Assembly: GCA_921293015.1 (NCBI GenBank)
Contig: OV121093.1
Coordinates: 31,010,622-31,074,621 of the forward strand
Length of the DNA: 64,000 bases
DNA from: Phorcus lineatus
Taxonomy: Eukaryota; Mollusca; Gastropoda; Trochida; Trochidae
Reading direction: 5' to 3'
In this document: piece by piece, positions 1 through 64,000 of the stretch
Numbering within the stretch: the stretch's first letter is position 1
Layout of the letters: each line of letters begins with the position of its first letter
Program-made: the position numbers and the translations under genes
The notes under the pieces: generated by a model
Database searches by the model: none
What the model saw: the letters and a program-made list of their open reading frames with translations, nothing else
What the model was told of the DNA's origin: nothing

Positions 1-1183
1 TTGGAGCTAATATTGATAAATGTGTTACTTTAGAAAACCCTTTTTGGCGAAATGTACTGGAATCCTGGAACACTTATTACAGGCTGTATAAATGTGATGG
101 AAATAAAATAGGGGATATTTTGACGGAACCGCTTTGGCTAAATCATCAGTTTGTTCATCCAGATTTTATTATTTAGTCTTGGTTTTCTAAAGGAGTCTGT
201 AATATTAGAGATATATGTGATTCTAAAGGTATATTGTCTTTTGAACAATTAAAAAATAAATATGATTTGAAGGGCACTATATTACATTACAATAAAATGT
301 TATTCCTATCAAATGGAGAAAAGTCATCTCTGAGGAACATTTTATCAAAGAAAATATTAATATTTCAGAAGCATTAAGAAATATGCTAATACCTCATGGT
401 TGTAGATACTTTTATGACATCTTGATAAAGAAAGACAATCTACCAAAGGTCTGTGTTAAATGGCAAACCCAATTTCCTGAAGGTATTAACTGGAAAGATG
501 TATTTACTAGATTTAGAAAATGTACAAAAGATGTTAAACTGATTGATTTCCAATACAAATTCATTCACAAGAAGATTTACACTAAGCGTGAGTTGTTGTA
601 CATGAAAATTGTTGACGACGATATATGTTCGTTTTGTATGGAAGAGAAAGAAAATGTAGAACATGTGTTATATTATTGTAAGCATATCAAAACCTTTTGG
701 TCTCGATTAGAAATGTTGTTAAAAGACAAAATACCCGATTTTGTCTTAACTAAGTTTATAGTTTGTTTTGGCTCTCAAGACTCCAATTACCTTTTTAACC
801 ATATTACCCGACTGGCTAAGAAATACATACATAACATGAGTATTAGAAGGGAAATTCCTACATTTAAATTTTTTTACAAATCTCTAAAAGAGATAATAAA
901 AGTAGAAAAATATATTGCACAAAAAACAACAAATACTTTATATTTGAAAAAAAAATGGAGACCTTTGGTTAAAGATTTGCTTAGGTAGCACCTGTATCTT
1001 TATATTATTAAAGACCATAAATATTAAGAATGAGAAAGATCTGTAATACCAGTCTATTTGTACATTATGAATGACAAGTATTAATATACCATGTAGAAAT
1101 GATACAAGTAAGGTATAGTTGAATGTATGTAAAGACATGATGACAATGATCTTGGAACTGAATAAAAATATACAAAAAAAACC
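1..1183 (+). mobile_element. 3' end of an L1/Tx1-like non-LTR retrotransposon
   Basis: The window opens inside a non-LTR retrotransposon. It contains the C-terminal part of the reverse transcriptase ORF (described separately), a 3' untranslated stretch after the stop at 988, and an A-rich tail near 1160-1183 (AATAAA followed by an interrupted A run). The left end lies outside the window, so total length is unknown. The assignment rests on the order of the C-terminal blocks and a zinc-knuckle of zf-RVT type, both known from L1/Tx1-clade elements; the exact clade is an inference. Confidence 0.7.
3..988 (+). pseudogene. L1/Tx1-like ORF2 C-terminal region, disrupted
   Basis: Frame 3 from base 3 reads through the region after the RT palm, with NPFWRNVLESW followed by PLWLNHQF. 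It hits an in-frame stop at about 174, directly before SWFSKGVCNIRDI, and continues to about 375. The protein then continues one frame over from about 362, giving a 201-codon open stretch (383-988). That stretch ends in a zinc-knuckle CSFCMEEKENVEHVLYYC (C-x2-C...H...C), the zf-RVT feature of L1/Tx1 elements. One stop and one frameshift show the copy is dead. The open part is a remnant and not a host gene. Confidence 0.75.
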
Positions 1184-1279
1184 AAAAATTTGAATATTGA
1201 CAATCGTGTATTAGACTTGGCACTGCGTGACACACAACAGCATTGTTTTAAATTCTCACTAAAATGTGATGTATTTCAA

Positions 1280-1530
1280 ACGGCGACAGCAGCCAATCTT
1301 CAGGAAGACTTTCCGACTTTGAGTGTTTTTTTGGAAATGTACTAGCGACCAGTAACCCTTACATGTCAGCATTCTTTCTGTGAGATCACTCTGGGGAAAT
1401 ATCTACAGACTAAAGCAGAATATGTGAGAAAGTCCATCCCCTGTCCCGCGTGTAGATTAGAGACCCAAAAGCCTCACCCTGACTGAGCTGTGGAAGAGTT
1501 TCCCTGAACTATATAACAATAGATATAAGG
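1280..1530 (+). pseudogene. Decayed RING-finger (TRIM-like) coding fragment
   Basis: A plus-strand frame from about 1280 reads ATAANLQEDF, then LEMY-stop-RPVTLTCQHSFC, and then PCPACRLETQ. This has the order of a RING finger: the C-x-H-x2-C centre and the C-P-x-C last pair are clear. It is broken in several ways. The codon where a start would sit is ACG, there is a stop in the middle (about 1344), the first Cys pair is absent (TLSVFLEMY), the Cys after HSFCEI is Thr, and another stop follows PHPD. RING fingers bind two zinc ions and recruit E2 enzymes; this one could not. It lies about 100 bp downstream of the L1-like A-rich tail, so retroposition or transduction is possible but not shown. 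Confidence 0.6.
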
Positions 1531-4500
1531 ACTACCATCCTCGTGCTTTAACTGTTATAGTTCAGTGCAAAACTATACTTTATTAAAACACATTTGGGTA
1601 GAGAGAACTTTTTTCCTTAATATGATATATCGTAGTTTGATTCAACCATAATATTACGTTGTGAAGGGCAAATAAAACTGTAGACATGAAGACCAAAGAT
1701 CCTTTATATGTATTAAATGCAAGTTTCAATACCACAATGTTGTCTACATCAGAATTAACACAATAATGTACTAACTGCTTTTGGGTGATAATTTTACGTA
1801 CTAATGTATTGTGCATCACGGGGTTTTTCTCAAACGTTTCCCCATGGACATCTTTGAATCGTTCATGATGTTTTTGCTAATTCTCCGTCACTCATTAAAA
1901 TTGCAATATGCCAACACAAGGGAATTACATATGTAACATTGGAACATTGATTCGAACCTGCAACCTGTTGGTATTAATAATGCAAAATTCAATCAACAAA
2001 CTAAAACTATGTTATGCTTTCTGTAAACTGGGGTCCTATTGACAATTGCCATTCAGTCTATTGAGGTTGCTTGTACATTATGTTACAGAACGCCTGGTCT
2101 ATATCTTGGTGTAAAAACATATACTAGGATGGTTTTGTGTAAGCCCTTAATCACTCAAGCTTGACGGATCGTATTCATTCAGTACTATAGGATGAAGTGT
2201 TTCAGTCTGGGTATCCATAGTGACTCAACCATGTCTATCATGTTTGGTTGTTGCTTGATATCGTTTGTAAGATAATGCATGATAAATTACGGCCTGGAAT
2301 GGTTTAAATGTTTGGCTACCTAGGATGTTTTACTCTCAAGTTGTATCTTACGTTATGGCAATGTCCAAAAAATGTTGAACACAATTTTTGTACAGTTTCT
2401 CCAACATATTGGATTTTAATTTGATACAAGTAAGCTAGTATATAACAAAATGTTAATTGTTATTAACTGTTATTGGTCTTAAAAGGGAAGTAGAACTTCT
2501 TGTTAGACTAACAGACTGATCTCAGTAAACGAAAATGTTTTTTCCAAATGCAAGACAATTCTTTTCAATCCAAATAAACATTTTAAAATAAACGTACCAC
2601 GGTTGGTTAAGCTTTACAAATCCATTTGCTTCTTCAATTTATTGTTCGGTGTTCACACAAAAATGGCAGCAAGTTAGATTTTTCGTAAGACTTTGTATTT
2701 TTTCTACGGCTTCGGATTAACGGAAATAGTAAATTGATGTTTATACTTTCTGAAATGATGCAAAGAGAGATAAATACAGCATATATTTTAACAAATCAAA
2801 TTTGATGTGGCCTCTTCCCGTCGACGTGTCCAGCTTGAGCCCTCCTATAGGTTGAAAGTTTAGTCTGTCTGGCTCTGTTAGCTCTCGGAGTCTCTGGAGC
2901 GAGCAAATCCCCACTATTATGCATTAGTCAAGTTGTGGTACTGTCATTGTTATTAGGACATAAATAATAGATTTAATTGATGTTGCAATGAGGATGTAGA
3001 TTTCATTTTAAATGTTGTGTTCTGTCTGTTGCTATGAACAATTTCAATGACAATTTTTTTTCTCCATCTTGCGACAGGCGGAGTTATTGTAATTCAGTTA
3101 TCTGTGTGTGTCGAGAATTACCCATATTTAAATCGCATGACAAATAACTTATTCTTTGTCTGTTTCAATTACCAAGAACTGGCTATTCCAAGAGTTTATG
3201 CATGAGTGGTTTCAAATACCTTTCAATTTGACATGTTACCCAGGAAACCAATTAACATAAAAATGTTTAGTGCATCTCTGATAATGGTGCAAAACTTGAA
3301 TTTCATGAATCAACTGGATGATTCTTTTCAACATTTGAACATGCATGCTGGAATTTGAAGCTTGATATTAGTCTTTAATGTACATTTATAGCAAGTAATG
3401 TCTACCACAAATTTTAAATTTCAAAAGTCAACCAACCTCTCCCTTGGTTTGTTAACTAAATTTTGAAAAAACGGTAAGATCGTTTGTCTTTTAAAATTTT
3501 CGTAAAATGAATTTTTTTTATATATAAAAAACATTGACACACTTTTTCACCTGGGGTTATTTAAGCCCCGTCTCAAGCTCTGAAATGCAGATGATATGAC
3601 TTCATCGTGAATTTTAAATATCTTTTACAACAACAAACCCTTAGATTTATATACGATAAGGAACAACTAAAAAACTATTTTTGGTATAACCATTCTCTCA
3701 CAACAGAGGCAACTCCGCAATAAATTCCTATACAACCTCTGTCTTAATACGAAGGTTTCTTGATCTAGAAATGCTAAATTGATGCAATCAAAGCTAGTTG
3801 TGTAATCAGCGACGTCGTTATACACCCTTGCACTTTGAGTCTTCTTTACAAAAACATACGCCTCATTTTGTGACTGCTTCATTGTATTGGCCTGTGTAAC
3901 AAAAAAATATGTTATTCATGCATTCAGTGTTTCATTGGCTAAAATATTTCCAGGTAGTTTAAGTTGCAATATTGTGCCGGTAGTGGAAACTGCCTGAAGC
4001 AAAAGAAACCTTAATTATAAGGCAGAGATTGTATCGGAATTTATGACGAAGCTACCTCTGTTGGGAGAGAATTGGTAAACCAATCGATGGCGCATTTCAA
4101 ATATAAGTGTACCGGCTGTTTGTGTTATTTTATGATAGTTAAGAATCTATAGACTTAGCTTTTTTCTTTTGCTTGGGTTATCTTTCAAAATTAGGTTTTC
4201 TTTGTTCAATCCTTTCCGGCAATTTCAGTAAAGGACCACCCAGTTTCAGCAGATGCTTATACGTAGCCAGACTTATCTCTGCAAATATATTAGCAGTCGT
4301 GATAAAAGTGAAATACTCTTGAGAGCGTTATTAAACCCAAATCACCTAACCTAAAAATACAAAACATTCTACTGTCAGAAGATCATGCAATCTTTGTAAT
4401 AACTCTTTGATGGTGAAAAACAAGATGTAACTGCTTCGCTCCCTTTAATGAGTTAGAAAGTAAAAACTTAGCAATGAAAAATATCTTATTCCATGAAAGA

Positions 4501-5459
4501 TGTTTTCAAGGATGAACAAACCAAAACTAACTTCTGCAGTTTCAAACCATTGTTAGTGAAGCAGTCTATACATCAACTCAAAAGACACAGTCATTTACGA
4601 GAAGTCAAATTTAAGATTTTGTTATAAATGTCAATTAAAATAAGTTATCTGCGAGGTCACTGTATATTAAACTTGAATCAATTACTATAGGACAGGCTGA
4701 AAACATAATCGGCAGGCGCCGTTCACTATGTTAATCAATATATTTTATATCATAATGATTCTAATAGGTTTGTGCCGTATACTCGATGATGATATGTTGA
4801 TTTGTCAATACAATGATTTATCTTAACTAGATTGATAAAACGTATTGCCCAAAGCTTTTTCTACCATACATAAAGACCGAGGTAATAACTTATGACTTTG
4901 GCTTAAGGAATTTGCATTTTTTATCACTGATACTTGAGAGAGGGAAAACATAGTTTGATAAGGTCATTAATGTATTGTAACACTTTCGTTTGAAGTAATT
5001 CCTTATTATCCCCCAACAAGCAATTTTTTCGGTCTATATAGAAATTACCTTCGTGCAAGTTTTTCTTTTCCGGTCAAGAATTCAATCAGCTCCAACTTTG
5101 TAAAAAGAACATTCATCTTGTGAACTGGTGACTTTGTTGATTTTAACGTCTTCCTACATTTATTGCTGGCCATTACAATTGAACCGCAACTTGGAAATTC
5201 GTGTCTGGACTAGAACTATAAGGCTCAATGAAAGTTTGAATAGTGAACCATCATCATGTGAGGTGGTGCTTTTTGCTGGTTTGGACTTCCTCTTACGTTT
5301 TTCTTATGTGGACAAATGACATATTTGAACAAGAATCCAAATTGTAACTGAGTTGATGATGGAAAATTCATTTGTTTAGAACTGATAAGCAAAGCAAATT
5401 AATTAAATAAGCTGGTCACTTAAGGATTTGAAAACATTATCATGATATGTCAAATCCGT
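1531..5459. other. No gene seen; one dispersed repeat copy
   Basis: AT-rich sequence with only short chance ORFs. The one item recognised is a repeat copy at about 2815-2945 that is also found near 14475-14600. A 71-codon minus ORF at 3667-3882 has a possible acceptor upstream but no recognisable domain. Confidence 0.5.
2815..2945 (+). repeat. Dispersed repeat A, copy 1
   Basis: This stretch matches 14475-14600 in order: CCCGTCGAcGTGTCCAgCTTGA, then a divergent spacer, then AGCTCTCgGaGTCTC and a segment ending in CAAGTTgtGGTAC. In one frame both copies read a similar peptide (FDVASSRRRVQLE here, FGLDSTRRSVHLE in the other), but this copy has stops soon after. It is probably part of an old interspersed element or a processed gene fragment. 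Confidence 0.5.
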
Positions 5460-6712
5460 TTAACTCATTAACGCCGAGAGCCGCGTATATGCGTCAAAAT
5501 AATGAGATCCTCACAGCGAGAGCCGCATATAAGCGTCGGTTAATTAGCAGTTTCTCACAGGGAGAGACGCCTATGTGCGTAAATAGAAAGCATCTCTTAT
5601 TCAGCGAGAGACGCCTATGTGCGTCCGTCGTATAGTATAACAATGAACTTATTTTAAAATCAGTTTAGCATCCATAAGTGTAGATAACAGTTTCGTAAAT
5701 AAGATGCTTTCCTCAGGAAAGCAATAAGAAATGAAAATCGTTGCTCTTTGTGCAAAAATATGCTACTTTTTGTAAATGAAAAGCATTCTGCATATGTTGG
5801 TCTTGGAAGGGAAAATAAACACTTTGATAAAAAGGTTTATTAAATCAAATGAAACGATTGTAGTCTTTGTGAAGTAACCAATTTTGAAACATTGTCAGAT
5901 ACATTTTATTTGTTAAACGCATTGAATTCATATATCTAAGACGAAACGAGAGGAAGCGTTATTATAAACACTTATGTACATGTGTTCATAAATCATTTGA
6001 TAAGAATTTGAGGCTATTGAAAGTTACACTTTGATTTTAACTTTACTTCTTGAATGCATCAATGTCCTGTAACAATAATAGTTTTAGCATGCACGTGGTT
6101 TTTTAAACTTCTACAATATCCTTCATAGATCCACGACCCTGTCTGCCATTGAATGGATACATGCACATGTTAAATTATTAGAGTTGACAACGTCCCAACA
6201 GAATAAATCACTTGGTCAATATTAATAATCATTACGTTCGTTAATGTTACTAACTTTCTCTTAAATCGGGATATCATCTCTATAAATCCTTAATTATAAT
6301 ACAGATAGTTGAAATACCGACACACCGTATCTACTCAACACGATGTCTTGATATGCAGTGTTTGTATTTACAAATGAAAATGCATGTAAATCAACGCATG
6401 TGAAAATACTCTTTGAGCATGTTTATTAATTGAAATCGGAAAAACCGCAAAATATCAAGTCAAAGGTGAAATATCACATGTTATATTCCTGTAAAGTATC
6501 AATATCCAGCACCTGCATCTATCTGCACGAAACTATAAAACAATCAAGACTTTATGGCACAAGGCTAGACAGTGTCCGGTCAACTATGGCCCTCAAAGGC
6601 CCCCGCGAAGAGACGGGTTCTTTGAGCTAATTGGTCTCGTGACAGCGAGGAGTGTCTGTGGCTAGTGGCCCAGGCGTTGAGCCGTGAAGCTGTCTCGGCG
6701 TTAATGAGTTAA
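5460..6712. mobile_element. Non-autonomous TTAA-flanked element, piggyBac-like
   Basis: A 20-bp sequence TTAACTCATTAACGCCGAGA at 5460-5479 is repeated exactly in inverted orientation at 6693-6712, and both ends terminate in TTAA. TTAA is the target duplication of piggyBac transposons, so a 1.25-kb piggyBac-like element is the simplest reading. The interior has no transposase ORF, which makes it non-autonomous. Just inside the left end are four spaced copies of a GC-richer motif of the type GAGAGRCGCxTATxTGCGTC (about 5476, 5515, 5560 and 5604, roughly 43 bp apart), each an imperfect palindrome. Such subterminal repeats are expected transposase-binding sites. The right end shows at most weak versions. 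Confidence 0.65.
5476..5625 (+). repeat. Subterminal palindromic repeat array of the TTAA element
   Basis: Four copies of an approximately 20-bp motif (GCCGCGTATATGCGTC, GCCGCATATAAGCGTC, GACGCCTATGTGCGTA, GACGCCTATGTGCGTC), each preceded by GAGA and spaced about 43 bp apart. They are CpG-rich in AT-rich surroundings and lie at one end only. A role in transposase binding is inferred from position. Confidence 0.55.
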
Positions 6713-6765
6713 TGAAGCCATGACTTTTATGCAAAAAAATCCATCAACAGATTCGTGTAAGGGAG

Positions 6766-6771
6766 TTTATT
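6766..6771 (-). promoter_or_regulatory. Candidate polyadenylation signal of the PAN-EB-PAN gene
   Basis: TTTATT on the plus strand is AATAAA on the minus strand, about 140 bp past the minus-strand stop at 6908. It is the canonical hexamer in a plausible place; no transcript data are available. Confidence 0.4.
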
Positions 6772-6907
6772 GTTATAGTCTCACAGAAGTTTCTTATAAA
6801 CTCCAAAAAAATTAAATTTACACACAGTAATCTAGTTATACCAGTTTTTCATTCCCCCATAGGAAAATTACACTGTAATTTCAAAACAGAAGCCATGCTA
6901 TTGCAAA

Positions 6908-9900
6908 TTAATTATAGCAATTCCGGACCCCGTGTGTTGTTTGTGCCTGCCTTAAACGTGAAGGATCATCAAGCACGCCTCCCCATTTTGGATAACACTC
7001 TCCATCTTGGGTAAAATCAAACGACGTGCAGTTGGACTTGCTTGAGCAGATACTCTGACACTCTTTCACAGATCCAGCAGGTTCCATTCCTATGTCCATG
7101 TCCTTAACTTGAGTCTCCGGAAATGTTGTATATGAGTTGCTGTATGCTGTGCATCCTACAACATAACATTTCTTTATGTGAGCATCATTAACAAATATAT
7201 ACTGACATAGAGTAAATTTTTAAACTTGTGTATGAGTTTTAAGTGGGAATTATTTTTAGTTCATGTGAGATATTGCGCTATGAGGTTGGCAAACAAAACA
7301 ATTTCCAAATCTAGCCTAATATGGTTCTGGAATTTCAGCAATTCTGGCAAATTGCCAAGAATCTGGGGCGCAAATATGGCATGACATGCACATGTAAATT
7401 CAAAATTGTGGTGCAACCGTTTCTCTATCAGTTACAGATTGCCATGGCTTAGTAAATGTGGGATGCTCTTGAAGGAAAGATCACAGAGTGACGCCAACCT
7501 CCACATCAAAGTACTCGAACAGACTCAAACATTACCATTAACAAATGGGAACCAACTGGGACACAAGATCTATAGTACATCATTCCAGTTTACAGAGGTC
7601 GAAGGTCACTTATGCTATGCTCATTGTGATTCGATCTTTGTTGTGACCGTGGCACGTCAAAATAGACATATTCGGCAGCAAACACAAAGTCAATTCAGCT
7701 GCATACGACGTTAGGGATGTAAGGAAGTAATTTTTTGGATAACAGACTTTATATTTCTCAGCAACATTGCCTCCAACCATCTGAAATTCAAAAACAGTGG
7801 TTTTCCAATTTAACAAGGTTTTTTATATCCTTTTGCGGATTGAAAACAGCAAGTTTTCAGGCGGCGACATGAAAGTCAACAAGATGTTTGGTCGAGGAAT
7901 GGTTTTGAATGATTTAAGCGCCTTTACATTATGCCACTTCTTGACATTCCCACAAGGAACATCGCCAGCGTACGAATTCAAGCTGGAGTGGCACAGTCTG
8001 CTGTTAATAGGCATATGTCTGAATTTCAATCAGCATACAATCAATCGACTTGTAGATCGCTTCAACCAGACTGGTTCGACAAACGACGGACAAAGATCAG
8101 TAAGGCTCAGAGTGACCAATGCAGCCAAAGAGCGTTGCATCCGGGTCCTTCATTTGCGTGAGCACAACAGGCAGACTACCCGTACTTCAGAGGATTTGTG
8201 GCTAAACTGCACGGAACAGGCTGAGGGAGGCTTGGCTAAGAGCCAGAAACCTGACTTTGGGCCCGCCATCGACACTGTGCGCCACGTCTCTGTTAGTGTG
8301 ACAATTTGGCAACATGGGACCAACAGACCTGGGCCTGCTTTCACAAAGCCCTAAGGTGATCGTAAGTCCTTAAGTTAACCTTAGTACAATGTTAAAGTAT
8401 GGGAGTTAAGGTTAACCTTAGTTAAGGTAGCTTTGTGAAAGCAGGCCCTGGAGACGCCTTTATTCAGTTATGAATCAAGACTCCTGCTACAGAGATCACT
8501 GCACTCTCCACCATTCATATGAAATGTTTGATGAGACCAAGCTACACTCAGATATAAAACACCTACGTGAGTTAATACATTTCATATACAAGGTGCGAGG
8601 ATGTTTTAATTAAGATTTGCAAGTTTCATCCTAGACTTTGCATTGAACATCAGTGCATCTCACATACTTGTTTAGAAGTTATTTGACATGGGCGTCAGGA
8701 CGCAATGAGATCATACAGATACAGGATGTATGTACATTTGTCAAATTTAACACAGCTTTGTTTTTATACTAAACCAATAGTACTCTGGCACCACAAAGAT
8801 GTGTTTTGTGTTGTACTATTCCTTTACAAATGACTTGACTTATGCAATACTCTTCTAGTGAAAGTTGCCAACAAAGACTATTTTCTATTGCAGTCTTTAC
8901 ATATGCTGATAAAAAAAGTGTTCTTTATTTGTAATACAGGCAGGAATGGGAGCTCTTTCAGTCAAGAACAATCGCTTAACGATTTTAATGTTGCCAGCAA
9001 TATGTGTAAAGCATCTCTTGAAGATAGTAAAACAGTTTTTACTGTCATATGTCAATATTCTCAATCCTGTAAGCGGTCAGTATTAAAATAAATTACCATT
9101 TGTGCAGGCGTGTTGGATGGGGTTGAAGCTGTAGCCTAAAATGCAGCCACATGTAGACTGTCTGCACTCTGAGTTGGGGAAGTGACACTCATCATCCAAA
9201 GTGCAGTTTTCTCCAAAACCACCTGAATCAATACGACATAAAGTGAAAGTAACAGGTGTCTAAAAACATTTGAAAACAACTAAACTATTCTTAAAATCAG
9301 GATATGAATTCCCACTAACATCATACCTCTATCTTCTGACTCCCCAATTCGTTTTCGACCTATACCACATCAAAATCAACCAATCGCCTGCCAATACGCA
9401 GGGAAATTTGCAAAGATACCATATTTCCATATGTGTGTTCCTGGCTACTGTGGGTTTACTGTAGTGTTGTAAAGTGCATTTAAACGGGCTCAATCGTACA
9501 CTATTGCATTGCTGAGCACTTAATCTTAATCATGCTTATTTACTGTGCTATTGACATGAACATGGGCTCGTTTGAATCCTCATTACCGCATCAATATGAA
9601 TAATATAAATTGAATATAAACAATCTAACAAACATACAGCCACTATCAACCAATGTATTGTGCCTTTGTATAATAAAGTAATGTTGTGATGACATCAGTG
9701 ATAACCTAAGCATTAAACAAACTTACGAGGTTACAAGCAAAATCATGCTCTATTTTATAAGAGTAGGAAAGTGAATGATTTGACATCATAAAAGCTATCA
9801 TTGAGCTTTTGATATTTAAGTATACTTAACTCTTTAAATGTTCCGATTATATGGCTATCGCACTCTCTAATCATCGTAATTGTTCACATCTATATATCAT

Positions 9901-10239
9901 TTCCTGACACTTACCTCTCCCTTGTACCTGGTAGGTCACATGACCAGATGCCGAGTTTGTCTCCCATTCCTTCAGCGTGTCTACGTCAACAGCAAACTTG
10001 CTACATGTACCATTTTGGTTATATTGCAAAGTTATACATCGGAAATCCTTGTAACATTCGCGGACACACTCGATCTGCAAACCAACCATACCCGTCCATA
10101 TGAGGAATTCATTAGTTATTCCATCGTACTTCTCTATCAAAAGTTTCTTGCTTGGTTGACATTCCGACAGCACTTCCCTTATCATTAGAACATGGAACAT
10201 AACCAAAAGAGAAATCTTCAACATGTCTCTCATGTTCAC
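6908..10239 (-). CDS. Secreted PAN-EB-PAN domain protein, three exons
   Basis: Join exon 1 (10239-9915), exon 2 (9222-9097) and exon 3 (7155-6908) on the minus strand: 699 bases, 232 aa plus stop TAA. All splice borders are visible: donors GAG|gtaagt and ATG|gtaatt, acceptors ttgattcag|GT and ttgtag|GA. Both introns are phase 1, so modules stay in frame. Residues 1-26 form a signal peptide (hydrophobic LLVMFHVLMI). Residues 27-105 are a PAN/apple-like domain with C58, C62, C68 and C79. Exon 2 is one EB/EGF-like module, C-x5-C-x6-C-x4-C-x-C-x12-C. Exon 3 is a second PAN/apple domain (ECQSICSSKSNCTSFDF). No membrane segment follows, so the protein is probably secreted; PAN domains bind proteins or glycans. 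The ligand is unknown. Intron 2 (7156-9096) holds a Tc1 relic and a MITE. The start is the first ATG before the signal peptide. Confidence 0.85.
7931..8330 (+). pseudogene. Decayed Tc1-like transposase N-terminal region
   Basis: From 7931 the plus strand reads MPLLDIPTRNIASVRIQAG, the start of a Tc1-type transposase DNA-binding region. A frameshift near 8035 moves the frame to TINRLVDRFNQTGSTNDGQ and RVTNAAKERCIRVLHLRE, the second helix-turn-helix and linker typical of the family. The similarity then fades. None of the catalytic DDE/DDD region is present, and the trace stops where a MITE begins at 8331. It lies inside intron 2 of the minus-strand PAN-EB-PAN gene, in opposite orientation. Confidence 0.75.
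8331..8448. mobile_element. 118-bp MITE with perfect 19-bp terminal inverted repeats
   Basis: GGGCCTGCTTTCACAAAGC at 8331-8349 is exactly reverse-complemented at 8430-8448. Further in, the arms continue to pair imperfectly around GTTAACCTTAG, so the whole element is nearly a hairpin. No coding capacity. It sits against the Tc1 remnant within an intron. The flanks do not show an unambiguous target duplication. Confidence 0.75.
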
Positions 10240-10373
10240 ATGGACACCTACTTGTGAGGAATAAGTGACTAAACACTTGTCAAGCTGTTCAGAAAAGCTT
10301 CAGTAAAGCTATTCAGAAAGTCGGGAGCGTGTAAGAAAAATGCTGTGATTGATCTGAGTTTGGTTTACCTTCG

Positions 10374-10381
10374 CTTTTATC
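10374..10381 (-). promoter_or_regulatory. Weak TATA-like box upstream of the PAN-EB-PAN gene
   Basis: GATAAAAG on the minus strand lies about 140 bp upstream of the start codon. It is the only TATA-like word seen close by. In AT-rich DNA this could be chance. Confidence 0.25.
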
Positions 10382-12576
10382 ACCACCGTTCATTTACACT
10401 ACTAACAAAAGAATAAATTGAAACTAGTTTCTTACTTGAATTGATAAACATGTTAAAAATGAATGAATAGACCTTTCTAAGAAACTAAATTTTTACACGT
10501 CTTTGAGTTCACTTTAAAACGAGCTTTAGATGCTCAGTGAACCAGATGTCACGTTTGTCATTTGCATCAGAATGTTTTCCCCCTGACGGAAAGGTTCTTA
10601 GCTTGCTGATGTCATTATTTTTATTTGTGTCTATGAATTAACTATTTTGATCTACATACGGTACAAACACGCTAGTATTAGTACAGTGCCCAGGGAGCCA
10701 AACTACCCAAATGGTGTGCATAAGCCGTAAACAGAAAACATGGGTTTTGCATATTTTGTTCATACAAGCATAACAAATATGACACATCTGTTGTCTTGCA
10801 GATTTGAGAAAAGTTTAGAAAAACTTTACATGTGAGCCTTACTAGCTTCTGCAGACTTCTAACCTTATGGCTTCAGTACACAAATTCTCATCATAGCAAT
10901 AACTACAATAGTAAGTCATGTAAAAAATGGGGAACAATGTCCATGCAACACTGCTCAACTGGTGAATCAACCACTGTGGATTTATATGGTTATATGAGGA
11001 GTAATGAAAGGGATCCAAGGGATTTACAGCTATTGAAAGAAACAAAGAATCCTAAATTGTTCATGAAAGCCTTGTGGATGTAAACAATGTACAACAACAT
11101 TATGTGTATAAGCATATATCACATACAAAACACACACTCTTATCAGCAAATATTTAAACACAAACTGTTTTTGACCAGTAAATATTGTATGGCAACAAAG
11201 ACAATGCCTCCTAAATAACTTTTGTTTGGCTTCATAAAATTCTATAATGTTAAAAAGTAAAATTTCGCGGAAATAACGTTTGACACCTAACATAGATCTG
11301 CTTCTGTTATTTTGCTGTCTAAGAAATATACTTTTAAAGTGTAATATAAATAAATCCATGCAACATTTATTACTCAGAATCAGAGTGACAGCTTCAAACG
11401 CCTTTACCTGGTTAAGCTAGTGTCTCTTTGTTCTAATGTTACTGTGGCAGTATTCGGACATTTTATCTATACCGAAAGATAATTTAGGCAGTGGTTTGAT
11501 AAATGCAAATGATAGCTCTCTCAACAGCAATCGGTCAAGTCATACAATATTAACCTCTCTTCGAATAAGAACAACTCTCGGACATTCCGCTAGAGGAAAA
11601 CTATCTGTAAACTTTTAACAAATGAAGTTTATGGATAAACACTATGCTTGTTTTCAAGATGTCTTCGTTGAGATACAAATGTAACTCGACACATAACTTA
11701 TTAAAACTGTTAGGAGGATTTTAAAGAATATGAAGTCAGTAACTGTTTTGGACTGTTTTATTTGACTGTGGTATTGGAGTTTTGTATAAGACTTTCTCTA
11801 GACTACAGTAAAATCGATTGGTAAATAACGTATTAACATATTATCTGTAAAGAGACAGTTTGCGCAATGCAAATTGTTCTGTTGTCGTTACATTAATGTT
11901 AGCTTTTTAAACAGCACTGGGAATTAGACAATGTTTAACAAAGAGCTGTACATCGCGTTACTGGTCAATAAAACAGTGGAAGAGTCTTTGTTGTTGACAT
12001 CATAACATTATACATAGTCCACATGGCATAGTTAAGTAAGTGTTCCCTTTTGTGTAAGTTTTGATATAGCACCACCAGATTTTAGTTCTAAGTTCTAATT
12101 ATTTCTCATTTTGTCAGTGTATGGCTGCGTTTTTAACAGAAGATTATTTTTTTTGTTTTCTCAATAATAAAGGTATGTTTGTTTGTGACAATTAAGAGTA
12201 TTTTGAGCTACAACATACAACAGACCATAATATTAATTAAGTTTTATGGATATTGCGCGATTCTTAAGATTGCAAAGACATCGCAGATGAGGACCAAAGA
12301 ACAACTTTTTAATGCACAGTACTGAAGACTAATTAACATTCAATACCGATTCGGCCATCATATGTAAATTTTGAGTGAAATGAATTTGATGACGACTCCG
12401 TGACATTATTGATCAACTGACTTGCTGTACTTTGTTAAAAATCTTTGGTTCCTTTCCAATAATATATCTCCAAAGAAATTTATAATTTTTTGTTATGCTT
12501 TCGCTCGAATTGGTGCTCTTGAAAGGAGATGTCATGATCGTATGTTCCACCATTTTCTAAAATGCATTCCCCTTAA

Positions 12577-12680
12577 GTTACCCTGACCCTCAATTCAAAG
12601 TGTCACGTAAAATTGTGTGATCGCTGTGTTTAGAACGAACAAATGCGGAATGGATGGGTTTCAACACTTTTGATATTTAT
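12577..12680 (+). repeat. Dispersed repeat B, copy 1
   Basis: It matches 14739-14850 in order: ACcCTCAAttCAAAGTGTC, GATcGCTgTGTTTAGAA, then GATGCrG-like sequence and a final TCAACaCTTTT/TCAAACTTTTT. Estimated by eye as moderately diverged. The function is unknown; it is likely an old interspersed repeat. Confidence 0.5.
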
Positions 12681-14379
12681 TTGGACAACTCACAATATCC
12701 ATCCAAAATGGATTCGAACGTTGATGTGATGGAGATCTCACCAGCGATTAGAAACTATTCATAAACTGACCAACCAATGTGCACTACAGCCTTATATACT
12801 CAACCCGAAAAAATACCGTACATGAAAAAATATTGCCTTTGATTGGACAAGCAATCGAGTAGCCTACCCATTCGTCATGTATACTTCACAATATTATGGT
12901 AATACTGACTGCAAAAACATGATACCCACAAGAATAACTTCTCTGATTTCAAAAGATATCTAAAAACATTTAAGCCTTTTATGCGCACAAAAATTGAAAT
13001 CTAACATTCATACTCGTTTAAAGACTATACCACATTGTCATTTTATTTTGTGTTGCAATATTGTGTCAACATACCTTAAACCCAATAGTAACAAAACAAT
13101 TATTATCCATATGTGTGAAATGAATCATTAAAAAAATCATGATATGTGTCGCAAACCCTCGCAGCGGTTTGCCTGTTGAGAAAATCATGTGACATCGGAA
13201 TTTGAGACTACTTTTACCAGCCACCCTTTTAACATCTCCTAGTTAACATATTGGAATTTACTTGTTTTTGTATGTGTCTCTTCTTAGGTGCTGTTGACAC
13301 TTGGTTAACTTTCTGTTATTAAAATTACCGAGGTTGCAAGGTTGCAGGTTTATTTTGAGTTTTAATTCATTATAACTTTGATAAGCTTCTTCACATCTGG
13401 TCATTACTAGTTTTGATTTTGGTCTTTTGGGATAGAAATCCAGCCTTCACAAGAACAGTTTAGGTTCTTTATTGATTTCATATTTCACTGGCAATGGTAA
13501 GACGTGGAGATTTTATTTTCACTTGAGTACAGATGAATATGGTTAACACATGCTTACCAGTTTGTGAATAACTAAAATTGTTATCGCCGAAATTCATTGG
13601 TTTTTTTTCTGCAGGTGAAACGTTTTGCCAGTATGTCGACTTCTTGTTTATAATCATTGGTCAGGATCTGAAATCTGGTGAAAGGACTGTTTGAATAATG
13701 AGGGTTTTAGTTTAGAGATGCACTGACAGTGCGGCTCAACATTCAACGTTTATTCCACTTACACAATCTCGGTTCTTCAGAACGACGTTGTGATGACAGA
13801 CATCTTGTCAAAGAGTAAATCAATTACAAGGACCTAATATGCGTCACTGCTGTGAGAATTGAGAAGAACTATTAAGCTTAAGGGTTGTATGATGACCAAA
13901 TGTGTCGATGCAAGACAACACTCCTGTGTACAACTCTTGCATAATCAAAACAGTAAACAGGACTCTTTGGCTATAAAATCATCATCCTCCTTTCTCTCCT
14001 GACTTTGCACCATCTAACATCCATCTCTTACCAATCAAGAAATCATTTTAAAGAAACAATCTTTCAAGATGATGAAACAGCTTCATAATGGCACTGCACC
14101 CAAATGATATGAGAGTCGGTAAACAGTCTAGTTAATAAACACATTTTTGCATAAGTTCGGCATACATGACTCCAGCAACTCACTGAGTGGCTCTTTAACA
14201 GCAAACATCAATTTCAACATAACGGTATGGGACAGCTTCATTTCAAGTTGTACATGTGTTGATCATAGCTTTCTTTCAAAACGCATTCCATGGAGTGAGT
14301 GAGGGAGTATAACGTGTTTTGAACAATATTTCAGTTATTTGACACGTGGATGACAAGCATTCAAAAGAGAGTGGAAAGA

Positions 14380-14600
14380 TATGGGAGAAAGCGATCGAAA
14401 GGCTGAGGGAACGGATGGAAAGGAAGGCATAGTAGACATTAGCCAGGTTTTAGAACGAATTAGATTTGGTCTAGATTCAACCCGTCGAAGTGTCCATCTT
14501 GAATACCCCTACTCGGAAACATGTAAGCACCGTCTGTCATAGCTCTCAGGGTCTCCGAAGCACGCAAAACACCACACCAAGTTAAGGTACCCAGCCCAGT
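14380..14600 (+). repeat. Dispersed repeat A, copy 2, with a short open frame
   Basis: The stretch 14475-14600 is the partner of 2815-2945. Here a frame from ATG at about 14381 is open for about 53 codons (starting MGESDRKAEGTDGKEGIVDI, ending ETCKHRLS) and covers the repeat, reading RFGLDSTRRSVHLEYPYSE. The charged, coding-like composition and the parallel peptide in copy 1 suggest the repeat carries or derives from coding sequence. The family is not recognised. Confidence 0.4.
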
Positions 14601-14738
14601 TGCTGCAGTGCAGTGCAGTGCACAGAAATAATAACATCGATTCGATGTTGTTCTAACTATGTTTATATTCCCTAGGGTATCAAACTGAAACTTTTGCAGG
14701 CTTCTAACCCGACATGTACTAAATTAGTCTCAAAAAAT

Positions 14739-14850
14739 TACCTTTACACTCAACCCAAAGTGTCGTCTAGTCTTGCGATATCGCTCTGTTTAGAAACAAA
14801 AGATGCAGGGTACAATGGAGGTAGGGGTCAAACTTTTTAATAGTAACTTA
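14739..14850 (+). repeat. Dispersed repeat B, copy 2
   Basis: Partner of 12577-12680. It lies about 140 bp after repeat A copy 2 in the same orientation, so A and B may be two pieces of one longer element that is only partly preserved at the other loci. Confidence 0.45.
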
Positions 14851-14979
14851 TATCCTTTAAAAATTTAATCCAAATGCAATGAATATTCAACAAGTGTACA
14901 TATCAATATATCGGAGAGTGTCGCATATCATTAGAGTTCTTCTTAACCACTAAATGATGACAATACAAGCAACTAAGTC

Positions 14980-15075
14980 AAGGCGTGATAGTCGAGCTGG
15001 TAAGGTGCTGGTAAGGTCAATGCTGACGGTGGTGCCTGACTCTGAGGGTGTTGGTTCGAATCCAGCAACGGCCCC
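14980..15075 (+). repeat. tRNA-like SINE head or tRNA pseudogene
   Basis: The stretch contains an A-box-like TAGTCGAGCTGG followed by GTAAGGTGCTGG and, about 60 bp on, a perfect B box GGTTCGAATCC. The spacing fits a Leu/Ser-type tRNA with a long variable arm. The 5' end (GGCGTGA) does not pair with the 3' end (AACGGCC), so an acceptor stem cannot form and a working tRNA is unlikely. A polymerase III SINE head is the better reading. No second copy or clear tail is seen in the window. Confidence 0.5.
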
Positions 15076-15934
15076 GCCCCTCAAAAAGTTCAAGAATTTG
15101 TACTATTGTAGATAGCATGATCCAAATTTAACAGTTATATTCATGGACATATTGTCATGGAATTAAACTATTTTGTTCACTATTACATCTTAAATTACTT
15201 CAGTGTATATTTCTCACACATATCGTATTTAAAGATCATAGTTTTGTCTTCTTATTCAATTACTCTTATTTCAAAAATAAATTTTACGAAACCTTTACGA
15301 AAAGTTATGAGTTTGTATTATTGATTTTATCACATCTTTCCCCGCTTGGCTTCAGTTCCTATCTCTGGCTCATTTAAACCTTGCTGCTAACAAGTTATTA
15401 CAGTGCAGCACCCTCTTCAGCAAAAAGTTGCCATTCTCATAGGATTTCTCATTCAACTATGGCAATCCGTCACAGCAGCCTTGACGACTAACACATAAAA
15501 TTACGGGAAATGCGACAAGGACTATCGTAGCAAGTCATCAGTGTACCTTTCTAGGGATAAATATAAAAAAAAACAGTTTATAAATGCCAGCATTATATGT
15601 TCTAACCACAACATGAATACGTAACTGCATTGTTACACTAGACAAGATAAGTATTTCAATTGAAAATAGAACAAATATAAATATCTAGGAATATATCTAC
15701 AAGAGAAGAGATATGGTTTTCATATTGCAATTTCTTTCATAATTTCCTTTATCACTTAAATTAAGATATTTGAAAATGAATTTAAGAACATTTTCACTCG
15801 TTATTTACTTGCTGTGAAATGCTAATTTTAATGTTCACACATACCAAAAACAATAATCAAGAATTGAACATAATAGTATGAATAAACAAAATAATACATA
15901 GATAGACTTTTATATCTAACCATGTTGAGTGTAA
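15076..15934. other. No gene; 3' flank of the propeller gene
   Basis: AT-rich. The minus-strand hexamer ATTAAA (plus TTTAAT, about 15827-15832) lies about 100 bp past the stop of the gene at 15935 and may be its poly(A) signal. Nothing else is recognised. Confidence 0.35.
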
Positions 15935-17503
15935 TTACGGAATCAAACAAATGGAGTAGTGTGTCACACCAGACACATTCACATTCTGAAGTGTTATAGA
16001 CTCACTGTTATGTTCTACATCCACTACCCCCAGTACACCGGGGGATTTTATCATGCTCGAGTAATACACTTTATTTTGGTAGAAAATCAGATTCCATATA
16101 TAAAAGTTAAACCGTGTCACTTCACTGGTGCTCTCGTCAGCCAAGGTCATTTTCATCAGCTGATCGCCATTGTTGTAGTACAGGAGACCCTTGGTGATGT
16201 CCAGAGTCACTGCGTAGATGACTGAACCAGTGACAAGTTTCCTTAAACCAGTTCCATTATAGAATACCTTGAAAAGTTTTACAAAATTACAAACATATAT
16301 AGTCTTTATTGTTGGGTTTATCGCTATAGAACCAACAAACATACCACCTAAGTCCACTAAGTTTGTTAAGTTTTCACCGTGTAATGTCATTTTTCTGATC
16401 GATGATGTAGAATTATATGTTGTGAGGAAAACAAGTCCCCTTTTCTCATCAGCTGCCATTCCTATTGTCATATCATTACGTTTTATGGTTTCAGTTTTTG
16501 AAGTGTTCAGTTCTGAGATGATGATCCTGCTGGGGTTGCTAAGACTAATCAACAAAGAGTTTGTTTTTGAAATATAGAGTGCAGACATGTAATTTGCAAG
16601 AGACACATAAGGATATATATCAAAAGAGTTTGTGATGATGTTAAACTGTCGCATCTTTATGAGAGCACGCCCACCATTTGGTATAACAAGGATCCGACTT
16701 CTCTCTGTGTTTGGTTTAGATGTTGTTATAGCTCTAGGTACACCAGCAGTAGGATTTGCGGACACTGAAATTGTTTGTCTTGTATTTATCACCGAATCAG
16801 TTTCTCTATAAATGGTTACATTCGTTGATTTACATGACTTTGCATTTGCGCTTTGTTCCCTCAGCGTTTGGTTGAGTTTATTTATTTGAACATCATATCT
16901 TGCTAGTTTGTTTGTCAGAGCTTCTGATTTAAGATATTTAGACAAATCTAGTAGTGAAGTTATTGCTTTATTGATGGTTTCAGATGACAGTTCATTTGAA
17001 TCCTTCTTGTCGCCCAGATCGTGATTAACTTCCTTGATTTGTTGACCATGACGCGCTAATACATATGTTATGAATTTAGATTTAACAAGAATTTGGGACC
17101 AAGGAAACATTTCAGTGTTTTGTCGCTCACCTCTCTGAGGACCATCTCGATACGCCCTGATGTTCTCCTCGTCCTGTACGAGGGATGTGCTCATCTGAAG
17201 AAGAACCTGAGACGGGATAAGTTTTTCAGCGAATTCCTCTTCCACTATATCGGACAATGACTCTGGTCCAATGGTCTTCTTCAGAAATATCTTCATCTTG
17301 GGAATGTTCTTCACCCGTTTACTTAAGGGATCAGCTTTGTCAGTCAAAATCATTTTTTCCAAATCAAATCTTGCCAAGGGAACATTCATCTCATTTTCAA
17401 TAATATCGATTCTGTCATTAAGCGTTTCAATGTCTTCATTACTCTTGACTCCTGACAGAAGGGAAACGATGATCCACACATAATATAATCTGTAAAACTC
17501 CAT
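15935..17503 (-). CDS. Secreted coiled-coil plus YWTD-like beta-propeller protein
   Basis: An uninterrupted 522-codon minus-strand ORF. Residues 1-21 are a signal peptide (YYVWIIVSLLSGVKS). Heptad-like stretches at about 22-50 and 178-218 (LTNKLARYDVQINKLNQTL) suggest short coiled coils for oligomerisation. From about 270 to 518 a repeated pattern recurs: MSALYISKTNSLLISL, IGMAADEKRGLVFLTTYN, GSIAINPTIKTIYVCNF, YAVTLDITKGLLYYNNG, WNLIFYQNKVYYSS. Each is a hydrophobic strand, a turn, then a strand with L/V/Y, as in the blades of LDL-receptor class B (YWTD) or NHL propellers, here degenerate. Several N-x-S/T sites (for example NQT 211, NVT 228, NST 364, NGT 416) fit secretion. There is no membrane anchor. 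It has no intron, unlike the neighbouring PAN gene. The binding partner is unknown. Confidence 0.8.
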   Translation of the reverse strand: MEFYRLYYVWIIVSLLSGVKSNEDIETLNDRIDIIENEMNVPLARFDLEKMILTDKADPLSKRVKNIPKMKIFLKKTIGPESLSDIVEEEFAEKLIPSQVLLQMSTSLVQDEENIRAYRDGPQRGERQNTEMFPWSQILVKSKFITYVLARHGQQIKEVNHDLGDKKDSNELSSETINKAITSLLDLSKYLKSEALTNKLARYDVQINKLNQTLREQSANAKSCKSTNVTIYRETDSVINTRQTISVSANPTAGVPRAITTSKPNTERSRILVIPNGGRALIKMRQFNIITNSFDIYPYVSLANYMSALYISKTNSLLISLSNPSRIIISELNTSKTETIKRNDMTIGMAADEKRGLVFLTTYNSTSSIRKMTLHGENLTNLVDLGGMFVGSIAINPTIKTIYVCNFVKLFKVFYNGTGLRKLVTGSVIYAVTLDITKGLLYYNNGDQLMKMTLADESTSEVTRFNFYIWNLIFYQNKVYYSSMIKSPGVLGVVDVEHNSESITLQNVNVSGVTHYSICLIP

Positions 17504-20500
17504 GGTGCATGAAACAGTAACGCTGAGCTGTTTACTCTATGTCGTACAGTTCACAATGTAAAGTTCACCTGTAATATGGGCATTATATTCACAAAACAAC
17601 CTTGACTTATTTACAAGGACAGCCATGTACTCTCAGCGTGTAGTTGACAAGTTTTCAATCATCGCATTGCTCGACCTTGTGTATAGGTATGTTTTGCTTA
17701 CCGAAATCATTTAACACATCACTTAACATGTCAGTTTTATAAAATAATAAACACTATCGTTATTTCTTCTTCAACATTGTATTTAAAATGATTACAGTTA
17801 TCGTTAACACATTAGAACAAGTTTCATGTTAACATTTCAGAATTGAGAATTTGTATTTGAAAAGGTGCCACACAAAACTAACAAGATTTTTACTTTCTTC
17901 CAAATTTCCAACACAATACACTGCATACACCTCACAGAAAACAGGTAATCTTCTTGATACAGTCGACTTTAACTCCAATTAGAATCAAGATAATTCACAG
18001 ACGAATACAGTTTGAATAGGTCATTCTCTCTGTAGCTAATAAGGCTTCATTTCATATTTCACAACTATCAAATTTATAATCCTAAATTATCTAGGAAGTC
18101 TGTTTAAAAGATTTCAGCTTCTTTAGTCTTGTGTCCTGTCTATTAGGATGACAAATTGAAGCTCAGATGAAGGAAGCATTTCAACTTTTCAAGAATACAA
18201 TTTTTTTTACCACGATACATTCCAAAAATGGCTTTTAGCTGTCCCTTTAACTGTTTTATTTTCTTTCTTTATCATCATTGATTTATAAAAAAAAGTGGTT
18301 CACATTTTTATGGTAATTTTTATGTATCAGAATAGTTTTCACTTGCCATTCAATTGCCTATCTTTGTAATATTTTAAAGGCTATTGTCTTGTAATCCTAC
18401 TAAGTATCCACATAATTACTAACTCTATACATTATATTCATCATTTGTCAAATTATCATAGTTTAAGATTCTGTAGTTCTTGACAAAAAGTCGAAAAATT
18501 CGAGTTGTATTCATCGTATTCATGAATGATGAACAACGATAATGTCATGGTAGTTCAATGTAGTCTTAGCAATTCATTACGAGTTTGTGAATATTAAGCA
18601 GGACAATCCTAAATGATCGAAAAAGTATCAAACCACATATAACAATTATTACGGCGTTTGAATTAGTGATATGAATGATTTTCATTTATAAAAAATAAAT
18701 TGTTTTCACTGAAAGTGAACCCCGTTATTTAGCTTTGTACTCCACAGCTTCACATTCAATTAACACTTCAAAGTCACTCAATCACCAGTGCACAATGATA
18801 AAAAACCTACCCTTAGTGCGAGGGCTTCTATTTAGGACATACACATAGCGTGTCTAGTATTCACGGGTTTGTAACAGAATATATTATGATAGCTCTTAAT
18901 TTGATTTATCTCGACCCAACTTCCCGGAGAGCTATCCTCATTTGACCAAGAGTTGTTTACCAAAACTTTTTCAACCCCAAAGGATATCAAAATAAATATA
19001 TCAATTGATCCAACACTCAAGGAATTCAACAGAGACTCATATCTTTAATAGCATTGCGCATGATGTGAGAAAGCTGAAATTATCTAGATGTAGAATTTAT
19101 AAGTTTTCAATGTCATTAAACCTTTTGTTTAATCTTCATATTTGCTAACTACGTATACATGCAGTGTGTACATGACGTCATCACGTCAAGGTGAAGTGGA
19201 AATATAATGTTCACATAATCATTGGGGTGCGATTCTGCAAGTGTTACTTAAAGTGTTACCTCAGGTATCAGGACGTTAGTGTTTTCACAAACACTGTCCG
19301 GCTGGGGCTCCAGTGAGAGGTAGACATAGGTTTGTATCTTAAAAATCATATGCACTGATGTGAGCTCTGCAATCGGACTTTCTTGTTATCTTGTTTATAA
19401 TGTGTGCATGCAAACAGGGTACTCAAAACCTTGGATCTGCTATTTTACTCTTAAAATCATATATACTTGTGTACACCTTATATTACCTAAGAAGTGATTG
19501 TATAAACATTGCTTAAGGTCAGTGCATTAGTTTTCATCAATTCAGTTTTATCACCTGACTTTTCAAACATTTACAAAGCGCAACATAGATATAAGTGATG
19601 ACCCACACTCAGGTAATCTACCGTTATCTACCATTTATGCAGTTTGTAAATACGTAGCTCAACAGGTTATAATGCTGATTTTTAAAGGGCCACATAGTAT
19701 GATGATGAAGTCATATATGTTAAACTTTATAAATAGTGTAACTTTATGGAGGAGTAGTTGTGGTCTCTGGAATTCTGAAAACTTATTTACAGCAGCTACG
19801 AGCGAAAATGTATGTTAATAGTGTTTCGTAGATCAACTAACAAATATATATTTAAATTAAATGCATAAATTTGACCTGTTCAAATCAATATCGCGGTTTT
19901 TCTACTAAAAAAAAGAGAAAATATCCTAATTTTGGCATTTAAAGAGATAAAGAAGCATCATTTGTATCCTCATTTGCCTTTAGCTGTCAATGATGATAAT
20001 ATTAATAATTTGAGCTTGGAAAAAGTGCCTTCGAGACATTTTGAGTAGTCTGAGTTCTCATTTACCCCTTAATACTAGTACTCATTTTGAGTGCAGAAAG
20101 AGTGCCTTTTAGAAATATTTAGTAAACTGGGATTTATTTATTTCTGATTGCAGAGGCAATCTTTCTTTAATCATAGCTAATAGCTGTTAACAATAACATG
20201 CACTTGCAACACTCCATATCAAGTGGTTGTAGGGGCTTCAGAGATTAGTGAATGCTGCTGTAGCAGGAGGGCAAAGCTTAACATAACATGCATTGCTTTT
20301 GTGTTCTGCGACGAGAAATGTTCTTGTTTACAAATCGCAAATGTTTGTTGAAATTATATCTTACAATTCTTCAGAGGTTTTAATTTTATCAAGATTGATT
20401 AAAATTTCAGAAATATGTCCGAAACTAAAATGTTGGACTCGACACAAGTCTTTACGCTGTTATTCTTGAACAGTTCAAGAAACTAACAATTGGTTTCCAT

Positions 20501-22364
20501 TATGTTTCTTGTACAATAAAGAAAACAGTTAAAACAAAAAAAACAACGTTATTAAATGACAATATTCAGGAAGTAACGTAAAGTGATCATATTTTTCAAA
20601 ACCCGCAGGGAGGTAACTCTCAGATAGTATCTACAAAATTCCCTTAAAGCATAGTTGATGTCTATTGACTTTGTTATTCGTAGTTACAATTATAGTAAAG
20701 GCAGTATTGATTTATCAGCTGAAAGGAAATATTCAAATTTTGAAGCTGCAAAAGAATTGAAACGGGAAAAGACAATTATGGCTGCAAGCGACAACAAAAA
20801 GATTCAACTTAATATGAATATATATTGTAACAGAAATGCTATTTTGCCATTGAAGGACATGTGGTAAATCATCTCGATAAATGTACATCTTCATCTCCTA
20901 AATGCTAAATGAAATTAGTTTTGAATCAAAATTAAAAAACGGTCATATGAAGTGAACAAGTCACGATTTAGTATTTTTTTAGATATTTTGTATTGCTCGT
21001 CTTTTTGTACAAAGCCTTTAATGCAATAACCAGTTTGGCCCAAAAGCTAAATTTCGCATTTCCTCAATAAGGTCTGCCTGCACAGAAAGTTTTGCTGTAA
21101 TAGAACAAGCTATTCAGTCTAAAACTGTTCAACAAAATTGGTGTAATGATGTAAAATAAACCAAAATACGCCAAAACAAGTAAGGATCCATAACATAGCA
21201 AATTGGAGTAAACATTTAATGTTTTTAGAGAAAGACATGATGTTTTTAATTTATCTGTGGAATACCACTATCAAAACTTAAAAATATAACTCCAGCAATC
21301 TGATAAAGTATAGGAATAGATATAACATTGTTATATTTGTATTACTCTCTCTATCTGCAAGATTAAATATACTTTGTAATATATAGCTATTGCAGATATT
21401 GGGATCCAAATATAACAAACTAACATTTGTTCAGTATCTTAACTGAATGTGTCTCTGAAGGCTTAAACCATTATGCAACTTTCCGTACTTTGATAAGGGC
21501 CAACTTTAAATGCAAAGGTTGTATTGTGAAAAAACCCCAAGAATGTCAATGAAAAGAGCAAAGCATAGATAATAAGAATAATTAAAAATCATAGTAGTTA
21601 TATTAAACTAAAAGAACAGTTCCCATATCCACACTATTCTAGACAGCAGTAACATCAATCTACTAAACAAGAATGCTTTATCAGCCATTTTGTACCTACG
21701 TCGCTTTCTTTACCCAGTGTTTTCTAAAAAGAAATGGGACTTTGAATGTTGGTTCTTTAAACAATATAGAGGTTTCATCAAAATCGAAACTTCACTGTTT
21801 TGCTAAGGGAACACGGGACCAATCGGGTGGTAAAATCATCTATACAGAGGATAAACGCTGTTTCCTTGAAAGGAGAGGAGTACATGGTGTGTATTTTTAT
21901 CATCATTGTTAACCCTTAAGTTGATGAATATTTTGCTGACCAGTTTTGCCCCCGTGGCTGCATTTTTCTGAATTTCAAGCACTCGCCTCGTTAACGGTAA
22001 TTCCTAGTTACCCTTGTAGATGATTCTCCATCGAGACGTGGCCGTTTTTACAATATTTGATGTGTTAACACGGCGAATTCCGGCTGTAAACAATCGATTC
22101 ATACCCAATAAGTTGACCAAACCCATAAAGAAATAAACACTCCTTACCCGACACTTTGAAGGGTTTTTTTTATCCCATCTACATCAATATCTATTACAAT
22201 CTAAAGATATATATTAAATTATGTATGGAATTTAAGATACATTATTCCTTATTATTACGATACACACGCTAGTGAGAATTCTGCAATCTTGTATGCAAGA
22301 TTGTCTTTATTTCCAGTTGAATAAAATCCCTAATACTGATCCCGCGTACATGTATTATATAAAG
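17504..22364. other. No gene seen
   Basis: AT-rich, with only short unconvincing ORFs (18832-19029, 20655-20867, 21673-21912). No domain motif, tandem repeat or terminal repeat was recognised on either strand. Confidence 0.5.
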
Positions 22365-22473
22365 AGAATCTCACCGTGTCTTCTGATATCAACAAGGCTT
22401 GAACAAAGTTACTTTTTCTTTCATCAACGAGTGTTGACATTTTTTATATCAGAAGACACGAGGGTGAGATTCT
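22365..22473. repeat. Long inverted repeat (hairpin), possible MITE
   Basis: The left arm at 22365-22389 (AGAATCTCACC then GTGTCTTCTGATAT) is mirrored at 22446-22473 (ATATCAGAAGACAC then, after a few extra bases, GGTGAGATTCT). The 14-bp inner part is a perfect match. The loop is about 56 bp. Consistent with a small fold-back element or a stem-loop; no target duplication was identified. Confidence 0.6.
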
Positions 22474-23590
22474 ATTCATCCACCAAAATCATTTTTCATT
22501 TAAATTTTTCTGAACACTGCACAACTCAGTCATCAGTGCAGTCATGTAATAGCACCGTGGGGTTGTCATATTAATGATGTTATAGAATTGTGATATCATT
22601 ACTGAATGATTTAAAAAATTGTGATGTTAATAACTTGACTGTAACAGGACATTGTTTAAAATCTATTGTCAAAACAATATTTCCTAGGAATTGTAGGGTT
22701 ATTCTTTAAAATGACGATATTATTATTAGATATATTAATATAATATATCTCATAAGAATATGTCTTCAGGGTCAAAAGATAAGCGCAGCTAAAGATAGTT
22801 TGGGATATCCCAACAAGGTTCTGACCCTACGGCATTATTAGCTAGAACTAAATGGCGCGCTCACTATATCAAAGGGCACCAGCAAGTGAGTTATTCTACA
22901 ACAGCCTTGGCTCCCGCTTTATCATTTCTCTCGGCGGATGAAGTAATATCTGGGCGAGCAGTCCAGCATTATAACAACAGTTCGTTGCATCGTTAATGCA
23001 TGCTATTAAAGATAGATTGTTTCATTTTTGATGGGGTAGAAATAATAAACAACTGTCAACTGGTTCCAGTGATATGAAAAGTGAAAGAGGGGCACCTTGA
23101 ATTAATTGCAAACAAATTTTGATAATTGTCTTATTAGTGACATTTGTCCAAACAGTCGCTGCTTCTTGTACAAAATACAAAGAATTTAAGATTTAAAATA
23201 ATTGATAATAAATGTGAACAAATATTTTAAAGTGCCAAATAGTATGGGGTACCCTCAGCTATTTGTGAACAACACTTGATAAATGCGCATCACTAACTTG
23301 GCATACAAATAATTGTTTTGTCTTTACAATGATGGAAAAATTATGAAATTTCACCACTCGGTTCAGAAGTCATAAAGTGCGAGACGAGTGTGGTATGCAC
23401 TTCGCGGCTCTGGTTGTAATTCCACTGTAATTCCACTAAAACTCACATTGATTTTTTTCTCTGTCTCATTTTCAAATTAAGAAAAAAAGAATCTAACAAT
23501 TGTTATAAAGTACTCAAGTCAGCAGTTTTGGTGCGAAAAAGAAACTTTGGGACAGTAACACACATCCTCACTTCCACTCTTCTCCTCTTT
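22474..23590. other. No gene seen; small palindrome
   Basis: The only structure is an AT palindrome at 22728-22750 (AGATATATTA, 3-base loop, TAATATATCT), which could extrude as a cruciform. A somewhat GC-richer patch at 22790-22990 has no open frame of note. Confidence 0.4.
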
Positions 23591-24115
23591 CTTCAAATAT
23601 CTTCATTATCATCATCATTATCTTTCTTCAGATATCTTCATTATCATCATCATTATCTTTATTCAAATATCTTCATTATCATCATCATTATCTTTCTTCA
23701 GATATCTTCATTATCATCATCATAATCTTTCTTCAAATATCTTCATTATCATCATCATAATCTTTCTTCAAATATCTTCATTATCATCATCATTATCTTT
23801 CTTCAAATATCTTCATTATCATCATCATTATCTTTCTTCAAATATCTTCATTATCATCATCATTATCTTTCTTCAAATATCTTCATTATCATCATCATTA
23901 TCTTTCTTCAAATATCTTCATTATCATCATCATTATCTTTCTTCAAATATCTTCATTATCATCATCATTATCTTTCTTCAAATATCTTCATTATCATCAT
24001 CATTATCTTTCTTCAAATATCTTCATTATCATCATCATTATCTTTCTTCAGATATCTTCATTATCATCATCATAATCTTTCTTCAAATATCTTCATTATC
24101 ATCATTATTATCTTT
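23591..24115 (+). repeat. 35-bp minisatellite, 15 copies
   Basis: Perfectly phased tandem array of a 35-bp unit (CTTCAAATATCTTCATTATC then ATCATCATTATCTTT), 525 bp in all. Variants are few: CTTCAGATAT in place of CTTCAAATAT, CATAATC in place of CATTATC, and one CATTATTATC. Very low divergence points to recent expansion. Open frames across it are by-products of the repeat; 35 is not a multiple of three. Confidence 0.9.
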
Positions 24116-24150
24116 CTCCAACAAACTGATAAAAACTTTAGAGTAATATT

Positions 24151-25620
24151 GTGATGTGTGAAAGATTGGAACTTGTACAGTTTTGGATGGATACACAAGG
24201 CATCATATCTGAAGCCCAAGCTTGTTTTAGAGAAGGTTACAGTACCAGTGATCAACCTTTCATACTACATTCAATAATACACAAGTTTATTAGAAACAAA
24301 AGGGGAACTTTTGTTGTATATTTGTTGACTTTCAAAAACCTTTCGATTCTGTTCACAGAACAAATTGATGTATTTATTACTAGAAAGGGGTACCCATAGA
24401 AAGATACATAATTTACTGAAAAGTGTATATAAAAATGTTGCATATTGTCACCGGCACTTTTTATTTTATATATTAATGAACTTGTAAATGATATGATATC
24501 ACCCGATACGTGTGGCATTTTTTTTGACGAATCTCTTAAAGAGCCACTCCGTGATTTTCATAACATATCATATTACGAACCTGATACAAAATCAAAACAT
24601 CTTAACTTTTCATGCCCAACAAACATATATGGTTTAAACATATTTATTTCAATGAAGAATTGGAAACAAAAAACATCGACATGACAAAAACTAGTTTTCC
24701 ATGAAAATATAAAAACAGCCTTATAAATGCACAGAGGTGAAGATATAAGGTCCAATATACATGAATACTAGTTATATTTACAAACATACTCTATCAACTC
24801 CTCGATCATAATTGCGACGTTCTACCCTCATATCATCACTGTAAAAAAGCAATAACAGTCAATACCTCACGATCAAATGACACCATTGATTAAGTATAGA
24901 TATTCTAGTAACATACTGTGAGAAATGGGGTCTAGAAATAAATTTTGAGAGAACGAAGGTTGTAGTCTTCAAGAAAGGTGAAACTCTATCCAAACCTGAT
25001 AAATGGTTTATCAAGGCTAAAAAACGTCATACTCTAAATATCTAGGTAATGTCTTTTCCTGCAGGAACATATTTACTAAAGCATGTGAGACTTTGTACCA
25101 ATAAAATGCTTCATTACAACATTAAAAAATCTGCCTGTAAACGCTGCTTTTAAGATGTATTTGATGGAAAAAAACAGCCAATTTTGTTGTATGGAGCAGA
25201 ATTATGGGGTTGGAAAACTCGTAAACCAATTAAAAAGGTGCATGCTAAGTTTTGTAAAAATATTCTACAAGTTGGCTCTAGAGCTCCAAAAAAAAGCTTT
25301 TATAGCTGGGTGTGGAGGATATCCTTTAGTAATATATGCCAATGTCAGATTTCTTGCATTTGGGATCAGGCTTTTTCGTCAATCGTCATCTAGATACACC
25401 AGGAAGTGTTATGAAATGTTAAAAAGAATTCATGAATCAGGAGATGAAAATTGGGTCTCTTAAAGTAAAGAGATTGCTTTTTAAAAACGGCTTTGGATAT
25501 ATTTGGGTATCCCAGGCTGTTGAAAATAAAAACTTCTTTCTAGAAATGTTTCATAAATTATGTAAAGATATATATATCCAATTTTTCTAAATTTATCTTC
25601 TATGATTAAACATGATGACT
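24151..25620 (+). pseudogene. Non-LTR reverse transcriptase fragment, copy A
   Basis: Scattered frames read RT landmarks in order: AQACFREGYSTSDQ (fingers) at about 24217, LSPALFILYINELVND (the QG-x-LSP-x-LF block, with its first half lost) at 24445, GLEINFERTKVVVFKKG (thumb side) at about 24925, then LLYGAELWGWK at about 25184. Further on come a Cys/Arg-rich end region (RYTRKCYEMLKR) and FGYIWVSQAVENKNFF near 25490. The catalytic YADD/FADD block is not found. Many stops and frameshifts show a dead 5'-truncated copy. The order fits CR1/jockey-type elements, but the clade is not certain. It starts right after the 35-bp minisatellite. Confidence 0.7.
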
Positions 25621-25680
25621 ACTATTCTGATCTGTACAAGTGTGCGCAAAATGCTCTCCCTCAGATGTTGCCTGTTTATT

Positions 25681-26530
25681 TGATTGCCCAAACGGAGTGC
25701 GGCAAGGTTGTATTCTTAGGCCATTGTTATTCTCGCTATTCATTGGTGAATTGTCTAAATCTATAATCTTGGCTGGTAAACTCAATTAGTCCCAGGTCCG
25801 TATGAACTATTTCTATTTCTTTTTGCAGATGATGTCAATCGTGTGTCTGAATCGATAGTTGGCCTTTAAAACCAATTACTAATTCTTTAATCATTCTCAG
25901 ACAATCTGGGGCTAACTGTAAACCTTGATAAAACACACATTATTATTTTTTTAAAAAGGGGGAATACTTTTAGATAAGGAAAGGTGGTTTTATAAAGGAA
26001 CAAGGTCGACACTGCAAATAGCTATAAATAATTAGGGATTTTGTTTTCAAGCAATTTTAAAGTGATAGCATGTGTTACAGATTTGGCAAGGCGTTGTAAA
26101 ATAACAATGATGGAACTCATTGTGAAGATTAACAAGATTGGAATGGTCCATCCGACAAAAAATTGAAAAATCATTAATTCTTAGCTTATGCCGATATAAT
26201 TATATGGATGTGAAATGTGGGGACTAATGCAATATGAAGTACTGAATTGGTCCATCTGCTAGCCTGCAAACGATAGTTACATGTAGGAATGCAAACCCCA
26301 AATAACACTGTGTATGGCGAATGTGCCCGTTTTCCAAAATATATATATACATGCTTTCTTGCGTTTATATTGGGTCAAATTGCTTAAAATGAGCGAAAAC
26401 AGACTACCGAAAGTGTATAAATGCTCATATATAATGATAACATGGGAAGAAATTATTTGGGTTTCATTTACAAAGAATATATTGTTTTTCCACGGGTTTG
26501 GATACATATGGGTGGCTCTTATACAGCACT
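25681..26530 (+). pseudogene. Non-LTR reverse transcriptase fragment, copy B
   Basis: A second decayed copy of what looks like the same family, head-to-tail after copy A. It reads NGVRQGCILRPLLFSLFIGEL at about 25690 and then the catalytic block LFLFADDVNRVSESIVGL at about 25805, which keeps both aspartates. GLTVNLDKTHIIIF follows near 25910, LARRCKITMMELIVKINKIG near 26075, and YGECARFPKYIYTCF near 26305. Stops interrupt every frame. Copies A and B overlap in content, so they are two insertions or a duplication and not one element. Confidence 0.7.
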
Positions 26531-26560
26531 AGACATGTTCAGTGGTTGTACACTGGTACT

Positions 26561-28822
26561 TTCCCTGTAGTTCGTGCCAAATATTAAAACATGACATGCA
26601 GTTAACATAAATCTCATTTTAAAATTTTAATTTTTATTTCATGCTATTTAACAATAGATTCAGATTTTTCTTATCGTTATTGAATTGACGCTCCGTCTAC
26701 CATGCTACACTCAAATCTATTCCAAGCTTCCTAGTGCTATATTTAACTGTAATAACACTGTCCAGAGTAGACACCTTACACAAAGGAATGATATGTCATC
26801 CAAGTAATCCAAACCACCATTCAACAGTGTTAAATAATTATTGTTGTTTTAGTCGGTAGCAGTAATCAGTACATAGATTGTGAGCAATTTGTTGGGTAGA
26901 CAAAATGAAAATACATTTTATTGCTTTTATTTTGTTCCTACATTAAAACATACGATAATACTATTAGTAACCACAAGAGATTGGAAGCTTATCAAATTCC
27001 AATAATTGATTAGTTTTATCGACTGTTAAAAATTTTTTCATTGTCAGTTTAATGATAACCTATTCAGTTTTGTCACTTTGCATGATTATCTTGGAAAAGA
27101 TGAGTATTCTATCATTAAATTGTTTTGATTACTTACAATTCTACGTATTGTGATAGATGTTTTAGGTTAGGTTAAAGATAACAGACAATCCGATAATTTT
27201 TGAAATAATAACTAATAATCAACTAAAAATAACAGAAAAATTACCCAATTTTTTTTTATCAAATTTCATAATATTACATTATGAAATCTAGATAACTAGT
27301 CACATAAAACATCAATTTTATCAAACTAAGTTTAAGACATTGTTAATCTACTGAACTGTAAAATATGTTATACTGTTTCGAATCACAAGCTGATCTACAG
27401 TTAACTTGTAAGGACATCCATAATAGTTCAACTCCACAGATAAATATGTGGTAAACAAAAGTTTTGGTGTAAAGTGCATAGTAAATACACAATTTATTTT
27501 GTAAGCTTTGTATGGGAAGTAATATGAAAGTTGTAAAACATTTTTACCTACTTATCATGGCACTAAAAGTGATTTGATTTCCGGACTTTGGAATTCATAT
27601 GAACCTTTCAATACGAACCCAAAAGATAAAAAGCACCTGTTTGCTTCTTCCTGTCGAGGACACTGTCCAGTTATTATTGACAACATTACACGTAGTATTA
27701 TTTCTGATGACACATCATCACTAATGGTGCCAGTAAAATGACGGGTGTAAACATATGAAAGGAACTGTGACCCACGTACAATTGCAGATGGTTTTTGAGC
27801 TTACTAAAACGAGTCTGACTGATTGATAATTGGATGCGCCTTTGTCTGGCTTTGTTCACATACATCGTGTCACATATTGCATGCACATATCATGTAATTT
27901 TTTTGACGTCCATAGAATAACTTCTGCATAACTGACAATAAATCACATATTGTCCACGTGTAAAATAGCCATATCTTAACTTATTTTTGTATCGTCTTGT
28001 CCATCAAGCAATAGTTCGAATTATGACTGTATAAATGTCTGAGAAAATATCTATCACATTGGCTAAGTGAATGGTAATACACATATCTTGTGTTTAAAGA
28101 TGCTGATCACTTCAAATAGAATTTGTATAAACAATGAAAATCAATGTTTTCGGAATTTGATCCCTGGTCACTTTAATGAACAAAAAATTAGTCTGGTTAA
28201 TTGTTGAGTGTGATGTACATTTACGTTACAGTACATTTGACCTTTACATTAAACATCATCCGTTTCATTTTCGCAATGCCATGCTGCGTCATGAAACATG
28301 ATATTTGTAATATATAAGATACTAAGGTATATGAACAAACTTTCGGTATACAGCTGTAAACATAATGCCAACAATAACAAATGGTCATGGATAAGCCAAC
28401 CAAAGCTCAATAAATGCAATGTGTAAATCCAGCTCTTACCTACCGAGCGCGTCATGAATACGGTTCGTCAGTATTTTCAAGAGAAATCAGCCATCACCAA
28501 CATCACCGAAACTCTGTACAAGAAACGAATTTTATTACCCTCTCGTTGGAGATATTACAGTTGTGAAACAATGAAATGTTATTCAACACTGTTGTGAAAC
28601 ATTGCACGTGAAAGCAATTGCATCCGGAACTATTTTCCTGTAGTCACATGACAAGTTATCATGTGATGATGTAAATAAAAATGGCGATTGTCAAAACTAT
28701 TGTTCCCTTAACATTAAAAACTTACGAGATAAAAGTACAATTCTTTTTAAAAAACACGTAAAGCTAAATAATTACTATCAGTTGTCCAAGAAACAGCTCA
28801 GAGATAACAGCACAATTATTAA
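26561..28822. other. No gene seen
   Basis: Very AT-rich, with poly-A and poly-T tracts. Short ORFs at 27698-27886 and 28221-28455 lack motifs and overlap on one strand in different frames. Confidence 0.5.
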
Positions 28823-28944
28823 TCAACGTCCATCTTCTTCAAATGTAAACCTGACCTCCGAATCCGGGTCAAGCAGGCTTTCTTCAGTAGATCGGAAGAG
28901 GTCATCCCTACCGATTTCAGTCGATTCTAGAAAATTCATTCCCT
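28823..28944 (-). CDS. Possible terminal coding exon with acidic tail
   Basis: After a candidate acceptor (ctgcctag|AGGG) the minus strand reads GMNFLESTEIGRDD, then LFRSTEESLLDPDSEV, then RFTFEEDGR and a TGA stop: about 40 residues, acidic and Ser/Glu-rich like a cytoplasmic or secreted tail. The patch is richer in CpG and in balanced codons than its flanks. No upstream exon was found and no domain is recognised, so this is a suggestion only. Confidence 0.25.
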
Positions 28945-29624
28945 CTAGGCAGATACACTGACTGCTAAGTTCCAGAGGCAATTTAAATGACTAAAATTTA
29001 GGACGATCTAAGCTACCACAAAGTTTGTTTGAATGGGCAATAAACTGACATTTCTTTAGCAAAATTTGTATACTTTACATACAGCTGTTTATTTTGTGTT
29101 TAATGGAATAAATGTTTTTCGTGATTACTGACAAACTCTTTATTTTCCTTGAAGATACTATTCCATTCAACAAGCATTTTAGATAATCACAGCAGATTTA
29201 TTTATACAACATATTTCTGAAAGTGCATGTTTATAGGAATGTTTCTTAAAAAACTGCCTATCAAAAGTTTCAAATAAATTCAGCAGAACCGACATATGAT
29301 GTCTCATTGTCAATTAATAAATTTATATCAATTCTTTAACGTACTATGAGATTGTCTAGTCTCTCAAGCAAAAAAAAATAGAATTTTACCATAATCAAAT
29401 ACACAGAAGGGGTCACATTATCGAATTTTCCTATCATTTCGATTAAAATATTCCATTTTGACTCTCTGAGAAAAAAAACCTCAGCAAAATCATATTGACG
29501 TAATTCAAACAAACAAACATGCCTTGTATTTAAAGTCGTTGATCACTTAAAAGATTCGTTTAGAAAAATAAATTGACTGTTTTCAAAATGTCGACCCCTT
29601 AGCACTTCAGTTAACGGTTAACTA
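28945..29624. other. No gene seen
   Basis: AT-rich flank to the left of the Tc1 element that starts at 29625. Confidence 0.5.
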
Positions 29625-31102
29625 GACTCACGGGCAAAAGAAACTATACCAACATTGTTTTGTTGTTATCAACATTATCAGATATGTCACATAAATAATG
29701 TGATACTCGTTTTAAAGACAATTTAACTGACCAATATTTGATCGAAATTTAGATACGGTGACACGTACAGTTAATGCAGTAGAATGTAATGAATGAAACT
29801 GGGGGTAAATGTCAATTTGCAAAAATAAAGAAGTCTTTTTAGAGACTACAGAAAACGCTTTTTTCACAAAGGAAACACTGGAAAACTGTCAGTATCTGGT
29901 ATGGCCTCCGTTCCTTTGAATACAGGCCTGCACACGTCGACGCACAGAATTCACAAGGCGCCTGATGACGTCATAAGGGATTGCTTGTCATTCTTCCACG
30001 AGTGCCTGGATAAACGTTTGCCGACTTGATGGAGGTGGATTTTACTGCTTTCTCTGCAAGTCCAAATGATCCCACAAGTGTTCGATCGGTGATAAATCCG
30101 GTGATCTCGCTGGAAGTCTCTGATGACTCTGGCTGTGTGGAACAGGCATTGTCTTGTAAAAGGATTTCTCAGGGGTATTAAAAAGAGCACCACAGGACGA
30201 AAACCTTAGCCTTAGGCATTCAAAGTACGGTCAAAGAAACAAGTTCTGTTGTATTGTCCCTGCACATTCCATCCCAAACCATGACGGTACCGCCGCTGAA
30301 TGGCACAACCTCCTGGACACAACACGGGGCCGTTCTCTCTCCTCTTCGACGATAAATGCGCACTGTGTAGCTCGAAGCTGCTTTCATCTGAAAACACAAT
30401 TTTTAGCCAGTTCCTGTTCTGCCACCGCTCTACCATTCTTGTCCACTGGTGACGGTTATGTCGGTCACGTCGGCTCAGCATCATCCCGGGGAAGGGCCGG
30501 TACCCTTGAATGCCATGTTCACGAAGACGTCTGATCACTGTCCTTCTGCTGATAAAACGGTGTACCGCTGTTGCTGCTGATGACGTCACTGTGCGTCATT
30601 GCGTAGGTGAATCATGCGGATGTAGCGGTCGTCGTTTGCGGTTGTGACCCTGTGTTTTCCACTTCTTGGCCGGTCCTCGGTTCCACCTGTCTGCACCATT
30701 CTTGTGTGCAGTCTGGTTATCGTAGTTCGTTTGCAGTTGAAGATACGAGCAACATTGGCGCGACGTGCGCCCAACTGCAACATACCAATCGCTCTCTCTC
30801 GTTCCTCCGTGGTAAGTCTCGGCATGTCACTTGTTGTGTTCGTTACGACTGAGGTCTAAAGCATGCAGATTCGTGATTTTTATACAATTCGGTTCCATAT
30901 GAACGTAATGCACATGCATACCATTTTGCTCGAAAAACGTGTGACAAAGTCCATATTTGGTAAGAAACATTATTTTTTTTCTCAGTAATTAGGAAGTTGC
31001 CTTCTTGTGACATAGTTTGATGATAAAAATTCCATTTCGAAAGCTAGTTTCAACTTTTCAAAACAAAACATATTTTGCATTAGTTTCTTTTGCCCCTGAG
31101 TT
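29625..31102. mobile_element. Full-length dead Tc1/mariner element with TA target duplication
   Basis: The left end GACTCACGGGCAAAAGAAAC (29625 on) is mirrored at the right end by AACTCAGGGGCAAAAGAAAC (reading inward from 31102). That is 20 of 22 bases matching through the following TA. Both ends are flanked by TA (29623-29624 and 31103-31104), the Tc1/mariner target duplication. The total length of 1478 bp is normal for the family. The transposase inside is on the minus strand and is broken, so the element cannot move by itself. Confidence 0.9.
29889..30825 (-). pseudogene. Tc1-like transposase, frame-disrupted
   Basis: Starts at ATG 30825 with MPRLTTEERERAIGMLQLGA (first helix-turn-helix), then NCKRTTITRLHTRM and the GTEDRPRSGKHRVTTANDD linker. 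A stop follows RNDAQ at 30586. The next frame continues with SRRTVIRRLREHGIQGYRP and the first catalytic Asp in IVFSDESSF. Another shift leads to remnants of the second block (HTARVI, lacking the DNARPHTA aspartate) and, in a different frame, SPDLSPIEHLWDHLD, which carries the third acidic residue. The end is RNGGHTRY and a TGA stop at 29889, as in intact relatives. At least two frameshifts and a stop inactivate it. Confidence 0.9.
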
Positions 31103-31653
31103 TATATACGATGACACACGATTGCGTTGTCACTTCTGTATGGAAAATTCATAATTATCCGTTTCTTTTTGCAATCCTATTATGTCTCAAAGACATGCCA
31201 AATTACATAGTATTTACACTAGGATATGCGAGTATGTGAAGAACCTTTTTATAAGCACCCAACTACCTAGTTATCAAAAGCATTGTTTCTAATTTTCATG
31301 GGTTTACAATATGTAATGTAGCTTAAACCTATTGGCTTCTAAATTTTTATATTTTTAACATATAGCAGTCGTAATTAAATGTAAGTGGTTGAATGTAATA
31401 ATTGGAATATGAATGAGGCATATATTCCTTAATCAGTTTATCTACATTTACGTCCAAAAAATGTTATGGTCCATTTGATCTTTAACAAAATCATTATCAT
31501 ATTTTGTTAAAGTTATCGTGAGGGTAAAAGCTAAATTCAAAGGTTAATTTTTGCTTCATTTCATTCAATATGAATAGAAATTATTATTGTCATGTAAATT
31601 AATGTCAATTTATGCATAACCTACAGTGGGTTGCATATATCTTTACCTGTAGT
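31103..31653. other. No gene seen
   Basis: AT-rich spacer between the Tc1 element and the 32-bp repeat array. Confidence 0.5.
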
Positions 31654-31792
31654 GAATGCATTCAGATTGCAATCTGATTGCGGTCGAATGCATTCAGATT
31701 GCACTCTGATTGTGGTCGAATGCATTCAGAATGCACCCAGATCGCGGTCGAATGCATTCAGATTGCGCTCTGATCGCGCTTGATCGCGATCA
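31654..31792 (+). repeat. 32-bp palindrome-rich minisatellite, about 4 copies
   Basis: Copies start at 31654, 31686, 31718 and 31750. Each begins with the perfect palindrome GAATGCATTC. The first copy adds AGATTGCAATCT, another perfect palindrome, and the unit ends in GATTGCGGTC. The array closes with GATCGCGATC, also palindromic. GC content is above that of the surroundings. Confidence 0.8.
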
Positions 31793-33165
31793 GACAGAAT
31801 TTTGATCGGAAATGACCCCAACAAAAACGTAAATGACTGTCAAATAACCGCAAAAAACCCCCTGAAATAACTGCATAAAACCGCAAATGAACGCGAAGCA
31901 GCGGCAATCTCTATCGTGAGTCAGTAGATAGATTATTCCAATAAGAAGAGGTGAGTGTTCCTTAATATGCAATCGTTTGGAATGTTTTGTGCAAATTGGC
32001 TTTTTATCATCTGAATTACAAATATTATGAATTACCTTATAATGTAAAACTGACATACTGATGAAATACAATTTTTAGAATTTAAATACAATAACATATT
32101 CTGTCCAGTATAGTATGTTTCATGAAAATATTTATAATATCCTATATTTCCTAAAGAATTTTACATCATTTCAATCTATTTGCATATTTTCACCAAATGC
32201 AAAATATATTTATTCTTCACTTATTATTTTTTATAATGAAAATGAAACTGAGAACCAATACTAATACTAACGTTACATGATATGTCAATAATTCAACTCT
32301 GCACTCAAAAGTTCAATGATAAAACGACGAAAAGCAACTATTCCACCATAAGTTATTTTAATAACTTTGGGGGTTTTTTTGTAAACAATTATATTTTAAT
32401 ATTACAATGTATTAATATGCCCATTTGTGTCTCATAGTCCGTTCGTTTTTGTTTTGATGTTTTTTTTTAAACGAGTCTGTTGATAAATTATGTGATGTGA
32501 ATCAACATATGACACATTAATGAATTATATTTCTGTTCTTCTTCTTCTTCATCTACTAGTATACAAACCAACCACTCCCACAGTGGTAAAAGCGACGCAA
32601 ATCAGGAAATTTCATCGAATTTTAAGACAATTTTGCTCATCAATAGTTATCCTTTTCACGTTTGCATTTAATCATCGCATTATTGATATATCATATCAAT
32701 GAATTTCCTACGATTGTTGAGAGCCACTTCTTAACTTAAATCATACTTCATTTAACTAAAACTTAGTTCCGTATTTATCTGTTAGGGAACAATGAGCATG
32801 AACATGGGTTGTCAGCTAAATGAACAAAATTGCTTTTATTGTAAAGATTTCATTGCGTCTTATGTTGCATTGTCCTTTGCATACTGATGAGTGAATGTAA
32901 CTTTTATCTAAATAAACAATACCTTTTAGATAAGATTTATCTTCTTAGTGGAGACAGTCAATTTTATCTTGGCTTCCCCAGAGCTTTCATGATATTCTTA
33001 AAACCTGCACCATAATGTATAATTTATATTTACTTCTATTCTGCACTGTGTTATCTCTTCAACACCTCGTCAATCATTTTTCAACGTGGATCTGCACCTT
33101 TATATCTGTCAATTTGAGATACACATCTTTACCAAAACAACGCAGATCTTCGATCGATCCGTAGC
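31793..33165. other. No gene seen
   Basis: AT-rich. The minus ORF 31790-32071 runs into the repeat and has no motif. Confidence 0.5.
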
Positions 33166-33414
33166 TTAGTTGAACGATGGCCAATAACGGTTGTTAATTC
33201 GCATGCTTATAACAAAACCTTTGGAACTATATGTTTCAAACACACGATCGTCTGAAGTACCTGAGACACAATACACAGAGCTTGGTAACATGTCGTCTGA
33301 AAGTAGGCCGGGAAGTCTAGACGTTGCACATGTTACGTACGCGTAGCTGAGTCTTGCATAATAAACATTGACTATCACTTCCGACGTTGACAATAGACAG
33401 AGTTTGATAAAACC
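33166..33414 (-). CDS. Possible terminal exon, CUB-like fold edge
   Basis: An open minus-strand stretch reads SEVIVNVYYARLSYAYVTCA, then LLSDDMLPSSVYCVSGTSDD, then TYSSKGFVISMRINNRYW and stops with TAA at 33166. The order 'SSVY...SG...V.F.TYSSKGFVISMRI' recalls the last strands of CUB-type domains, and the region is rich in CpG compared with its flanks, as exons often are. There is no convincing start or acceptor and no partner exon was found. It may be a terminal exon, a pseudogene piece, or chance. Confidence 0.3.
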   Translation of the reverse strand, partial: GFIKLCLLSTSEVIVNVYYARLSYAYVTCATSRLPGLLSDDMLPSSVYCVSGTSDDRVFETYSSKGFVISMRINNRYWPSFN

Positions 33415-34433
33415 CTAATGAAAGTGTATATTGGCAACGATAACTCTCTGTAACAATAATGGTTGCTTGCTAAAATAATAGTGTATACAAAATTCGTCTT
33501 CGTTGACCCAAAATACGTACTCTCTTTCCTTTACTCGTTTCTTTAATCCACATATTCCGAAGCAAAAAACGTCATGAGGCTAATGAACTTAAATTGAATA
33601 GATTTCCTGTTATGTCTAATGTTTTATTCTTTGCATTAGATAGATGTCAATGAAGTATACATACAAATGAAATATACTCACTCAAACAAACAATCAGCTA
33701 GACAGACGGACACTGGTAGAGAGGTTTTAGTGTGAACGAATCAGATTTTAATATATGACTCAAACATAATATAATGGAAACTTTTTTACATCAGACAAGA
33801 GGACAAACATAGGTTGGTTGTTTCATGTAGGTCATTTAACTATCATACATGTAAACTGGACGCATGACTTCGACTTTGTAACATTTGTATGAACGTTTTT
33901 CATATACCATGGAAAACAATACATTTCCGAATTTTGGCATTATATGGGAGATAAGATGATCCTTTAAAAAGGAGATTCGAACTAAAGAATGTCATATTGT
34001 ATTTTGGTTTATATTCAAGCAAAAAACAAAACTTATGAAACATACTCTGTGTCGATTTAATGCACGTGACATGAAGTGCCTTCTTTTCTTGTGCACCATT
34101 TAAATACATGTATGAGCTTCTATCTGTGTTATGTTGAACGCAAGTAACAAGAATGGCTGTTGCTGTGACAAAGACATTAGAAGAAACAAAGTTATCAGAA
34201 GTCGAGGCCTTTAGAAGGGACAAATACCCGAGAAGTTATAAAAACATTAGCAGTAACATAGGCATTAGAAGTGTTAAGGTATGATAGATTTAAAACAATT
34301 CCAAAGTTGCAACCATCATGATAAGTGACAACGTCATAAGCAGTGAGAAATGCATTAAAACAACAAGAGAGACACGGTTATGAGAGAGAATAAAAAGGTT
34401 TTAATGTAATTACATTTTCTTCTTTTATTTCAG
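33415..34433. other. No gene seen
   Basis: AT-rich. A short frame from ATG 34154 (MAVAVTKTLEETKLSEVEAF) is followed by a donor-like AAG|gtatga near 34283, but its phase does not fit the exon at 34434, so it was not joined to it. Confidence 0.4.
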
Positions 34434-35206
34434 ATTTCACAAATGGAGACAGTCGCCTTAAACGTAAAATACATATCAGTTCCACTTTACGAACTACGAC
34501 AACATTTGTACCAGTTTCCAGTACCACCCTACATGCGAGGACGAGTTTTGTACTTGTCTCCATTACAACTATTGTACCAGTTTCATGGACTACTCTTTTG
34601 ACTGTCTCCAGTCCCATATTGTGTACAACAACTCTACCATTGTCTACTACCACTTTACCTATCACAACGACTCTTGTACCAGCACACACTACGACCTTAC
34701 GTATCACAACGACCCTTGTACCAGCACAAAGTACAACCTTGGGTATCACAACGACTCTTGTAACAGCACAAAGTACAACCTTGGGTATCACAACGACTCT
34801 TGATACAGCTCAAAGTACAACCTTGGGTATCACAACGACCCTTGTACCAGCACAAAGTACAACCTTGGGTATCACAACGACTCTTGATACAGCTCAAAGT
34901 ACAACTTTGGGTATCACAAGGACTCTTGTAACAGCACAAAGTACAACCTTGGTTATCACAACGACTCTTGTAACAGCACAAACTACAACCTTCCGTATCA
35001 CAACGACCCTTGTACCAGCACAGAGTACAACCTTGGGTATCGCTACGACTCTTGTACCAGCACAAAGAACAACCTTAAGTACCACGACGCCGGCAGCAGG
35101 GTTTTTACATTTTTTAGCCTCAATGACGAGAGCAGGGGCAAACACGGCAGACATGACAAGATTACTTCTTTTTGGCGCTAATATCACCAAAATCACCTCT
35201 GAATAG
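34434..35206 (+). CDS. Terminal exon of a Thr-rich mucin-like repeat protein
   Basis: A strong acceptor (pyrimidine tract then tttatttcag|) at 34433 opens a frame that stays open for 257 codons to TAG at 35206. After a start rich in Ser/Thr (RKIHISSTLRTTTTFVPVS) come about ten copies of a 14-residue, 42-bp unit, TTLGITTTLVTAQS and variants (VPAQS, DTAQS, RITTTL), from about 34655 to 35085. The tail reads AAGFLHFLASMTRAG, then LLLFGANITKITSE. Thr/Ser density of this kind is typical of O-glycosylated mucin stalks. Since 42 is a multiple of three, other frames across the array are open too; the acceptor and the composition favour this one. Upstream exons were not identified, so signal peptide and full length are unknown. 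Confidence 0.45.
34655..35085 (+). repeat. 42-bp coding minisatellite
   Basis: About ten units of 42 bp (ACAACCTTGGGTATCACAAC then GACTCTTGTAACAGCACAAAGT). Differences are mostly single bases: GTAACA/GTACCA/GATACA, GGGT/CGGT/GGTT. Several substitutions change amino acids while the frame is kept throughout. Confidence 0.85.
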
Positions 35207-35773
35207 AGTTGATTTTAAAGTTAAAATGCTAAACTGCACGTGGTCTGATTCAAAGACTTGCTGGATGCAAATTTACATTGAATAGAGGCCGGAATATGTA
35301 CTGATTTTAACTCATGGACTGGTTCATTTACTCATCTGTACATATTTCATGTGAAAAATGTATCAAATTTAGACCTAACAGATACTTTAGAACAGGAGTT
35401 ATTACTACACAACATGAAAGTTACCTGAAGAGTGAACCTCACATAATACTCTTTGCAAGAACACCTGCAAACATTTCGAGGCAAGCAACAGCATGGTTTG
35501 TCGAAACCGAAACTGGAAATATCCTATTACAATAACTGGAAAATAAATGGTGCACGTAGCGCAATAAACTTGGCTCTGACTTGTAATAGTAAAAAAAAAC
35601 TGCGATAATTTCAATTACCTTCTCTAAACTGAACCCTATTAGAGAAAACTGAAATTGAAAATAAATTGATATAAATATATATTCACTCAAAGAAAATAAA
35701 CACATGAAATGAGTCTTTGATAAAAAAGAGATCTCTTTCGATTCAAATCAACCTCCGGAGCGACAACAGAGTT
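35207..35773. other. No gene seen
   Basis: AT-rich 3' flank of the Thr-rich exon. An AATAAA at about 35659 on the plus strand could serve as a poly(A) signal, but it is far from the stop. Confidence 0.35.
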
Positions 35774-38700
35774 GAGCATGAGGCTTAACGCTTAATGTCA
35801 CTCTGCCCAATACTCAGCTGCACTCTCCAGGACCATGCAACATTTGTGCACAGAACGTTTGAGCATGAGGCTTAACGCTTAATGTCACTCTGCTGAATAC
35901 TCAGCTGCACTCTCTTGGACCATGCAACATTTGTGCACAGAACGTTTGAGCATGAGACTTAACGCTTAATGTCAGTCTGCTGAATACTCAGCTGCACTCT
36001 CCAGGACCATGCAACATTTGTGCACAGAACGTTTGAGCATGAGACTTAACGCTTAATGTCACTCTGCCCAATACTCAGCTGCACTCTCCAGGACCATGCA
36101 ACATTTGTGCACAGAACGTTTGAGCATGAGGCTTAACGCTTAATGTCACTCTGCCCAATACTCAGCTGCACTCTCCAGGACCATGCAACATTTGTGCACA
36201 GAACGTTTGAGCATGAGGCTTAACGCTTAATGTCACTCTGCTGAATACTCAGCTGCACTCTCTTGGACCATGCAACATTTGTGCACAGAACGTTTGAGCA
36301 TGAGACTTAACGCTTAATGTCACTCTGCTGAATACTCAGCTGCACTCTCTTGGACCATGCAACATTTGTGCACAGAACGTTTGAGCATGAGGCTTAACGC
36401 TTAATGTCACTCTGCTGAATACTCAGCTGCACTCTCTTGGACCATGCAACATTTGTGCACAGAACGTTTGAGCATGAGACTTAACGCTTAATGTCACTCT
36501 GCTGAATACTCAGCTGCACTCTCCAGGACCATGCAACATTTGTGCACAGAACGTTTGAGCATGAGGCTTAAAGCTTAATGTCACTCTGCTGAAAACTCAG
36601 CTGCACTCTCCAGGACCATGCAACATTTGTGCACAGAACGTTTGAGCATGAGGCTTAAAGCTTAATGTCAGTCTGCTGAATACTCAGCTGCACTCTCCAG
36701 GACCATGCAACATTTGTGCACAGAACGTTTGAGCATGAGACTTAACGCTTAATGTCACTCTGCTGAATACTCAGCTGCACTCTCCAGGACCATGTAACAT
36801 TTGTGCACAGAACGTTTGAGCATGAGGCTTAACGCTTAATGTCACTCTGCTGAAAACTCAACTGCACTCTCCAGGACCATGCAACATTTGTGCACAGAAC
36901 GTTTGAGCATGAGACTTAACGCTTAATGTCACTCTGCTGAATACTCAGCTGCACTCTCTTGGACCATGCAACATTTGTGCACAGAACGTTTGATCATGAG
37001 ACTTAACGCTTAATGTCACTCTGCTGAATACTCAGCTGCACTCTCCAGGACCATGCAACATTTGTGCACAGAACGTTTGAGCATGAGGCTTAACGCTTAA
37101 TGTCACTCTGCTGAATACTCAGCTGCACTCTCCAGGACCATGCAACATTTGTGCACAGAACGTTTGAGCATGAGACTTAACGCTTAATGTCACTCTGCTG
37201 AATACTCAGCTGCACTCTCCAGGACCATGCAACATTTGTGCACAGAACGTTTGAGCATGAGACTTAACGCTTAATGTCAGTCTGCTGAATACTCAGTTGC
37301 ACTCTCCAGGACCATGCAACATTTGTGCACAGAACGTTTGAGCATGAGACTTAACGCTTAATGTCACTCTGCCCAATACTCAGCTGCACTCTCCAGGACC
37401 ATGCAACATTTGTGCACAGAACGTTTGAGCATGAGGCTTAACGCTTAATGTCACTCTGCCCAATACTCAGCTGCACTCTCCAGGACCATGCAACATTTGT
37501 GCACAGAACGTTTGAGCATGAGGCTTAACGCTTAATGTCACTCTGCTGAATACTCAGCTGCACTCTCTTGGACCATGCAACATTTGTGCACAGAACGTTT
37601 GAGCATGAGACTTAACGCTTAATGTCACTCTGCTGAATACTCAGCTGCACTCTCTTGGACCATGCAACATTTGTGCACAGAACGTTTGAGCATGAGGCTT
37701 AACGCTTAATGTCACTCTGCTGAATACTCAGCTGCACTCTCTTGGACCATGCAACATTTGTGCACAGAACGTTTGAGCATGAGACTTAACGCTTAATGTC
37801 ACTCTGCTGAATACTCAGCTGCACTCTCCAGGACCATGCAACATTTGTGCACAGAACGTTTGAGCATGAGGCTTAAAGCTTAATGTCACTCTGCTGAAAA
37901 CTCAGCTGCACTCTCCAGGACCATGCAACATTTGTGCACAGAACGTTTGAGCATGAGGCTTAAAGCTTAATGTCAGTCTGCTGAATATTCAGCTGCACTC
38001 TCCAGGACCATGTAACATTTGTGCACAGAACGTTTGAGCATGAGGCTTAACGCTTAATGTCACTCTGCTGAAAACTCAGCTGCACTCTCCAGGACCATGC
38101 AACATTTGAGCACAGAACGTTTGAGCATGAGACTTAACGCTTAATGTCAGTCTGCTGAATACTCAGTTGCACTCTCCAGGACCATGCAACATTTGTGCAC
38201 AGAACGTTTGAGCATGAGACTTAACGCTTAATGTCACTCTGCTGAATACTCAGCTGCACTCTCCAGGACCATGTAACATTTGTGCACAGAACGTTTGAGC
38301 ATGAGGCTTAACGCTTAATGTCACTCTGCTGAAAACTCAGCTGCACTCTCCAGGACCATGCAACATTTGTGCACAGAACGTTTGAGCATGAGACTTAACG
38401 CTTAATGTCACTCTGCTGAATACTCAGCTGCACTCTCTTGGACCATGCAACATTTGTGCACAGAACGTTTGATCATGAGACTTAACGCTTAATGTCACTC
38501 TGCTGAATACTCAGCTGCACTCTCCAGGACCATGCAACATTTGTGCACAGAACGTTTGAGCATGAGGCTTAAAGCTTAATGTCAGTCTGCTGAATATTCA
38601 GCTGCACTCTCCAGGACCATGTAACATTTGTGCACAGAACGTTTGAGCATGAGGCTTAACGCTTAATGTCACTCTGCTGAATACTCAGCTGCACTCTCCA

Positions 38701-38985
38701 GGACCATGCAACATTTGTGCACAGAACGTTTGAGCATGAGACTTAACGCTTAATGTCACTCTGCTGAATACTCAGCTGCACTCTCCAGGACCATGCAACA
38801 TTTGTGCACAGAACGTTTGAGCATGAGACTTAACGCTTAATGTCAGTCTGCTGAATACTCAGTTGCACTCTCCAGGACCATGCAACATTTGTGCACAGAA
38901 CGTTTGAGCATGAGGCTTAACGCTTAATGTCAGTCTGCTGAATACTCAGCTGCACTCTCCAGGACTATTTGTGCACAGAACGTCT
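35774..38985 (+). repeat. Satellite array, 87-bp unit, about 37 copies
   Basis: Head-to-tail array with an exact period of 87 bp; the unit starts GAGCATGAGGCTTAACGCTT and ends TTGTGCACAGAACGTTT. Units vary at a few fixed sites: GAGGCTT or GAGACTT, AACGC or AAAGC, CACTC or CAGTC, CTGAATAC or CCCAATAC or CTGAAAAC, CCAGG or CTTGG. The pattern of variants repeats every 15 units: markers at 36064, 36151 and 36591 recur at 37369, 37456 and 37896, each 1305 bp on. All reading frames contain a stop in each unit although 87 is divisible by three. The last unit is truncated where a BEL/Pao remnant begins. Confidence 0.95.
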
Positions 38986-39480
38986 TCAGTTTGACGATTC
39001 GTTCCACTGCATCTTCTCCTGGATAGACCTGGACAACTCGTGCCAAGAGAATATGCTGTAACATGTAGTAGTTTCTGCTAACTTGAATGTCTCTCATAGG
39101 CAATGAAGCATTTTTAACCTTGGATTGTCTTTACCAATGTGTAGTCTTGTTTTGTCTTCTTATTTCCCTCTTGTTCGCCTTGTGAATCTGCTCGCTCACA
39201 TACACTCTTATCTGGCCAGACTGTTTGGGTTTATTGCAGGAAGGATGGTCCATGGGCCACAAATTGTCCAATGTTGCCGACTCTTACCCCTCTACATAGG
39301 CTGTCTGCTGGGTTGAGCTGTCTGCTGGGTTGAGCTGTGTAGTAACAAACTTCCATCTTTCCACAACCCACTCTGTCTGAATTTCGGCGATTTGAAAGGT
39401 TTAGTGGTTTTCACAAAGGACCGTGGGTGAATACTTGATGACCAGGTTAATTGATGATATGTACTGAAGGTCATACATTT
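38985..39480 (-). pseudogene. BEL/Pao-like LTR retrotransposon pol remnant
   Basis: On the minus strand from 39480 the frames read LQYISSIN, then TFQIAEIQTEWVVERWKF, LNPADSLCRGV and FVAHGPSFLQ. This is the RNase H to integrase-linker region of BEL/Pao pol (family pattern: FVANR, EI, W, NPAD-x-x-x-RG, W-x-GP-x-x-L). Near 39010-39080 LLARVVQVYPGEDAVERIV matches the integrase C-terminal block (LARV-x-x-x-YPG-x-D). The integrase core between them is missing. Stops occur, and a 17-bp tandem duplication at about 39300-39333 shifts the frame inside the NPAD motif. It is an inactive relic lying directly against the 87-bp satellite. Confidence 0.65.
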
Positions 39481-40152
39481 GGCAATAGCTGATGTTTGAA
39501 GCAAACAAAGATTTAAAAAAAACGTGCATCCATCGTATCAGTTAAACTTTGGCACTTGTTTGTATCTGGTCAGTGATAGGCGACTGATACTTACCATATG
39601 TATCTGCTCATAATTGCTTTCATGATGACATTAAGGAGGCGAAGGAGAACTAACACTAAATTCATAGTACAACCATAGGCTTTTGACATGCTTAACATTT
39701 GTGAGAATTATTACTGTTAATTTGATGATCTATATTTCATTTATTCAATCTAAAGTAATAAGGTATAATCTTAACAGTGAGAGAAAGATGTTGCGCAAGA
39801 GATGTGAAAGAAGAGAAGTAGAAGCTTTGTGTTGAGAAAGGTATTTTAAGGCTAAAACATATTAAGAGGAATAAAGAGAGTTATATATAACTTTCATTTA
39901 CACCTCTGTTATTTCTTTCTGTTGTAATAATAATTTCCTTTTATGAATGACGACTACAAAGGTATTATAACTGCAAGTAAATTGAATCGGAAAACGGGTG
40001 CAAAACTTGACTTGACTATTTAAATAACATGCTACAGATTGACAATGAATATTTACAGATGCACTTGCTTTCAGTGTGAAATGAGCATGGTCTGCACGTG
40101 CAGAATATGGTTCATGCCTCCTGTCCTCAAACGTTTGTTGACTTCATATATA
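39481..40152. other. No gene seen
   Basis: AT-rich spacer between the BEL/Pao relic and the 68-bp satellite. Confidence 0.5.
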
Positions 40153-43100
40153 AGAGGTTTATTAGACGCATATAAGATGTATACGAGACGTATATTTGAC
40201 GTTTATTTGATGTTTATTAGACGCATATAAGGTGTATATGAGACGTACATGAGACGTTTATTTGATGTTTATTATAGAGGTTTATAAGACGCATATAAGA
40301 TGTATATGAGACGTATATAAGACGTTTATTTAATGTTTATTATAGAGGTTTATAAGACGCATATAAGATGTATATGAGACGTATATAAGACGTTTATTTA
40401 ATGTTTATTATAGAGGTTTATTAGACGCATATAAGATGTATATGAGACGTATATTAGACGTTTATTTGATGTTTATTATAGAGGTTTATTAGACGCATAT
40501 AAGATGTACATGAGGCGTATATTAGACGTTTATTTGATGTTTATTATAGAGGTTTATTAGACGCATATAAGATGTATATGAGACGTATATTAGACGTTTA
40601 TTTGATGTTTATTATAGAGGTTTATTAGACGCATATAATATGTATATGAGACGTATATTAGACGTTTATTTGATGTTTATTATAGAGGTTTATTAGACGC
40701 ATATAAGATGTACATGAGGCGTATATTAGACGTTTATTTGATGTTTATTATAGAGGTTTATTAGACGCATATAAGATGTATATGAGACGTATATTAGACG
40801 TTTATTTGATGTTTATTATAGAGGTTTATTAGACGCATATAATATGTATATGAGACGTATATTAGACGTTATTTGATGTTTATTATAGAGGTTTATTAGA
40901 CGCATATAATGTGTATATGAGACGTATATTAGACGTTTATTTGCTGTTTATTATAGAGGTTTATTAGACACATATAAGATGTATATGAGACGTATATTAG
41001 ACGGTTATTTGATGTTTATTATAGAGGTTGATTAGACGCATATAATATGTATATGATACGTATATTAGACGTTTATTTGATGCTTATTATAGAGGTTTAT
41101 TAGACGCATATAAGATGTATATGAGGCGTATATTTGACGTTTATTTGATGTTTATTATAGAGGTTTATTAGACGCATATAAGATGTATATGAGACGTACA
41201 TGAGACGTTTATTTGATGTTTATTATAGAGGTTTATTAGACGCATATAATATGTATATGAGGCGTATATTAGACGTTTATTTGATGTTTATTATAGAGGT
41301 TTATTAGACGCATATAAGATGTACATGAGGCGTATATTTGACGTTTATTTGATGTTTATTATAGAGGTTTATTAGACGCATATAAGGTGTACATGAGGCG
41401 TATATTAGACGTTTATTTGATGTTTATTATAGAGGTTTATTAGACGCATATAAGATGTACATGAGGCGTATATTTGACGTTTATTTGATGTTTATTATAG
41501 AGGTTTATTAGACGCATATAAGGTGTACATGAGGCGTATATTAGACGTTTATTTGATGTTTATTATAGAGGTTTATTAGACGCATATAAGATGTACATGA
41601 GGCGTATATTTGACGTTTATTTGATGTTTATTATAGAGGTTTATTAGACGCATATAAGGTGTATATGAGACGTACATGAGACGTTTATTTGATGTTTATT
41701 ATAGAGGTTTATAAGACGCATATAAGATGTATATGAGACGTATATTAGACGTTTATTTGATGTTTATTATAGAGGTTTATTAGACGCATATAAGGTGTAT
41801 ATGAGACGTACATGAGACGTTTATTTGATGTTTATTATAGAGGTTTATAAGACGCATATAAGATGTATATGAGACGTATATAAGACGTTTATTTAATGTT
41901 TATTATAGAGGTTTATTAGACGCATATAATATGTATATGATACGTATATTAGACGTTTATTTGATGTTTATTATAGAGGTTTATTAGACGCATATAAGAT
42001 GTACATGAGGCGTATATTTGACGTTTATTTGATGTTTATTATAGAGGTTTATTAGACGCATATAAGATGTACATGAGGCGTATATTAGACGTTTATTTGA
42101 TGTTTATTATAGAGGTTTATTAGACGCATATAAGATGTATATGAGACGTATATTAGACGTTTATTTGATGTTTATTAGACGCATATAAGGTGTATATGAG
42201 ACGTACATGAGACGTTTATTTGATGTTTATTATAGAGGTTTATAAGACGCATATAAGATGTATATGAGACGTATATAAGACGTTTATTTAATGTTTATTA
42301 TAGAGGTTTATTAGACGCATATAAGATGTACATGAGGCGTATATTAGACGTTTATTTAAAGTTTATTATAGAGGTTTATTAGACGCATATAAGATGTATA
42401 TCAGACGTATATTAGACGTTTATTTGATGTTTATTATAGAGGTTTATTAGACGCATATAATATGTATATGAGACGTACATGAGACGTTTATTTGATGTTT
42501 ATTATAGAGGTTTATAAGACGCATATAAGATGTATATGAGACGTATATAAGACGTTTATTTAATGTTTATTATAGAGGTTTATTAGACGCATATAAGATG
42601 TACATGAGGCGTATATTAGACGTTTATTTGATGTTTATTATAGAGGTTTATTAGACGCATATAAGATGTATATGAGACGTACATTAGACGTTTATTTGAT
42701 GTTTATTATAGAGGTTTTTTAGACGCATATAATATGTATATGAGACGTATATTAGACGTTATTTGATGTTTATTATAGAGGTTTATTAGACGCATATAAT
42801 GTGTATATGAGACGTATATTAGACGTTTATTTGCTGTTTATTATAGAGGTTTATTAGACGCATATAAGATGTATATGAGACGTATATTAGACGTTTATTT
42901 GATGTTTATTATAGAGGTTGATTAGACGCATATAAGATGTATATGAGACGTATATTAGACGGTTATTTGATGTTTATTATAGAGGTTGATTAGACGCATA
43001 TAATATGTATATGATACGTATATTAGACGTTTATTTGATGCTTATTATAGAGGTTTATTAGACGCATATAAGATGTATATGAGGCGTATATTTGACGTTT

Positions 43101-46100
43101 ATTTGATGTTTATTATAGAGGTTTATTAGACGCATATAAGATGTATATGAGACGTATATAAGACGTTTATTTAATGTTTATAATAGAGGTTTATTAGACG
43201 CATATAAGATGTATATGAGACGTATATTAGACGTTTATTTGATGTTTATTATAGAGGTTTATTAGACGCATATAAGGTGTACATGAGGCGTATATTAGAC
43301 GTTTATTTGATGTTTATTATAGAGGTTTATTAGACGCATATAAGATGTATATGAGACGTATATTAGACGTTTATTTGATGTTTATTATAGAGGTTTATTA
43401 GACGCATATAATATGTATTTGAGACGTATATTAGACGTTTATTTGATGTTTATTATAGAGGTTTATTAGACGCATATAAGGTGTATATGAGACGTATATT
43501 AGACGTTATTTGATGTTTATTATAGAGGTTTATTAGACGCATATAAGATGTATATGAGGCGTATATTAGACGTTTATTTGATGTTTATTATAGAGGTTTA
43601 TTAGACGCATATAAGATGTATATGAGACGTATATTAGACGTTTATTTGATGTTTATTATAGAGGTTTATTAGACGCATATAATATGTATATGAGACGTAC
43701 ATGAGACGTTTATTTGATGTTTATTATAGAGGTTTATAAGACGCATATAAGATGTATATGAGACGTATATAAGACGTTTACTTAATGTTTATTATAGAGG
43801 TTTATTAGACGCATATAAGATGTACATGAGGCGTATATTAGACGTTTATTTGATGTTTATTATAGAGGTTTATTAGACGCATATAAGATGTATATGAGAC
43901 GTATATTAGACGTTTATTTGATGTTTATTATGGAGGTTAATTAGACGCATATAAGATGTATATGAGACGTATATTTGACGTTTATTTGATGTTTATTATA
44001 GAGGTTTATTAGACGCATATAAGATGTATATGAGACGTATATTAGACGTTATTTGATGTTTATTATAGAGGTTTATTAGACGCATATAAGATGTATATGA
44101 GACGTATATTAGACGTTTATTTGATGTTTATTATAGAGGTTTATTAGACGCATATAATATGTATATGAGACGTATATTAGACGTTATTTGATGTTTATTA
44201 TAGAGGTTTATTAGACGCATATAATGTGTATATGAGACGTATATTAGACGTTTATTTGCTGTTTATTATAGAGGTTTATTAGACGCATATAAGATGTATA
44301 TGAGACGTATATTAGACGTTTATTTGATGTTTATTATAGAGGTTTATTAGACGCATATAAGATGTATATGAGACGTATATTAGACGGTTATTTGATGTTT
44401 ATTATAGAGGTTGATTAGACGCATATAATATGTATATGATACGTATATTAGACGTTTTTTTGATGCTTATTATAGAGGTTTATTAGACGCATATAAGATG
44501 TATATGAGGCGTATATTTGACGTTTATTTGATGTTTATTATAGAGGTTTATTAGACGCATATAAGATGTATATGAGACGTATATAAGACGTTTATTTAAT
44601 GTTTATAATAGAGGTTTATTAGACGCATATAAGATGTATATGAGACGTATATTAGACGTTTATTTGATGTTTATTATAGAGGTTTATTAGACGCATATAA
44701 GGTGTACATGAGGCGTATATTAGACGTTTATTTGATGTTTATTATAGAGGTTTATTAGACGCATATAAGATGTATATGAGACGTATATTAGACGTTTATT
44801 TGATGTTTATTATAGAGGTTTATTAGACGCATATAATATGTATTTGAGACGTATATTAGACGTTTATTTGATGTTTATTATAGAGGTTTATTAGACGCAT
44901 ATAAGGTGTATATGAGACGTATATTAGACGTTATTTGATGTTTATTATAGAGGTTTATTAGACGCATATAAGATGTATATGAGGCGTATATTAGACGTTT
45001 ATTTGATGTTTATTATAGAGGTTTATTAGACGCATATAAGATGTATATGAGACGTATATTAGACGTTTATTTGATGTTTAATATAGAGGTTTATTAGACG
45101 CATATAATATGTATATGAGACGTACATGAGACGTTTATTTGATGTTTATTATAGAGGTTTATAAGACGCATATAAGATGTATATGAGACGTATATAAGAC
45201 GTTTATTTAATGTTTATTATAGAGGTTTATTAGACGCATATAAGATGTACATGAGGCGTATATTAGACGTTTATTTGATGTTTATTATAGAGGTTTATTA
45301 GACGCATATAAGATGTATATGAGACGTATATTAGACGTTTATTTGATGTTTAGTATAGAGGTTTATTAGACGCATATAATATGTATATGAGACGTATATT
45401 AGACGTTATTTGATGTTTATTATAGAGGTTTATTAGACGCATATAATGTGTATATGAGACGTATATTAGACGTTTATTTGCTGTTTATTATAGAGGTTTA
45501 TTAGACGCATATAAGATGTATATGAGACGTATATTAGACGTTTATTTGATGTTTATTATAGAGGTTGATTAGACGCATATAAGATGTATATGAGACGTAT
45601 ATTAGACGGTTATTTGATGTTTATTATAGAGGTTTATTAGACGCATATAAGATGTATATGAGACGTATATAAGACGTTTATTTAATGTTTATAATAGAGG
45701 TTTATTAGACGCATATAATATGTATATGAGACGTATATTAGACGTTATTTGATGTTTATTATAGAGGTTTATTAGACGCATATAATATGTATTTGAGACG
45801 TATATTAGACGTTTATTTGATGTTTATTATAGAGGTTTATTAGACGCATATAAGGTGTATATGAGACGTATATTAGACGTTATTTGATGTTTATTATAGA
45901 GGTTTATTAGACGCATATAAGATGTATATGAGGCGTATATTAGACGTTTATTTGATGTTTATTATAGAGGTTTATTAGACGCATATAAGATGTATATGAG
46001 ACGTATATTAGACGTTTATTTGATGTTTAATATAGAGGTTTATTAGACGCATATAATATGTATATGAGACGTACATGAGACGTTTATTTGATGTTTATTA

Positions 46101-47731
46101 TAGAGGTTTATAAGACGCATATAAGATGTATATGAGACGTATATAAGACGTTTATTTAATGTTTATTATAGAGGTTTATTAGACGCATATAAGATGTACA
46201 TGAGGCGTATATTAGACGTTTATTTGATGTTTATTATAGAGGTTTATTAGACGCATATAAGATGTATATGAGACGTATATTAGACGTTTATTTGATGTTT
46301 AGTATAGAGGTTTATTAGACGCATATAATATGTATATGAGACGTATATTAGACGTTATTTGATGTTTATTATAGAGGTTTATTAGACGCATATAATGTGT
46401 ATATGAGACGTATATTAGACGTTTATTTGCTGTTTATTATAGAGGTTTATTAGACGCATATAAGATGTATATGAGACGTATATTAGACGTTTATTTGATG
46501 TTTATTATAGAGGTTGATTAGACGCATATAAGATGTATATGAGACGTATATTAGACGGTTATTTGATGTTTATTATAGAGGTTTATTAGACGCATATAAG
46601 ATGTATATGAGACGTATATAAGACGTTTATTTAATGTTTATAATAGAGGTTTATTAGACGCATATAAGATGTATATGAGACGTATATTAGACGTTTATTT
46701 GATGTTTATTATAGAGGTTTATTAGACGCATATGTGGTGTACATGAGGCGTATATTAGACGTTTATTTGATGTTTATTATAGAGGTTTATTAGACGCATA
46801 TAAGATGTATATGAGACGTATATTAGACGTTTATTTGATGTTTATTATAGAGGTTTATTAGACGCATATAATATGTATTTGAGACGTATATTAGACGTTT
46901 ATTTGATGTTTATTATAGAGGTTTATTGGACGCATATAAGGTGTATATGAGACGTATATTAGACGTTATTTGATGTTTATTATAGAGGTTTATTAGACGC
47001 ATATAAGATGTATATGAGGCGTATATTAGACGTTTATTTGATGTTTATTATGGAGGTTAATTAGACGCATATAAGATGTATATGAGACGTATATTTGACG
47101 TTTATTTGATGTTTATTATAGAGGTTTATTAGACGCATATAAGATGTATATGAGACGTATATTAGACGTTATTTGATGTTTATTATAGAGGTTTATTAGA
47201 CGCATATAAGGTGTATATGAGGCGTATATTTGACGTTTATTTGAAGTTTATTATAGAGGTTCATTAGATGCATATAAGATGTATATGAGACGTATATTAG
47301 ACATTTATTTGATGTTTATTATAGAGGTTTATTAGACGCATATAATATGTATATGAGACGTATATTAGACGTTTATTTGATGTTTATTATAGAGGTTTAT
47401 TAGACGCATATAAGATGTATATGAGGCGTATATTAGACGTTTATTTGATGTTTATTATGGAGGTTTATTAAACCTATATAAGATGTATATGAGACGTATA
47501 TTTGACGTTTATTTGATGTTTATTATAGAGGTTTATTAGACGCATATAAGATGTACATGAGACGTATATTAGACGTTATTTGATGTTTATTATAGAGGTT
47601 TATTAGACGCATATAATATGTATTTGAGACGTATATTAGACGTTTATTTGATGTTTATTATAGAGGTTTATTAGACGCATATAAGATGTATATGAGACGT
47701 ATATTAGACGTTTATTTGATGTTTGTTATAG
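40153..47731 (+). repeat. Satellite array, 68-bp unit, about 111 copies
   Basis: Tandem array 7.6 kb long. The 68-bp unit divides into six related blocks: GACGCATATAA, GATGTATATGA, GACGTATATTA, GACGTTTATTT, GATGTTTATTA and TAGAGGTTTATTA (five of 11 bp, one of 13 bp), so it grew from an 11-bp motif of type GAYGYWTATWW. Common variants are AAGATG/AATATG/AAGGTG, TATATGAG/TACATGAG, GAGACG/GAGGCG, and a one-base-shorter GACGTTATTTG. A marker unit (CATATAATGTGTATATGAG following a short unit) recurs at about 40891, 42781, 44206, 45428 and 46377. Intervals of 1890, 1425, 1222 and 949 bp are about 28, 21, 18 and 14 units, showing block duplications. No gene is embedded. Confidence 0.95.

Positions 47732-50934
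<3,203 letters not shown>

Positions 50935-50984
<50 letters not shown>
50935..50984 (+). repeat. (TA)n microsatellite, left flank of the inverted element
   Basis: About 25 TA repeats. A similar run lies outside the other arm at 52058-52118. Confidence 0.95.
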
Positions 50985-50986
<2 letters not shown>

Positions 50987-51077
50987 TAAAAAGGTGAAAG
51001 GTCGCACGTGAAGTAAATGTATATTTGAAAATAAAATACTTCAGACGACACTTGCTGTAGATATCATTTTAATGATG

Positions 51078-51123
51078 ACTGGATGCGTCGCATTTCGACT
51101 TGATAACAAGTCTTTTCAACAGT
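51078..51123 (-). ncRNA. Hammerhead-ribozyme-like motif, left arm
   Basis: Identical in sequence to the right-arm copy (51959-52004), but on the minus strand. The same stems I, II and III and the same U3-A8 core variant apply. Confidence 0.45.
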
Positions 51124-51246
51124 GTGGAGTTTTCACAACAATGCAAATATATAGGTACACATGCTTAACAATGTAACAATATACAATAGACTTTGATTGA
51201 TTAGCAAGTGACAAGTGGTTAGCTTGATTAGCTTACAATGCGCTAT

Positions 51247-51921
51247 TTATGAGGGATTAAGAGTTGAGTTATTATGGTAGCTTCTTCCCGGTCTGTCCCA
51301 GTCCATCAATTGATCTTTTGTTTCAATCGCACCGGTGACAAGACCTGTATACATGTAATTTCTAGGAGTATATGTTTTCGCGTTTTTTGAGGAAATTCTT
51401 TTGATAAAATTTAATTTACTCCAGAAGCTTTTTGAAAGGGTGTTCATGGATGATGTTGATAAATTGTCATTTCTTCTCCCTTCCGATTGCGATACAGTTG
51501 AGTCCTCCCCCGCACTTGATAAAATTGTGTTGGATTGGTGAAAGTCCTCGGATGATGATAAGTCCTCAGATTGACTCAAGTCCTCTACAGTTAAGGATCC
51601 CTCTGATTGTAGGTTTATACTTGGGAATTGTTCCAAATTTTCCTCTCCATCAAATGGTGGGGGCGTTGTTCTGTCGTGTTTCGTCCCATCCTTTTGGACC
51701 CTGTTTTTACGAAGTTGATTGTGTCCTTTCTTTGAGGGTCTTTTCTTTTTATTTTTCTGCACATTAGAAGATGTAGTTGATGGTTGCTTTATCAGCCAGT
51801 TTTCTTTTTTCATCCATAGTTTCACACTTTTATTTTCCTCCCTAATTGTGTCATTATTCCATATTTCCAAAAGTTTATCTTGGATGTCTGTTTCATTGTA
51901 TATTGTTAAATTGTTAAGCAT
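51247..51921 (-). CDS. 224-aa low-complexity ORF inside the inverted element, unknown family
   Basis: Starts with MLNNLTIYNETDIQDKLLEI inside the right arm and runs to TAG or TAA at 51247. Residues 1-50 look like a compact helical N-terminus with Trp and Ile (EIWNND, KLWMKKENWLIKQ). Residues 55-90 are very basic (KNKKKRPSKKGHNQLRKNR), suggesting nucleic-acid binding or nuclear import. Residues 95-165 are Ser/Glu/Asp-rich with repeated SEDLS-type words. The end (SFWSKLNFIKRISS, then YMYTGLVTGAIETKDQLMDW) is again ordered-looking. No known domain was recognised. The long open frame in AT-rich DNA makes chance unlikely. Since the start codon is carried by the arm, the left arm also opens MLNNVTIYN on the plus strand but stops after 12 codons. 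A mobile-element protein is the best guess. Confidence 0.55.
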   Translation of the reverse strand: MLNNLTIYNETDIQDKLLEIWNNDTIREENKSVKLWMKKENWLIKQPSTTSSNVQKNKKKRPSKKGHNQLRKNRVQKDGTKHDRTTPPPFDGEENLEQFPSINLQSEGSLTVEDLSQSEDLSSSEDFHQSNTILSSAGEDSTVSQSEGRRNDNLSTSSMNTLSKSFWSKLNFIKRISSKNAKTYTPRNYMYTGLVTGAIETKDQLMDWDRPGRSYHNNSTLNPS

Positions 51922-51958
51922 GTGTACCTATATATTTGCCATGTTGTGAAAACTCCAC

Positions 51959-52004
51959 ACTGTTGAAAAGACTTGTTATCAAGTCGAAATGCGACGCATC
52001 CAGT
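51959..52004 (+). ncRNA. Hammerhead-ribozyme-like motif, right arm
   Basis: Read in order on the plus strand: stem I ACTG; core UUGAAAA; stem II GACTTG, loop TTAT, CAAGTC; GAA; stem III ATG, loop CGACG, CAT; C at 52000 as the cleavage-site base; stem I CAGT. All three helices pair fully. The hammerhead consensus core is CUGANGA...GAA, with A15.1-U16.1 and H17. Everything matches except positions 3 and 8, which in active ribozymes pair as C3-G8 and here are U3-A8, so the pair is kept. Cleavage would fall between 52000 and 52001. It is antisense to the 224-aa ORF. Stem I is only 4 bp, and no activity can be claimed. Confidence 0.5.
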
Positions 52005-52054
52005 CATCATTAAAATGATATCTACAGCAAGTGTCGTCTGAAGTATTTTATTTT

Positions 52055-52057
<3 letters not shown>

Positions 52058-52118
<61 letters not shown>
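52058..52118 (+). repeat. (TA)n microsatellite, right flank of the inverted element
   Basis: About 30 TA repeats immediately outside the right arm. Confidence 0.95.
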
Positions 52119-52119
<1 letters not shown>

Positions 52120-53561
52120 GTACAATTATTACCTTTTTGACCATATAGCAAAATTGTTACCTTTTTGGCTCATTTTTTATTAGCTGCAAAATGACTTATT
52201 CAAGACAGTTGAAATATTAATTATCATTTAGCTAACAATAAAAAGTGGTTTTGAACAGTTAATTGTTATTTTTGAATTTTTTATGAGAATTATATTTTTT
52301 GTGAGCCAAAAAGGTGGAGCCAAAATTGTTAGGCATTTTTGTTCAAGCAAAATTTACAATTTTGGCTCTTGGCAAAATTATTACCTTTTTGGCACACCAT
52401 GTTATCGCATATATATTACAGTTTTGGCACCATGTAAATAAGCACAATATAGTTATTCCAGTAGATTCTATTATTTCTTTCATATATAAATTGTTCTAAA
52501 CCTAATTGTTTGCATAAAAATCTCAAAAATGTGCCGTTTTACATCCAACGGTAAAATATTCATCATTCTTTCTCTCCCCCCAAAAAATCTAGTGACATTC
52601 ACCAAGTTAATACTCATTTAGGTAATAACCACCTATTCAAGAGTATTTCACTTATTCTTTGGCTGCTAATATTATTGGAGGGAGAAAGCCCACAACATCA
52701 TGGTGGCCATGCAATGCGGTGATGCCTGTGAAACCTGCAAGCATCCTGCATCTGCTGGAACTAGCAAACCATTATTGGTAGTGCAGTGAAATTCAGTATT
52801 GCACCTAACTCAATGAGTGTAGAACAGTTCCCTACTGCAGACAAAACCTCTGGCAGGATTTGAATTCTTGAATTTCATACATTGACAGCCGGAAAGTCAC
52901 TTTGCCATGAGCATATTTCCCTTTTCAATAATTGCTTAATCAAACTTAATACATCACAGATATGCCTTTTTTGGCTTAGCCTTATGCTTGATTGACCTTT
53001 ATATATCTAAAGCCAATGATTTCAACAAATTTATGTAACAAAATGTTTTACTACTTCACAGACATGTTGAAACAGAAGACATAAATGATTTGATTATTTT
53101 TTATTGCAAACAGAAATCTGTATATTTTTTTTTACATGCATTTTGATGAGGCTCTTGTTGACAGAAGTATTGGAAAAGACAACCAATAACAAGAGCACAG
53201 GCCTTGATCGTTTCCACTGAAGTTGCCACTATGATCTCCTGAAACAGAAAATAAAGTTCCATCACAATGTCTCTGTAGCTCTGTAAATATCAAAGAGCTA
53301 TAACTCAATAAACATGGCATGGAAGGACAAGCTTTACAAGCAATCCCAAATGGCAAATTATCATTTGAATATCAAGGAGAAAGCAGAAAAACTTTCACTT
53401 AAGCAGATGAAGACTGATTATATTTAAACGTTTTGATGTGGGGTCAAAAACAAATAAACAAAAAAATATTTCAATATTCACATTGATTTTTTTTTTATAA
53501 CAATCTAGAACATTAAGTCTCATAACAAAGGTGTTATTCTGAACAAAACTTTCCACTACCA
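52119..53561. other. No gene; stray copies of a satellite-like motif
   Basis: Between 52130 and 52440 the words TTACCTTTTTGGCTCA, GTGAGCCAAAAAGGT, ATTATTACCTTTTTGGCACA and ATATATTACAGTTTTGGCAC occur several times on both strands. They resemble the ATATATTACCATTTTGGCTC core of the 172-bp satellite that begins 1.6 kb further on. No coding sequence is recognised; 52680-52900 is more GC-balanced but has no open frame of interest. Confidence 0.4.
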
Positions 53562-53838
53562 ACATCCTGCTACATCAGCGTATTTGTCTCTGCCCACCTC
53601 CATCATATACCCTGATACCCTGATATCCTTTGGCCTAAAATGCTTGTATCGCTAAATATAGCAAGCCAATGAAATGACTCGCATTCAGCAATAGTGACTT
53701 CAAAGAAATGTCAATTTAGGCAATAAATAGCCATGAGTAACCAGCTGTAAGCAATACAAGTTTTATAGGCCGAAGGAAATCAGGGTACATGAGAGTCTCA
53801 GCTAGGCGGAGACAAAAACGCTGATGCAGCAGGATGCT
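53562..53838. mobile_element. Fold-back MITE-like element with arms of about 78 bp
   Basis: The left arm at 53562-53640 (begins ACATCCTGCTACATCAGCG, ends CCTTTGGCCTAAAA) is mirrored imperfectly at 53761-53838 (begins TTTTATAGGCCGAAGG, ends CGCTGATGCAGCAGGATGC). Shared inner words include TTGTCTC and TACCCTGAT. About 120 bp separate the arms. No ORF. Fits a non-autonomous DNA element; the superfamily is undetermined because no target duplication is clear. Confidence 0.65.
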
Positions 53839-54027
53839 TTACAAACTGGTCTTGGTTAACCATCCTATAGTTGCACCCCTGCAACACCCTTATCTGTTAA
53901 ATCAGTGAAATTTCAGATCTTATCCAGAAGAGGTCTGTTCAAAATTATGCAATTTTACAATCTCTCAAAGTACAAAAGAAATTACAAATCAAAACTAGAA
54001 AAGGAATCATTGCTAGTATGACAAACT
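53839..54027. other. Degenerate entry into the 172-bp satellite
   Basis: Contains faint matches to the satellite unit (for example TTTCAGATCTTATCC and GTCTGTTC), suggesting a highly decayed edge copy. Confidence 0.35.
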
Positions 54028-57000
54028 TCTAGCATATATATTACCATTTTGGTTCAATATGTATATATATTTCAGATGAGATCTGTTCCAACATTTTCCC
54101 TTTGACACTCTGAGTCTTCAAGTCCAAAGAAGCAGTTTATATTCTACAGATTAGTATCTTAGCTACAACAAGAGCCCAACTACAAGTAGATCTTACTTAT
54201 TTATCTTACATATATATTACCATTTTGGCTCACAAGCCCTTAGGATTACATCTCAGATGAGATCTGTTCCGACTTTTGCCTTTTGACACTCTCTCCAAGT
54301 CCAAAGAGATCAGTTTACATTCTACAGATAAGTATCAAAACTACTACAAGATCTCAATTACAAGTAGTTCTTACTCCCTTATATATATATATTACCATTT
54401 TGGCTCACAAGCCCTTAGAAATACATCTAAGATGAGATCTGCTCAACCTTTTGCCTTTTGACACTCTCTCCTAGACCAAAGAAGCAGTTAATATTCTACA
54501 GATTAGTATCACAGCTACCACAAAAGCCCAATTATAAGTAGCTCTTACTTCTAGCATAAATATTACCATTTTGGCTCACAAGCCCTTAGGATTACATCTC
54601 AGATGAGATCTGTCCAAATAATGCCTTTTAACACTTTCTCCGAGTCCAAAGAAGCAGTTCATATTCTACAGATTAGTATCACAATTTCCATAAGAGCTCA
54701 ATTACAAACAGGTCTTTCTTCTAGCATATATATTACCATTTTGGCTCACAAGCCCTTGGGATTACAACGCCTTACTTTTGCCTTTTGACACTCTCTCCCA
54801 GTCCAAAGAAACAGTTTATATTCTACAGATTCACTAAGTATCACAGCTACCAAAAAAGCCCATAATTACAAGTAGCTCTTACTTCTAGCAAATATATTAC
54901 CATTTTGGCTCACAAGCCATTAGGATTCCATCTCAGATGAGATCTGTTCCAACTTTTGCCTTTTGACACTCGCTCCCAGTCCAAAGAAACAGTTTATATT
55001 CTACAGATTAGTATCACAGCTAACAAAAAAGCCCATAATTACAAGTAGCTCTTTTTTCTAGCATATATATAACCATTTTGGCTCACAAGCCCTTAGGATT
55101 ACATCTCAGATGAGATCTGTTCCAAATAATGCCTTTTGACACTCTCTCCCAGTCCAAAGAAGCAGTTCATATTCTACAGATTAGTATCACAATTTCCATA
55201 AGAGCCCAGTTACAAGTAGCTCTTACTTCTAGCATATATATTACCATTTTGGCTCACAAGCCCTTAGGATTACAATGCAGATGAGACCTGTTCCAACTTT
55301 TGCCTTTTGACACTCTCTCCCAGTCCAAAGAAACAGTTTATATTTTACAGATTAGTATCACAGCTACCAAAAAAGCCCATAATTACAAGTAGCTCTTACT
55401 TCAAGCATATATATTACCACTTTGGCTCACAAGCCCTTAGGATTCCATCTCAGATGAGATCTGTTCCAACTTTTGCCTTTTGACACTCTCTCCCAGTCCA
55501 AAGGATCAGTTCATATGCTACAGATTAGTATCACAGCTACCACAAAAGCCCAATTACAAACAGGTCTTTCTTCTAGCATATATATTACCATTTTGGCTCA
55601 CAAGCCCTTAGGATTACACCTTAGATGAGATCTGTTCCAACTTTTGCCTTTTGACACTCTCTCCCAGTCCAAAGGATCAGTTTATATTTTACAGAGTAGT
55701 ATCACAACTTTCAAAAGAGCCCAGTTACAAGTAGCTCTTACTTCTAGCATATATATTACCATTTTGGCTCACAAGCCCTTAGGAGTACATTGCAGATGAG
55801 ACCTGTTCCAACTTTTGCCTTTTGACACTCTCTCCCAGTCCAAAGAAACAGTTTATATTCTACAGATTAGTATCACAGATACCAAAAAAGCCCATAATTA
55901 CAAGTAGGTCTTACTTCTAGCATATATATTACCATTTTGGCTCACAAGCCCTTAGGATTCCATCTCAGATGAGATCTGTTCCAACTTTTGCCTTTTGACA
56001 CTCTCTCCCAGTCCAAAGAAACAGTTTATATTTTACAGATTAGTATCACAGCTACCAAAAAAGCCCATAATTACAAGTAGCTCTTACTTCTAGCATATAT
56101 ATAACCATTTTGGCTCACAAGCCTTTAAAATTTCATCTCAAATAAGACCTGTTCCAACTTTGGCCTTTTGACACTCTCTCCCAGTCCAAAGAAACAGTTC
56201 ATATGCTACAGATTAGTATCACAGCTACCACAAAAGCCCAATTACAAGTAGGTCTTACTTATAGCATATATATTACCTTTTTGGCTCACAAGCCTTTAGG
56301 ATTACATCTCAGATGAGATCTGTTCCAAATTTTGCCTTTTGACACTTTCTCCGAGTCCAAAGAAGCAGTTTATATTCTACAGATTAGTATCACAATTTCC
56401 ATTAGAGCCCAGTTACAAACAGGTCTTTCTTCTAGCATATATATTACCATTTTGGCTCACAAGCCCTTAGGAGTACATCTCAGATGAGACCTGTTCCAAA
56501 TTTTGCCTTTTGACACTCTCTCCCAGTCCAAAGAAACAGTTTATATTCTACAGATTAGTATCACAGCTACCAAAAAAGCCCAATTACAAGTAGCTCTTAC
56601 TTCTAGCATATATATTACCATTTTGGCTCACAAGCCCTTAGGAGTACATCTCAGATGAGACCTGTTCCAAATTTTGCCTTTTGACACTTTCTCCCAGTCC
56701 AAAGAAACAGTTTACATTCTACAGATTAGTATCACAGCTACCAAAAAAGCCCATAATTACAAGTAGCTCTTACTTCTAGCATATATATTACCATTTTGGC
56801 TCACAAGCCCTTAGGAGGACATCTCAGATGAGACCTTTTCTAAGTTTTGCCTTTTGACACTCTCTCCCAGTCCAAAGAAACAGTTTATATTTTACAGATT
56901 AGTATCGCAGCTACCAAAAAATCCCATAATTACAAGTAGCTCTTACTTCTAGCATATATATTACCATTTTGGCTCACAAGCCCTTAGGAGTACATCTCAG

Positions 57001-59330
57001 ATGAGACCTGTTCCAACTTTTGCCTTTTGACACTTTCTCCCTGTCCAAAGAAACAGTTCATATGCTACAGATTAGTATCACAGCTACCAAAAAAGCCCAA
57101 TTACAAGTAGCTCTTACTTCTAGCATATATATTACCATTTTGGCTTACAAGCCCTTAGGATTCCATCTCAGATGAGATCTGTTCCAACTTTTGCCTTTTG
57201 ACACTCTCTCCCTGTCCAAAGAAACAGTTCATATGCTACAGATTAGTATCACAGCTACCAAAAAAGCCCAATTACAAGTAGCTCTTACTTCTAGCATATA
57301 TATTACCATTTTGGCTCACAAGCCCTTAGGAGTACATCTCAGATGAGACCTGTTCCAAGTTTTGCCTTTTGACACTCTCTCCCAGTCCAAAGAAACAGTT
57401 CATATGCTACAGATTAGTATCACAGCTACCAAAAAAGCCCATAATTACAAGTAGCTCTTACTTCTAGTATTTATATTACCATTTTGGCTCACAACCCCTT
57501 TGGAGTACATCTCAGATGAGACCTGTTCCAAGTTTTGCCTTTTGACACTCTCTCCCAGTCCAAAGAAACAGTTTATATTCTACAAATTAGTATCACAGCT
57601 ACCAAAAAAGCCCATAATTACAAGTAGCTCTTACTTCTAGCATATATATTACCATTTTGGCTCACAAGCCCTTAGGAGTACATCTCAGATGAGACCTGTT
57701 CCAAGTTTTGCCTTTTGACACTTTCTCCCAGTCCAAAGAAACAGTTTATATTTTACAGATTAGTATCACAGCTACCAAAAAAGCCCATAATTACAAGTAG
57801 CTCTTACTTCTAGCATACATATTACCATTTTGGCTCACAAGCCCTTAAAATTTCATCACAAATAAGACCTGTTCCAACTTTTGCCTTTTGACACTCTCTC
57901 CCAGTCCAAAGAAACAGTTCATATGCTACAGATTAGTATCACAGCTACCAAAAAAGCCCATAATTACAAGTAGCTCTTACTTCTAGCATATATATTACCA
58001 TTTTGGCTCACAAGCCCTTAAAATTTCATCACAAATAAGATCTGTTCCAACTTTTGCCTTTTGACAATCTCTCCCAGGCCAAAGAAACAGTTCATATGCT
58101 ACAGATTAGTATCACAGCTACCAAAAAAGCCCAATTACAAGTAGCTCTTACTTCTAGCATATATATTACCATTTTGGCTTACAAGCCCTTAGGAGTACAT
58201 CTCAGATGAGACCTGTTCCAAGTTTTGCCTTTTGACACTCTCTCCCAGTCCAAAGAAACAGTTCATATGCTACAGATTAGTATCACAGCTACCAAAAAAG
58301 CCCATAATTACAAGTAGCTCTTACTTCTAGCATATATATTACCATTTTGGCTCACAAGCCCTTAGGATTCCATCTCAGATGAGATCTGTTCCAAATTTTG
58401 CCTTTTGACACTCTCTCCCAGTCCAAAGAAACAGTTTATATTTTACAGATTAGTATCACAGCTACCAAAAAAGCCCATAATTACAAGTAGCTCTTACTTC
58501 TAGCATATATATTACCATTTTGGCTCACAAGCCCTTAGAATTACATCTCAGATGAGACCTGTTCCAACTTTTACCTTTTGACCCTCTCTCCCAGTCCAAA
58601 CCAAATCACATATACTCTACTGATAAGTATCACAATTACCAAAAGAATTCAAAATTACAAGTAGGTCTTACTTATAGCATATATATTACCTTTTTGGCTC
58701 ACAAGCCTTTAGGATTACATCTCAGATGAGATCTGTTCCAAATAATGCCTTTTGACACTTTCTCCCAGTCCAAAGAAACAGTTTATATTCTACAGATTAG
58801 TATCACAGCTACAAAAAAAAGCCCATAATTACAAGTAGCTCTTACTTCTAGCATATATATTACCATTTTGGCTCACAAGCCCTTAGGAGTACATCTCAGA
58901 TGAGATCTGTTCCAACTTTTGCCTTTTGACACTCTCTCCCAGTCCAAAGAGACAGTTTATATTTTACAGATTAGTATCGCAGCTACCAAAAAAGCCCATA
59001 ATTACAAGCAGCTCTTACTTCTAGCATATATATTACCATTTTGGCTCACAAGCCCTTAAAATTTCATCACAAATAAGACCTGTTCCAACTTTTGCCTTTT
59101 GACAATCTCTCCCAGTCCAAAGAAACAGTTCATATTCTACAGATTAGTATCACAGCTACCAAAAAAGCCCATAATTACAAGTAGGTCTTACTTCTAGCAT
59201 ATTTATTACCATTTTGGCTCACAAGCCCTAAGGATTATATCTCAGATGAGATCTGTTCCAACTTTTGCCTTTTGACACTCTCTCCCTGTCCAAACCAAAT
59301 CACATATACTCTACTGATAAGTATCACAAT
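54028..59330 (+). repeat. Satellite array, unit about 172 bp, about 31 copies
   Basis: Tandem array of 5.3 kb. The unit runs from TAGCATATATATTACCATTT through TGGCTCACAAGCCCTTAGGA, ATCTCAGATGAGATCTGTTCC, TTTTGCCTTTTGACACTCTC, CCAGTCCAAAGAAACAGTTT and ATTCTACAGATTAGTATCAC to ACAAGTAGCTCTTACTTC. Successive copies are 173 bp apart where measured (57311, 57484, 57657), or 2-3 bp shorter when CCCATAATTAC is CCCAATTAC. Edge copies (54028-54230, 58570-58680 and 59280-59330, with CCAAACCAAATCACATATAC) are more diverged than central ones, as expected for arrays homogenised from within. The length is close to one nucleosome repeat. No gene is embedded. Confidence 0.95.
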
Positions 59331-59579
59331 TACCAGATTTTGTTCATTAATAATTCAATTACAGCAAAACTAAAATATTTTTTTTCAAATTATGCTCTCT
59401 TGGATAAGAAAATTCAGATATAAGTAAATCAAATCAAGTGACAAACGTGTTTACTTGAGTCAAGCAACTGAAACGTCAATCAAAGTCTAAGTCGACCTAG
59501 TGAAATAGCTGAAAGATTGCCGACACATTAAACCCAAACTCACTCACACCAAGCTTGAGGGATGGTCTATTATTGTGCG
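59331..59579. other. No gene seen
   Basis: AT-rich spacer between the 172-bp satellite and the pearl-like element. Confidence 0.5.
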
Positions 59580-60355
59580 GGGTGACAAGACTTTAGACAG
59601 TGTTTGAAGGACAAATCCCTAAATCTTTATGATTCAGTTTTGATTAAAATTTTGTCACTCTATGATCCCTACATGAAAATGGACGTGTCCATCCATGCTG
59701 AGAGAGGGGACTGATGATGTGTCTTTGGATCAAGGGGTCACCGAACCTACAATTCAGAATCCCCATTGTCTAAGGAGTCTACACACAACTATCAAGCTAT
59801 CAAGACCTTTTGGAACTGGAGAAGAAGATGAAAGTAGGATTTTAAGGTTTTGACCCCTGTGACCCCATTTGGGGTCAAGTGGTCACCAAACCTACAATTT
59901 AGAATCCCCAGTGTCCAAGGAGTCTTCACACAATTTTTCAGCTCTCTAGACCTTTTGGAACTTAGGGGAAAAAGATGAAAATAGGTTTTTCAGGTTTTGA
60001 CCCCTCTGACCTCATTTGGGGTCATGGGGTCACAAAATCTACAATTAAGAATCCCCATTGGCCAAGAAGTCTACACACAACTTTTCAGCTCTCTGGACCT
60101 TTTGGAACTGGAGAAGAAGATTAAAATATATTTTTAAGGTTTTGACCCTTGTGACCCCATTTGGGGTCATGGGGTCAAGAAATCTACAATTTAGAATCCC
60201 CATTTGCCAAGGAGTATGCACATAAAATTTCAGCTCTCTAGAGTAATTGGTTCTGGAGAAGAAGTCGAAAAAGTGAAAAGTTTAAGGATGGACGGACGCC
60301 GGAAGCCATGCCATGCCATAAGCCCATCGGGTCTTTCAGACCTGATGAGCTAAAA
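59580..60355 (+). mobile_element. Pearl/Helentron-like non-autonomous element with 146-bp internal repeats
   Basis: From about 59730 to 60255 a unit of about 146 bp is repeated about 3.5 times (GGTTTTGACC at 59846, 59993 and 60138), each with GTGACCCCATTTGGGGTCA, CAATTTAGAATCCCC and GACCTTTTGGAACT. It is followed by GGACGGACGCCGGAAGCC and a terminal hairpin at about 60321-60353 (CCCATCGGGTCT, short loop, AGACCTGATGAG) ending GCTAAAAATG. Internal tandem repeats plus a 3' hairpin without long inverted ends are the layout of pearl-type and Helentron-associated elements common in molluscs. The left end is not sharply defined. Confidence 0.6.
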
Positions 60356-61439
60356 ATGTTAAAAGTTTACAGATGCGGGACAACATGCCGTGATGTAAAC
60401 CATCGGCATAATCAATGTCTACATTGTTGCCAAGGAAACAGAAAAAAATAAAATTGAAATAGAACTTAAACCCACAAAAGGGGCATCTACATGAATAATA
60501 GGGAGAATACCAAATATAGTGAGGATGGGTCAAATGATGGTAATGATATGCTCCAGAAAAAAACCTGACCCTTCTGAGTCATGGCCTAGAAATTAAAACA
60601 TCTTGGAATCATGTAAATCATGAAATTATGGTCGGATGCTAATACATTATGTCTCTCAAATTGCTTTTTTGGGAAAATTATCACTAATAAGTGTTACTAT
60701 ATCACGTAAATTCAAAACATATATCATATATATGATCATTTGTGAAGCCAAGCCCATTTGTCTTACTAGCCCATTGAAGACACAACTGAAACTAACAATG
60801 AAAATAATAGTAGATTTTTCTCCCAAACCTGCAATGTCACTTTGAAAGGGTGAAAGGAAGGCCAGGCCTGCAAGCAGTCACTAGAGGTCGAGTCCTTCTG
60901 CTCGCCCTTGACAAAATCGCCTAACTATAAAAATAATATAAGTTTGAAACAGTAAGTAACTAAACATCAATAGTAACAAACAGACTGAGTAAGCTGAAAA
61001 TGTTGTGATATAAACTGATTATGATAATGAATTTTAATTTTCAACGTATCATTAATCACTCACACTTTTGCGTAAGAAATTGAAATATCAAAATTTGTCA
61101 ATATACTCTGAAGCTGTCTTTACTTATATGTCATGTTACAACCATTTGTTACAACCATTTGAAACATTAACTGGAGTTGAAAGTAATCACTAAAGACATT
61201 AAAACAGCTGAAACATCTGAAAAACTATTTTTAAACTACCATACTGACAGTCATTTACATATTCTGATCCTTACAGACCTGAATTGGACAATGTGAACAA
61301 GATTTTATGCAAGGACATAAAATATGTAATTTACAAACTATACCGCGTCACGTATGACATAGATTCATTATTACTTGTTCAATGCATTACGTGCAAAAGT
61401 AACTTGTAAGTTGAAAAAGCTTGATGGTTAGATATGCTG
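60356..61439. other. No gene seen
   Basis: AT-rich spacer. ORFs at 60336-60533 and 60636-60845 have no motif; the first overlaps the hairpin of the preceding element. Confidence 0.5.
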
Positions 61440-61745
61440 TTGAATCTCTGTTTTCAGCTAAAAAGGTCTCTTGCTTCTGGAGAAGATGAAAATAGGCATT
61501 TGGGGCAGGGTCCCTGTGGCCTAAATAAAGGGTCACAGGGTCACCAAATTGATAAATTAGAATCCTATCAGCTAAGGAGTCTATAAACAAAGTTTCAGGC
61601 CTCTTGCTTCCAGAGAAAAAGATGAAAATAGGTTTTAGGGCATGACCCTAGTGGCACTTATTAGAGGTCACAGGATCACCAAATCTGTAAAGTAGAAACC
61701 TCATTAATCAAAGAGTCTGTAGCCAAGATCTCAGGTTGTTAAAAA
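61440..61745 (+). repeat. Diverged second copy of the pearl-like 146-bp repeat
   Basis: Two tandem units of about 146 bp (CCTCTTGCTTCTGGAGAAGA and GGCCTCTTGCTTCCAGAGAA), each with GATGAAAATAGG, GGGTCACAGGGTCACCAAAT or a variant, and AAGGAGTCTATAAACAA or AAAGAGTCTGTAGCCAA. They are clearly related to 59730-60255 but more diverged and without the terminal hairpin. Confidence 0.6.
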
Positions 61746-63758
61746 CTTACCCTGCTTGATCGTTTAAGATCTCATGCTTTCAGCCTGATAAAGACATCCT
61801 GATGACCTGTGGCCTGGAATAGACCCCAAATTACTCTGCACAGCGTTAGGTTATCATCCATGGGGACAAGCAACTCGTTCAGGTTTCATAAGATCTTCAG
61901 TTCACTTATTCACCATTGACCTGAAAAAAAGCAGAATGAAAGTTTAATAGAAAATACTTAATGTGGGTGAATTGGAGTCAAATATGTGCGCACACTGATT
62001 CAGTATTGTCACCACCTCTGGTGTGCAGTACACAACCAAAAGCACTTAAGAGAACCCACAAATCTATTGGTAAATGACTGTTGGTGGGCATATGAAAACA
62101 TGCAAACACCTAGTTGGGAATACAGCAATAGCAGAATAATTGTTCAAAATCATGTGACAATGTGTCAATTCATCCAGCTTTGAATCGGTACATCGCAAAA
62201 ATGTGCATGAAACTTGGACCTGGTGCATAAAGGTGCAAATGTTGCATGTACTCCATAAGAAGCTGATGTTGAAAAAATGTGTTTTTTAATGAAGGGTGAT
62301 ATCAAGTGATTGGGGAAAAAAAAAGCCTGTATGAGCAGCAACGCTTGATTTTGAAATTTTTTGGATTTTTATATATTTTAATGTTGATATGAAGATGTTG
62401 GTGAATTGTGTCTCCAAGCATTACTTGGAGAGAAATGAAATAAAGGTTCAAGGATGAACAATCTTCCCGTCTATTTGAGGGACAATCAAGAACAATTTAC
62501 AAACTTTGTCTAAAAATGTGAGCTTCATATACCAGTTGGTTTCTTAATATGATCCCGTGAAAATAAATGCACAAAAATTGTGAAAAGTTTGACGGACAAT
62601 GCCAAAAAGACCCCAGAAGATTGGCAATACCCTAAAACCACCTGGCTTTAGAGGCCAGACAGATAATAAACAAATAATAATAATACTGCACATTTGTATA
62701 TTTTACATATAAAAATACATGCTGAAGACAATAATTTTAAAAAGTATCAATAAAAAGATTATGTCATTCTGAAAACTTCACCTTCTAAATAAATTTTGGT
62801 ATAAAAGACCCAAAAAATCAATTTCAAGGAGCCAGGTGCAAATTTAATAAACCTAGAAAAATTTAGATTGCCTTGCTTCAAGTTCAAAGGATTCAAAACA
62901 ATAAGCTCGTTAAGCCTTATGAGCCCAATGAGCACAAAATTAAATCATTTTCTCTTTAGATATACAGACTGTATAATATTTACTATAAAGCATCTAAATA
63001 AAAAATATCTGCCAACAGAAGTTAAACTGCCATATTGGTAATCATGTCCACAGTTCAGAGGCAAAGTTCCTGTTTGTTGTAGCCCTCATTGTGAGCCTCA
63101 GGGCCAACAAATATACAATTAATAGTCCTATGAAGCACTTCCTGCTTTTTGCTCTGAAGGTAAATAAATATATATAAGGAGGTGACACACTGGTCATTAT
63201 AAGTGGCCGCATAGTCCCATATCATAAAATTGATTACCTTTATTGGATAAGTGACATCCACACAACATTAACACTTTCCAGGCCTCCACTTTCTGCAGCA
63301 AAATATTAAATAGATTTTAAAGGCTTTCATTCTACAATAGCTTTATCTAAGAAGTCTGTTTACATCCCTTCAGATCTATTAGTCTTTTTGTTCTGGGTAA
63401 AAAGGCAAATACAGCATAATCTCAAAGGATAGCAAAAGGTTTATTGATAATTGAACACTAGAATCAATGCCATTAGCCAATCATAAGATAAAATTTTATA
63501 GAATAAAATCATTACATTAGATATACTTTGACTTACCTGGAGAATAATAGTTTCACATTCATACAGCCAACACTAACATTTTCCCCCATGGCTTTTTTGA
63601 CCGAGGTCAATGTAAGTCAGCTGCCAGTTAATTCCTGCAATGTTTCATAACTAGAATCAGAACAAGATATCTCATGGTACTCATACCAACCATCAAAAGA
63701 CTTCTTTCATCTCCCCTCATCCAAAAAACCAACAAACACTTCTCCAATAAAATAACTA
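61746..63758. other. No gene seen
   Basis: AT-rich, with short motif-free ORFs (61986-62183, 63055-63261). Confidence 0.45.
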
Positions 63759-64000
63759 CAGTCGGTGGCCAAAAGTCTGTTCGCACTGGTGATGTCACGG
63801 CTATTTTTAGAGTAGTCAACCCCAAAGTTTAAATGAGCATACCTATGTAAATATAAAATAGGTACTTACCCAGAAATTCAGAATTTAGAGATATGACCCT
63901 GAGCCCGAAGTACATCTCGTCTTCGTATCGGCAAACTGTCATAAAGACTTCGAATGTAGACTGGACTAAGCCCACTCCAAATGTCATTCACTACACGGAG
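63759..64000. mobile_element. Tc1-like element, one end only, continues past the window
   Basis: CAGTCGGTGGCCAAAAGTCT at 63759 is a typical Tc1 terminal repeat start and is preceded by TA (63757-63758), the expected target site. The transposase end is read on the minus strand from the right edge (63878-64000). This is a different lineage from the 29625 element, whose ends begin RACTCA. Confidence 0.75.
63878..64000 (-). CDS. Tc1-like transposase, C-terminal 40 residues
   Basis: The minus strand reads LRVVNDIWSGLSPVYIRSLY, then DSLPIRRRDVLRAQ, then GHISKF and a TGA stop. This matches the ending of Tc1 transposases (W-x-x-I/L-P-P-E-Y-I-x-x-L-Y-x-S-M-P-R-R...GH-T-K-Y). No stop or shift is seen in the visible part, so this copy could be more intact than the other two, but the catalytic region lies outside the window. 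The gene is partial at its 5' end because of the window edge. Confidence 0.75.
   Translation of the reverse strand, partial: LRVVNDIWSGLSPVYIRSLYDSLPIRRRDVLRAQGHISKF

Follow-up and report, generated by a model that had tools for sequence, protein, structure and literature searches.

Whether a 46-nt sequence of the gastropod Phorcus lineatus that resembles a hammerhead ribozyme with a U3-A8 pair in its core is a genuine ribozyme motif, and what kind of element carries it, was examined by computational analysis of the surrounding DNA and its genomic relatives. The window (the whole stretch of DNA analysed, 64 kb of a 957.8-Mb assembly of 74 contigs) holds the following features at this locus:

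51959..52004, + strand: motif of hammerhead type whose core, TTGAAAA, has U3-A8; it lies in the shorter, inverted pLTR, with a cut predicted at 52000/52001.
51078..51123, - strand: second, identical occurrence of this motif, carried by the longer copy's pLTR on the ORF strand; cut predicted at 51082/51081.
51895..52068, + strand: inverted 5'-truncated copy, pLTR only, without the 32-nt tail, ending at (TA)n; 97% identical to the unit (query 1345-1518 of 1550).
50982..51899, - strand: longer 5'-truncated copy with the C-terminal part of ORF1, pLTR and tail; 95% identical to the unit (query 651-1550).
51247..51921, - strand: open frame of 224 aa, the C-terminal part of a Penelope-type ORF1; 89% identical to residues 224-442 of the L143 frame.
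50982..51013, - strand: 32-nt "tail", on one side only (one side's 3' end lies at query 1518, the other's at 1550).
50937..50984: (TA)24 at one outer end.
52058..52118: (TA)30 at the other outer end.

Elsewhere the window contains three tandem arrays: a 7.5-kb array at 40170-47732 (68-bp unit, ∼112 copies), which is strongly strand-asymmetric (GC skew ∼0.5), and satellite arrays at 35772-38965 (87-bp unit, 37 copies) and 54025-59335 (173-bp unit, 31 copies). Frames that by eye resemble a broken Tc1-type transposase lie at 30215-30855 (-), and the end of a LINE-type ORF with a zf-RVT domain (E 5.9e-7) at 383-988 (+).

The earlier note had described a 46-nt motif with three stems and every invariant base except C3 and G8, these two having changed together to U3-A8 so that their pair is kept. 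Its sequence and coordinates were correct, and the joint change was present as claimed. The layout is ACTG-TTGAAAA-(6-bp stem II, loop TTAT)-GAA-(ATGC-GAC-GCAT)-C-CAGT, with three helices around the core and Watson–Crick pairs at 14/14 stem positions. Compared with the hammerhead core (C3 U4 G5 A6 N7 G8 A9 / G12 A13 A14 / A15.1-U16.1 / H17), it departs only at C3 and G8; since U3-A8 is documented as a natural exception, the motif was classed as a variant hammerhead and not as a canonical member. The identical second copy (51078-51123, -), which had been overlooked, sits in the opposite inverted arm. Folding prediction gave -8.8 kcal/mol for the hammerhead and -10.3 kcal/mol for the minimum fold, with pair probabilities of 0.07-0.10 for stems I and III. 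The motif is without loop I, and for this reason the usual tertiary contact is absent.

To estimate the chance expectation, 5.4 Gb of sequence (4.71 Gb effective) was generated to match the dinucleotide composition of the window after removal of large tandem arrays. It contained 338 U3-A8 look-alikes whose stems I/II/III reached 4/3/4 bp or more, equivalent to 0.0092 per 64-kb window on both strands, and 11 (0.0003 per window) when a stem II of at least 6 bp was required too. In this AT-rich composition U3-A8 look-alikes were about five times commoner than canonical ones (338 versus 69, simulated). The fall of the two mismatches exactly on positions 3 and 8, which had been taken as telling, is only mildly so by itself: 14/333 chance hits with two mismatches also had another Watson–Crick pair at 3-8 and U3-A8 look-alikes are common. 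One window among many may hold an accidental look-alike, and genomic relatives are therefore needed as evidence; the case for a ribozyme rests on them and not on the window's chance count.

Compared with Rfam covariance models to E 10, the window motif yielded no hammerhead hit. This silence says little, because a U3-A8 type I motif used as a control (L127) was missed as well; a canonical hammerhead was detected at E 1.5e-5, yet below gathering, and a hammerhead passed the gathering threshold at 0/10 loci whose cores fit the canonical pattern. With L127 missed and none of these ten loci reaching gathering, Rfam was dropped as a negative test. Eight viral-contig stretches combined a U3-A8 core with GTCC/GGAC as stem II, and two of them (L126 and L127) reached the fold threshold of the script, which was passed by 0/4 broken C3-A8 cores and, among the matches listed, by 122/130 canonical C3-G8 cores. 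Both lie on IMG/VR contigs: L126:180-232 (+) is a natural U3-A8 hammerhead of type III (RF00008, 41.4 bits, E 3.2e-8), and L127:5732-5787 (-) is a natural type I hammerhead with the same TTGAAAA box. Type I U3-A8 hammerheads may be under-counted, Rfam having missed both that were tried (the window motif and L127). A 2007 study reportedly found any Watson–Crick pair to be functional at the hammerhead 3-8 positions. Natural covariation from C3-G8 to U3-A8, with in vitro activity cited, was reported in 2011 in the accessible text of Perreault et al. (PMC3088659); U3-A8 in natural hammerheads is thus already known and not new. In deep mutagenesis of one hammerhead, the 3-8 positions were rescued only by a G:C swap, according to the accessible text (PMC9901934).

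The two motif copies lie one in each arm of an inverted repeat (51014-51187 / 51895-52068; 174 nt, 97% identity), which is formed by two copies of one element joined head-to-head with an overlap of ∼5 nt. The first codons of the 224-aa frame derive from the inverted arm; the longest open run in 200 simulated windows was 205 codons. In the minimum fold of an RNA across the window copy, 165 of 174 arm bases pair arm to arm, so that this copy, consisting of two truncated inverted copies whose predicted RNA is mostly paired in this way, is probably inert. Searches of Pfam, PDB, phage, viral-contig and prokaryote sequences with the window ORF gave nothing significant, and the arm DNA matched nothing among plasmids and viral contigs except a chance 19-base match (L001). 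Arm palindromes as binding sites showed no enrichment (P 0.13-0.16).

A search of the genome with a 161-nt arm query gave at least 44 matches (best 40 of 1295 candidates scored), and a search with the ORF at least 102 (best 95 of 1216 candidates scored), several of the ORF1 matches containing stops. The copies are 5'-truncated to varied lengths, and most of those examined stop at (TA)n, long (TA)n being absent from the ends of L138/L150, L159 and L161. Their 3' ends cluster at query 1518 and 1550, 32 nt apart, with a few at 1511, 1515 and 1543. For the window, L142, L143 and L145, one side of the head-to-head pair stops at one of these two main points and its partner at the other; among other head-to-head cases, L157 ends at 1518 and 1543, L144 is truncated by the edge of the sequence analysed, and L158 is more complex. 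Direct pLTR-ORF-pLTR units were found at L143 (1510 nt, ORF on the hammerhead strand) and at L167, and the direct unit of ∼1510 nt carries a 404-aa ORF. Direct and inverted pLTRs, together with an optional tail at one 3' end (30-40 nt in Penelope-like elements, 32 nt here), place the family with these elements. RT and GIY-YIG endonuclease were absent between the pLTRs of both direct units, and in the absence of RT the family looks to be a non-autonomous Penelope derivative. Direct and inverted pLTRs, a tail on one pLTR and head-to-head pairs are described as Penelope marks in the accessible text on Adineta vaga (PMC3846280), and a tail, an inverted pLTR and AT-rich targets in that of PMC11167929. 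The inverted arms, regarded in the earlier note as an unusual setting for a U3-A8 core, are accordingly the inverted-pLTR structure described for Penelope insertions, and natural U3-A8 cores had already been reported.

ORF1 of L143 and L167 differed by dN 0.168 and dS 0.472 over 389 codons (NG86), or 0.177 and 0.418 (YN00); dN/dS of 0.36 (NG86) and 0.42 (YN00) in this comparison indicates that the window-family ORF1 is under purifying selection. At L158, L207 and L208 several pLTR fragments, some direct and others inverted, are piled up at one site, which suggests repeated insertion or template jumps.

A more distant family, 31-33% identical to the window ORF (L174-L177), carries ORF1 followed by an overlapping 787-aa ORF in another frame. 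This ORF ends in a GIY-YIG domain (Pfam PF01541, E 1.3e-9) and contains the motifs FRPI, SFDV and YLDD, which by their letters only we take to be those of an RT; Pfam assigned it to no RT family with a cut-off of E 0.1. An autonomous Penelope-like element of this kind stands in tandem at L194:3775-7361, its ORF1 and 787-aa RT-EN frames overlapping by ∼108 nt in different frames, an arrangement that suggests frameshifting or re-initiation. The autonomous family likewise has two end points, separated by 39 nt and mostly lying at (TA)n; in its head-to-head pairs (L202, L204, L205 and L212) each side uses a different one.

At the corresponding place in the pLTR, ∼130 nt before the ORF1 ATG, the autonomous family has a canonical C3-G8 hammerhead (L174 at 1104-1151; TTCC-CTGAAGA-A-GCTTC-GAATCAA-GAAGC-A-GAA-ATATGCATAT-T-GGAA), which recurs in L176, L194 (twice), L195 and L197. 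Among broken copies of the family, L179 has one uncompensated stem II change, and 1/12 of the copies counted is broken after stem II. When the stem pairs of the two motifs were set out by hand, 4/4 stem I pairs and the 3-8 pair were found to have changed on both sides and still to pair. Two stem II pairs had changed and were kept, three were the same and 10.1-11.1 was an A-A mismatch in L174; at least one stem III pair had changed and was kept. This comparison carries more weight than the conservation inside the window family. When each of the two pLTRs was used to simulate 30 Mb of sequence, no comparable hits (0) were obtained under criteria, including a mismatch allowed at 10.1-11.1, that were fixed after L174 had been seen. 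The L174 motif was likewise without an Rfam match, and its predicted hammerhead fold lay at -4.0 against a minimum of -6.6. A further motif, at L182, combines the core TTGAAAA with ATAC/GTAT as stem I and GACC/GGTC as stem II, three of the four stem I pairs differing on both sides from those of the window; only patches of its stretch align with the pLTR (E 0.004 for the best BLAST segment), and the relationship is weak.

Within the window family the motif is strongly conserved. A 27-nt pattern comprising the 5' strand of stem I, the U3-A8 core and stem II had 353 genome matches and its reversed control none (0); position 7 was A in all 100 of the 353 matches listed. Alignment of 25 distinct copies, obtained from 34 matches of at least 150 nt after contained duplicates had been dropped and shorter matches excluded, gave the core TTGAAAA in 25/25 and a broken 3-8 pair in 0/25. 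Uncompensated stem changes were present in 4/25 (L148, two in L157, and L143 at 5209), as expected of dead copies. Copies breaking stem II or the 3-8 pair without compensation, which the earlier note had named as evidence against a ribozyme, thus occur at a low level for the stems and are lacking for the 3-8 pair among the copies aligned. Loci fetched by ORF homology contained the TTGAAAA motif in 22/32 cases, or 22/28 when the 31-33% relative's four loci are set aside; an intact window-type motif was lacking in the other ten (L165, L170, L171, L174-L177, L180, L183 and L190), of which L165 overlaps L162 and contains a copy with a broken stem III. Between the L143 and L167 subfamilies the motif is 45/46 identical, the single change lying in loop II, and the pLTR flanks are identical at 48/56, 58/70 and 54/60 positions. 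Only loop II had columns below 0.95 within the motif in 55 windows, which were chosen by an exact half-motif, so that the column frequencies are biased upwards. The stem sequences are almost invariant inside the family and the pLTR flanks are conserved too; this near-invariance is more than a ribozyme alone would require. The compensatory stem variation sought is present when the window family is compared with the autonomous relative (with one stem II pair broken), and perhaps in L182; it is missing within the window family.

A low-threshold motif scan also listed four motifs outside the family, at L170, L175, L182 and L187. That at L170:922 (+) is separate and resembles a hammerhead with a canonical core (ATCC-CTGATGA-7-bp stem II-GAA); that at L187:2121 (+), with a stem I of 7 bp, has TTGACAA as a box of U3-A8 type and may be due to chance.

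Taken together, the motif is probably the hammerhead of a non-autonomous Penelope-derived family found mostly at (TA)n, in which a Watson–Crick U3-A8 pair replaces C3-G8. The proposal of a Penelope-type hammerhead with a compensated 3-8 pair was borne out: the motif lies on the sense strand of the pLTRs, and the autonomous relative has C3-G8 and four doubly changed stem I pairs. A chance resemblance in an unrelated repeat might be argued from the look-alike rate of ∼0.009 per window, the lack of an Rfam match and the four motifs that the low-threshold scan lists outside the family. It is very improbable, given the same fold at the corresponding pLTR place in several copies of the autonomous relative and the lack of hits in either pLTR simulation, and the compensatory stem I changes between the families count strongly against it. 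That the element is a DNA transposon with 174-nt terminal inverted repeats, as the inverted arms with an ORF in between could suggest, can hardly be true and was rejected, the genome copies being 5'-truncated, arranged in direct units and ending mostly at two points at (TA)n.

The more serious alternative is that the pLTR block is kept for binding of the ORF1 or RT protein, as a promoter or as the start of reverse transcription, the hammerhead being a relic of the Penelope ribozyme that no longer cuts. The near-invariant stems and conserved flanks within the window family would fit such a relic, as would the predicted minimum fold, which differs from the hammerhead, and the finding that ribozyme mutants of the Anolis Penelope element leave insertion in vitro unaffected (accessible text of PMC11167929). 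It would not predict the matched changes that separate the window family from its autonomous relative at 3-8 and in stem I, nor that only loop II columns fall below 0.95 (in windows biased by the exact half-motif choice), and we consider it unlikely.

For the putative Penelope-type hammerhead the following course can be proposed. A tandem-unit transcript would form a minimal type I hammerhead in every pLTR, and cutting after C17 would release unit-length RNA of ∼1.5 kb. The RT/GIY-YIG protein of the autonomous relative would then act in trans on the window family; Adineta vaga Penelope pLTRs are stated to be able to mobilise foreign sequence in trans in the accessible text of PMC3846280. The Anolis ribozyme, in that of PMC11167929, cut only with its protein present, and cutting here may by analogy be similarly dependent. 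A tentative extension, somewhat more doubtful than probable, is that an ORF1-only Penelope lineage switched from C3-G8 to U3-A8 and kept the new pair across subfamilies at dS ∼0.45, perhaps with L182, as a natural double-mutant series, the ORF1 protein possibly serving as a chaperone for a poorly folding ribozyme. If the ribozyme is active, one genome with related C3-G8 and U3-A8 families offers a natural test of 3-8 replacement in a catalytic core, and also allows a test of whether element proteins aid ribozyme folding. An ORF1-only Penelope derivative with its ORF under purifying selection bears, moreover, on the role of ORF1. Among the papers listed by a literature search, none was by its title about a non-autonomous ORF1-only Penelope-like element with a hammerhead, a weak negative with most subscription papers outside its coverage.

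Among known systems, compared here as far as the accessible texts describe them, Poseidon of Anolis carolinensis (PMC11167929) shares the sense-strand hammerhead at the pLTR-ORF junction, the tail and the AT-rich targets. The Phorcus family differs in having U3-A8 instead of C3-G8 and direct units with ORF1 only, and its motif lies ∼120 nt upstream of the ORF1 ATG, whereas the Poseidon hammerhead overlaps the start codon. The Adineta vaga Penelope (PMC3846280) is similar in that its pLTRs occur in both direct and inverted arrangement, one inverted pLTR has a 31-bp tail, and repeats stand head-to-head; the word "hammerhead" is absent from the main text of that paper, and the Phorcus family is an ORF1-only lineage. 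The hammerheads of Perreault et al. (PMC3088659) likewise show C3-G8 covarying to U3-A8 and are said to be active in vitro; no Penelope element is named in the accessible text, and in Phorcus U3-A8 is fixed in a repeated family. Animal retrozymes (PMC7229834) resemble the Phorcus family in being non-autonomous; their type I hammerheads give unit-length RNA, as is predicted for Phorcus, and they are short tandem repeats of ∼150-450 bp, in contrast to a Phorcus unit of ∼1.5 kb (∼1510 nt) with a 404-aa ORF under purifying selection.
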